Positions 1 through 44,023 of a stretch of DNA of 44,023 nt are shown in pieces. The notes under the pieces are model-generated. The model ran no database searches, was not told where the DNA came from, and was given only the letters and a program-made list of their open reading frames with translations. Origin of the DNA: Tabrizicola sp. GTDB taxonomy: Bacteria > Pseudomonadota > Alphaproteobacteria > Rhodobacterales > Rhodobacteraceae. The translations under genes were made by a program, and so were the position numbers. Every line of letters starts with the position of its first letter. Position 1 is the first letter of the stretch. The stretch is taken from positions 1 through 44,023 of the forward strand of contig JAAURK010000002.1 of NCBI GenBank assembly GCA_012032275.1, read 5' to 3'.

Positions 1-567
1 CTGCCCTGCAATCTCAAGGGCATGGTTTTGCAGCTCGGCCCAAACCCCGCGCATGGCCTCGATCTCCGGCCCGCAGGTGGTGGCCGCATCGAGAATGCGG
101 GTCTTGTCGGTCAGACCCTCGGCAGACAAAACGCGGGTGGTGGTCAGGATATGGGCGTGATGGTTACGCTGATCGCCCTCGCGGTGCGGCGCATGGATCG
201 CCACATCCGCCGCCACGCCATAGCGCTCGACGAGTTGCGCGGCGAAAGCCCGCGTGATCTCGATCCGGGCCGCGTCCGATATCTCGGACGGCAAGGCCAG
301 CTCCCATTCGCGTGCTGTCACAGAGTTGGACCGGGTCTCGCGCGCCTCGGCGGCATTCCACAGCGCGGCCCGGTCCTGCGCCCATTCCGGCGCATCATCG
401 GGCGCGAGAATGAAGGAGGCTTTGAGCCCGCGCTTGGCGGTGTAGTCGTGCATGCGCCCTTCGCGGTCAGACTCGATGACGGAGACCGACCGATAGGCCG
501 CCGCCGCCGTGGCGGACCGCCCGGCGCTGCGTTTGACCGTTTTGACTGAGAGGTGGTAGCTGGCCAT
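1..567 (-). CDS. MobA/MobL-family relaxase, 5' part (runs off the left edge)
   Basis: Reading the minus strand from ATG at 567 gives 189 uninterrupted codons to the window edge, so the gene is cut by the window and has no stop here. The protein opens MASYHLSVKTVKRSAGRSAT, the usual start of MobA/MobL (MOBQ) relaxases. About 125 residues in it has HREGDQRNHHAHILTTTR, the metal-binding histidine cluster of these nickases. The family nicks plasmid DNA at oriT through an N-terminal tyrosine and leads the strand out during conjugation. The structured DNA just upstream (568-1080) is the natural place for its oriT. Family call is secure; mobility class is inferred from the N-terminus only. Confidence 0.9.
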   Translation of the reverse strand, partial: MASYHLSVKTVKRSAGRSATAAAAYRSVSVIESDREGRMHDYTAKRGLKASFILAPDDAPEWAQDRAALWNAAEARETRSNSVTAREWELALPSEISDAARIEITRAFAAQLVERYGVAADVAIHAPHREGDQRNHHAHILTTTRVLSAEGLTDKTRILDAATTCGPEIEAMRGVWAELQNHALEIAGQ

Positions 568-1080
568 GCGCGTGCCTTACCGATCGGGCGACGGGTAAAG
601 GCAGGCAGGCTGCCAGATAGGCAAACAGGCAGACATGCAAACCGGCATGGGGTCCGCTGACCATCCGGTCAAGCAGGCCGCTGCGCAAACTGGCAGACAT
701 GCAGCCACGCCGACAGGCGGGCGGTCATGATGCCAGGCATGTGCGCGACCATCGCCAGGATGGCCCACGGATTGCCGGACAAGCGCCGCGCGGCAAACCC
801 GATCCGGCAGATAGCCCCGCTCTCGGGGCAGGCGGAACCGGATCGCCCACTGTCCCTGACGGCCTCGCGGAACCGCCCCGCTCTCGGGGCCAGTTCCAAT
901 GAGGGCGACAGGGACAGCGGGGCGCAATCCAACCGCGCAGGATGGCTTGGGAAGGTTTGGAAGGGGCAGCGCACCCTTCCATGTCGATGCGCGTCGCATC
1001 GAAGGGGTTGGCCATGGGCTAGGGGGAACCCCCGAGGATCGCACGCAAATCTCGAAACCGCAGGCGAAGAGTTTGCATAG
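568..1080. other. Hairpin- and repeat-rich leader of the relaxase gene, candidate oriT
   Basis: No convincing gene; reading frames here are compositional shadows rich in Cys/Pro/Arg. The DNA is unusually structured. A 19-bp direct repeat with one mismatch lies at 621-639 and 685-703. A 15-bp element with CCCCG/CGGGG arms occurs identically at 815-829 and 876-890. A 9-bp inverted repeat (CTGTCCCTG/CAGGGACAG) pairs 850-858 with 909-917. A hairpin with 8-bp arms (TCGATGCG/CGCATCGA) and a 3-nt loop lies at 984-1002. MOBQ oriT sites usually lie just upstream of the relaxase gene, so oriT is a reasonable inference. The nic site is not identified. Confidence 0.45.
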
Positions 1081-1340
1081 GTGCGCCCTCAGGGGCGCCA
1101 CCTTCTCGTCCTTCCGGGTTGTCATCTCACTAGATCAAAGCAAACGGCCCATAGCCGCCGGTCGGGAGTGTGCAGCGGCCTCGGCACGATTTCTCGGAAG
1201 CGGTCGTTCGTGGCACGATGTGGAAAAATGCGAGAATGGGTGTCGTCAGGGCTGGGGGATCAAGTTGTTATTGCAAGACCCTCGATGTTGACGGCCATGC
1301 CGTCATCGGGTCAGCTTTGGGTTCAAAGGCAGGTGACGAC
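1081..1340. other. Intergenic stretch with a hairpin and a degenerate repeat fragment
   Basis: No gene recognised. A GC hairpin (GGTGCGCCC / GGGGCGCCACC around TCA) lies at its left end. Around 1147-1190 a short stretch resembles the middle of the dispersed repeat whose clearer copies are at 4557, 7097 and 9078 (shared run near CCCATAGCCG and GCGGCCTC). This may be a decayed fourth copy. Confidence 0.3.
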
Positions 1341-1672
1341 ATGATCCAAGCGCTGAAGCTCTATTCCGCCGACTACTCGCGGCAGATCCTCGAGATGCAA
1401 GGGGTAAGGCCAGCCAAGCTACCGGCGGGCCTGATGCAACAGCTTTCTATCGAAACCGAACTCTCACCAACCTGCAGGGTGCCCAGGTTTTCCGGATCGA
1501 CCCCGATGCCTTCTGGATGATGCGCGAGCTGGTCAACGAAATGAAACGGGATGGGCTCGACGAGCTCTTCGCCCAGGTTCATCTCCCGTTTCCTACGATG
1601 GCCGCGCCCTGTAAAGTTGAACTCTCGGGTCGGAGAGAGGTCGCTTCCGGTCGAGGAATCGGCGAGTGGTGA
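1341..1672 (+). pseudogene. Small conserved-looking protein broken by a frameshift
   Basis: ATG at 1341, preceded by AGGT eight bases upstream, opens a frame reading MIQALKLYSADYSRQILEMQ. Near 1442 the sensible reading moves to another frame, giving AFYRNRTLTNLQGAQVFRID and then DPDAFWMMRELVNEMKRDGL before a stop at 1670-1672. One extra base near 1442 would restore a single protein of about 110 residues. I do not recognise the family. The second half (FRIDPDAFWMM, DELFAQVHLPFP) has the balanced amphipathic composition of a real protein, unlike the other frames here. It could be a decayed plasmid gene or an intact gene with a sequencing error. Confidence 0.5.
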
Positions 1673-1700
1673 GCCACACTCCGGAATCCTCTTCGATCAG

Positions 1701-2015
1701 CTATGCAGCGACGCCTTTCGCCCACTGCGGCGTTGCCGAGCGGAACTCGGAAGGGCTGGCCAGTAGAGCGGCCGTCTCCCGCTCGTAGTCGGCGAACCAG
1801 GGCTGCTTTACGAACTCCTGGCCACTGGTCTGGTCGGCGGCAAGCTGAAACACGACGATGGTATCGGGATCGTTGTCATCGTAGCAGTAGCAGTAGGCGA
1901 GCTGGCCATTGCTGCCGGTGACATAGTCGCGCGCGTATTTTTCCCAGACACGCCTGACCTCGTCGCGCTTTCCGGGTTTTGCCGTGTGCCTGATGAAGAG
2001 TGCGCTTCTGCTCAT
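1701..2015 (-). CDS. Antibiotic-biosynthesis-monooxygenase (ABM) domain protein
   Basis: A 104-residue protein of the small dimeric ABM fold. It opens MSRSALFIRHTAKPGKRDEV, then has a helix (RRVWEKYARDY), central strands (AYCYCYDDNDPDTIVVFQLA) and a late helix (WFADYERETAALL). Relatives include quinol monooxygenases and heme-degrading enzymes; the substrate cannot be read from sequence. It lies downstream of an ECF41 sigma factor gene on the same strand but has its own promoter (2080-2106) matching the ECF41 consensus. ECF41 factors typically control one neighbouring small oxidoreductase or decarboxylase gene, so this is probably the sigma factor's target. Start is the first ATG after that promoter. 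Confidence 0.85.
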   Translation of the reverse strand: MSRSALFIRHTAKPGKRDEVRRVWEKYARDYVTGSNGQLAYCYCYDDNDPDTIVVFQLAADQTSGQEFVKQPWFADYERETAALLASPSEFRSATPQWAKGVAA

Positions 2016-2079
2016 GATATTGTCCTCGAACTGCGCGGCCGGCGGCCGCTGTTGGCGGGCTCGGTGCCCATGCCTGTGT

Positions 2080-2106
2080 GACGTTCGAGTGGAGGCAGTT
2101 GTGACG
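2080..2106 (-). promoter_or_regulatory. ECF41-type promoter of the ABM gene
   Basis: On the minus strand CGTCACA (2100-2106) is followed by exactly 16 bases and CGTC (2080-2083). The ECF41 consensus is TGTCACA-N16-CGTC, so one base differs. It lies 64 bases upstream of the ABM start and has the same spacing as the promoter in front of the sigma gene. Confidence 0.75.
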
Positions 2107-2239
2107 CCTCGGGAAAAATTACCGAAGCGTGTCGTGGCGTCCAGCGGTGATGCCGTTCCGGAAGAAAATTGGCGTGAGCATCTGCAGCGCCGGGTTCGGA
2201 TTGGCTGGCGATTGACGCGCGACCCGATCGGCTAGCTGG

Positions 2240-3190
2240 TCAGTGAATTGATATATCGCTCAAGCTAGCGAGCTTGTCGGGGTTACGCACGATGAAGATA
2301 TCGGTGACGCGATCCGAACGGTCGAAGGCAAACGAGACAGTCGCGGCGATCTCGCCCGCTTGCTTCAGCACCAGTCCCCGTGCTCCATTGAGTTCAGCAA
2401 AGCTCCATACGTAGTCTGCCCACCATTCATTCAGCCGATCCGTCAGGAACGCCAGCACGGCTTCGCCTTCTAGGACGCCGGCCATCGCCGCGACCTTGCC
2501 GCCGCCGTCTGCGGTTATGCGCACATCGCTTGCGAGCATCTCAGTGAGGCTGCCGGGCTGGCCCGTGCGGATGGCATTCTTGAAGGCCGCCAGCAACTCC
2601 TCCTGCCTTTCCCGCGTCGGCTGATATCTCACTTGATCGTTACCGATACGCGCTTTGCCGCGTGACACGAGCTTGCGGCACGCCGACTCGCTCATATCCA
2701 GCCCTGCAGCAATGTCAGCATACGACATTTCGAATATCTCGTAGAGCAGATACGCTGCCCTTTCCTTTGGCCTCAACCGCTCCAGCATCAGCAGGAAGGC
2801 GGTCGAGAGGGAGGATGAAAGCTCCACTTGCGCCTCCGCATCGCTGTCGATGAAAGTGTGGACCGGCTCGGGCAGCCAGTTTCCGACGTAGTCCACACGG
2901 CTGCGATACGCAGCGCGAAGCATATCGATCGCACGCCGCGTGCAAGCTGTGGTCAGCCAGGCACCTGGCGATCCGATGGTCGCGATATCGGTCTCCCGCC
3001 AGCGAAGGAACGTGTCTTGGACCGCATCTTCGGCTTCAGCATGCGAACCAAGTATCCGGTAGGCGACGCCGAGCAGCCGTGGCCGCGCGTGCTCGAATAT
3101 CCCGACATGTGTCTGTGACGGGCCCTCGGACACATCTACCTGCTTGCGCTGCCAAGAAGGTCGCTTTGCGGCACGTGTCATTGACGACAT
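2240..3190 (-). CDS. ECF41-family RNA polymerase sigma factor with SnoaL-like C-terminal domain
   Basis: A 316-residue sigma-70-family protein. Region 2 spans about residues 30-97 (ILGSHAEAEDAVQDTFLRW) and region 4 about 133-186 (LRPKERAAYLLYEIFEMSYA, SESACRKLVSRGKAR). The C-terminal third is SnoaL-like. Three ECF41 signatures are present: WLPEP in the linker (105-109), DGGGK (228-232) and NPDKL (303-307). In this group the C-terminal domain modulates sigma activity in place of a separate anti-sigma factor. The ATG at 3190 follows GGGATGA and sits just downstream of an exact ECF41 promoter, so the gene is probably autoregulated. Its likely output is the adjacent ABM gene. The inducing signal is unknown. 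Confidence 0.93.
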   Translation of the reverse strand: MSSMTRAAKRPSWQRKQVDVSEGPSQTHVGIFEHARPRLLGVAYRILGSHAEAEDAVQDTFLRWRETDIATIGSPGAWLTTACTRRAIDMLRAAYRSRVDYVGNWLPEPVHTFIDSDAEAQVELSSSLSTAFLLMLERLRPKERAAYLLYEIFEMSYADIAAGLDMSESACRKLVSRGKARIGNDQVRYQPTRERQEELLAAFKNAIRTGQPGSLTEMLASDVRITADGGGKVAAMAGVLEGEAVLAFLTDRLNEWWADYVWSFAELNGARGLVLKQAGEIAATVSFAFDRSDRVTDIFIVRNPDKLASLSDISIH

Positions 3191-3223
3191 TCATCCCATA
3201 TTGCGCGTTACCCACGGCCTATT

Positions 3224-3250
3224 GACGATCCAATAGATCAGCTTGTGACA
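3224..3250 (-). promoter_or_regulatory. ECF41-type promoter of the sigma factor gene
   Basis: Minus strand TGTCACA (3244-3250), 16 bases, CGTC (3224-3227): a perfect match to the ECF41 consensus, 33 bases upstream of the sigma factor ATG. It implies positive autoregulation. Confidence 0.8.
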
Positions 3251-3391
3251 ACGTGTGTTACCATTTTCGCCGTCCAAGGGCTTTGATTATGTGACCGCCC
3301 CCCGGCGGCATCGATGTGCCAATGTAGGTTTGTTAGGATCCACAGAGCCCGCATGCAGGTTCATTCGTCCCAACGTGATTCCTCCTTTTCG

Positions 3392-3736
3392 TCACTCGGC
3401 GCCCCTTGTCGGCAGGTGTTTGCGCTTGCCTCTGGCGACCTCGGTGTCTAGGGCCTGCAGCTTGGGTTCCCAATGGCCTCGAAATCGTTCGAGCCATTGG
3501 TCAATCTCCTGAAAGGGCGCTGTCTCCACAGCGTAGATCCGTTTTGCACCGTCCGGTCGCACACGGGCGAACCCGTTTTCTCTTAAGACCCTTAGCTGTT
3601 GCGAGACCGCCGCCTGCGTGATGCCGAACTCGGCATGGATGACTTTGACGACGTCGCCCGATGAATGCTCGGTCTCGGCGAGAAGCTCCAGAATCCTCCG
3701 CCGAACGGGATCGCCAAGAACGTCGAGGGCGTTCAT
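3392..3736 (-). CDS. ArsR-family winged-helix transcriptional regulator
   Basis: A 114-residue ArsR-type repressor. It starts MNALDVLGDPVRRRILELLA; the recognition helix region is GITQAAVSQQLRVLRENGFA and the wing RVRPDGAKRIYAVE. I use the ATG at 3736 rather than upstream codons because those overlap the preceding SRPBCC gene and add an Arg/Pro-rich stretch foreign to the family. That gene ends at 3744, leaving a 7-bp gap, so the two form an operon with the regulator second. ArsR-SRPBCC pairs are common in bacteria and usually autorepressed. There is no obvious metal-binding cysteine cluster, so metal sensing is unlikely. Confidence 0.9.
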   Translation of the reverse strand: MNALDVLGDPVRRRILELLAETEHSSGDVVKVIHAEFGITQAAVSQQLRVLRENGFARVRPDGAKRIYAVETAPFQEIDQWLERFRGHWEPKLQALDTEVARGKRKHLPTRGAE

Positions 3737-3743
3737 TGGCGCA

Positions 3744-4397
3744 TTAGGTCTCGTCCTGTGTTTGCCCGGTGTAGAAGTTGGCTGTATTCTCCGCCGCGGC
3801 ACGCGCCTGGGCCGGGTCTTCGCCTCGGGCAATGTCCGCCTCGCCCCAGGCCGCTGCGCTCTGGATCATAAAGGCCTTTCCGTCCGGGGAATTGCCGAAT
3901 GCCTCTTCGTCGATTTTCGGGGCATCAGGATTGCCGAGATACAGGTCCATACCGACCAGCCCAAGTTCCCACCCGACACCGACTGCACCCGGACCAAACT
4001 GGTCCCAGAACGGGCTGACGATGGCGGTGTGGGTAAGGGTCAGGCGGGCGCGATCCTCGCCCTCCGCAACCAGGCGGACCTCGACCCAGCTGATGTCACC
4101 GTGCATTTCCCAGGTCGTGGCGAGATGCGCAGGCGGTTCGCACTGCGTAATCTCGCCACCGGCGTTGCCCTTGAACTGAAAACGGCCCCCCAGCTGAAGA
4201 TCTCCCTCAATGGGCAGGAACCAGCGAGGAATGCGCTCTGCCGTGGTCAGCGCATCCCACAGATCGGCGATGTCGGTGTCGTAGCTGCGCGACAAAACAA
4301 CCGCACGAGCGGGCTTTCCATCCCTCTCCAGATCAGCGACCGAACGCTCGACCTTCCCGAGATGACGTTCAACATCAAAGCTCATCATGCGCTCCAT
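3744..4397 (-). CDS. SRPBCC (AHSA1-like) domain protein
   Basis: A 217-residue START/Bet v1-like protein of the Aha1-homologue type. The core runs from ARAVVLSRSYDTDIADLWDA through TTAERIPRWFLPIEGDLQLG, GGRFQFKGNAGGEI and the long C-terminal helix. The fold has a hydrophobic cavity for a ligand or substrate, and no catalytic residues can be assigned. It is the first gene of an operon with an ArsR regulator. Start is the first ATG (4397); Met codons at 4388 and 4385 are alternatives. Function in the cell is not deducible; the pair may respond to a small organic ligand. Confidence 0.85.
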   Translation of the reverse strand: MERMMSFDVERHLGKVERSVADLERDGKPARAVVLSRSYDTDIADLWDALTTAERIPRWFLPIEGDLQLGGRFQFKGNAGGEITQCEPPAHLATTWEMHGDISWVEVRLVAEGEDRARLTLTHTAIVSPFWDQFGPGAVGVGWELGLVGMDLYLGNPDAPKIDEEAFGNSPDGKAFMIQSAAAWGEADIARGEDPAQARAAAENTANFYTGQTQDET

Positions 4398-4411
4398 TTA
4401 AGCCATGGGGT

Positions 4412-4450
4412 ATATAAGTCATAGCTAATATTTATGCCTGAGAGAGTCAA
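4412..4450 (-). promoter_or_regulatory. Putative promoter and ArsR operator of the SRPBCC-arsR operon
   Basis: On the minus strand TTGACT (4445-4450) is followed after 17 bases by TAGCTA (4422-4427), a fair sigma-70 pair. The -10 is embedded in an imperfect AT-rich inverted repeat at 4412-4431 (seven of ten pairs match), the size and placement expected of an ArsR-type operator. Inferred only. Confidence 0.4.
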
Positions 4451-4556
4451 TTGGGAACAGTCGCCGCGTCAGCTTTCGCACTCGGGCCGTTAAACCGGCC
4501 TGTCGGCTGCCGGCCGAAGATCTGCCGACGGTGCGTACAAGCAAACGTCCGCTGAG

Positions 4557-4740
4557 GACTCTTGGCGGTCATGCGGCAGGGCAACAGTTTGCCTCAAGCC
4601 TCCGTGCGCGCATGACCGACGCGGGCGGCCCGATGCGGCTACGCTCGCGCACGTCTGCGCGGCAGTGCAGCTTCCCCGGCCCCGCCATTCGTTCCCAATC
4701 GCAGCAATTTCGGGCGCCAGGCGACTGCAGAGCTGACCTT
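4557..4740. repeat. Dispersed non-coding repeat, copy 1
   Basis: The block starts at GGACTCTTGGCGGTC and runs through GACCGACGCGGGCGGCCC, CCCCGGCCCCGCCATTCG and GCAATTTCGGG. It matches blocks at 7097-7295 and 9078-9200 by eye. All copies lie between genes, two of them (this one and copy 2) against the 3' end of a minus-strand gene. Frames read through it are shadows. Mechanism of spread unknown. Confidence 0.7.
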
Positions 4741-5234
4741 TAGGCACTTGAGATGGCGGCTTCGGATGCAGCGCGGTACGCTGTTTCAAGCTCCGCTAGG
4801 ACGGACACTTGCGGCTGAGCTGTTCCTAGATGAAGGTAGCGCAGCTCGCTCATAAAGGCCTCCCACAATTTCGGACCGCCATCAGCCAGAAGCCTCGCCC
4901 GGATGCTAAGGACGGGCGAGCTCGGCGTATGTTGCAGGCCCCACGCGCCAAGGTGCACGATGGCCGGAACAAGCTGGATTGCGTTCTCCGTCAGGCTGTA
5001 GATTTTCCTTTGTTTATGCGACGGATCGACCGCTGATGTCACCAGTCCCTCCGCAAGAAGGTGTTGCATCCGGGCGGCAAGGATGTTGCTCGCGATCCGT
5101 TCCAGCGACAGGTTCAGCAATTCGCCATAGGTGCGCCGGTTGCCGAACATCATGTCGCGGAGGACGATGACGCTCCAGCGGTCACCCAGCACTTCGATTG
5201 TCAAGTTGATCGGGCACCCTGACCGGTGGATCAT
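4740..5234 (-). CDS. HxlR-family transcriptional regulator
   Basis: A 164-residue winged-helix protein of the HxlR (DUF24) family. It has the N-terminal hallmark GCPINLTIEVLGDRWSVIVL with its conserved Cys, then LRDMMFGNRRTYGELL and the recognition segment ERIASNILAARMQHLLAEGL. ATG at 5234 is preferred over an upstream TTG because AGAGGA lies five to six bases before it. The gene is divergent from a glutathione S-transferase gene. HxlR proteins often sense electrophiles or oxidants through the N-terminal Cys and control the divergent enzyme, so that is the likely role. A C-terminal extension of about 60 residues beyond the winged helix is present. Confidence 0.9.
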   Translation of the reverse strand: MIHRSGCPINLTIEVLGDRWSVIVLRDMMFGNRRTYGELLNLSLERIASNILAARMQHLLAEGLVTSAVDPSHKQRKIYSLTENAIQLVPAIVHLGAWGLQHTPSSPVLSIRARLLADGGPKLWEAFMSELRYLHLGTAQPQVSVLAELETAYRAASEAAISSA

Positions 5235-5254
5235 GCTTCCTCTACCTCCAAACA

Positions 5255-5298
5255 ACTTGCACTACGCAACTGGTTCATGGCAGCGTGAACCACTTGCA
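5255..5298. promoter_or_regulatory. Candidate HxlR operator between the divergent genes
   Basis: The gap between the HxlR and GST genes holds a perfect 7-bp inverted repeat TGGTTCA/TGAACCA (5271-5277 and 5286-5292, 8-bp spacer). It is flanked by two copies of ACTTGCA in direct orientation (5255-5261 and 5292-5298). The arrangement could serve both promoters. Confidence 0.45.
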
Positions 5299-5339
5299 AT
5301 CTACAAGCGGAGACTCACCATGCGCAAGGAGCCGTCGAC

Positions 5340-5969
5340 ATGATCACCGCGTTTGGCGAGGGCAGAGGAATACGGGTCGTCTGGCTGCTGGAGGAGATGG
5401 GGCTGCCATACAGGTTCAGGCCGGTTGACCTGCTGACCGGTGTCGAGAACGACCCGGAGTTTCTGGCCGTCAACCCTGCCGGCTTCATCCCAGCGATCCA
5501 GGACGGCGAGGTCATCATGGTCGAGTCGATCGCCATCATGGAGTATCTGATGGCCCGCTACGGGCCGACACCCCTCGCGCCGCCGCCGCACGATCCTGCC
5601 TTCCCAGCCTACCAGCAATTTCTTCACTTGGGCGAAGCAGGTCTTGCCGCCTCCATCTACTTTGTCTTTGGCGCGCGCAATCTGGCACCTGAAGCCGAGC
5701 GGAACAACTGGAGCGGTCGTCAGGCACAGGCGGTCTTCGACAGCAGGCTGACCCTTGTCACGCGGCAGCTTGCACACTCGCCCTATCTTGCCGGTGATGC
5801 ATTCACCGCCGCAGACATCTCGGTGGCTTATGCACTCAAGCAGGGCGAAAAGAACGGCGTCACACTCGGCAAAGCGGAGCGGGCTTACATGGACCGCGTC
5901 TGCGCCCGCGAAGGCTTTGGGCGAGCGCTGGAAACCTGTCGAAGCACGGGGGCATGGTGGACCCGTTAG
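5340..5969 (+). CDS. Glutathione S-transferase family protein
   Basis: A 209-residue cytosolic GST. The N-terminal thioredoxin-like half runs GIRVVWLLEEMGLPYRF with the cis-Pro region NPAGFIPAIQDGE and the glutathione-binding ESIAIMEYL motif. The C-terminal helical half includes YLAGDAFTAADISVAYAL, the conserved N-capping segment. AAGGAG lies eight bases before the ATG at 5340. That ribosome site is inside a 7-codon reading frame (5320-5343) whose TGA overlaps the GST start as ATGA, so a tiny leader peptide could be translationally coupled. The gene is divergent from the HxlR regulator. It probably conjugates or reduces electrophiles; substrate unknown. Confidence 0.9.
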   Translation: MITAFGEGRGIRVVWLLEEMGLPYRFRPVDLLTGVENDPEFLAVNPAGFIPAIQDGEVIMVESIAIMEYLMARYGPTPLAPPPHDPAFPAYQQFLHLGEAGLAASIYFVFGARNLAPEAERNNWSGRQAQAVFDSRLTLVTRQLAHSPYLAGDAFTAADISVAYALKQGEKNGVTLGKAERAYMDRVCAREGFGRALETCRSTGAWWTR

Positions 5970-6159
5970 ACGGCGGGCGAATGATCGGTGGTGGCAATTG
6001 ACAGACCGGAAAGCGACGGCTCGTTCAGCTCCGCTTAGGGCTCCAAATCCAACCCGCCCGATCCACTCGACCGGCAACGCCTGACCGCCGGGCGGGCGCT
6101 GCGACGCAGGTTCCCAAGCGGGGGATGGCGGCCCGGCGGCGGTTCTGCGGACGAAGCGG

Positions 6160-7002
6160 TCACTGACGTTCGACGCGTTTCTTTTGCGACATCATCTGGC
6201 TCATGACGGCATCTGGAATCGCGTCCTTTGCATAGGTGAAGGTACCGGAAAAACGTACTTCACTCGCCGCCCGCAACAAAGCGCCGAAAGCCGCGCGCGC
6301 GAACGATCCGCCAACGCTAATCCTACGAACACCCGCCTCCGAGAGTTCGGCGACTGTATAGCTTTCGCCTCGAAGCCCCATTACTACATTCACCGGCTTG
6401 TCTACAGCACGGCATACCGATCTGATCGCTTCGATATCAGGCAGACCAGGGGCGTACAAAACATCAGCACCTGCCTCGGAAAACGCCTGAAGACGCCTGA
6501 TTGTGTCGCCAAGGTCGGGCTTGCCCCATAAGAAGTTCTCGGCCCTTGCAACGAGCATAAACTGCCCGTCACGAACTACTTCCGCCGCAGCCTTGATACG
6601 TTCAACAGCGTGCGAGAATTCATAGATCGGTGTGCTTTCATCGCCCGTGGCGTCCTCGATCGAGCCTCCAACCAGGCCAACCTCGCAAGCCATTCGGACG
6701 GTCGCAGCACAGGTTTTGGGGTCGGCGCCGAAGCCATCCTCTAGGTCGGCTGACACCGGGAGATCAGTTGCAGCAACGATCTCGGCCGCGTTCTCCAAAA
6801 TCTCGGTTCGGCTAAGTCCCGCAAAAGAATCCCGCTTCCCTTTTGAGAAGGCGTACCCCGCGCTTGTAGTGGCAAGCGCCTCGAACCCGATGTTCGCCAA
6901 CAGGCGCGCGGAACCAGCATCCCATGGATTCGGGATGACAAACGCCGGACCCTGCTCATGAAGCGCCTTGAACCGTTCGTATTTGGTCTCCCGACCTGTC
7001 AT
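6160..7002 (-). CDS. Isocitrate lyase / PEP phosphonomutase family enzyme
   Basis: A 280-residue TIM-barrel enzyme of the ICL/PEPM superfamily. Visible motifs are VIPNPWDAGSARLLANIGFE near the N-terminus, the Mg-binding SADLEDGFG, GGSIEDATG, and VARAENFLWG. The Lys-Cys catalytic loop of true isocitrate or methylisocitrate lyases is not seen, so it belongs with the broad set of oxaloacetate-decarboxylase or carboxyphosphonoenolpyruvate-mutase-like proteins. ATG at 7002 has AGGGGG five bases upstream and is preferred over the TTG 18 bases earlier. No obvious operon partner. Substrate uncertain. Confidence 0.85.
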   Translation of the reverse strand: MTGRETKYERFKALHEQGPAFVIPNPWDAGSARLLANIGFEALATTSAGYAFSKGKRDSFAGLSRTEILENAAEIVAATDLPVSADLEDGFGADPKTCAATVRMACEVGLVGGSIEDATGDESTPIYEFSHAVERIKAAAEVVRDGQFMLVARAENFLWGKPDLGDTIRRLQAFSEAGADVLYAPGLPDIEAIRSVCRAVDKPVNVVMGLRGESYTVAELSEAGVRRISVGGSFARAAFGALLRAASEVRFSGTFTYAKDAIPDAVMSQMMSQKKRVERQ

Positions 7003-7096
7003 GGTGCCCCCTACGACCAAGCTGTCTCAAATCCTATCATGACAGAACAAAAAGAGAACCGACATTCGGCTCGACCAGAGGCCGATGACCGCAAAG

Positions 7097-7295
7097 GGCT
7101 CTTGGCGGTCACGCGGCAAGGCAGCAGTTTACCCCAAGTATCCGTGCTCGCCTGACCGACGCGGGCGGCCCGATGCGGCCACTCGCGGGCACGTCCACGC
7201 CGCGGTGCTGCCGCCCCGGCCCCGCCATTCGCTCCCATGCGCAGCAGTTTCGGGTGCCGGGCGACCGCAGAGCGGCACAAAGGGACCTTCCGCTG
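7097..7295. repeat. Dispersed non-coding repeat, copy 2
   Basis: Begins GGCTCTTGGCGGTCACGCGG and continues through GACCGACGCGGGCGGCCC, CCCCGGCCCCGCCATTCGC and CAGCAGTTTCGGGTGCCGGG. It is the longest and cleanest copy, lying between the ICL-family gene and the XRE regulator. See 4557 and 9078. Confidence 0.7.
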
Positions 7296-7316
7296 CGCTG
7301 GCTCGAATGTCGCCAT

Positions 7317-8119
7317 TCATGTCCCGTCATCGAGCATCGACATCATGTCCGCCGTGTGCTTGTCCGCCGGGAAGAACGCCTCGATCGCAACTTCGGACAA
7401 GGTGACATCGACCGCCGTCCCGAAGACGGTTGTCGTGGCCAGGAACGACAGAGGCCCGGCATCGCTCTTCAGCCGGAGGGGCACCGCGATCGCCTGAGAC
7501 TGCCCTGGCAAGGCAGACCTGGCCGTGCCGCCCCCGGATGCGGGAGCGCCTCCAGCTCGTCTCTGAGAGCATCGAGTGCCGGATCGGCCGAGCGTTCGAT
7601 TTCGTGACCGAGGCGGGTCAGAACGTGATGGCGCCATTCCGCTAGATTGAGGATGCGCGAAGCCAGTCCATCCGGATGGAGGCTCAAGCGCAAAACATTC
7701 ACATCCCCTTCCAGAAGATGAGGCGCAACGCCGGCCAGCAGGCGGAAGACGGCGGCGTTTGCGGACAGCAATGTCCAGTGGCGATCAACCGCCAGTGCCG
7801 GATGGGGAAGGTGGCCGCGCAGGATTCGATCGATGATCTCCCGCGCAAAAGAGAGTTCGGGCGCCTCCAGGGGCCGCTGCGGAAAGAACGGCGCGTAACC
7901 GGCAGAATGAAGCATGACATTGCGATCACGCAGCGGCACGTCGAGCTCGCGGCTCAGTTGCAGGACCATGTCGCGGCTTGGCTGCGACCGCCCGGATTCG
8001 AGGAAGCTGAGATGCCGTTGGGAGATGCCTGCGTCAAGCGCAAGCGCGAGCTGGCTCAGGCGGCGACGCTGCCGCCACTGTTTCAGCAGGAACCCGATGC
8101 TGTCCACATGCGCTGTCAT
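7317..8119 (-). pseudogene. XRE-family regulator with MmyB-like ligand domain, frameshifted
   Basis: The N-terminal part reads SIGFLLKQWRQRRRLSQLAL, a helix-turn-helix, with ISQRHLSFLESGRSQPSRDM as recognition region. The MmyB-like domain follows (SFAREIIDRILRGHLPHPAL, VDRHWTLLSANAAVFRLLAG). After ALRDELEALPHPG at the G5 run (plus-strand 7531-7535) the frame is lost, but the family C-terminus continues in the next frame: AIAVPLRLKSDAGPLSFLAT, then TTTVFGTAVDVTLSEVAIEA. One more G in the run restores about 267 residues, the family's usual size. It is divergent from a membrane protein/DUF1330 pair it may regulate. Start ATG 8119 fits the family; 8155 is an alternative. Confidence 0.85.
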
Positions 8120-8178
8120 CCGGGCATCGTAACCGACACCTGGCAACACCGCCATTACCTCTAAAGTAATCGACGCAA

Positions 8179-8199
8179 GATCATGACTGCACGATGATC
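8179..8199. promoter_or_regulatory. Inverted repeat in the divergent XRE/membrane-protein gap
   Basis: A perfect 6-bp inverted repeat GATCAT/ATGATC with 9-bp spacer in the 133-bp gap between two divergent starts. It is a plausible regulator binding site but short enough to arise by chance. Confidence 0.3.
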
Positions 8200-8252
8200 A
8201 CTCCATCATTCGGTCACCCAGGCTGGGTGGCCACCTGCAGATGGAGAGAACC

Positions 8253-8651
8253 ATGACCAATCACGGACGCCGATTTTCCTTGCAGACCATCCTCGTTTTC
8301 GATGCCGCGACCTGCGCGGCTATGGGCATGCTGCTCGTCTTCGCATCCGGGCCGATCGCGGGACTGACGGCGATCCCCGGATCGCTCCTGTTCCTTGCGG
8401 GCCTGCTTTTGCTGCCGATTGCGGTCTTCATGGCGGTGTTCGCCCGAATTGCGAATGTCCCCGCCTGGGCCGTGCAGGTGATCGTCGCAGGCAACCTGCT
8501 CTGGGTGCTGGGTAGCGTGCTTCTTCCGGTCACCGGGTTGATCGCGCCCAACGGTCTGGGCTGGCTTTTCTTGATGGTGCAAGCCGCCATCGTCGCCCTG
8601 TTCGCGGGCCTTGAGTGGGCCGCGCGGCAACACTCCGCCGCCACCGTCTGA
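8253..8651 (+). CDS. Small four-helix inner-membrane protein
   Basis: A 132-residue protein with four hydrophobic segments: TILVFDAATCAAMGMLLVFA, SLLFLAGLLLLPIAVFMAVF, WAVQVIVAGNLLWVLGSVLL and GWLFLMVQAAIVALFAGL. No enzymatic motif. ATG at 8253 is chosen because GGAGA lies five bases before it; an ATG 12 bases upstream lacks a site. The next gene (DUF1330) starts 19 bp downstream, so they are co-transcribed. The pair is divergent from the XRE regulator and may be its target. Function unknown. Confidence 0.8.
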   Translation: MTNHGRRFSLQTILVFDAATCAAMGMLLVFASGPIAGLTAIPGSLLFLAGLLLLPIAVFMAVFARIANVPAWAVQVIVAGNLLWVLGSVLLPVTGLIAPNGLGWLFLMVQAAIVALFAGLEWAARQHSAATV

Positions 8652-8670
8652 TCCAGGGAAAGGAAATACC

Positions 8671-8994
8671 ATGACCTGCTACGCCGTCGGCCATCTGCGC
8701 AACGTCGAAATGGGCCCGGAGATCGTCGCCTACCTCGAAGCCATAGATGCCACGCTGGCTCCGTTCGAGGGACATTTCATCATTCATGGCGGGCAGAAAC
8801 TCATGTTGGAAGGAGCGTTCGCTGGCGACCTGATCGTGATCGCCTTTCCGGACATGGCGCAGGCCCGGGCGTGGTACGCTTCCCCGGCCTATCAAGACAT
8901 TCAAGCGCTACGGACGAGGAATGCCGAAGGCGACGTGTTTCTGATCGAGGGCGTGGACGCGGAGCACAGGGCCACCGACATCCTTTCAGCCTGA
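8671..8994 (+). CDS. DUF1330 family protein
   Basis: A 107-residue alpha/beta ferredoxin-like (dimeric alpha-beta barrel) protein. It has GHLRNVEMGPEIVAYLEAID, FEGHFIIHGGQ, LIVIAFPDMAQARAWYASPA and YQDIQALRTRNAEGDVFLIE, the standard order of DUF1330 motifs. ATG at 8671 follows AAAGGAAATACC. It is second in an operon with a small membrane protein. The family has no established reaction; its members resemble ABM-type monooxygenases. Confidence 0.88.
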   Translation: MTCYAVGHLRNVEMGPEIVAYLEAIDATLAPFEGHFIIHGGQKLMLEGAFAGDLIVIAFPDMAQARAWYASPAYQDIQALRTRNAEGDVFLIEGVDAEHRATDILSA

Positions 8995-9077
8995 AGCACC
9001 CCGGAAACGACATATGGACGTGCCTTGGCACTATACTTCGAACCGGCCATTGGTTCGGCGCACAGCATCGGTCAAAG

Positions 9078-9200
9078 GAGCTCTTGGCGGTCATGCGGCA
9101 AGGCAGCAGCTTACCCCAAGCCTTCGTGCGCACCTGACCGACGCAGGCGGCCCATAGCCGACGGTCGGCCTGACTGCGTGACGCTGTGCGGCCTCTCCAG
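9078..9200. repeat. Dispersed non-coding repeat, copy 3 (shorter)
   Basis: Begins GAGCTCTTGGCGGTCATGCG and keeps AAGGCAGCAGCTTACCCCAA and GACCGACGCAGGCGGCCC, but then departs from copies 1 and 2 (CCATAGCCGACGGTCGG). Its variant middle part is what the 1147-1190 fragment resembles. Confidence 0.65.
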
Positions 9201-9553
9201 ACCGGCCGTTCATGCCGATTGTTGCAGCGAACCGGTCCGGGAGCGGCAGCAACGCGGAGATACTGTTGAAAAAGTCGATGTCGGGCCTATCAAGTGCGGA
9301 TCGACAGGAAACCTTCCTGCTAATGCATCCCTTAGGAAACGTGGTTCTCCGAGTGGCGACCTGAAAGAAAACGGTTCCAAGTTTTCGAGGCGTTTTCCGG
9401 TCAGCAGAGTTTTTCGACCGAATCCGGACAAAGCGACTTTTGCAAAGCTGGGGCGTGAGCTTAGCTCTGCACGGCGTCCGGACGCTAAATTCGCACTCGG
9501 TGGTTGGATTAGTGCTATCGTTTTGATGATTCGAAGCTGTCATTGGGGGCCCC
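9201..9553. other. Intergenic stretch before the DUF4403 operon
   Basis: No gene recognised. ACTGTTGAAAAAGTCG near 9261 resembles the outer end of some insertion sequences and could be an IS scar, but no transposase remnant was found. The promoter of the following operon must lie here; no convincing -35/-10 pair was identified. Confidence 0.3.
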
Positions 9554-11017
9554 ATGACTTGCCGAGCAACATTCGCCACCATGTCGATCGTGATTCTCGC
9601 TGCGGGCGCAGCGTCGTCGCAGGACCGGTCAGTCGTTTCCGTCCCGCTCTCGGTCGATCTTGCGACCCTAGAGACCTACGTCAACTCCCTCGTCCCCAAC
9701 CCGCTCGTCAGCGAGAGCCAAGATCTGACTTGTATAGAGGCCGAGAGGGCCTGCACAAAGATTCCCGAGTTCCGCGGGCTCAAGATCTACTCGCGGATGG
9801 AGTGCATCGACATCACCCCGCGGATCGACTGTCGGGTGGACCAGACCGTCGTGCCGCAAGGGCGGCTCAGTCTGACGGCGGAGGGTGACTCGATTACCGC
9901 GCGCCAGACAGTTGCTGGCTCGGCCACGGTGAGTGGCAGGGGCGAGATCGGACGCCATATCCGCGAGACTGCGCGCGGGGCCGTGGCCTTCACTGTCACG
10001 GCGCGGCCCGGCATCCGGCCGGACTGGTCGATCGCTATGCCCCTTCTAATCGACTTCACCATCGTTGAGAGGCCGCAGGCCGAACTGCTCGGCTTTATCC
10101 CAGTGACCTTCGGAACCGAGGCACAGCGGGCCCTCCGCGGCGCCATCGAGGCCTTCGAAGCTCAGACGCTGCCGGCCAAACTCGCCAAGATCGACCTGCG
10201 CGGTCAGCTCGCGCCCCTCTGGCGCGAGCTGCAACATCCTCAAGCGCTGGACTTGCGGGGCGGGGGTAAGCTCTGGATGCACTTCGTCCCCGACGCCGTC
10301 GGGATCGCGCCGCTGCAGGGCGAGGACGGTCGCCTTTCGACGGCCGCATCTGTCACAGGCCGCATATGGGTGACTGACAGCGAGGCCCGACCCGCCTCGG
10401 CCGGCGCGACATCCGAAGCGCCACCCGACCTCACCCTCGTGCCGGAAGGCGGCGTGAACATTGTGGTGCCCGTCCGGGCCAGTCTCGCTACGCTGGAGAG
10501 TGAGTTGCGCGCGGCCCTTCCCCGGAAGGAGCCTTTCTCGGTGGGACCGATCAGCGGAGAGGTCACGGTAAACGCCGCCCGTGTCGAGGCGAGGGGTGAG
10601 AGGATCGTGCTGCAGCTCGATGCGCACGCTGCCATCTCGAACGCCCCGGATTTCGACGGAACGCTGGTTCTTTCGGCGATACCCAGTTGGGACGAGCAGG
10701 CGGAAGCGCTGGTACTCAACGAGCCCATGGTCACGGCCGAGGACGGCGGAATCGCCGGTGCTCTTTTGCGGGGCACAGGCTTTATCACCGCGATCGTAGG
10801 CGTAGCGAGCGACGCATTCACAGTACCGCTGGCGAACGAGATTGACGGACTTGAGGCCGAGCTTGCGCGCGCCCTCGGCGACGGGCTGGAAGGCATTGCG
10901 ACAGTCGAGACTGACCTCGCCATCTCGGCGCGCGACCTCGGCATTGAAGATGAGGCCGTTCGCCTGACCCTCGAGGCTTCGGGCAAGCTCGCCCTCACGG
11001 GCCTGACGCTGCGCTAG
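9554..11017 (+). CDS. DUF4403-type secreted protein
   Basis: A 487-residue protein with a short N-terminal signal segment (MSIVILAAGAASS then Q), so probably periplasmic. Two related stretches, VVSVPLSVDLATLETYVNSL near the start and NIVVPVRASLATLESELRAA near residue 300, show an internal duplication like that of the DUF4403 family. The rest is beta-rich, and four Cys in the first 100 residues could form disulfides. It begins a three-gene operon: the next gene starts 9 bp downstream and the third overlaps the second. GGGGG lies just before the ATG at 9554; ATG 9581 is an alternative start. Biological role unknown. Confidence 0.7.
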   Translation: MTCRATFATMSIVILAAGAASSQDRSVVSVPLSVDLATLETYVNSLVPNPLVSESQDLTCIEAERACTKIPEFRGLKIYSRMECIDITPRIDCRVDQTVVPQGRLSLTAEGDSITARQTVAGSATVSGRGEIGRHIRETARGAVAFTVTARPGIRPDWSIAMPLLIDFTIVERPQAELLGFIPVTFGTEAQRALRGAIEAFEAQTLPAKLAKIDLRGQLAPLWRELQHPQALDLRGGGKLWMHFVPDAVGIAPLQGEDGRLSTAASVTGRIWVTDSEARPASAGATSEAPPDLTLVPEGGVNIVVPVRASLATLESELRAALPRKEPFSVGPISGEVTVNAARVEARGERIVLQLDAHAAISNAPDFDGTLVLSAIPSWDEQAEALVLNEPMVTAEDGGIAGALLRGTGFITAIVGVASDAFTVPLANEIDGLEAELARALGDGLEGIATVETDLAISARDLGIEDEAVRLTLEASGKLALTGLTLR

Positions 11018-11025
11018 GGGGGGTC

Positions 11026-12327
11026 ATGAGCGATTTCACCGAGGGCCAGAAGGCCATCATCGCCGACCTCGCCGCACACGAGGCGCGTCAGTTGCTCGAA
11101 CAAGGCGGCTATGTCCGCGCTGCGGACGTGAAGGAGAAGGGCATCGCGGCGGGCCTGCTGTCGACGGCCGACATCGCACGCGTGGACACTTACAAGAAGG
11201 CGCTGATCGCAGACGTCAATAAGGAGGCGCTGGTCCCAGACGTCAAAACGACACGGGAGATCATCGCGCAATGGCACAAGGAACGACCGAGGTGGTGGGA
11301 TGTGCGCCGCCGCGTCGACGCAAAGGTCGGCGCCCTCGGGTTGTTCGGCGTCCTGCTCTTGATGGGTGGAGACTGGGTGCAGGCCTCCCTCCGCAAGAGC
11401 CCGTCGATTGTGTGGACGGCCATGCATCAGATGGCCGATACTGACCGTCGCATAGACGAGCGACTGGTGGAGAATGCCACGGCAGCCGCCGCCACAACGC
11501 CGATGGGTGACGCGCCAATCGCTCTTGAAAAGGCAATAAGGTCGCGTTTCAACGAATGGGCGACTGCGGATGGCTTCCCTTCTCAGGTCGACGCGCTGAT
11601 TCGAAATCTTGCGGCTGATCCCGATCGAGAGAACCCGCTCCACGACTTCGTTGCGGCGGCGATGAAGGACCGCCCACTGCTCATCTTTCACGGCAGGGGG
11701 AGCGTCGGACGAAGTCAAGAGATCACGGTGTGGAACGAGGGATGCAGGACCCTGTGGGAATACTGGAAGAGCACGCAACAAGCCAATCTGCTGCCCGATA
11801 AATCCAGAGGCCCTTCCCCGGACGGAATCTGCGATGTGAAGGCCCGCTTTCCGGGTGCTGTGTTCGAGTTGCCGTTCTATGCACGTTTCCATCGTGGGGG
11901 GAAGCTCCGCGACAGCGTCTACGTTCTGCTGCAGGTTCTCAGCTCCAAGAGTGTAGACTCGGATCTCGAACCACGGAGCTCAGGGTTGCTGGGCATGACC
12001 ATAAAATCGGTCTCCATGAACGACGCCCTAGTGAGCGCGGACAAGGACGAGATCGACATTAGCGGCGAATTCCAACCCAGTGGCGGCTTCTACGTCGGGC
12101 GCATCGACGAGGCGGTCGCCAACGGGACGGATGACACCTCCCCCGGCTCCGATGAGCCCGAGACGCGTGAGTTGCTGCACGCGCTCGTGATCAGTCTGGA
12201 ATGCAAGCCTGTCACTCTGGGCGTGGACGTTACGCAGAATACCGAGGGGTGGTGCGGCGAGGACGGGAGTCCGCAAGAGCTCGTGACCCTGCGGGCCTTC
12301 GTGATCGTGAACAAGGACGGTCGATGA
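11026..12327 (+). CDS. Membrane-anchored protein of unknown function, operon gene 2
   Basis: A 433-residue protein I do not recognise. About the first 95 residues are charged and probably helical (cytoplasmic). One hydrophobic segment follows (VGALGLFGVLLLMGGDWV, about 103-120), then a 310-residue domain that would lie in the periplasm, with three or four Cys and late strands (LHALVISLECKPVTLGVDVT). ATG at 11026 lies 9 bp after the DUF4403 stop. Its TGA overlaps the ATG of the next gene (ATGA), indicating translational coupling. Given its neighbours it may bridge the secreted DUF4403 protein and the polytopic partner. Confidence 0.7.
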   Translation: MSDFTEGQKAIIADLAAHEARQLLEQGGYVRAADVKEKGIAAGLLSTADIARVDTYKKALIADVNKEALVPDVKTTREIIAQWHKERPRWWDVRRRVDAKVGALGLFGVLLLMGGDWVQASLRKSPSIVWTAMHQMADTDRRIDERLVENATAAAATTPMGDAPIALEKAIRSRFNEWATADGFPSQVDALIRNLAADPDRENPLHDFVAAAMKDRPLLIFHGRGSVGRSQEITVWNEGCRTLWEYWKSTQQANLLPDKSRGPSPDGICDVKARFPGAVFELPFYARFHRGGKLRDSVYVLLQVLSSKSVDSDLEPRSSGLLGMTIKSVSMNDALVSADKDEIDISGEFQPSGGFYVGRIDEAVANGTDDTSPGSDEPETRELLHALVISLECKPVTLGVDVTQNTEGWCGEDGSPQELVTLRAFVIVNKDGR

Positions 12328-13442
12328 CCACACCCCCTCCGGCTAAGCAAACGCCCTTAAAGCCGACCGTCTATGTCGTGGGGCTGGTGCTCGTCGCCTT
12401 CGTTCTCACGGACTACGGGGCGGAGCTAGTCAGGCTAGGGAGTTGTGAATTGCCGAAGCTTTTCAACCGCGTCCCGGCTGGTTCCGAATGCGGCCCGCCG
12501 GACTTCGACGAGGCAGCGATGATCGGAACGCTCCTGTCGGGCGCGGCCGGGCTTGCAGCCGTGGCCTTCGGTGCGGTGCGCGGAGAACTCTCCGAACGGG
12601 CCGCCCTCGGGGCGATGGGGGTCGTCTTCCTGACCTCCTTCTTCACCCTCGTCGTCGCTGCGCGCGGGGATGGGCCGTATGTTGCTTGGACCCATTTGCG
12701 CACGCCAGCAGCGATCTGGGTGGCATTCTTTACGCTCCTCATTCTGGCGAGTCGCCTCAACCGCGCCGAGGGAAGGGACAAGTTTGATGTCGTCTCCCTC
12801 TTTACCTTGTCCTGCTTGATCGGCTTCGTCCTCGGCCTGATCCTCCAAGGCACCGGACCCCTCGTCCTCGACGGTCCGTCCGGCGTGGTACGATGGCCGG
12901 AACTCATCGTCGCGCACTCAGCGATCACGGCCGGGGGGGCGGCCTTCGCGTCCGTGCTCCTTGGCCTGAAGCCCATCGAGAGCGCGCCCCGAAGGATTGC
13001 GCCTGTCTTCGCCATTATCGCCGCCGCAGCGACCCTCGCGGCGCTCTGGGCGGTGCTAGATCCCATCCCGAAGTATGCCATCCCGACCGACGGCTGGATG
13101 TATCAGAGCGGCATCGCGCCATGGCATGTGGTGCCGCTAGCCTGGGGCTATCTTTTGCCGGCGATCGTTGCATCTGGCATCGCGCGCGTTGGCGCGACCG
13201 GGGTCGTCCCTATACGACGTGCCATGCTCGTAGCCTTGCCGGCCATCCCGGTGCTTATGGCCGTGGCATGGACGGGCGCAGAGCTTCGCGTGGGCCAGAT
13301 GGACGTGGGTCGGACATGGGCGACCCTGCTGCCATACGGAGCGACGCCCGTTGTGGTCGTGCTGAGCGTCGGACTGGCTCGACGCCTCGTGGCAGCTATC
13401 CGATTGAACTCTGACCAGTCAGGCACTTCAGCGGGTGCTTGA
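12324..13442 (+). CDS. Polytopic membrane protein of unknown function, operon gene 3
   Basis: A 372-residue protein with about nine predicted membrane segments, including VYVVGLVLVAFVLTDYG, MIGTLLSGAAGLAAVAFGAV, ALGAMGVVFLTSFFTLVVAA, FTLSCLIGFVLGLILQG, IAPVFAIIAAAATLAALWAV and AMLVALPAIPVLMAVAW. No transporter or enzyme motif seen. The ATG overlaps the stop of the preceding gene by four bases, so the start is secure even though the frame stays open further upstream. Together with the DUF4403 protein and the single-helix protein it would form an envelope-spanning set. Confidence 0.75.
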   Translation: MTTPPPAKQTPLKPTVYVVGLVLVAFVLTDYGAELVRLGSCELPKLFNRVPAGSECGPPDFDEAAMIGTLLSGAAGLAAVAFGAVRGELSERAALGAMGVVFLTSFFTLVVAARGDGPYVAWTHLRTPAAIWVAFFTLLILASRLNRAEGRDKFDVVSLFTLSCLIGFVLGLILQGTGPLVLDGPSGVVRWPELIVAHSAITAGGAAFASVLLGLKPIESAPRRIAPVFAIIAAAATLAALWAVLDPIPKYAIPTDGWMYQSGIAPWHVVPLAWGYLLPAIVASGIARVGATGVVPIRRAMLVALPAIPVLMAVAWTGAELRVGQMDVGRTWATLLPYGATPVVVVLSVGLARRLVAAIRLNSDQSGTSAGA

Positions 13443-13800
13443 CCGCCTCGCCGCCGCTCGATGTATCGAAAGCGCACTTGTGCGGAACGGCCGAAATGAA
13501 ATGGCCTGATCGTTGAGGCAGCGTCTCTTCAGGCACTCAGAACGCCAACTCAAGCGAGTATCGGGTCGTACGAACCATAATGTTGCAAACGCATTGCGTG
13601 GTCAGTTCCCCAAGGCAGAACCTATATTGTTTCGACACGTTTGTGTCCGAAAGCAGAAGCCGCCCTTCGTCGAGGGCGGATCGGCAAGGTCACCTCTTCT
13701 GGCGTAGCAAAAGAGGGTCCGCTTCCGCCGCATACCGCGAGGAATTGCCGCGCTTGCATCGGTCGGCTTTCCGCCCTTTTCGACGTTCGAAGTCTTCACA
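13443..13800. other. Intergenic region between convergent genes
   Basis: No gene recognised. A perfect 7-bp hairpin CCGCCCT/AGGGCGG (13660-13666 and 13673-13679, 6-nt loop) could end transcription from either side, but neither strand has a T-run after it. A looser TTTCGACAC/GTGTCCGAAA hairpin lies about 30 bp to its left. Confidence 0.35.
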
Positions 13801-15894
13801 CTAGCCTAGATTGCGCTCTTGTCGGAGTGCGACCAGCGCCGCAAAATTAGCCAAATCCGTGCTTGCCAAGCCAGCGCTCACAACCTCGAAGAGCCGCCGG
13901 TCCTCTTTGGTCATGCCCTTCTTGGGCCAAGCGCTCCTAAACTTCCCCATGGCCTTCGAAAACCCGCTCCACCATTCCGCCTGCCCCTTCTTCGAGCGGC
14001 CGGATATCGCGGCGACGAGTTGATCAGGGACAGAGGCAACATCCGAGACCGTCTGAGCGCGCATCATGAGAAGGTCCATGAAACGCTGGAATTGCGACGG
14101 GTTGATCCGTGGCAAGACCGGCTCCAGAACTGCAGGCAGCCATTGGTCTGGCATGATCATCTGCGGCGCGATCACAACGCCGGTCATATAGCCGTCAAGC
14201 CAGTCCACCGAAAGATCGGTGCCCCGCAGAAGGGCTGCGACTTCGCCCTTCTTTTCGGGGTTGGGTGCTTCCTGCGCCAGTTCTTCAAACGTCAGGCCTG
14301 GGTCAAAGTCCGGATCATCACGGACCCAGGCTTCCATGGTCTGTTCATGCACATCAAGCATGGCCGGGATCTTCTTAAGATCACGACCGTCCAGTAGGGC
14401 CATGGCGCAGGCGGCAAAACCGGTCGCGTCCGGGTGGAAGGCAGTCTCCAGAACATCGGCAGAGCGTGCCAGAATTCGTGCCCACCAATCGCGTCGGGTC
14501 TCCAGCCATTTCCAAAGTGCCGTCTCTGCAGATTTTGAGCTGCGCGCCTTGTCGAGAACAGAATGGGCTGCATCGCTGTCTTCGAACCAGCTTTCGATGG
14601 TCTCGTGCCGATCCCACCACTCCTCGCTAGCGGTGATCAGATCCCCTTGCTGCCGCGGCGAAAGCCATTTCACGGCTCGCGTTGAGGCAAGATCAGCAAT
14701 GAGGTCCGATGTCGATTTCACCTCAGGCCGCAGGCCGGCAAATCCACATACACGGACAACCTCGATCAGCCCCGGAACGGGCGGCAGAGCTTGGGCCAGA
14801 CCATCTGCCAGCGCGATGGAAAGGGCACGCCGCACATAACCTGCTGTCACCGTCAAAGCGCCGACCTCTTCGGTCATGCGCTCAACGATGGATTTCTGGT
14901 CCCGCGCTGTTCGACAGGTGATGGTGTATGCGTCTTTCACACCCTGCCCCTGTTTCAGGAGCAGCATCGCCATTTTGCGCTGTGATCCGGATTGTAGCGC
15001 AATGCCGATGCTCTGAGCCCCTCCACCATCGGGCAAGGACGCACGAATGCTGTGCATCGTCCAAGGCGCCTGATCTGTAGAAGCTGCAATACCTTCTCGC
15101 ATGGCCTCTTTGAGAATGCTGTCCACATTCGCCCGCGCCGCATCTTCGGGCATCCAACTGCGCAGAACGACGAGAGACGCTAAAATGCGGCCGGGCAGCT
15201 CGGCTCGAGCAAGACGCTCGGCCAGGCTCTGTGCAGCTCTGAGACGAATCTGAGGTTGCGCATCAAGCAACCAGTAACAGGCCATATCAGCATGGAGAGG
15301 ATCGCTGCGCCCCACCGAATAGGCCACGACATGATCCCGCATTTCAGGGGGCATGGCGGGAAAGCTCTCGGTCAGCGCGCGGTGAAGGGCAAGCGGATCA
15401 CCCTCTGCCTGTTGGATAAGTTCCGCAAAAAGACCTTCAAGCAGGGCGTCTCCCTCCGCTGCATTCGATGCACGGCGCTCATTTGCAGGGACTACATCTT
15501 CGACTTGCAGTGCGAGAGTAGCGGGCGCAGGCAACGCGTTTCGGGTCCAAAGTTGCGCAAAAAGCAAACTGTGGGCCGATGTCATGCGGCGCTGTCCGCG
15601 CGCGAGGTCAATCGCCCCTTCTACAGCACCGAGAAGCTTGTCCCCACGGGCCTTGCCGTTTTCCCGGGCAATGCGCGCGGCAGCAAGACCTGCGCCTAGA
15701 AGGTCAAGCAAATCCTCGTCGCGCGGACTTGGATCTTGTATCGCGCAAAGTCGAGCAACGATCTGACCGCCAAGCGCCGGGCGGTGCAGCAAGTCCATGC
15801 CCAGGCCTTCCAGAACCTCGCGGCGTGTCCCGAAATTGTCATTGCCTGCAGCGTTCAAAGCAGCCAAGGCCTCATCGATGCGACTTTTCGCCAT
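13801..15894 (-). CDS. Large helical protein with a UPF0149-like (YecA) segment
   Basis: A 697-residue, mostly alpha-helical protein. About residues 535-592 resemble the UPF0149/YecA module: LSVDWLDGYMTGVVIAPQMI followed by MPDQWLPAVLEP. The rest (repeated Ala/Leu-rich helices such as QIRLRAAQSLAERLARAELP) may be HEAT-like. No catalytic motif seen. ATG at 15894; the Shine-Dalgarno is weak (GGACGG). It lies 121 bp downstream of the MobC/relaxase operon on the same strand, so it may belong to the mobile element. I cannot assign a function. Confidence 0.7.
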   Translation of the reverse strand: MAKSRIDEALAALNAAGNDNFGTRREVLEGLGMDLLHRPALGGQIVARLCAIQDPSPRDEDLLDLLGAGLAAARIARENGKARGDKLLGAVEGAIDLARGQRRMTSAHSLLFAQLWTRNALPAPATLALQVEDVVPANERRASNAAEGDALLEGLFAELIQQAEGDPLALHRALTESFPAMPPEMRDHVVAYSVGRSDPLHADMACYWLLDAQPQIRLRAAQSLAERLARAELPGRILASLVVLRSWMPEDAARANVDSILKEAMREGIAASTDQAPWTMHSIRASLPDGGGAQSIGIALQSGSQRKMAMLLLKQGQGVKDAYTITCRTARDQKSIVERMTEEVGALTVTAGYVRRALSIALADGLAQALPPVPGLIEVVRVCGFAGLRPEVKSTSDLIADLASTRAVKWLSPRQQGDLITASEEWWDRHETIESWFEDSDAAHSVLDKARSSKSAETALWKWLETRRDWWARILARSADVLETAFHPDATGFAACAMALLDGRDLKKIPAMLDVHEQTMEAWVRDDPDFDPGLTFEELAQEAPNPEKKGEVAALLRGTDLSVDWLDGYMTGVVIAPQMIMPDQWLPAVLEPVLPRINPSQFQRFMDLLMMRAQTVSDVASVPDQLVAAISGRSKKGQAEWWSGFSKAMGKFRSAWPKKGMTKEDRRLFEVVSAGLASTDLANFAALVALRQERNLG

Positions 15895-16015
15895 TGGTCA
15901 CCGTCCTGGCCTGCCCAGTTTCTGACGCAAGCCTAGCAGTGCATTTCAGACTTGTCAGGAATGCACGGCGTGACAGCAGGCTTAACGCTGCCCTAGGCGC
16001 TTTCAACTTCCGCTA

Positions 16016-17839
16016 TCACCACTCCCAATCATGCTCGCCCCGAGCGGGAGTTGGCGCGAGCAGCCGCTCAGCGTGCCGTGCATCTTTCAGCGTCAGCCCG
16101 AACGCCACATGCGACTTGGCCGAAGAAACGACGGCCCGCGCGATCCATGTCCGCTGGTCAGCATCTTCGAAATCACAAATCAGCGCATCCGTCCGCCCCC
16201 TGGCGAGTTCCGCAACAATCCCTTGGCCATACTTCTCGCGCAACTCATCGGCGAACCGCTCGGCATGGGCATCACCCCGGAACTCAACCTTTCCATCCGC
16301 CTGCATGATGCGGCCCATCGACCCGAGGGCACGAAGCAATCGATCATTGTCCGGTGCCACCTCATGCGCCCGGGTATGCTCGATCAGTTTGGCCGCCGTT
16401 TCATAGAAACCTTCAAGATCATCGACGACCTTCCGACTCTGATCCGGGTTGCGAAGATCGGCCCGCCGTCGTCCGGACAGGGCCAACAAGTCACTGCGCA
16501 CCCAATCGCGTTCTTCCCAGGCATTGGCGGCCCCCGTTTCCAGCCGTTCGGTCATGCGATCACCGCTGAGACCCAAAGCAACAGCTTTGCCGACGATATC
16601 TGTTTTCAGCCGGTCGGCTGCACCTAGCTGCAGCTCAACAGCCTCCCTGCCCTGCGTCAGCCGGTCACCCTCAAGACCTGTCGCGTAAATCTTGGTCTGC
16701 GGCAGCATCTGCAAAAGTTGTGCACCTCTCGCATCGCCCAAGCCTTTGGCGATATCGATAGCATAGCCATAAAGCTCGTCCCGCATTTCCTTGCGCTCGG
16801 CGACGGGCATCTTCCGGATCTTAGCCTCCGCCTCTGCCATCCATCCGCTGAAATGCCGGTCCAGATCGGCCCGCTCGACAGTCGCTTGCTCGACCGGAAA
16901 CGGTTGCACTACTCCACCCCGGCGCAAGGCTTCCTCCGCCCTGGCGATCTTGTCACCAATTTCGGACATGCCCGTCAGCGCCGCGACATGGCTCAGACTG
17001 CGCATGGCATCTGCCGTGCGCGCCATCGTGGCCAACGCATCTTCCAGCGCTTTACCCTCGCGCGGCCGCTCTTCTGGCGCCCGGCCTTCAACCCGCGCCC
17101 GCTCGATCTCCGCCCGCGACGGCCCATAGGTCAGCAACCCACGCTCGGCGCGCGAAGTGGCATCCAGAAACACGCCCTCCTCGGCCGCGATCGCTACCAT
17201 GCGCTCCTTCATCACATCCAGATTGAAGGCATGTTCCTTGGCCATGAAGAACCAGCTGTCATTCACCGTGCCCCGGTTGTTGATGACCATGTGCACATGC
17301 GGGTGCGCCTTGTCGGTGTGCAGGGCTGCGACATAGGACCAGACATCATCCTGATGCTCGCCCGACTGGAACATCTCGAAAGCCCAGGCCTCAGCGATCA
17401 GCTGTGCCTTCTCTGGCCGGACATGGGACGGGAAGCTCATCAGCAGGTGGGTGGTGTGCCCGTTCTTCGGCGAACCACGCCAGTCCTCGACCCAGTCACC
17501 GACGATGTCATTCCGCTCCTCTTTGGTCAGCCCCTTGGCATCGGCATCCAGCACGACCCCGTTGCCAAAGATCGAGGCCGACTTCGAGAACAGATAATCC
17601 ATCTGCGCCGCCAGCTCTTTGGCGTTCGCCGTCCCGCCCTTGCCGATCTTCTTAAGCACCGCCGCGTTTGAACCCAGCGAAAACCGCCACAACTGGCTTG
17701 CCCGGGTCGAGAAGCTGAACCCGCGCTTGGGCGAAGACGCGCCGCCCGCCTTCACCCTGCCCTGCTGGGGCAGCAGGAAGTTGATCTCGCCAAGAACCGC
17801 TTCTGCAACCCCGATGGGACGCGACCCAAGCTTAACCAT
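16016..17839 (-). CDS. Relaxase / mobilisation nuclease (VirD2/MOBP-like)
   Basis: A 607-residue relaxase. The N-terminal catalytic domain carries the HTDKAHPHVHMVINNRG histidine motif (about 174-190) used to bind the metal. A candidate catalytic Tyr lies in AAQMDYLFSKSA (about 82). Downstream is long helical, charged sequence as in plasmid relaxases. I start at ATG 17839 (MVKLGSRPIG), which overlaps the last 8 bp of the MobC-like gene, a coupled arrangement; an upstream frame extension would lie inside that gene. It would nick an oriT near 18400-18500 with its MobC partner. It is clearly different from the MobA/MobL relaxase at the left edge. Confidence 0.88.
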   Translation of the reverse strand: MVKLGSRPIGVAEAVLGEINFLLPQQGRVKAGGASSPKRGFSFSTRASQLWRFSLGSNAAVLKKIGKGGTANAKELAAQMDYLFSKSASIFGNGVVLDADAKGLTKEERNDIVGDWVEDWRGSPKNGHTTHLLMSFPSHVRPEKAQLIAEAWAFEMFQSGEHQDDVWSYVAALHTDKAHPHVHMVINNRGTVNDSWFFMAKEHAFNLDVMKERMVAIAAEEGVFLDATSRAERGLLTYGPSRAEIERARVEGRAPEERPREGKALEDALATMARTADAMRSLSHVAALTGMSEIGDKIARAEEALRRGGVVQPFPVEQATVERADLDRHFSGWMAEAEAKIRKMPVAERKEMRDELYGYAIDIAKGLGDARGAQLLQMLPQTKIYATGLEGDRLTQGREAVELQLGAADRLKTDIVGKAVALGLSGDRMTERLETGAANAWEERDWVRSDLLALSGRRRADLRNPDQSRKVVDDLEGFYETAAKLIEHTRAHEVAPDNDRLLRALGSMGRIMQADGKVEFRGDAHAERFADELREKYGQGIVAELARGRTDALICDFEDADQRTWIARAVVSSAKSHVAFGLTLKDARHAERLLAPTPARGEHDWEW

Positions 17840-18389
17840 GACGCGCGCCTTCCTGAACTTCGACAAACTTACGGAATAGAGCCACGCCCTGACGCCGGCG
17901 TTCGGCGATGATCTGGCTCAGCGCCTTCGCCACCATCGGAAGCGACCGACGCAACTCATCCACCGATGCCCACTGTGCCTTGACCATCGGCGCCCTGCCC
18001 CGGTTCGCCGCCAAGGCAATCTGGTTCACGTTGGTGCCGATCTTGCCCAACTCGTAGCGGATTTCCTCCAGCTTGGCGCTGTCCTCCCGGCTGAACTCGA
18101 GAAAACCTGACGCCATCCGCACCACTGATCGCACCCCGTCCGACCGGGATTTCGCGCCAAGTTGGGTGCAGAGCGCATCGAAAGCATGAAGTTCTTCGGC
18201 AGGCAGGCGACAGCTCACGACCTGGCCTTTGTCGTCTGAACGAGGCCGACCGTGTCCAACCGCTTGCTGCGCTGCAGAATCAGAAACTTCATTGCCAACA
18301 GCCGCCAAAACCATGGACCGCGATTTAAGTCTTGTTTCGCGAGGATCTGATTTTACTGCCAACTTTTTCCACCGATTATTTGTAGACAC
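17832..18389 (-). CDS. MobC-like relaxosome accessory protein
   Basis: A 185-residue protein with the MobC hallmark KIGTNVNQIALAANRG in its C-terminal half. Before it is a ribbon-helix-helix-like region (VVSCRLPAEELHAFDALCTQ, then SDGVRSVVRMASGF). MobC proteins bind oriT and open the DNA for the relaxase. The start is GTG at 18389 with AGGA eight bases upstream. Its stop overlaps the relaxase start, so the two are made together. Immediately upstream is the candidate oriT. Confidence 0.85.
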   Translation of the reverse strand: MSTNNRWKKLAVKSDPRETRLKSRSMVLAAVGNEVSDSAAQQAVGHGRPRSDDKGQVVSCRLPAEELHAFDALCTQLGAKSRSDGVRSVVRMASGFLEFSREDSAKLEEIRYELGKIGTNVNQIALAANRGRAPMVKAQWASVDELRRSLPMVAKALSQIIAERRRQGVALFRKFVEVQEGARHG

Positions 18390-18730
18390 ATCGCATTTCC
18401 TGCCACTCTTCCTACCCCTTCCTTCATCTCCCTTTCAAGTGCAATCTAAGCGCGATTCATGCTCTTGCAGATTGTGCTGACCTGGGGTAACTCCCCCGCC
18501 ACCGAAAGCGTTTCGCTGATCGCGCAACACACAAGGTGAGATAGGGATGGTGCACCCCCTGCCACGTGGCCAGAGGTGGATTTCCCTAGTGAATGCGGGA
18601 CTAAAGCCTTGTTTTGTTTACCGTGCGGAGCCTGTCGTTCAGTGTTCAGGGTCCAGAGAAAGGAAGTGTGGGATGCGTCTTGTGGCATCAGGGATGTGTG
18701 TTCGGGGTTACGCCTTGTGATACACGCATT
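18390..18730. other. Mobilisation leader, candidate oriT of the MOBP-like relaxase
   Basis: Non-coding DNA between the divergent MobC and ParA genes. At 18439-18475 CAATCT and AGATTG form a spaced inverted repeat, followed closely by GCTGACCTGGGGTAACTCCCC with a small GGGG/CCCC hairpin. An inverted repeat beside a short hairpin next to mobC is typical of oriT regions. The nic site was not identified. Confidence 0.4.
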
Positions 18731-18734
18731 GCGC

Positions 18735-18926
18735 GATCAGATAAAAGACATCCGCATCCAGTAATCAGACAAACGATTAAAGAGGCGCGCTTCACGCAAT
18801 AAGAATTGCGTGAGCCGGTTTCTGATATCCGCAGTCGGCGTTCAGATTAAAACGATGCGCGTTAAGATAAAAGATTTAAGCGATCCGCATTGTGAAAAAC
18901 GCAATCGGCGAAGTGAGGAAAGTGGT
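18735..18926. promoter_or_regulatory. AT-rich motif cluster upstream of parA, candidate centromere/operator
   Basis: AGATAAAAGA occurs at 18739-18748 and 18865-18874, each followed within 16 bp by TCCGCAT. Related GATTAAA words lie near 18775 and 18845. In the middle is a perfect hairpin TCACGCAAT/ATTGCGTGA (18792-18800 and 18805-18813, 4-nt loop). The position directly upstream of parA fits a parS/operator array, with the parA promoter inside it. Confidence 0.5.
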
Positions 18927-19652
18927 ATGGGTTACGGGATACGTGTTGTGCTGGTGATGAACCGCAAGGGGGGATCGGGCAAGAGCACCCTCTGTCGCGC
19001 CTTGGCTTCTGCTGCGGCTGCAAAAGGCGAGACGGTGACGATCTTCGACACCGATGCTTCAAAGTCCTGCCTAAAGTGGATGCAGGCGGGAAAGGAGGCA
19101 GGCAACTGGTCCCCCTTGGTTGAAGTGATCCACACGCTGGATGCGCACCTGGTGGCAGAAGCCATCGGGCAAATCTATGAGCAGCCCGATCAAGAGCACC
19201 TCATCCTGATCGACACCTTCGGCGGCGGATCAGAAGCGCAGGACGTTCTGGCCGTCGCCGCCCACCGGATCATTTGCCCGATGATGTTGTCGCGCGGTGA
19301 TCTGAGCGAGACGCTGGAAACGGCAAATTGGTATCTGAAGCTGCGTGCCCGCGTGGAAAAGCCGGGCGAGCTTGCAGGGTTTTCCGTGTTGCTCAACCGG
19401 GTGCCTCTGCGGGTGTCAGAGACCGAGCGGGCGGTGGCAGAAGAGCTGTTCCAGTCCTTGCCTGCCCTTGAGACCTATCTTGGCAGCCGCGCCGCTTATG
19501 TTCGAATGGACCGAGAAGGGCTTCTCGGGGTGATCGCGGACAAGACACCGAACCGGGCGCTTGCTTCCCATGTCCAGAGTGCCGTGAAGGAGGCAGGGGA
19601 CCTTCTCGAGGAGATCGACCAGCTTATCCTCAACCCGGCGGAGGTCGCATGA
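18927..19652 (+). CDS. parA: ParA-family partition ATPase
   Basis: A 241-residue ParA/MinD-type ATPase. It starts MGYGIRVVLVMNRKGGSGKS with the deviant Walker A KGGSGKS (14-20); switch sequences are TIFDTDASKS and LILIDTFGGG. The ATG at 18927 has GAGGAAAG six bases before it. A longer upstream frame would run through the repeat cluster and is rejected. Short ParA proteins lacking an N-terminal DNA-binding domain (type Ib-like) move plasmid copies with a small centromere-binding partner, here probably the next gene, which overlaps by ATGA. Confidence 0.92.
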   Translation: MGYGIRVVLVMNRKGGSGKSTLCRALASAAAAKGETVTIFDTDASKSCLKWMQAGKEAGNWSPLVEVIHTLDAHLVAEAIGQIYEQPDQEHLILIDTFGGGSEAQDVLAVAAHRIICPMMLSRGDLSETLETANWYLKLRARVEKPGELAGFSVLLNRVPLRVSETERAVAEELFQSLPALETYLGSRAAYVRMDREGLLGVIADKTPNRALASHVQSAVKEAGDLLEEIDQLILNPAEVA

Positions 19653-20362
19653 TGGCGCAGCGCAAGGACATGATGCGGATCATCCGGCAGGACGCAGGGT
19701 TTTCGGCCAAGTTGGGGTTTGGCGGGAAGGTGGGCGAAACTGATTTGGTTGATCGGCCCATCACGGTACCGCCGACTTCGGCTGACGCCTTGGCGGCACC
19801 GAACCCTTCGGCACCGGCACTGGCAGCGACGACCACGCCAAGCCACAACACTGGCGAAGTTGGAGGCAGAACCGTTGGGCCCAAAGAAGAAGGCCGGGAA
19901 GAGGAGAAGGCCTTCGGCACCCAAGTGGCTTGGGATGCGAAGGCGGCTGGCGTTGCTACGGGGTCAGCAGCGCGCGGGCAGGTTGTCCATGTCTCATTGT
20001 CGCTGACCACCCGTCAGGCACGGCTGGCAGAAGAGTGGGCCACGGCTGCGCGTTGCACCGTCCAGTTTTTGATCCGTCGCGTTGCCCAGGGTCTGCGCGA
20101 TCAGGTCTTCGACGATTGGGAACGGGATGGGATGCCGGAGGTCGAGGAGTCTCGCGGCGCGCGCGGCAAGCATCCGACCAGCGTGACCCTGACTTTGCGC
20201 CCGCAGTTCGCAGCTGACCTCGCGAAAATCCATGACCCGCTTGGAATCCTTGGATTGGCGCGCGCCATGGGTCCCGCCTACCGTGAGCGGTTCCAAGAGG
20301 CGTTCGACGTGGCACTGGCCAAGGCGAAAATTCAGACAACAAACGAGGGAGACGAACAATGA
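19649..20362 (+). CDS. Putative centromere-binding partner of ParA (ParB position)
   Basis: A 237-residue protein without recognised ParB motifs. The first 110 residues are low-complexity (Ala/Pro/Gly rich). The second half is folded, with VVHVSLSLTTRQARLAEEWA and FLIRRVAQGLRDQVFDDWER, which could be a ribbon-helix-helix or similar dimeric DNA-binding domain, and a later strand TSVTLTLRPQFAADL. The start overlaps the parA stop (ATGA). Its place in the operon is where the centromere-binding protein normally lies, hence the inference. Sequence alone does not prove it. Confidence 0.65.
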   Translation: MMAQRKDMMRIIRQDAGFSAKLGFGGKVGETDLVDRPITVPPTSADALAAPNPSAPALAATTTPSHNTGEVGGRTVGPKEEGREEEKAFGTQVAWDAKAAGVATGSAARGQVVHVSLSLTTRQARLAEEWATAARCTVQFLIRRVAQGLRDQVFDDWERDGMPEVEESRGARGKHPTSVTLTLRPQFAADLAKIHDPLGILGLARAMGPAYRERFQEAFDVALAKAKIQTTNEGDEQ

Positions 20363-20580
20363 CCAGCACAGAAGCCCCTGCCCTCAAGCGGACCATCTTG
20401 CCGTCTGAATTCGACATCGGTACGCCCGTCGAATGGATGGTCGATCCGAATCGGCGCGAGACGATCCTCGGGGTGACCTATGAGTTCAGCCAAACCGGCG
20501 AGCGTAAGACCGTCTGGTACACGCCCAACAAGCGGCGGCCGAAACGGTTCGTTGTCGTAAGTGCCCTTCCAGTAGGTTGA
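20359..20580 (+). CDS. Small protein of unknown function, third gene of the parA operon
   Basis: A 73-residue protein (TILPSEFDIGTPVEWMVDPN, ETILGVTYEFSQTGERKTVW) that starts inside the preceding stop (ATGA), so it is part of the partition operon. Beta-rich with a basic C-terminus (NKRRPKRFVVV). I recognise no family. Confidence 0.6.
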   Translation: MTSTEAPALKRTILPSEFDIGTPVEWMVDPNRRETILGVTYEFSQTGERKTVWYTPNKRRPKRFVVVSALPVG

Positions 20581-20729
20581 AGAATAAGGGCTCGCCAGCC
20601 CGATGCCGGACCGTCTTGCTCTTTAGGCTCATGGTTCATCACCATCCTGAATCCTAGCGTCCGGATCGATTCAGAAATGCAATTGGACATCCGGACCGGA
20701 TCGTCGGACTCACCTTGCAGGAGGCCGCG

Positions 20730-20966
20730 ATGGTTCTGGCACATCTGCACCGCATCGACCCGAACGCGAACATGGCGCGTTTCTATTGCATTGATCTTGC
20801 GCCGACACTCTTCGGCGATGTCACCGTGCTGCGCCACTGGGGCCGGCTCGGGACCCAAGGGCGAACGCATTTAGAGACGTGGCCAAGCACAGGCGAGGCC
20901 AAGGCTTCCGCCAATCGCACCCTGCAGCAGAAGTCACGCCGCGGCTACCGACCCGCTGAACGATAG
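20730..20966 (+). CDS. WGR-domain protein
   Basis: A 78-residue protein that is essentially one WGR domain: MARFYCIDLAPTLFGDVTVL followed by RHWGRLGTQGRTHLETWP and a closing helix EAKASANRTLQQKSRRGY. WGR domains bind nucleic acid; short stand-alone versions are frequent on alphaproteobacterial plasmids. ATG at 20730 has AGGAGG five bases upstream, which decides against the longer reading starting 15 bases earlier. Role on the element unknown. Confidence 0.85.
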   Translation: MVLAHLHRIDPNANMARFYCIDLAPTLFGDVTVLRHWGRLGTQGRTHLETWPSTGEAKASANRTLQQKSRRGYRPAER

Positions 20967-21039
20967 ACAGGCTTTCTATCGCTCAAAGCATCCCCTGGTC
21001 CCCGTGGCCTGCTATTGAACGAACTGACCACGGCATGTA

Positions 21040-21060
21040 TGGTGCTCCAATGGACCACCA
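21040..21060 (+). promoter_or_regulatory. Near-perfect 21-bp palindrome, operator of the ParDE-like operon
   Basis: Centred on 21050, nine of ten base pairs match (outer arms TGGTG/CACCA, inner arms TCCA/TGGA). It lies 15 bp before the antitoxin start, where ParD-type antitoxins bind to repress their own operon. Confidence 0.6.
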
Positions 21061-21074
21061 AGGGAGATGCAGAC

Positions 21075-21365
21075 ATGGGTGTGCACAAGCAGAGCGTCAG
21101 CTTCACCGATTCAGCGTTTAACTTCGCCCGTGAGTTAGTCGAAAGCGGCGAATACCCAAACATCAGTGCGGCTGTCTCCGGCGAGATGGCCCGCGCCCGA
21201 GCTGCGCGGGAACGCGAAAAGGCGCTCTTTGAGGCCGAAGTGCAACGCCGCTTGGCTCTGCCACTGGACGCTTGGGAGCCGGTTCGCACTGACGAAACTA
21301 TAACTTCCGTTGCCCGGTCTCATCTGGCCAAACTTGAGATAGCGGGCGGCGGCCACACATCCTGA
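21075..21365 (+). CDS. ParD-like antitoxin
   Basis: A 96-residue protein with an N-terminal ribbon-helix-helix (KQSVSFTDSAFNFARELVES, GEYPNISAAVSGEMARARAA) and a flexible, charged C-terminal tail, as in ParD/CopG-like antitoxins. ATG at 21075 follows GGGAGA. The gene stops at 21365 where the toxin ATG begins (TGATG overlap). It would neutralise the toxin and repress the operon through the palindrome at 21040. Confidence 0.85.
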   Translation: MGVHKQSVSFTDSAFNFARELVESGEYPNISAAVSGEMARARAAREREKALFEAEVQRRLALPLDAWEPVRTDETITSVARSHLAKLEIAGGGHTS

Positions 21366-21697
21366 TGCGCGTCGTTCGTCACCCGTTTGTCGACCGCGAT
21401 CTTGTCGCGCTGGTTGACCACATTGTCGAGGTATCAAACGGCGACTTTGCGACCGCAGCCTGGCGTCTGGACGAAATCGATGAGATGCTGGCAGCCATAC
21501 AAGACACCCCGCACTCTGGCGTTCGACTGTCGGGAGCCCTCAACGGATGGCTCGTTCGCCACGGCGGCCGCGGGCAGCGCATAACGATCGTGTTCCGCTC
21601 AGACCCGGATCGGGACTGCTTCTTCGTGGCACTTGTCGCGTTCGGAGGTCAGGACTGGATGACCGAAGGCAGAGTACGGCAGAGTTTTGGTCAGTGA
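21365..21697 (+). CDS. ParE/RelE-superfamily toxin
   Basis: A 110-residue toxin with the RelE/ParE layout. The N-terminal helix pair is RHPFVDRDLVALVDHIVEVS, then AAWRLDEIDEMLAAIQDTPH, then GVRLSGALNGWLVRHGGRGQ and strand ITIVFRSDPDRDCFFVALVA. ParE members poison DNA gyrase and RelE members cut mRNA; pairing with a ribbon-helix-helix antitoxin favours ParE. Placed beside the partition genes it fits a plasmid-stabilising role. Confidence 0.85.
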   Translation: MRVVRHPFVDRDLVALVDHIVEVSNGDFATAAWRLDEIDEMLAAIQDTPHSGVRLSGALNGWLVRHGGRGQRITIVFRSDPDRDCFFVALVAFGGQDWMTEGRVRQSFGQ

Positions 21698-21796
21698 AGG
21701 CGCCAACCAAAGCAGCTTAACCCTCGCCGAAAGGGTAAGAACCGCTAATTTTGATTATGTAAACTCAAGGCTAGGGAATCGGCTCGTCCCGCGCTA

Positions 21797-24151
21797 CTAA
21801 CTAGGATCTACCTCAGGTAACCAGAAGAACCCTCCTGATCCCCATTTCGCTGTATCATGCAGTCCACCGAAGCGCACTCGCAGTTCCCGACCAAACGCGA
21901 GCGACGCTTCCAAGCCTAAACACTGGTGACTCGCAACAGTGTCAACCGAATCGAAGACTCTGCTAATTAGATCCTCAAATCCACTGCTAACCCTAACCGC
22001 AAGCGTCAACTCGTGCGGCCTCAGAGAGCGCCAAATCGCAGCGCGCAGCCGTGCTTCGTTAAACTTATCATCGCTGACTACTGTTGCAGCATCAAGCGTT
22101 GCACGTCCCACGCTTGCACGAACAGTTCTATTGCGCCAATTCTGAATCGCGTTTGCCACGACAAAGCACAGATCCGCCTCCGACAGAAACGAACTCCCAA
22201 CCAGCTCCATCAACGCTCTAGACTTCTCGAGTCCCTCGACATCATCAAGTTCCTTCTTCTGTTGCTCCTTTCCAATCATCGCATCAATAAATAGAGACCC
22301 ACCGTAAAACGGAAGCCGGTTGCCGGTCGAAGTGTCAAAAAACACCTCACTCTCAACAAGGCCATCCAAAAGTGCAGCCTGAAGTAGATCCCGCCTCGCC
22401 TCAAAGATATCTCGGGAAGCAGCATCAATATCAGCCCTGCCAAGTGCAGAATCGAGCGTGTCGTGCTCGCGACACCACGCGCATTCCCTTCTTCCAAAGT
22501 TCGGCAGAGCAACCTTCTCCACGACGGTCAGTTCCCCTGTACCTGAGTATCGCGCACCAAGTACCGCGTAATTCCTCATCACGACTGGGTCTGACGGCCG
22601 CAGAAGGCCTATCATAATGTGGATGTTCGGCATTGCATGGAGCGACGTTTCTCTTAAATGCCGCTTCAAATCACCAATTGTCTGACCCGTTAACACCGCT
22701 GGCAGAAGAAAGATCGACCTAGAATCCTTCATATTAAGCGCTTGCAAGCAATCCTTCCGACTGGCGATTTCACGCCAGTCGGAAACTACGTACACTTCGG
22801 AACCCTCCAAAAGCCCAGGAGCGACCTTACGCAAGCTTTCATGCATCGTCAAACTTGCAACGGATCCATCGATAAACACACTCTGGAACGGAGCGACGTT
22901 CTGCACTCTGCTGGCCAGACACTTCAGAAAAGCTTCGTCCGCAAAGAGCTTGTCGAGAGCGACATGGTAAGCATGATGCCGACGAAGACCATGCCTAGTG
23001 TCGGAAGTTGTGGAGCCATCACGATGGAGAGTGAAGAGTCTTCTACCGCAGTATCGAGCCCAGAAGTCCGCATCCTCTTTTATATCCAGAACGACAAAGG
23101 GGAGAACTTTGGGCACCCTATAATCTGGAAAGTAGCTAGATGCGCTAACCGAAAGCACCTCGACTTCGCTGGATGCTTCGGCTTCCTTTCCACGTAGACC
23201 TCGGCTCTCCAGAAGCTCACCAATCGAGCAAAGGACAAGTTCTGAGTACTCGCTCGTATTAGGAACTGAATAGATTGCAACTAGCACTGCCGAATCGCGT
23301 GCGTCATAATCAGCTAGCTGATCGACTATTGCTCGCTCTAGGCCTCCGGAAGAGTAGAAACTCGACAGGAAAAGCACCCTACCATCAAGCTTCTTGGCTG
23401 CCTGGACAGCGTCGAAAATTAGCCTTTCTTTGTGCGAACTCGTCGGAATATAGCTTGGTGAGTACGACCAAGTAATTCGTGGCAAACTTCCATCGGTTGA
23501 TCCCTCATAGACCATCAAGTAGTCTGCAACAACAGCGGCGGAAGTCGAAATGCTCCACGTATCGCACATGATGTGTCTTACACCCTTCAGGTGCTCAATC
23601 GTCCAGAAGAAGATGGCAGAGAAAAAGCCAGAGCGCGATTGCAGGTTCCCTATCCGAACAAAGTAATCCGAAAGGTGACCAGAAGGTAGCTCGAACAGTG
23701 CTGCACCCGCATGCTCAAAAAGAACATCTGGGCTTGAAAGGAAGTCGAGGAATTCCGCTTGCCGGATGGCCAAAAGCACATCCTTCGACAGCACGGAGTC
23801 TGCTATCAGGTGCTGCCAGATATCGTTTCCTTCAGGAATGGACACACTAGCAATCATCGGTTGGTAGTCGCTCGTCCATATTACAAGCTGGACATTTGAC
23901 GCAATCGCCGGTGATGCAGCTTTTAACCCGCCTATCATGGCAGAAAGGCTAATTGGATACTTTGCCCAATTGACAGCCGCGGGGAGTCGGTAGACAAAAA
24001 TGGTCTCGTCGCTCTCGCGGCCAATCCTTACAAGTCCTCTACTCTTCTGCGCTGCCTCCATTGTCTTCAACTTACTGAAAACGCTCAACTGCGCGTCCTC
24101 TTGGTCGCGCTCAAACTGATCGAGCTGGATGTCTACAACTCTATATCGCAA
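21797..24151 (-). CDS. Large protein with two phosphoribosyltransferase-like domains
   Basis: A 784-residue protein, second gene of a two-gene operon. After about 150 residues, FELPSGHLSDYFVRIGNL (153-170) matches the opening of orotate-type PRTases. The first PRPP-loop equivalent is RVLFLSSFYSSGG (258-270). A second Rossmann-like unit (SVFIDGSVASLTMHESLRKV, 424-443) has SIFLLPAVLTGQT (479-491). In both loops the usual acidic pair is replaced (SS; LP), so PRPP chemistry may be lost or altered. A C-terminal helical part has CAWC (557-560). The frame begins at TTG 24151, three bases after the ATPase stop, with only a weak AGAG site, so the start is uncertain. Base composition is AT-richer than most flanking genes. 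Possible defence effector. Confidence 0.7.
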   Translation of the reverse strand: MRYRVVDIQLDQFERDQEDAQLSVFSKLKTMEAAQKSRGLVRIGRESDETIFVYRLPAAVNWAKYPISLSAMIGGLKAASPAIASNVQLVIWTSDYQPMIASVSIPEGNDIWQHLIADSVLSKDVLLAIRQAEFLDFLSSPDVLFEHAGAALFELPSGHLSDYFVRIGNLQSRSGFFSAIFFWTIEHLKGVRHIMCDTWSISTSAAVVADYLMVYEGSTDGSLPRITWSYSPSYIPTSSHKERLIFDAVQAAKKLDGRVLFLSSFYSSGGLERAIVDQLADYDARDSAVLVAIYSVPNTSEYSELVLCSIGELLESRGLRGKEAEASSEVEVLSVSASSYFPDYRVPKVLPFVVLDIKEDADFWARYCGRRLFTLHRDGSTTSDTRHGLRRHHAYHVALDKLFADEAFLKCLASRVQNVAPFQSVFIDGSVASLTMHESLRKVAPGLLEGSEVYVVSDWREIASRKDCLQALNMKDSRSIFLLPAVLTGQTIGDLKRHLRETSLHAMPNIHIMIGLLRPSDPVVMRNYAVLGARYSGTGELTVVEKVALPNFGRRECAWCREHDTLDSALGRADIDAASRDIFEARRDLLQAALLDGLVESEVFFDTSTGNRLPFYGGSLFIDAMIGKEQQKKELDDVEGLEKSRALMELVGSSFLSEADLCFVVANAIQNWRNRTVRASVGRATLDAATVVSDDKFNEARLRAAIWRSLRPHELTLAVRVSSGFEDLISRVFDSVDTVASHQCLGLEASLAFGRELRVRFGGLHDTAKWGSGGFFWLPEVDPS

Positions 24152-24154
24152 TAG

Positions 24155-25297
24155 CTATATCTCTAGAATGACTGAGAATGCGGTCCCACGAGAGAGCCGC
24201 GATTTTTGCTCTGTCTGCTCAATGTTGCTTCCTCTATCGTCGAAGTATATCCCTCCAGGTGTCTCTACAACTATTCGAGCGGAAACTTCGCGCGCAAGTT
24301 CTCGAACGTCATTGAGGCCTTGGCCCGCTCCCGGAACTTCGCGCCCTGCCATTTTGTCGTCAATAATGCGCTTCACATTCAATGTGTCCGGAAGACTTGC
24401 ACGCTTCGGGCTAAAATGGCGAACATGGCGCTCAATACCAGGTCCAGTGTCGCAGTAAGAGAATATGAGAACTCTTCTTCTCTGCCGAGAGAGCCGCTGG
24501 TAGATTTCCGTCGCTACGCTGCTAAGTTTTGGATAAAACGATTGAAGCTGCAAGTCGAACTTGGCTTGACTCATCGCGTTCGGATCTAGGAGAGTAATGT
24601 CAAGGAAAGTTAGTACGCCAAACAGGTAATCTTCACCTTCAGTCGAGAAATGCTCCTTACTGAACCGATTATAGTTCCTATTGAACGTTGCGTCTGCATT
24701 GGCGTGAGACAGTGCATTCTGTACGAGTTGCAAATGCATAAACTCGACGAAGCTTTTTCTTAACATGGCGCTTGCGTCAAGCGATGCTGGAGATACTTCA
24801 ATCGAGTGCTTCTTCCATACTTTGTCCACTATTCTCGATATTCGCGGAAGAAATGCTTCTTTCCCGCAAGTATCAAATACATCTCGTTGAAAGGTGTTAT
24901 TTTCTATCGAGGCTCTTATTCTTTGAACATGTAGATCAAGTCGAAATGTAAGTGTGTCTTCGCGCGAAGCATCACTATTCTGATTACCTAGTAATCCTTC
25001 GAAGTTTGCGGCAGCTTTGAATTTGCCATACTCCTCTCTTAAGTGCGGGTCACCCCTTAGACTGCCCAACCAAGACAAGTGTCCAGATATAAGCTCATAC
25101 TCTGCGCGTGCTTGCTGAGATTTGGAAGTCTCTGCGCGATTAATGAACCTTCGAAAGAGTCCATTTAGGGTTTCGAGAGTTGGCTTGGTACGATCCAAAT
25201 AGTGAACCACCGCATTTAGGCGATGGACTTTCCGCCCTAGGTGAGAGTTTTCGGGAACGAGGCCATCATATATCTCGGATATCGATCTTTCTGCCAA
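24155..25297 (-). CDS. GHKL-fold ATPase (histidine-kinase-like)
   Basis: A 380-residue protein with a C-terminal Bergerat ATP-binding fold: N-box LQLVQNALSHA (189-199), G1 box CDTGPGIERH (282-291), G2 box GAGQGLNDV (323-331) and final GTAFSVIL (371-378). The N-terminal 180 residues are helical, with no recognisable phospho-acceptor His box or sensor, so it is probably not an ordinary sensor kinase. The start is TTG at 25297 with a strong GGAGGGAG five bases upstream and no early ATG. It ends three bases before the PRTase-like gene, so the two are translated together. Codon usage is AT-rich like its partner (26 of 60 bases GC at 24601-24660). It may sense a signal or act as a conformational switch. 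Confidence 0.8.
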   Translation of the reverse strand: MAERSISEIYDGLVPENSHLGRKVHRLNAVVHYLDRTKPTLETLNGLFRRFINRAETSKSQQARAEYELISGHLSWLGSLRGDPHLREEYGKFKAAANFEGLLGNQNSDASREDTLTFRLDLHVQRIRASIENNTFQRDVFDTCGKEAFLPRISRIVDKVWKKHSIEVSPASLDASAMLRKSFVEFMHLQLVQNALSHANADATFNRNYNRFSKEHFSTEGEDYLFGVLTFLDITLLDPNAMSQAKFDLQLQSFYPKLSSVATEIYQRLSRQRRRVLIFSYCDTGPGIERHVRHFSPKRASLPDTLNVKRIIDDKMAGREVPGAGQGLNDVRELAREVSARIVVETPGGIYFDDRGSNIEQTEQKSRLSRGTAFSVILEI

Positions 25298-25382
25298 GGT
25301 GGCTCCCTCCGTTGCTAAGAACTTACTCTGTCTTCATTTGCTGGCAAGAGCTCATTGAGGATTCGGTACCACCATGCTGGGA

Positions 25383-25404
25383 GGGCAGCACTCACGCGCT
25401 GCCC
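25383..25404 (-). terminator. Hairpin over the DUF2493 stop codon
   Basis: Perfect 7-bp inverted repeat GGGCAGC/GCTGCCC with 8-nt loop spanning the stop codon. There is no T-run, so it may be mRNA end protection or a weak terminator. Confidence 0.35.
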
Positions 25405-26318
25405 GTCGCCATGCGATACACCGGGATGCCCATCTTGCGGGCTTTGTCGGCCAGGTTGTCCTGGATCCCCGTGCCCGGGAAGACCACGACGCCGATCGGC
25501 ATGCAGTCCAGCATCTGGTCGTTGCGCTTGAAGGGTGCGGCCTGGGCGTGTTTGGTCCAGTCGGGCTTGAAGGCGACTTGAGGCACTTTGCGGTTGGAGG
25601 CCCAGGTGGCCGCGATGCGCTCGGCGCCCTTCGGTGATCCACCGTGCAACAACACCATGTCGGGGTGCTTGGCGTGGATCTGATCGAGTCGGTCCCAGAT
25701 CAGCCGGTGATCGGTGGTGTCCCCGCCCGAGAAGGCAACCTTCGGCCCCGGGGGCACCAGGCTCTCGGTCTCTGCGCGTTTCTTGGCGGCGATGAAGTCG
25801 CGGCTGTCGATCATCGCGGCGGTCAGGTGGCGATGGCTGGTGCGCGAGCCCGAACGCGGTGACCAGTGCGTGCCGGTGGCCTTGAGGAAGAGGTCGGCAG
25901 CGGTTTCACGGAAGAGTTCCATGCTCTCACGCCGATCAATCAGGCCCTGTCCGATGTCGATCAGGGTTTCCAGCTGGACGGATTTCACCTCGGAGCCGTC
26001 CTGTTCGCGCTGGAGGCGTTTCTGCGCTTGCTCGTTATCGTCGAGCCTGGTCTCGATCCGCTCGGCGGCGCGGTGGAAGGTGTTGACGGTGGACCACAGG
26101 ATTTCGTCGAGGTCGAAATCGAGGCTGGTGTCGGCCATGGTGGAAATCAGGGCGTCGAAGATGTCGGCGACGGCGGTCTGGATGACCTGGTCTTCGGGCG
26201 TGATCCGGGGGTCGGCCTCGCCCGCTGCGGGACGGTAGCCATAAAGCTGCAAACCTTCGATCATGGTGTCGGTCGGCGAGGAGGTGTGATCGGGTTCGAA
26301 CTCTTCGTGGGCGTACAT
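25392..26318 (-). CDS. DUF2493 (SLOG-fold) protein
   Basis: A 308-residue protein. The C-terminal 120 residues are a DUF2493 domain: KVAFSGGDTTDHRLIWDRL, MVLLHGGSPKGAERIAATWA, then GVVVFPGTGIQDNLADKARK. The Gly-rich loops suggest binding of a nucleotide or nucleotide-like ligand. The N-terminal part is helical and charged (RLDDNEQAQKRLQREQDG). ATG 26318 has AGGAG seven bases upstream; the frame stays open 255 bases further but through a structured leader. It is downstream of the Toprim primase and helicase genes, a grouping common on Rhodobacteraceae plasmids and ICEs. Exact function unknown. Confidence 0.85.
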   Translation of the reverse strand: MYAHEEFEPDHTSSPTDTMIEGLQLYGYRPAAGEADPRITPEDQVIQTAVADIFDALISTMADTSLDFDLDEILWSTVNTFHRAAERIETRLDDNEQAQKRLQREQDGSEVKSVQLETLIDIGQGLIDRRESMELFRETAADLFLKATGTHWSPRSGSRTSHRHLTAAMIDSRDFIAAKKRAETESLVPPGPKVAFSGGDTTDHRLIWDRLDQIHAKHPDMVLLHGGSPKGAERIAATWASNRKVPQVAFKPDWTKHAQAAPFKRNDQMLDCMPIGVVVFPGTGIQDNLADKARKMGIPVYRMATGSA

Positions 26319-26428
26319 TGGGATGCTCCTTCGTCTGGACCGCGTCCGTCGCGGCCTTCTGGCGACGAAAAGCCGACAAGCGGGCCGGTCTGGCAGCCCG
26401 AGCCTTTTGCGAGGGCCTTGATGGCCAA

Positions 26429-26492
26429 GCCCGACTATTTTGCCTCGCGATGCAAAGGCAGGGCTTGCCCTGCCGGCGGAAAATAGTCGGGC
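26429..26492. repeat. Nested inverted repeats in the DUF2493 leader
   Basis: A perfect 13-bp outer repeat GCCCGACTATTTT/AAAATAGTCGGGC (26429-26441 and 26480-26492) encloses a perfect inner hairpin GGCAGGGC/GCCCTGCC (26456-26463 and 26466-26473, 2-nt loop). It lies in the 289-bp gap between the primase and DUF2493 genes. Read as minus-strand RNA the outer arm ends AAAATAGTCGGGC rather than in a U-run, so it is not a standard terminator. Confidence 0.75.
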
Positions 26493-26607
26493 GCCGCCAT
26501 TGCCTGACCGGACCGTTTGTGGGCCGCTCGCCCTCTCAAAGGCCGAGGCGCGGTCCCGATGAGGAAACCGCACCCCGTATGCCCATGATGAGGTCGGACC
26601 GCTGGGA

Positions 26608-27672
26608 TCACTTCGCTCGACGGGTTACATGATCCTGCGTCAGGAAGAGGCTGACGTCCTCCGGCGCGAGTTGCACCCGTATATGCGCCCGAAGGGCATC
26701 CAGACCGCAGGTGACAAGATCGTCGTTGAAATCCCCCAACGTGGGCGAAAGCGTAATCGCCTCGATCCCGACCTCGTGCGCCCGGGCGACCAGGCTATCC
26801 CTTGCACCGTCCCCCGCCGGATCGTTGTCGCGGACGATATACAGCCTGCGCAGATGCGCCGGAAAGAGGAGGGCTGCGAGGTGCCCGGCCGACAGCGCTG
26901 CAACCATCGGCATCTTGGGCAGGGCCTGACGGAGGGAAAGCACGGTTTCGACGCCCTCCCCCGCTGCCATGACCTCTTTGGCCACCCCGAACCGGACCGC
27001 GTGGCCGAGCAAATCCCCCATCGCCTTCCGCTGTGTGTCGACAGGTGCCTTGCCACTGCCGTCGCGCGCGAGCCAGGTTCGGTGAACCCCGGTGACCTTG
27101 CCTGCGATGTCAGTGACGGCCCCGATCATGGCGGGCCAGGTCTCGGTCTGATCCTCGCCCTTTCCCCGATAGTAGCAGTTCGGGTGGAACTTCAGGGTGC
27201 CTGTGTCGCGGAGATCGGTGATGCCCCGGCCCCGCAAATAGGTTGCTGCCAGGGAGCCTTTGAGCGGACCGGACATGCTGAGAAGCCGCCGTGCCGCTTC
27301 TGACGATCTAGAGGGTGCGGGAGCAAGTTTCGGGGTTGGGGGGCTCGGCACAGGGTCCAGTTGCGGCAGGCTGAGAAAGCGGCGGGCTTCTTCGACGACG
27401 TCGGCGAAAGTGCTGAGCCCGAGGCTTTCGCGGATGACGTCGAGGAGGTCACCATGAGTTCCCTCGGACGGGTCCTGCCATTTGCCCGCGGCGCCTTTGC
27501 CCGAAGTCGGGCCGGTGAGGCGCACGAACATCGAGCGCCCTACGGTATTGCGGACATCGCCGACCTGCCAGTAATTGCCATGCCTCCGCCCGTTGGAGAG
27601 ATAGGTTCGGCAGACCGCCTCAGCCTGTCGTCCAAGGCGCTGCGCCAAATCTGCGGCATCAATACGGGACAT
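26608..27672 (-). CDS. Toprim-domain primase-like protein
   Basis: A 354-residue protein. The N-terminal part (CRTYLSNGRRHGNYWQVGD) matches plasmid primase-like proteins. The Toprim domain has the glutamate motif AAGEGVETVLSLRQ (237-250) and the DxD motif LYIVRDNDPAGDGARD (277-292), which bind Mg. Such proteins are thought to act in plasmid or ICE replication. Its start shares a base with the stop of the upstream helicase gene (TGATG), so they are coupled. Zinc-finger cysteines of full DnaG are absent. Confidence 0.88.
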   Translation of the reverse strand: MSRIDAADLAQRLGRQAEAVCRTYLSNGRRHGNYWQVGDVRNTVGRSMFVRLTGPTSGKGAAGKWQDPSEGTHGDLLDVIRESLGLSTFADVVEEARRFLSLPQLDPVPSPPTPKLAPAPSRSSEAARRLLSMSGPLKGSLAATYLRGRGITDLRDTGTLKFHPNCYYRGKGEDQTETWPAMIGAVTDIAGKVTGVHRTWLARDGSGKAPVDTQRKAMGDLLGHAVRFGVAKEVMAAGEGVETVLSLRQALPKMPMVAALSAGHLAALLFPAHLRRLYIVRDNDPAGDGARDSLVARAHEVGIEAITLSPTLGDFNDDLVTCGLDALRAHIRVQLAPEDVSLFLTQDHVTRRAK

Positions 27673-30600
27673 CAGGCAACCTCACGCTCGGAAATGCGCG
27701 AGATAGGCCAGAGGTTGAGTAGCTTGGCAAGCACTCCCGCGCCATCTGGCCCGACGGGCACGAAGAAGCGCAGTTTCCACGAGATGATCTCGCTGAAGAG
27801 GCCATAGGTCCGAAGCCGCTCGCGCAACCCTTCGGTGAACCCGGTCAACTCGATCCGGTTCACCCCCATGACGCGGGAACGGCGAAGTTGCAGGCCCTCC
27901 GCGAGATCGAGGATCGTCTTGCCCTCAAGCAGCGCGGCATAGGCCTGATCCGCGGTCAGGTCTGGCACCCCTGCTCCGGTCGCCGTGGCGGCCCAAGCGG
28001 GCGAAACTCTGCGTCCGATGATCCGCTCGCCGTCATCGGTCTGAAGGCGATAGACCCGGGTTTCGTCCTGAGGCAGGCGCTTCCAGACCGGCAAGAGGAG
28101 ACCCGAGACGACATGCAGGATGCTGTCGGTGAACTCGGGCACTTCGGCGACTTCGGCATTCCATGTCGCAACAAAGGTCGGGCGATCCGTCTCGACCCAT
28201 TGCGTGCCGCCCATGAGGCGGATGGCGATGTTTTGCGCCTCGGTCGGTCGGATCAACCGCACCCGCCGTTCGATCTCGCCATCATCCAGCATCAGGCTGG
28301 TCGTCGGCACCTGCACCGCCGCCCGACCAGAGCGAGTGTTGATCATTAGGACGGCGCGCGGATCGTCGAGTTCAGCCAGCGCCTCGTCCAGCAGCCGGGG
28401 CCGATTGCGGCGGCGCTCCGTGATGGAGAGGAGCCGGGTTTCCGCGCCGGTGGTCGGGTGGGTGTAGATCACCTGCCGGTCGGTGACCCGGAAACTTTCG
28501 GCACGGAGCGTCTCCAGGCCAAGGTCATAGGTGCCCGACGCGATGGCCCCGTCGATCCGCGCCTCGAGAAGTTGCTCGAAGGCCGTAAAGAGGATGCCCT
28601 GCATCTCGATGGTCAGGGCCAGGAGCCGGTTCAAGAAAGTGGGAATCGGCGGCAGGTCATCCTTGATGCCATTGGTGTCCATCAGCTTCAGGCCGGTTGC
28701 CGCCTCGAAACGCTGCAACGAGCAGCCTTCGATCTTGCCGCGCACGATCAGAAGGTAAAGCTGACGCAGCGCATCGCGGGCATAGAGGCTTTCGAGATTG
28801 TCCTCGGGCCGGAACAGCCCCTGCCCTCCCGTCTGACGTTGCCCGCGGGTGATGGCCCCCAATGTGTCGAGCCGGCGCGCGATGGTGCTGAGGAAGCGCT
28901 TCTCCGCCTTCACGTCGGTCGAGATCGGCCGGAACAGCGGCGGCTGCGCCTGATTGGTCCGGTTGGTGCGGCCAAGGCCCTGGATCGCGGCGTCCGCCTT
29001 CCAGCCCGGCTCCAGCAGGTAGTGCACGCGCAAGCGCTGGTTCCTGGCCGAAAGCTCGGCGTGATAGCTGCGTCCGGTGCCCCCGGCATCGGAGAAGATC
29101 AACACGTGCTTCTGGTCATCCATGAATGCGGAGGTCTCCGCGAGATTGGCTGAGGGCGCGCGGGTCTCGACCGCCAACCGCGCCGCCGAGCCTTCGCCCT
29201 TGCGGATGATGCGGCGCGATCGGCCCGTGACTTCAGCCACCACATCCGTCCCGAAGTGCTGGATCACCTGATCGAGCGCGCCTGGAACCGGAGGCAGCGA
29301 GCCCAAGTGTTCCAGCATCTCATCACGCCGGGCGACGGCCTCGCGGCATTCAACCGGCTGGCCATCCCGGAAGACCGGGCGGGACGACAGGTTACCCTCG
29401 CCATCGGTGAAGGGCTCGTAAAGCTGCACCGGGAAGGAATGCTGAAGGTACGAACCTACGTACTCCCTCGGAGTGACATCAACTGTCAGATCATTCCATT
29501 CTTCGGTCGGGATTTCTGCCAGCCGCCGTTCCATCAGCGCCTCGCCGGTCGAGACGATCTGGATGACGGCGGCATGGCCCGCCGCCAGGTCGGCAGTGGC
29601 CGACCGGATCAGGGTCGGGGTTTTCATCGAAGTCAGCAGGTGGCCGAAGAAGCGCTGCTTGGTCGATTCAAAGGCCGAGCGTGCGGCGGATTTGGCCTGG
29701 CGGTTCAGCGTCCCGTCTGACCCGGTGATGTTCGCCGCTTCCATCGCCGCATCGAGGTTGTTGTGGATGACGGCGAAGGCGGCGGCATAGGCATCGTAGA
29801 TCCGGCGCTGTTCTTCGGTCAGTTGATGCTCGACCAGTTCGTATTCGACGCCGTCATAGGAGAGTGACCGCGCGGTATAGAGGCCGCGGGCGCGCAGATC
29901 GCGTGCCAGGACTTCCAGGGCCGCGACGCCCCCGGCCTCAATCGCTTCGACGAATTCGGCGCGGGTAGCAAACGGAAAGTCCTCGCCACCCCAGAGGCCG
30001 AGCCGTTGCGCATAGGCGAGTTGTGGACCGTCGTGGCCCCGGTGGCCGAGACATAGACGACGCGGGCATCTGGCAGAGCATGCTGCAGGCGCAGGCCCGC
30101 CCTGCCCTGCTGCGAGGCTTCCACATCGCCACGCTCGCCCTTGCCGCCGCCCGCATTCTGCATGGCGTGGCTTTCGTCGAAGATGATCACCCCGTCGAAG
30201 TCGCGGCCGAGCCAGTCCACGATCTGCCGGACGCGCGAGACCTTTTCGCCGCGATCATCAGATCGCAGCGTTGCATAGGTGGTGAATAGGATGCCTTCGG
30301 ACAGCGTGATCGGCTTGCCTTGGGCGAAGCGCGACAGCGGCGTCACAAGGAGCCGTTCCTGGCCAAGCGCCGACCAGTCGCGCTGCGCATCCTCGATCAG
30401 CTTGTCGCTCTTCGAGATCCAGACGGCTTTGCGGTGCCCGCGCAGCCAGTTGTCGAGGATGATCCCGGCGGATTGGCGGCCCTTGCCTGCCCCGGTGCCA
30501 TCGCCCAGCATGAAGCCGCGGCGGAAACGGACAGCATCATGCGCGCCGTCAGTCGCTGCGTTGACCGTATCGAAGGTCTCATCGACGGTCCAGCTTTCGG

Positions 30601-31702
30601 CGAGGTGGTCAGAATGGGCTTCGCCGGCATAGATCACGGTCTCCAGTTGGGCATCGGAAAGCCGACCGCGAATGTCGGCAGGCAGCTTCGGCCGATAAGT
30701 CGGGCGGGGCGGGGCGACCGAGGCCATCGCAGCGGATTGCACCAGTTTGGTCGGATGCGGCACCGCGCCGGGAATCCTGATCGATTGCAGGTCGTATTCT
30801 TCATAGATGGCATCTGACAAGCGCGCGGCATTTGGCGGCACAGCATCGATGATCTCGTAAGCAAGCTCGATAGCCGCCGGCGCGAAGGTGGGTTTGCGCA
30901 TTGCCGGGGCCGCATTCGCCCAAGCGAGATAGCCCCGCACCGAGCGCGCCGCAGAGGGCTGCGTCGGTGACGGAGGCTTCGGCAAATCCACCGACAGGCG
31001 CGGTGGCACATGGTCGGCGATCCAGCCGAGCAGGGTCGCGACGTCTGGCGCCATGCCGAGCGAGGCCGGGAACAGAGAAGGGTCGGCAGCGGGGACCTTG
31101 TCGATCACTGTCAGCCGCGTCGGAAACGTCGTGCCGTGCCTTGCATAGACCGAGCCGTTGATCGCCGCCGAAAACACGACGGTCCCGCGTTGCTGCAGAC
31201 CGATGAAAGCTTCGCGCCAGGCGGGCATGTCGGGGCCGAACCCCGCGCCGGTGATCGTGACCAGTCGCCCGCCCGGAGCGAGACGCGCCAGCGCCGAGGC
31301 GATGTGTCGGAACGCGGCGTCCTGCACTTTGCCAGTGACGTTCGCCATGACGGAAAATGGCGGGTTCATCAGGACGACCGACGGCACGGATTCGGAATCG
31401 AGATGGTCATGGATCTGTGCCGCGTCGAAGCGGGTGGCAGAAAGGGCCGGAAAGAGAGATGAGAGGAGATCAGCCCGGGTGTCAGCCAGTTCGTTGAGGA
31501 TCAGGCGGCCACCGGAGATTTCGGCAAGGATGGCCAGAAGGCCGGTTCCGGCTGATGGCTCCAGCACCACGTCGCCGGGCGTGATCGCTGCGGCGGTCAA
31601 TGCCACAAACCCGAGCGGGACTGGTGTCGAAAACTCCGATGACCATTTGTCAATAGGATAGCCATGCGTTTCCCGCCGCCCGGCTTGAATGCCGTTCGTC
31701 AT
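27672..31702 (-). pseudogene. Methyltransferase/strawberry-notch helicase, main part, frameshifted
   Basis: The N-terminal end is a Rossmann methyltransferase: VVLEPSAGTGLLAILAE (motif I) and VVLMNPPFSV (motif IV). It continues into a strawberry-notch-type superfamily 2 helicase with FMLGDGTGAGKGRQSAG (Walker A), VIIFDESHAMQN (DEAH-like) and C-terminal HVLIFSDAGGTGRSYHAELS, GWKADAAIQGLGRTNRTNQA. At 30016-30023, after VSATGATTVHN, the family sequence continues one base out of frame (LAYAQRLGLWGGEDFPF), so one base is missing. Upstream the gene is cut by an insertion element: codons before FSTPVPLG (31633) are element-derived, including the ATG at 31702 with AAGGAG. Joined with the fragment at 33138-33494 it would be about 1,439 residues. 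Confidence 0.88.
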
Positions 31703-31926
31703 CTTCGTTCTCCTTGCGGTGTTGGCAGAGGTCAGGGCACCCGACTTGTTCGACGGTTGCTCAAACTCCGATGCGGGGATCGAAACCCCATTATGGTAAG
31801 CGTCAGAGGCGTTCGTTCATTCTGCTGTCAGATGTCCGGACAGGTCCGGATCTCAATTCTCGATCGACGGTTTGCCTCGTCCCGCGTCAGATGCCCTGGC
31901 CACTGCCAACATACGCACATGCGGGA
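31648..31926 (-). ncRNA. Candidate bridge (seek) RNA region of the IS element
   Basis: IS1111-group elements encode their guide RNA downstream of the transposase. This stretch holds hairpins (TCCGGAC/GTCCGGA around 31835-31850; GGGG/CCCC around 31775-31789). It also has an 11-nt word AAACTCCGATG at 31763-31773 that repeats exactly at the element junction 31631-31641. TCTGCTG at 31821-31827 matches the other junction (33137-33143). Such matches to the ends are expected of guide loops. No RNA model was run. Confidence 0.45.
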
Positions 31927-33036
31927 TCAGACGGCCTTCGGCATGGCGCTGATCGCCGTCGCCCAGATGAAGCCGACCAGTTCGCGGGCAACGGCAGCTG
32001 CGGCAACGGTGCTGCGCTTGCCTCTGCCTTCGAGGCGGCGAAAGCGCTGGTTCAGTCGCACTTGGGCTTTCCACCCAATGTCCTTCAGCGCCTGGCTGTA
32101 GTTTTCCCGTTTCAGCATGAGCAGCACGCCGACCTTGGGGGGCCATTTGTAGGACCATGCGGCCTCGACCAGCATAACCCTCGCAATCTTGTTGCCCGCT
32201 TTCGTGATGCCGCCGGGCCGCTGCTTGCTGCCGCTGGAGTATTCGCTGGGGACCAGACCGAGATAAGCCATCAGTTGGCGCGGACTGGCAAACCGGGAAA
32301 AGTCGCCGATCTCTGCGGCGAGGGTTGCGGCGATGACCATCCCGATCCCCTTGAACACCTGCAGTGCGTGCACCACCGGAGCGAGCGTCCAGCCCGGGAT
32401 CAGATGGACCATCTGGCCCTCGATCTCGGCCTTGCGGGCCTCGGCCTGGTCCAGGCGATTGATATAGCTCTGCAGCGCGAACTTTTGGGCAGCATGCTCA
32501 AGCGGCAGGGATGTCAGCCACTTCCGATAGCGCAGGCACCATGCCTTCGACTTGCACCGCAGTCCATGCTTGAGCAGAAACATCTGGATCAGCGCGCGAG
32601 CTGCCCGGACGTCTTGCGAAGCGACCTGGCGCGCCCGAACCAGATCGCGCATCGCCTCATGGGTGGCGTCGGGCACCCACACAAAGGTAAGTTCGCCTGC
32701 GCGAAGCAGCCGCGCCAGCATCAGCGCATCTCGCGTGTCGTTCTTCACCCGTTCACCCGGCCGCTTCGGTGTATGGCTCGGTGCAACGATCCGGCAGACA
32801 ATCCCCATCTCTGCGAGCTGCCGGTAAATCCCGTAGCCACAAGGACCTGCTTCGTAGGTTACCTCGATCTTGCCGTGGCGCTGAACCAGTTTGCGCATCA
32901 GGCGCGAAACAGCGTCGGGCGTGTTGGTGATTGTCCCATACATCCGGACCTCGCCGTCCCGGCCAGCATCGGCAATCGCAACCGATATACTGTCCTTGTG
33001 CACGTCCAATCCGACAAAAGCATTGTAGTCTTCCAT
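31927..33036 (-). CDS. IS110-family transposase
   Basis: A 369-residue DEDD transposase. The N-terminal RuvC-like domain has FVGLDVHKDSISVAIAD (first Asp), VTYEAGPCGYGIYRQL (Glu) and RVKNDTRDALMLARLLRAG (last two Asp). The C-terminal Transposase_20 domain has LQVFKGIGMVIAATLAAEIG, FASPRQLMAYLGLVPSEYSS and GITKAGNKIARVMLVEAAW, including the conserved Ser region. ATG 33036 has AGGAG seven bases upstream and is preferred over a longer reading. The frame is intact, so the element may still be active. Confidence 0.93.
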   Translation of the reverse strand: MEDYNAFVGLDVHKDSISVAIADAGRDGEVRMYGTITNTPDAVSRLMRKLVQRHGKIEVTYEAGPCGYGIYRQLAEMGIVCRIVAPSHTPKRPGERVKNDTRDALMLARLLRAGELTFVWVPDATHEAMRDLVRARQVASQDVRAARALIQMFLLKHGLRCKSKAWCLRYRKWLTSLPLEHAAQKFALQSYINRLDQAEARKAEIEGQMVHLIPGWTLAPVVHALQVFKGIGMVIAATLAAEIGDFSRFASPRQLMAYLGLVPSEYSSGSKQRPGGITKAGNKIARVMLVEAAWSYKWPPKVGVLLMLKRENYSQALKDIGWKAQVRLNQRFRRLEGRGKRSTVAAAAVARELVGFIWATAISAMPKAV

Positions 33037-33137
33037 GGCATCTCCTGGGGCTGCGGCCCGAAGAAGAGTGCGGACCGCGATCACTCAGCGGCGATCCTGT
33101 CCCACGTCGGCTGGAGCGCCAAGAATGGTCATGCCAT

Positions 33138-33494
33138 CTGCTGCAGCGTCTGACTTTCCTCGGAGCGACGGGTGTGACTGGGCAGAAGGCCCGCGATCTT
33201 CGACAGGGCAGTCAGTCGTGCAACTGGCGTGTCAGCCTGACGGAACATGGCAACTCCGTACTTCCTCAGGAACAGAACGGTCGCGGCCTCGCAGGCGTCA
33301 TACGCCGTCTTCCAGTCCCAGAGGCCGGAGGCATCAGAAACGCCAAAGGCGGTTTCCATGGCCGCGCGCAGCATGGCGGCGTCGACGCGCTGCCCGCGTT
33401 CGAGCAAAGGCAGCAGCAGGCCGGCCGCAGCCAAGATTGCAGAGGCCGGGGCGACCGGCGCTTGCGCCAAGGTCGCCGGGGAGAGGTCGTTCAT
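33138..33494 (-). pseudogene. N-terminal fragment of the split methyltransferase/helicase gene
   Basis: 119 codons starting MNDLSPATLAQAPVAPASAI (ATG 33494, GAGGA eight bases upstream) and ending LLPSHTRRSEESQTLQQ. In intact strawberry-notch/methyltransferase proteins an equivalent HTRRSE..LQQ leads straight into FSTP(L/V)PL, the sequence at 31633 on the far side of the insertion element. After LQQ the frame reads two element-derived codons and stops. The fragment may still be expressed as a short protein. Confidence 0.85.
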
Positions 33495-33590
33495 CGGGAA
33501 ATCCTCAAGAGAGCGGGAACGGGTCAGGCCCGATCAGCGCTCTCTCTCACCCGCCGGACCTGATCCGTCCCGGCACCCCTCTCCCTCTTC

Positions 33591-33690
33591 GCGCCAGGGA
33601 CAGTCGCCCGAATGGGTGGAGACTGCCTCGGCTGGCTCCAGTCCGAAGGACCAGGGCCCGGTCCCGGCAGAATGCCGGGAGGTGCCGTCC
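33591..33690. repeat. Left-flank repeat of the OLD cargo slot
   Basis: About 100 bp (with GTCGCCCGAATGG, GGAGACTGCC, GGCTCCAGTC, CCAG.GCCCGG, TGCCGGGA) also present at 41841-41936 upstream of AbiE. It contains a perfect hairpin CCCGGCA/TGCCGGG (33663-33679). Similarity judged by eye. Confidence 0.7.
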
Positions 33691-33868
33691 AAGTATGGTT
33701 GATTTCCGACAAAAGATAGTCCGATCCCTCTGTCACGGAGCCGTGAAGCCCCAGACTCACCGAGATTTCGATCAGGTTTAACTCTCCACAACCACTAGCA
33801 GGTGCCTCTTGACGCCGCACTCGCCTTCGCCACTATGAGCTGATCTCGAGCAGAGGCACAGAATTCCA

Positions 33869-35833
33869 ATGAAGCTGATAAAAGCGCACGCAACCAATTA
33901 TCGAAACATCATCGACTCGAATCCGGTCGATATCGGCCAATCAACATGCTTGGTTGGAAAGAACGAAGCCGGAAAGACCGCTTTCTTGAAAGCGCTCGAG
34001 TGCCTTCGATCAACAAACCCAGAATTCAAGAGCTACGGAAAGACGGAGAATTACCCGCGGCGATATCTGAGCGAGTACGACAATAAGCACGAGGATGGCG
34101 ATGCAGTCGTCATGAGAACCGAGTGGGAATTGGAACCGGCCGATATCAAGGTAATCGAAGCAGCGTTTGGCGAAGGGGTTCTGAATTCCAAGACTATCAC
34201 AATTCAGAAGGCTTACGAGCAGGACACCACAACTTGGTCCGTTCCTGTGGACGAGGAAAAAGCATTCGGCAATCTTGTAAAGCGCTTCGCTCTGGACCAA
34301 GCGGATCGGGTTCCCCTTGTCGCCGCGAAATCGACCAAAGCCGCGATGAAGATCCTTGAGGCGCTGCCGACACCGACCGAGCGCCAGGCTGAGCTTCTGG
34401 CCGCGATCAAGAAGTTTCGGGACGGCTCAGCACACCTCCACGCCATCGACACCCTGAACGCCCGGACGCCAAAGTTCCTCTACTTTTCGCACTACGACCG
34501 CATGAGCGGTGCCCTTTCCATAAACAAGATGAATTCGGACAAGCAACAAGGCCGACCCCTCGAAAGCGGCGACAGGGTGTTTCTCGATTTTCTGGAATAT
34601 GCAGGGACGACGATTGAAGAGCTGGCTGCCCTCGACAAGTTCGAGGAACTGAATGCCAAGTGCGAGGCTGCGGCGCTTCGGATCACCGAGCAGATTTTCG
34701 AGTATTGGACGCAGAACGATGATCTTGAGATAACGGTCGTCCTCTCAGAGGGAAAGGCGGCAGACCCAGCACCTTTCAACAGTGGCCCTATCGCCCGCGC
34801 CCGGGTCAAGAACACCCTGCACGGCGTGACCGTCCCTTTCTCGGAGCGATCCGCCGGGTTCATCTGGTTCTTTTCGTTCCTCGTGAAATTCGCCCAGATC
34901 AAGAAAAGCCACGGCAATGTCATCCTGCTCCTTGATGAGCCTGGGCTGACTCTGCACGGCACCGCTCAAAAGGACCTCTTGCGCTATTTTGCAGAGCAGA
35001 TCGCTCCGAAGCACCAGCTGATCTATTCGACCCACTCGCCCTTCCTCGTGCCGGCCGATGATCTTGCCAGTGTGAGGACGGTCGAGGACGTGGTGGTTCG
35101 GGATGATCGCGGCAGGAAGCAGTCCAAGGGCACCAAGGTTCGCTCAGACGTTCTCACGACCGATCCGCAGACCAACTTCCCGATTTTCGGAGCGATGGGC
35201 TTCGAAGTCACGCAGACGCTGGTGATAGGCAAGAACACACTGCTAGTCGAGGGACCGAGCGACATCCTGTATCTGCAAGCGGCATCAGCTGCGCTCAAGG
35301 CGGCGAAGCGACCTCACCTTTCGGCTCATTGGGCAATCTGCCCATCCGGCGGCATCGACAAGGTGCTGCCGTTCGTGCGGCTGTTCTATGGGAACAAGCT
35401 GAACGTCGCTGTGCTCACAGACTATGACCGTGGGCAAAAGCGCAAGCTCGAGGATCTTCACAAGGCAGCCCTGCTCGAGAACGAGCGGATCATCCTTGCC
35501 ACGGAGATTGCCGGAAAGGACGAAGCCGACATTGAGGATTTCTTCGATCCCCGGTTCTTCGTGGATTTGGTCAACAAGACCTATCAGCTCGGCAAAGCGC
35601 ACCAGCTCACCGTGAAAAAGTTGATGGAAGCGGACGAAACGACCGAGCGGCTGGTCAAGAAGACCGAGGCCTACTTCCGGGTGCTGCCGCCACAAAGCCC
35701 CGAATTCAGCCACTTCGACCCGTCGATGTATCTCTTGCAGCACCCCGAGCTTCTGAGCGGCACCGAGGATCAAGTCGTGAAATCACTTGAGCGGTTCGAA
35801 GCCGCTTTCGAGCGGATCGGCAAATTCATCTAG
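33869..35833 (+). CDS. OLD-family nuclease (ABC ATPase plus Toprim)
   Basis: A 654-residue protein. The ATPase half has Walker A GKNEAGKT (30-37), signature FSERSAGF (324-331), Walker B VILLLDEPGLTLHG (351-364) and H-loop YSTHSPFLV (386-394). The Toprim half has LLVEGPSD (458-464, Glu461) and VLTDYDRGQ (515-523, DxD), with EADIEDFF further on, giving an Mg-dependent nuclease. With no UvrD-like helicase beside it, it fits class 1 OLD. Relatives defend against phages or plasmids. It stands alone between a repeat also found upstream of AbiE and a strong terminator, as cargo. The ATG at 33869 has only a distant AGAGG. Confidence 0.9.
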   Translation: MKLIKAHATNYRNIIDSNPVDIGQSTCLVGKNEAGKTAFLKALECLRSTNPEFKSYGKTENYPRRYLSEYDNKHEDGDAVVMRTEWELEPADIKVIEAAFGEGVLNSKTITIQKAYEQDTTTWSVPVDEEKAFGNLVKRFALDQADRVPLVAAKSTKAAMKILEALPTPTERQAELLAAIKKFRDGSAHLHAIDTLNARTPKFLYFSHYDRMSGALSINKMNSDKQQGRPLESGDRVFLDFLEYAGTTIEELAALDKFEELNAKCEAAALRITEQIFEYWTQNDDLEITVVLSEGKAADPAPFNSGPIARARVKNTLHGVTVPFSERSAGFIWFFSFLVKFAQIKKSHGNVILLLDEPGLTLHGTAQKDLLRYFAEQIAPKHQLIYSTHSPFLVPADDLASVRTVEDVVVRDDRGRKQSKGTKVRSDVLTTDPQTNFPIFGAMGFEVTQTLVIGKNTLLVEGPSDILYLQAASAALKAAKRPHLSAHWAICPSGGIDKVLPFVRLFYGNKLNVAVLTDYDRGQKRKLEDLHKAALLENERIILATEIAGKDEADIEDFFDPRFFVDLVNKTYQLGKAHQLTVKKLMEADETTERLVKKTEAYFRVLPPQSPEFSHFDPSMYLLQHPELLSGTEDQVVKSLERFEAAFERIGKFI

Positions 35834-35842
35834 CAGTGCTTC

Positions 35843-35866
35843 GGCCCCGGTCTTTCGACCGGGGCC
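35843..35866 (+). terminator. Rho-independent terminator after the OLD gene
   Basis: Perfect 10-bp stem GGCCCCGGTC/GACCGGGGCC with TTTC loop, followed by TTTGCTTT. It stands between the OLD gene and the oppositely oriented DUF736 gene. A near copy is at 43743. Confidence 0.9.
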
Positions 35867-35879
35867 TTTGCTTTGGCGA

Positions 35880-36203
35880 TCAGTCGCCCCGGCGGGTGTT
35901 GGGGCGGGACCAGATGAGGCTCGCGCCCTCGCCGTCTTCGTCATCGAAGAGGTTGGCGTAGATGGGTGCCGCAAAGCTCGGATCGTCCAGCTTCAGGCCC
36001 AGGTATGCTCGGCCCTCGTTCGAGGTCTTCGTCCACGCGGCGCCGATCTCGGCCCGGCCGACCAGGACCCGGTGGGTGGGGGCGTTCTCGCCCGAGGCCC
36101 CCGAGGTCGGGACGAGGCGCACACCCTTGGCCTGCAGGCTGAGGGTGAAAATTTCGCCGGTGTATTCGGTGCCGGTCTTCTTGAAGGTGCCGATGGTCGC
36201 CAT
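35880..36203 (-). CDS. DUF736 family protein, copy 1
   Basis: A 107-residue protein: MATIGTFKKTGTEYTGEIFT, LSLQAKGVRLVPTSG, NAPTHRVLVGRAEIGAAWTK, YLGLKLDDPSFAAPIYANLF. DUF736 proteins are small beta-rich proteins almost always found on alphaproteobacterial plasmids and ICEs; their role is unknown. ATG 36203 has GGAGA seven bases upstream. A second copy with identical protein sequence over the visible part is at the right window edge, 7.9 kb away, beyond the next cargo. Confidence 0.9.
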   Translation of the reverse strand: MATIGTFKKTGTEYTGEIFTLSLQAKGVRLVPTSGASGENAPTHRVLVGRAEIGAAWTKTSNEGRAYLGLKLDDPSFAAPIYANLFDDEDGEGASLIWSRPNTRRGD

Positions 36204-36912
36204 GTTCTTTCTCCGTTTTGCTCTGTCTCTAGCCCGCGTCCTTGCGGCCTCGATGGCGATCGAAGAGCCCGGAGGCGACCGCTGGTGCACCCCGCTTGCG
36301 GGGCCTGACAGCACAGGAGGAACTTTCTTGTCCCGCGAGGAATGGAGGTGCCCGCACCGACAGGGGAAGAAAGTTGTGACGACGCTGTTGCGCCGAAGCG
36401 GTCGAGACGAAGACGTCCTTCGGGCAGATCAGCCCATCACCAGAGGCCGTTTGGACGCGGGCTGGGACAGACGGGGAGAGGAGATCAAGGCGACCCTGAA
36501 GGCCCGTCAGGAGAGACCGGACTGGCACCACAGGCGATGAGACCCCTCGGCCCATCAGGCATGCGTGAGCCTACCTGGCCTGCTGCCTCGCGGCATCCGC
36601 CGCCCCCTTGGGTTCTGGTCTGCCGGCAGAGGGCAGAGCAGCAGACGATCCTCGAACGACCCGGCCGCGATAGGGCCAAGATGCTGGGTGATCAGGGCTG
36701 CGGTCTCCACCACCTCCGCCCAAATCGGGGACAATCAGACGGCGGGGCTGTTGCCCAGGCCCCCCTGCCCCACTCACCGCCAAGCCGATGATCGCCTAGC
36801 AAAGGTCTGTCGAGACCACTGGGGCCATGATGGCCCGATACGATCGCTGACGTTGGGCAGTGCGTCTGCGCCTCATGTGCAGCATAAGCCAGTTCCATCC
36901 GCCAAATGGAAA
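36204..36912. other. Long intergenic stretch without a recognisable gene
   Basis: About 700 bp between DUF736 and the antirestriction gene. All frames on both strands read as low-complexity Arg/Pro/Gly/Ala shadows. CACCCCGCTTGCGGGGCC near 36290 could form a hairpin. The DUF736 promoter must be near 36210-36260. I see no replication origin or RNA gene. Confidence 0.4.
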
Positions 36913-36940
36913 CACCCCCCGACGAAACCGCCGGAGGGTG
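36913..36940 (-). terminator. Hairpin downstream of the antirestriction gene
   Basis: On the minus strand CACCCTCCG pairs with CGGGGGGTG (one G-U) around a short loop and is followed by TTTCC, just after the ArdB stop. Confidence 0.5.
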
Positions 36941-36983
36941 CCACAGGATTGCGAGGTGCCAGTCAGACTTGGGCCGCTAGATG

Positions 36984-37406
36984 TCAATCGATCGCCTTAA
37001 AGATCTCTCCAGCCTCGGGATGGTCGCCCGCGAACTCGTAGAGCCGCATGTAGGCTTCCGACAGCTGATCGGCTTCGTGCTGGAACGACAGATGCGACAA
37101 GGCAAAGAGAGTGGCGATGATCCCGGCAGCCTCGGCCGAAACCTCGCCCATATAGCCGTTGGTCTCGCAAAAGATGCGGAAGCGCTTGTCAGCGTCAGGC
37201 GAGAGGAACAGGGGCTGGCCGTCCCGCTCGTGGAAATGCCAGAGGCCGCCGGTGTAATCATCCGGGGCCAGCCAGGACATGAACTGATAGACGGCGCGCT
37301 CGCCGATCAGCATCAGGGCCGGGCTGAAGAGGGCGGGCAGGAAGGCCATGCGGCGCGCATCGGGCACGACGGTCGCAGGTTGCAAGGTGGTTGCTGCATC
37401 GGTCAT
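36984..37406 (-). CDS. ArdB/KlcA-type antirestriction protein
   Basis: A 140-residue protein of the ArdB/KlcA family. It has ALFSPALMLIGERAVYQFMS, WLAPDDYTGGLWHFHERDGQ, the family's Tyr-Gly-Gly-x-Trp-x-Phe signature, and a C-terminal helical part (LSEAYMRLYEFAGDHPEAGE). These proteins shield an entering element from type I restriction. ATG 37406 with AGGA eight bases upstream. It fits a conjugative element that also carries two relaxases nearby. Confidence 0.85.
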   Translation of the reverse strand: MTDAATTLQPATVVPDARRMAFLPALFSPALMLIGERAVYQFMSWLAPDDYTGGLWHFHERDGQPLFLSPDADKRFRIFCETNGYMGEVSAEAAGIIATLFALSHLSFQHEADQLSEAYMRLYEFAGDHPEAGEIFKAID

Positions 37407-37513
37407 CGGAAATCCTAAGGATCAGGGGTGAAGGACGCGTCCCGGCAGTTCTCTCGACCCGCCCGAACGCCCCGGATTTCCGACCCAACTCTCGCTCTCT
37501 CACGGGCGGGGAG

Positions 37514-37542
37514 TTGAATTTGTTCCCTATATGTTCTATATT
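37514..37542 (+). promoter_or_regulatory. Sigma-70 promoter with an SOS (LexA) box between -35 and -10
   Basis: TTGAAT (37514-37519), 17 bases, TATATT (37537-37542). Within the spacer is GTTC (37522-37525), seven bases, GTTC (37533-37536): the alphaproteobacterial LexA box GTTC-N7-GTTC. LexA bound here would block polymerase, so the next gene should be DNA-damage inducible. Confidence 0.8.
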
Positions 37543-37572
37543 GAGAGCAACGATCCGCATGGGAGACCCATC

Positions 37573-37863
37573 ATGGATGCTGCCCCTTTCGCCCAGCCCG
37601 CCACCGAACGCCAGATCGCCTATGCGCGGTCGCTGGCACTCAGGAACCAGAGCCTGCTGCCTTGGGAAGTCCAGCAGGACCGCCGCTCGCTCAGCGCCTG
37701 GGTCGAGGCGCAAGCGAAGCTGAAACCGTCCGACTCCGGACAGCCGACGTCGAAGCAGGTGGCCTTTGCCGAGCGACTGGCAAGGATCAAGCGCCGCGCG
37801 GTGCCGGATGAGTGCTTCCGCGACCGGCAGTTGCTGTCGCGCTGGATCGACTGCAACAGGTAG
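37573..37863 (+). CDS. Small SOS-regulated protein with a duplicated motif
   Basis: A 96-residue protein with two tandem similar units. Unit one is TERQIAYARSLALRN...LP with RRSLSAWV; unit two is TSKQVAFAERLARIKRRAVP with RQLLSRWID. The pattern (T-x-x-Q, hydrophobic helix, Pro, Arg, then Leu-Ser-x-Trp) resembles small helical motifs of plasmid proteins but I cannot name the family. ATG 37573 has GGGAGA six bases upstream. Expression is probably controlled by LexA through the box at 37522. It is alone on the plus strand between minus-strand backbone genes. Confidence 0.7.
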   Translation: MDAAPFAQPATERQIAYARSLALRNQSLLPWEVQQDRRSLSAWVEAQAKLKPSDSGQPTSKQVAFAERLARIKRRAVPDECFRDRQLLSRWIDCNR

Positions 37864-37889
37864 GCCCGCAAATTTCCGGGAGGGACCGG

Positions 37890-38452
37890 TCAGGCCGCAA
37901 GGCTTTGCCTTGCGAGGCTCCGGGCGAGGTCGCGCCAGAAGGGATCGACGAGACGGCCTTCCAGCGCACGTGCCCGAAGGATCATGGCATCCGCTGCAGT
38001 CGGATTTCCGGCATCAACGGCTGCCCGGGCCTCGGCTCGCAGATGGCACGCCTCGCTGACCACGCACCGCGCCTCGGCATCACTGGCCACGGGCGCACAC
38101 CAGGCGATCACGCCCGCCTGCACCGCACCGGCCAGAACGAGGCAGTGGTCGGCATCGAGGATCGTGACGAACTGCGGCACCAGCCGCAGATCCGGTCGCG
38201 ACCCGCGGCGATCAGACCCGGGGCGACGGTGGTGGCTGCTTTCGCCATGGCCACCGCGAGGTCACAGAAGGTGCCGAGATCCACCTCGCGGTCGAAGCGC
38301 AGCTGATCGAGCGCCGCGTCATCCCAATGCGCGCGGCACTGGCCGCTGACGCGGAGCGGCAGGCGGGTCGCGAGGCGCAGATGGGCCAGGGCACCGCCAA
38401 CGAAGTTGTTGCGGGAACCGAGGAAGGCGGTCTGGGAAATGGGGGCGGTCAT
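37890..38452 (-). pseudogene. Conserved plasmid-type protein of unknown function, frameshifted
   Basis: The first part reads ISQTAFLGSRNNFVGGALAH and VDLGTFCDLAVAMAKAATTV. After GLIAAGRD (near 38192-38195) it loses frame, and the natural continuation, LRLVPQFVTILDADHCLVLA then FWRDLARSLARQSLAA, is in the next frame. One extra base in the short C/G run restores about 187 residues. ATG 38452 has GGAG eight bases upstream and is preferred to a GTG nine bases earlier. It probably belongs with the neighbouring DUF7007/DUF6915/DUF6878 plasmid genes; function unknown. Confidence 0.65.
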
Positions 38453-38534
38453 CGGGGTCACTCCGCGACGGGCGGCGGGAGACCTCCTCCCACCTGTCGA
38501 CCCGTCACGGACCCTCTCCCCAGCCTCTGCCTCT

Positions 38535-38567
38535 GGCGGGTGCCCGACCGCAGATCAGGCACCCGCC
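38535..38567 (-). terminator. Perfect hairpin after the DUF7007 gene
   Basis: 10-bp arms GGCGGGTGCC/GGCACCCGCC with a 13-nt loop, 11 bp past the restored stop of the minus-strand gene. No T-run follows. Confidence 0.45.
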
Positions 38568-38577
38568 CTGCGGCTCG

Positions 38578-39455
38578 TCACCCCCCTGCCCTGCTCCGCC
38601 AGCCGATGAAGCTCGACGGGCCGTCATAGACGGCATGGCACGCTTCATCGATGACGAAGCCGAAGCGGCCGACTTTGTACTCCCCGGAGTGGACAAGGAA
38701 GCGGCGTTCTTCGGCGTTGGCCTCTCGACGCCCGCCTGCGTGGCGACGACTTCGGTGAAGCCGCGCTGGTGGTCGGAATAGATCGCCGAAATCACCACCC
38801 AGTCTTCCGCATGAGCACGGGCGAAGGCCTCACCATCGCGAACATGGGACTCGCCGGGCATGAGCTCACGGCCATGGATCGCCTCCCAGGCATCCGGCCA
38901 GCTATGGCGCAGGGTTTCTTCGGCCTGCCGACACTCGAACCCCGTGAAGAGGTCGGGCAAGGCGACAGCCACAGCGGCCCAGTCCGAGTCCTCTTCATAC
39001 CAACCGCCTGCGTTGCGCAGGAGCGGATGAACCCTGGCATTGCGATCCGCTGCAAGGTGGAAGCCGCCATGACCGGAGGTCGTGTGAAACACCACGCCCT
39101 CGCCATAGCGGACCGCACCCTGTGATGGTCCCCAGGGCGTATTGGCATGGGCGCGGAATTCCTGTCGAACAATGGCGGCCTTCTCGCCCTGATGTTCGGC
39201 CTGTTCCTGAACGAGGGCGCGGAACGCCGCCTCGTCGGCGAGATCGCCGCCATGGTCGTAGAAATCGGACCGTTTCCAGTCCGAGAGTGGCCTGGTCAGC
39301 CGCCAGCCGCTGCCGAGAAAGTGGCCACCCTTGGCTTTCGGGATCATGGCATAAGCGGCATCGCCGATGCGGGCGACGACCATGCCGTCGACGCCGCGGC
39401 CGAATTCCGGGACGGGGAAGGAAGCGTGCGTGGATGTGGGAACGGCAGCGTTCAT
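38578..39455 (-). pseudogene. DUF7007-like protein, frameshifted near its end
   Basis: From ATG 39455 (inside the ATGA overlap with the gene before it) the protein reads FGRGVDGMVVARIGDAAYAM and GGHFLGSGWRLTRPL. Next are VRYGEGVVFHTTSGHGGFHL and LRNAGGWYEEDSDWAAVAVA, the DUF7007 layout. After VVATQAG near 38730 the frame turns into Ser/Ala-rich shadow, while the next frame gives EANAEERRFLVHSGEYKVGR then FGFVIDEACHAVYDGPSSFI and a stop at 38578-38580. One missing base explains it; the joined protein is about 292 residues. Role on plasmids unknown. Confidence 0.8.
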
Positions 39456-39889
39456 GCGACCAGCGCCTCCACCGCGTCGACGTCTTCGCCATTGAGCGCG
39501 GCGGTCAGCCATTCATGGGTGCTGATCCAGCCGATGCTCTTGCGGGCGCCAAGGTCAATGACATGGGCGCCGCCCCCGAACGCCTCGAGTCTCGGCCGGG
39601 AACAGGAGTGGGAGTAGTCGAAGCCCCAGAGGCCGGTGAGGTCGAGCTCTTCCGCAAGGCGCAGCACGAAGCGAATGACGCCTTCGACATCGCCCTGCCC
39701 GTCGTCATGGAACCAGAGAACGGAACTGCCCGGACCGTCCTGCAGCGACAGGGCGAAGCCCGAGAATTCGGGATCGTCCGCGTCTTCCTCTTCCGCGCGC
39801 AAACGCAGGAAGAAATTGAGCGCCGCGACGGCGTTTTTGGGGGTGCCTGCGTCGAGGGCGCAGGAGAATTGGGTGAAATAGTCAGCCAC
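39452..39889 (-). CDS. Conserved plasmid-type protein of unknown function
   Basis: A 145-residue acidic protein (ADYFTQFSCALDAGTPKNAV, LRLRAEEEDADDPEFSGFAL, VLWFHDDGQGDVEGVIRFVL). It starts with GTG at 39889, with AGGAG seven bases upstream, and its stop overlaps the next gene's ATG (ATGA), so it is coupled to the DUF7007-like gene. I know no function. Its place in the DUF6915/DUF6878/DUF7007 block marks it as mobile-element backbone. Confidence 0.7.
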   Translation of the reverse strand: MADYFTQFSCALDAGTPKNAVAALNFFLRLRAEEEDADDPEFSGFALSLQDGPGSSVLWFHDDGQGDVEGVIRFVLRLAEELDLTGLWGFDYSHSCSRPRLEAFGGGAHVIDLGARKSIGWISTHEWLTAALNGEDVDAVEALVA

Positions 39890-39961
39890 GATGGGCTCCT
39901 TTCAAGATGAGAAACCCGGTCCAATTGGCCGGGTCAGGATGGGTTGATCGTTGAGAGGAGG

Positions 39962-40168
39962 TCAGCCCGCTTCCGCCGACTGGGGGCGTTCGGCGGCGGC
40001 CTGCGCTGCGGCATGGGCCTGGAACAGCTCGCGGTAGTAGCGCTTGCGCGCCTCGCGCCAACTGCGGCCCGCGAGCGTGTCGGGATGCAGCCTGCGGATT
40101 GCCGTGCGCAGGACGGTGAGGTTCGAGACCTCCGGCGGCAGACCGAGGTGCAGATAGGCCCGGCTCAT
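39962..40168 (-). CDS. Small conserved plasmid-type protein
   Basis: A 68-residue helical protein: MSRAYLHLGLPPEVSNLTVL, RRLHPDTLAGRSWREARKRY. The HPD within a helical context recalls J-domain-like sequences, but the protein is too short for a J-domain call. ATG 40168 comes one base after the stop of the DUF6915 gene (TGAAATG), with GGAGG nine bases upstream; codons further upstream lie inside that gene. Function unknown. Confidence 0.7.
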   Translation of the reverse strand: MSRAYLHLGLPPEVSNLTVLRTAIRRLHPDTLAGRSWREARKRYYRELFQAHAAAQAAAERPQSAEAG

Positions 40169-40169
40169 T

Positions 40170-40546
40170 TCAGCGGACCTCCAGCACGGGCAGTGCCAAG
40201 TGCGGATCGACCTCGGCCTCGATCTTTTGGGTCCGGCCCATCCAGGGCTCTGCCCGGATCGACCGCGCCCAATCGGCAAAGCTTGGGATGAAGCCGAGGT
40301 CTTCCTTCACATGCTGCTCGCCGACCCAGCGGGTCGGGATCACCCGACCGGAAGACAGGGTCAGCGTTCTGCCGTGGACCTGTTCCAGCAGAAAGATCCC
40401 TTCGGCATGATGCCGCAGCGCCCGGTGACGAAAGTCGGCCAGGATGAGTTTCGAGGCGTCGAAAAATTCATGACAGCCGATGAAATCGTCGACCGTGCCG
40501 CCCCATTTTTCACCGAGGAAAGGGCGTGGTGATATGGATGTGCCAT
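40170..40546 (-). pseudogene. DUF6915-like protein, frameshifted after its start
   Basis: ATG 40546 opens MAHPYHHALSSVK, a typical DUF6915 start. At the five-A run of the minus strand (40506-40510) the frame is lost, but the family sequence continues one base over: WGGTVDDFIGCHEFFDASKL, ILADFRHRALRHHAEGIFLL, VIPTRWVGEQHVKEDLG, ending at 40170. One more A restores about 125 residues. Without it no ordinary-length frame covers the region. Function unknown; backbone gene of plasmids and ICEs. Confidence 0.85.
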
Positions 40547-40556
40547 CGCCGCCCCC

Positions 40557-41051
40557 TCAGAAATCATGGGTGTAGAGTTCGGACGAGGTGAACCGTTCGT
40601 TGAACTCAAGGTGGATGGTCCGGGCGCGGGCATCGATGCAGAACTCGCCATAGGCGCCGTCATTGTCCTGCCAGCCGGAATGGGTGTCAGACAGGAGGTC
40701 GTAGACCAGTTCCTCAATAGCGCCTTCAAGGGTCAGGCGGCGCTCGGTGGGTGCCCCGCTCTGCCAGTCGATGCCGGCAAAGGTGATCTGGGCGGCGGGC
40801 AGCGTGACGCTGGCATCAAGGTCACTCCGGGCGTCAATGCTTTCGATCTGGCCGCTGTCACCCGACCCGTCAAAACTGACGAGGACATGGGCAATGCCGA
40901 CCTGACGCAGCCCATCGAAGAGCGCCTCCTTGTTCTTTGCGTGCAGCGCCACTTCGGCAGCCTCACGCTCGGCCTGTTCGGCCATGATCCGCGCCAGGTC
41001 GGGCGCGATTTCAGCGGCCGCCGCAGCGCGGCCGGGAAGATGGATGGTCAT
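40557..41051 (-). CDS. DUF6878 family protein
   Basis: A 164-residue protein: EIAPDLARIMAEQAEREAAE, VALHAKNKEALFDGLRQVGI, HVLVSFDGSGDSGQIESID, LEGAIEELVYDLLSDTHSGW, the order of DUF6878 members. ATG 41051 has GGAGA eight bases upstream; the frame is open 195 bases further but as Arg/Gly-rich shadow. It ends 10 bp before the DUF6915 start. Function unknown. Confidence 0.85.
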   Translation of the reverse strand: MTIHLPGRAAAAAEIAPDLARIMAEQAEREAAEVALHAKNKEALFDGLRQVGIAHVLVSFDGSGDSGQIESIDARSDLDASVTLPAAQITFAGIDWQSGAPTERRLTLEGAIEELVYDLLSDTHSGWQDNDGAYGEFCIDARARTIHLEFNERFTSSELYTHDF

Positions 41052-41236
41052 GTCGGGATCTCCGGGAGAGCGGATGAAGGGCGAGCTCGCCGCTGCTCTC
41101 TCTTCCCCGGCGGGCTCGCCCTGCCCGCCCCCATCTCGACCTCTCCCTTGACGGACCCCTGGGTTCGGCGTCGTTTTCCCGGACGGGCGCGCTGGAAGAG
41201 CGCGGCCCGAAGAGGGGAGTGAGGCGCTTTCGCGCC

Positions 41237-41401
41237 TCATTGCCAAGGGTCTATTTCCAGGGCGACGAGCGCCTCGTCGCCGTCGTATTCATCGGACGGC
41301 ATCGCCCCGTGCGTGCCGTCCCCGGCCTGAAACACGGTGATCGCGACCATCAGCGTGGCGGCAAGGCTGGCGGCGTAAGCGGTGGCATCCTTCTTGGACA
41401 T
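41237..41401 (-). CDS. Small protein with one hydrophobic helix
   Basis: A 54-residue protein: MSKKDATAYAASLAATLMVA then ITVFQAGDGTHGAMPSDEYD. The first half could be a membrane or signal helix, the second half is acidic. ATG 41401 has AGGAG eight bases upstream. Family unknown; a plausible real gene on position and ribosome site only. Confidence 0.5.
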   Translation of the reverse strand: MSKKDATAYAASLAATLMVAITVFQAGDGTHGAMPSDEYDGDEALVALEIDPWQ

Positions 41402-41840
41402 GGGGTCGGCTCCTGTCTTCCTGGGGGCGGAGGACCATCCCCCGCGCAACAGGCGCCCGAAGTGTCTGACCGGATCTGCAATCACCCTCGTGCGTTCGGC
41501 TCGTCCGAATCCGCGAGGGCGGCACGCCCGCGTAGCCGACCCCTCTGGGGTTGAGTGTCAAAGAGACGGATCAGACCAAGGACAGCGAATGGAAGCGGGG
41601 GATGGGGCTTTGACCCGGGGACTGGAGCCCCTGCCCCGTCCGAGGATGCCCACCGCTCGCCAGCTTTAATGCCATGCGGGTCACCGGCGATCAGCATGGT
41701 TCAGAATTGGGAAGGAATCGCAGCGTGCTGCCACAGTTGATGAATACGGGCGGGCCCGCCCGCCATATGGAAATCGCCTGGCACGAGGTCGATGCGCCGA
41801 ACCCTTCGGCACCGGCTTCCTTCCGGCCGAACTGGCCGTC
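41402..41840. other. Intergenic stretch left of the AbiE slot
   Basis: No recognisable gene on either strand. A GC palindrome CGGGCGGGCCCGCCCG lies near 41748-41763. It ends where the flank repeat at 41841 begins. Confidence 0.35.
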
Positions 41841-41936
41841 GCGCGAGGGATCGTCGCCCGAATGGGGGGAGACTGCCCGGCAGGCTCCAGTCGGCACGAC
41901 CAGAGCCCGGCCCCGGCCCTGCCGGGATGTGCCATG
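41841..41936. repeat. Left-flank repeat of the AbiE cargo slot
   Basis: Matches 33591-33690 over about 95 bp by eye (GTCGCCCGAATGG, GGAGACTGCC, GGCTCCAGTC, AGAGCCCGG, TGCCGGGATGTGCC). After it the two loci diverge completely. Confidence 0.7.
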
Positions 41937-42003
41937 ATCTCTTGGGCGGAACGGCCTTTCCCTTCCAGCTCGCGGATCCAGGCTCAAGATCACGACACTT
42001 GAT

Positions 42004-42033
42004 TGTCAGAAAAACATAGCTTATTTTCTGACA
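42004..42033 (+). promoter_or_regulatory. Perfect 10-bp inverted repeat before the abiE operon
   Basis: TGTCAGAAAA (42004-42013) and TTTTCTGACA (42024-42033), 10-bp spacer, 36 bp before the AbiEi start. TTGTCA at 42003 could be the -35. AbiEi antitoxins repress their own promoter by binding inverted repeats, so this is the likely operator. Confidence 0.7.
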
Positions 42034-42069
42034 CATGATGATGCAAACCGCCTCTGTTCCCGATCGGTC

Positions 42070-42662
42070 ATGAAGCGTGTCCGTGCAAACGGACGCGGCA
42101 GCGTCTTCACGCCACGTGATTTCCTCGACATCGCGGCCCGCGCCGCAGTCGACCAGGCCCTGTCGCGGCTGGCGAAATCCGGCCAACTGAGGCGACTTGC
42201 CCGCGGGCTCTATGATTTTCCCAAGCTGCACCCCAAACTGGGGCCTCTGTCCCCTGTGCCGGACGATGTGGCACAGGCTCTCGCCCGGGAAACCGGTTCC
42301 CACCTGCAAATCGACGGCGCCCGCGCCGCAAACGCCCTTGGCCTTTCGACCCAGGTTGCGGCCCAAAGCTCCTGGCTCACCGATGGCCCCTCCCGACGTG
42401 TCTACTGGGCAAGCGCATCGTGGACCTCCGCCATGCCTCGCCCAAGCATCTGATCGCCCCCGGCAGCCCAGCCGGGACTGTCGTTCAGGCGCTGCGGCAT
42501 GTCGGCGTGTCCCGCGCTGCAGATGTGGCGCAAGTCGCGGCCCGTACCCTGTCGGACGGCGACAAGAAGATCCTCAGCAAGAGCGCAGCTCAAGCGCCTG
42601 CCTGGATGCGCGCTACTCTTCTGTCGATTGCCGGTCACGGATTGGGCGATCTTCGTGGATAA
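42070..42662 (+). pseudogene. AbiEi-type antitoxin/repressor, frameshifted
   Basis: From ATG 42070: MKRVRANGRGSVFTPRDFLD, then a winged-helix (VDQALSRLAKSGQLRRLARG LYDFP) and HLQIDGARAANALGLSTQVA. After LTDGPSRRVY near 42405-42409 the frame is lost. The family C-terminus continues in the next frame: GKRIVDLRHASPKHLIAPGS, TVVQALRHVGVSRAADV, APAWMRATLLSIAGHG, ending 42662. One more base restores about 197 residues. AbiEi neutralises the AbiEii toxin and represses the operon. If the frameshift were real the toxin would lack its antitoxin, so a sequencing error is likelier. Confidence 0.88.
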
Positions 42663-43692
42663 GGTCGCCCGCCTCCCAGCCGCTGAGCGGGCTGCACTGT
42701 TCGGGGAAAGCGCCGCCGCGAGAGGTGTCTCCAACACGATCATCGAGAAGGACTTCTGGGTCTGCTGGACCCTGCGGCGCATCTTTGCCATGCCGAAAGG
42801 CGAGACGGCCTCACTTGTCTTCAAGGGCGGGACCTCGCTTTCCAAGGCATACAACGCGATCCGGCGGTTTTCCGAAGACATCGACCTGTCGTTTGACCGC
42901 GCCGACCTCGGATATGCCGGTGATCGTGACCCTGAAATGGAAGGCCTCGGCCGAAAGAAGACGGAGAAACTGATCGACGATCTCGGTGCCGATGTCGCGG
43001 CCCATATCGCAGGCAGATTTCTCCCTACCCTGCGGGCCGCCTTCGTCAGCGCCTTGGGAGAACCTTCCCAGGGAGAATGGTCTCTGGTCATCGATCCTGC
43101 CGATGCCCAGACAGTGAACTTCCACTACCCGCCTGCGTTTGCCAGCGCCGAATATGCCGGAATGTCTTACATCACCCCCCGCGTGAAACTTGAGCTCGGA
43201 GCCCGTGGTGATCCCTGGCCAACGGAGGAAAAGGTGATCCTGCCCTATGCGGCCGAGGACTTCCCCTCATTCTTCGAGGACCCCGACACAACAGTGACCG
43301 TCCTCTCAGCGCGACGCACGTTCTGGGAGAAGGTCACGGCACTCCATGCAGAAGCCCATCGGCCAGAAGGCTCCCCCACGCCGCAATATTTCTCGCGACA
43401 CTTCTACGATATCGCGATGCTGCTTGAGACCGTCGAGGGGAAGGCGGCAGCGCAAGATTTCGACCTCCTGGCGCAGGTCGCGCGGCACAAGTCGATCTTC
43501 TTTCGCTCTGCCTGGGCAAGCTATGATACCGCGAAGTCTGGATCGCTGCGGCTCGTGCCCAGTGAAGAGAGGATCAAGGATCTCCGCGCCGATTACCGAG
43601 CCATGGGCCCGATGATGTTCGACGCGAAGGCACCTGCCTTCGACGAAATTCTGGCCCGGATCGGGCAGTTCGAGGACGATGTGAACCGCTGA
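42655..43692 (+). CDS. AbiEii-type nucleotidyltransferase toxin
   Basis: A 345-residue protein of the AbiEii (DUF1814) nucleotidyltransferase family. It has GVSNTIIEKDFWVCWTLRRI, the GG-S motif VFKGGTSLSKAY and the DxD metal site FSEDIDLSFDR, then the later Arg/Lys and His region (SARRTFWEKVTALHAEAHRP). I start at GTG 42655 because the family begins (M)DKVARLPAxxR and this codon overlaps the antitoxin stop; an earlier ATG frame runs through the antitoxin gene. Type IV toxin of an abortive-infection and plasmid-stabilising pair. All catalytic motifs are intact. Confidence 0.9.
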   Translation: MDKVARLPAAERAALFGESAAARGVSNTIIEKDFWVCWTLRRIFAMPKGETASLVFKGGTSLSKAYNAIRRFSEDIDLSFDRADLGYAGDRDPEMEGLGRKKTEKLIDDLGADVAAHIAGRFLPTLRAAFVSALGEPSQGEWSLVIDPADAQTVNFHYPPAFASAEYAGMSYITPRVKLELGARGDPWPTEEKVILPYAAEDFPSFFEDPDTTVTVLSARRTFWEKVTALHAEAHRPEGSPTPQYFSRHFYDIAMLLETVEGKAAAQDFDLLAQVARHKSIFFRSAWASYDTAKSGSLRLVPSEERIKDLRADYRAMGPMMFDAKAPAFDEILARIGQFEDDVNR

Positions 43693-43742
43693 GGTTCGTC
43701 GGGAGCCAGAGACCGGTTATCGCCGATCAGGAAGAAGCCTTC

Positions 43743-43766
43743 GGCCCCGGCGTTTCGACCGGGGCC
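43743..43766 (+). terminator. Rho-independent terminator after abiE
   Basis: 8-bp stem GGCCCCGG/CCGGGGCC, loop CGTTTCGA, followed by TTTTGCCTTT. It is nearly identical to the one at 35843 and is likewise followed by a DUF736 gene. Confidence 0.85.
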
Positions 43767-43780
43767 TTTTGCCTTTGCGA

Positions 43781-44023
43781 TCAGTCGCCGCGGCGGGTGT
43801 TGGGGCGGGACCAGATGAGGCTCGCGCCCTCGCCGTCTTCGTCATCGAAGAGGTTGGCGTAGATCGGAGCGGCGAAGCTCGGATCGTCCAGCTTCAGGCC
43901 CAGGTATGCTCGGCCCTCGTTCGAGGTCTTCGTCCACGCGGCGCCGATCTCGGCCCGGCCGACCAGGACCCGGTGGGTGGGGGCGTTCTCGCCCGAGGCG
44001 CCCGAGGTCGGGACGAGGCGCAC
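43781..44023 (-). CDS. DUF736 family protein, copy 2 (runs off the right edge)
   Basis: Eighty codons plus stop, still open at the window edge, so the start lies outside. The visible protein (RLVPTSGASGENAPTHRVLV, GLKLDDPSFAAPIYANLFDD, SLIWSRPNTRRGD) is identical to the same part of copy 1, with a few silent base changes (for example near 43863-43873). Copy 2 and its terminator form a direct repeat with 35843-36150 or so. It was probably produced by duplication of a backbone segment or by recombination between related elements. Confidence 0.9.
   Translation of the reverse strand: MRLVPTSGASGENAPTHRVLVGRAEIGAAWTKTSNEGRAYLGLKLDDPSFAAPIYANLFDDEDGEGASLIWSRPNTRRGD

Follow-up and report, generated by a model that had tools for sequence, protein, structure and literature searches.

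A small two-repeat gene of Rhodobacteraceae, mostly adjacent to plasmid-type backbone genes, with a conserved, probably LexA-controlled promoter

Is a small accessory gene of Tabrizicola sp., located next to an antirestriction gene, switched on by the SOS system of its host? The question is raised by a stretch of 44,023 nucleotides (hereafter the window), in which a reading of the sequence alone had noticed a GTTC-N7-GTTC motif between a good -35 and a good -10 element and had proposed that the 96-residue protein encoded downstream is induced by DNA damage. GTTC-N7-GTTC is the LexA motif of Alphaproteobacteria (PMC3323433, PMC8565304).

Architecture and conservation of the promoter region

The promoter proved to be built as proposed. 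A -35-like hexamer TTGAAT (37514-37519, + strand; the family consensus is TTGATT) and a -10-like hexamer TATATT (37537-37542, +), both evident in the sequence and in a promoter scan, are separated by a spacer of 17 bp, which accommodates the predicted LexA operator GTTC-CCTATAT-GTTC (GTTCCCTATATGTTC, 37522-37536, +), assigned from the motif match and its conservation in the family; the -10 hexamer abuts the 3' end of the box. The TTGAAT/TATATT pair is the sole sigma-70-like site that the scan found between 36.9 and 38.5 kb, where 0.1 were expected. Further downstream, a likely ribosome-binding site GGGAGA (37561-37566, +), corresponding to a GGGAG-like stretch kept upstream of the homologues, precedes the ATG at 37573, and this start is conserved among the homologues. 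Another in-frame ATG at 37531 is unlikely to serve as the start, because it falls within the box, ahead of the -10 hexamer.

By itself, a single GTTC-N7-GTTC box is weak evidence, as the motif is short and its frequency is near the chance level: the window contains three such sites versus about 1.1 expected by chance, and the genome contains 107 versus 88 for the reversed control pattern. The real evidence is the conservation in the family. The sequence-only reading had called for a comparison of the regions upstream of homologues, and this comparison, carried out for 100 members from 80 public genome loci, related genomes and plasmids, revealed an exact box upstream of the start in 96 of them, mostly at -49 to -51. 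Three further homologues (L015, L090 and L097) possess a box with a single mismatch, and in the remaining one, L086, the DNA upstream of the gene, close to a contig edge, is of a different sequence. As most homologues are 70-93% identical, a part of this conservation reflects shared descent.

When columns were counted over 78 distinct upstream regions, the GTTC bases came out invariant partly by construction, since the alignment was anchored on GTT[C/T]-N7-GTTC; the count also shows free variation at the spacer centre, with the -35 and -10 elements kept (the TTG of the -35 in 76-77 of the 78 regions). L017 and L140, two distant homologues that are roughly half identical, have the box shifted by one half-site (GTTCTATATTTGTTC), i.e. 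the first half-site occupies the usual position of the second, and a new second half-site follows the same -10. Because these two retain the motif in a shifted register, selection seems to act on the half-site pair itself and not only on the promoter spacing, which argues that the two GTTC words are maintained as a pair.

Neighbourhoods and distribution of the gene

In the window, the divergent neighbour of the small gene encodes an antirestriction protein (36984-37406, -; PF03230, E 1.2e-35). Analysis of 84 loci reveals a variable context: the divergent upstream gene is a PF03230 antirestriction protein in 17 of them and a plasmid-backbone methylase/helicase in about 35, while in 23 the divergent upstream region holds an ArdC-like metallopeptidase. 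Several copies are found amid unrelated metabolic genes, among them those of P. denitrificans plasmid 1 and of Gemmobacter fulvus p1, which both keep the box with none of the tested backbone genes nearby. Altogether, at least four types of neighbourhood can be distinguished, with identical proteins occurring in two of them. On the protein tree, which is poorly resolved, parsimony yields 11 context changes versus a minimum of three.

Pairwise comparison of context-switched copies at the DNA level shows 74-96% identity. The similarity sets in at the promoter region, between -57 (distant pairs) and about -170 (close pairs), and for most of the pairs it stops at the stop codon or within a few bases of it. 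Because the conserved DNA extends from the promoter to the stop codon in at least four neighbourhoods, the operator belongs to the small gene and moves with it, and by this comparison the promoter, the operator and the gene constitute a self-contained unit. Another contig of the Tabrizicola genome (G000:C381; L018/L120) carries a further copy of the gene, 79% identical and equipped with a box of its own, in a methylase/helicase context.

Homologues were identified in 148 PLSDB plasmid records (at coverage of at least 80%) and in 249 related genome stretches. Judging from the sequences sampled, the stand-alone protein is almost exclusive to Rhodobacteraceae, where its gene is located mostly beside plasmid-type backbone genes; genomes sampled from the class and the phylum yielded clear stand-alone copies in the same family only. 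We also found a truncated copy on a Rhizobiaceae plasmid and a few loci with other taxon labels, in metagenome-derived records. A search outside the family for homologues that had switched to the CTGT-N8-ACAG box of Beta- and Gammaproteobacteria returned nothing but tails of topoisomerases and short, unclear matches, and in the accessible portions of papers on Sulfitobacter plasmids and prophages no such gene is named. Homologues were absent from the viral contigs searched, and phage records gave one weak match only (E 0.1). Three viral contigs (L203 at 4998, L204 at 8287 and L205 at 7831) contain the promoter-operator pattern TTGATTTTGTTC-N4-TATGTTCTAT, which in two of them precedes a different small ORF.

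The regulator of the operator

The Tabrizicola genome encodes one LexA, and a box is located about 33 bases upstream of lexA. The same operator precedes recA, and in a survey that listed 100 of the 107 GTTC-N7-GTTC sites of the genome we found boxes upstream of uvrA, uvrD and an mmcB-like gene, these genes being named by eye from their translations. Among relatives, 24 of 29 lexA loci carry the motif. A position weight matrix trained on SOS boxes and disregarding the invariant GTTC positions assigned 7.6 bits to the box at 37522-37536, a value within the range of true boxes, versus a median of 5.7 for SOS boxes scored in a leave-one-out manner and of -3.5 for other GTTC-N7-GTTC sites; 18% of the background sites, which include some real SOS boxes, score at least as high. 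With the box conserved in the family and the same operator found at lexA, recA and repair genes, comparison strongly supports the proposed SOS control, and we regard regulation of the small gene by the host LexA as highly probable.

The small gene resembles the members of the alphaproteobacterial LexA regulon (lexA, recA, uvrA, uvrD, mmcB) in the motif, in its extended TGTTC-N6-TGTTC form, and in the position of the motif over the promoter, but it differs from them in being an uncharacterised accessory gene, usually located next to plasmid-type backbone genes, and not a core repair gene. In the literature searched, no report on its expression was found. Another box of the window (GTTCTCTTTTTGTTC, 7045-7059, -), about 25 bases ahead of an ORF similar to isocitrate lyase/PEP mutase (6160-7020, -), may have arisen by chance, as its matrix score is low (1.4).

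Two other explanations of the conserved box have to be weighed against LexA. The box might be the operator of another regulator, e.g. a repressor encoded by the element, given that it is linked to LexA via the sequence motif only and that the 3' part of its spacer (TAT) is more conserved than in the lexA and recA boxes. However, the box persists in isolated copies of the gene that reside on replicons unrelated to each other, such as P. denitrificans plasmid 1 and G. fulvus p1, and its retention there in the absence of the tested backbone genes points to a host-encoded regulator; moreover, the same motif is present at lexA, recA and uvrA of the Tabrizicola genome, and we consider an alternative regulator improbable. 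It is even harder to maintain that the GTTC words are simply a part of a conserved strong promoter that operates without any regulator. Their position between or next to the -35 and -10 elements, which are conserved too, would fit such an explanation, but sigma-70 promoters do not require words of this kind in the spacer, and L017 and L140 retain an intact GTTC-N7-GTTC although its register relative to the same -10 has changed, which leaves the promoter-only explanation a very slim chance.

Regulation by LexA would operate as follows. The host LexA would bind GTTC-N7-GTTC between the -35 and -10 elements and block RNA polymerase; RecA filaments formed on single-stranded DNA (as a result of damage, at stalled forks, or on incoming conjugative DNA) would lead to cleavage of LexA, upon which the gene for the 96-aa protein would be switched on. 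By analogy with the known biology of LexA, such repression and induction are very likely.

The two-repeat protein, its possible role and the surrounding window

The ORF call and family searches define the product (P0001, 37573-37863, +) as a protein of 96 residues that belongs to no known family: searches of Pfam, NCBIfam, PHROGs and PADLOC assigned none, HA and TfoX_N were rejected as weak matches below the cut-off, and the sole match in a sequence search of the PDB was FixJ (E 0.93). The protein is basic and hydrophilic (11 kDa, pI 10.2, charge +5.5, GRAVY -0.71), and its gene is under purifying selection, with dN/dS of 0.07-0.25. The two tandem motif units that had been noticed in the sequence were recovered by self-alignment as repeats comprising residues 11-45 (37603-37707, +) and 59-93 (37747-37851, +), which are identical at 13 of 35 positions and align with a score of 66, versus a mean of 20 and a maximum of 39 for shuffled sequences. 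An AlphaFold2 model (pLDDT 84.7, pTM 0.49) is all-helical and consists of two three-helix units, with helices 12-24, 31-34 and 37-48 in the first and 60-72, 79-82 and 85-95 in the second. The model supports the earlier description of a small helical protein made of two units; it does not establish a dimer-like form, since at this pTM the mutual placement of the units is uncertain. Comparison with solved structures gave no significant match (Foldseek best E 2; VIA best Z 4.9 over 47 residues), the best of the weak ones being the C-terminal domain of Redbeta.

Searches with tblastn and a profile related the repeats to a C-terminal tail that some element-borne type IA topoisomerases possess; one such enzyme is encoded in the Tabrizicola genome itself (G000:C367, L021), and others are encoded on plasmids. 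The local alignment of the 96-aa protein with the topoisomerase tail scores 146, versus a maximum of 58 for shuffled sequences. The tail of these TopB-like enzymes comprises two tandem units that follow the repeat pattern of the small protein, and repeat 2 exhibits 57% identity to the tail from the same genome; unlike the tailed enzymes, which possess the Toprim and Topoisom_bac domains, the 96-aa protein lacks both and stands alone, with its own promoter and operator. Among nine genomes with the small gene, a topoisomerase with a recognisable tail was found only in the Tabrizicola genome, and a joint function is therefore not supported by co-occurrence. The tailed topoisomerase of G000:C367 is adjoined by a protelomerase-like ORF, recognised by eye (L021, 1804-2868), and in plasmid p2 of Paracoccus sp. 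TOH a gene annotated as "protelomerase family protein" follows a topoisomerase.

YebG (PF07130) is a small LexA/SOS-controlled protein of enterobacteria, to which the 96-aa protein is similar in size and in its probable SOS control. A fragment of a Variovorax topoisomerase matched YebG below the threshold. We rejected the identity of the 96-aa family with YebG, as a scan of nine members with the YebG model returned no match at a cut-off as lax as E 10.

As to the function, the charge of the protein, the homology of its repeats and its neighbourhood would be consistent with an SOS-induced accessory protein, one binding either DNA or a partner in replication or repair and helping the DNA of the conjugative element to survive under SOS conditions, and we put this role forward, tentatively, as the most likely one. 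The link to conjugation is circumstantial, in that the divergent neighbours are mostly genes of the antirestriction/ArdC type or the plasmid-backbone methylase/helicase. A broader and somewhat more doubtful scenario is that a detached tail module of a topoisomerase became a self-contained SOS-induced gene, which moves together with its LexA operator among the plasmid backbones of Rhodobacteraceae and, next to antirestriction genes, might act on incoming or damaged single-stranded DNA of the element as a previously undescribed SOS-controlled aid to establishment or repair.

The neighbouring antirestriction and ArdC-like genes could also be taken to mean that the product is an anti-SOS/establishment factor similar to PsiB, made upon entry into a new cell, with LexA control as a feedback. 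Such a factor would accord with ArdC being a ssDNA-binding protein required in recipients (PMC7213743) and with the induction of SOS by conjugation (PMC2958807), but isolated copies reside on replicons typed as non-mobilizable, and we find a PsiB-like product unlikely. Far less plausible still is a TisB-type toxin induced by the SOS response: the protein is small and probably SOS-controlled, as such toxins are, but its pI and GRAVY are those of a soluble basic protein, and PADLOC gave no match.

What is described here is a new family of a kind already known, namely an accessory gene probably controlled by LexA. The likely SOS regulon of Rhodobacteraceae gains with it a widespread uncharacterised protein family tied to genes of the antirestriction/establishment type, and the persistence of the conserved, probable SOS switch despite changes of neighbours makes the product a good candidate for an accessory protein induced by damage or mating. 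It can be directly tested whether conjugative elements of Rhodobacteraceae use the SOS signal of the host (e.g. upon single-strand entry) to turn on a protective factor.

Elsewhere in the window, a backbone methylase/helicase gene is apparently split (29819-33494, -): a transposase-like ORF at 31927-33084, judged by eye to be IS110-like, separates its N-terminal piece (33129-33494) from the rest, which is distributed over more than one ORF. A 74-base exact direct repeat (35890-35963 and 43791-43864) is located inside two DUF736 genes. The second DUF736 copy is cut short by the contig end, so that the 7.9-kb segment with the gene for the 96-aa protein lies between the two copies. Defence-type genes flank the region on both sides, i.e. 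an OLD-like AAA ATPase with a TOPRIM domain (33869-35833, +), for which PADLOC reports AriA/Old/GajA-like matches, and an AbiEi/AbiEii pair (42070-43692, +).
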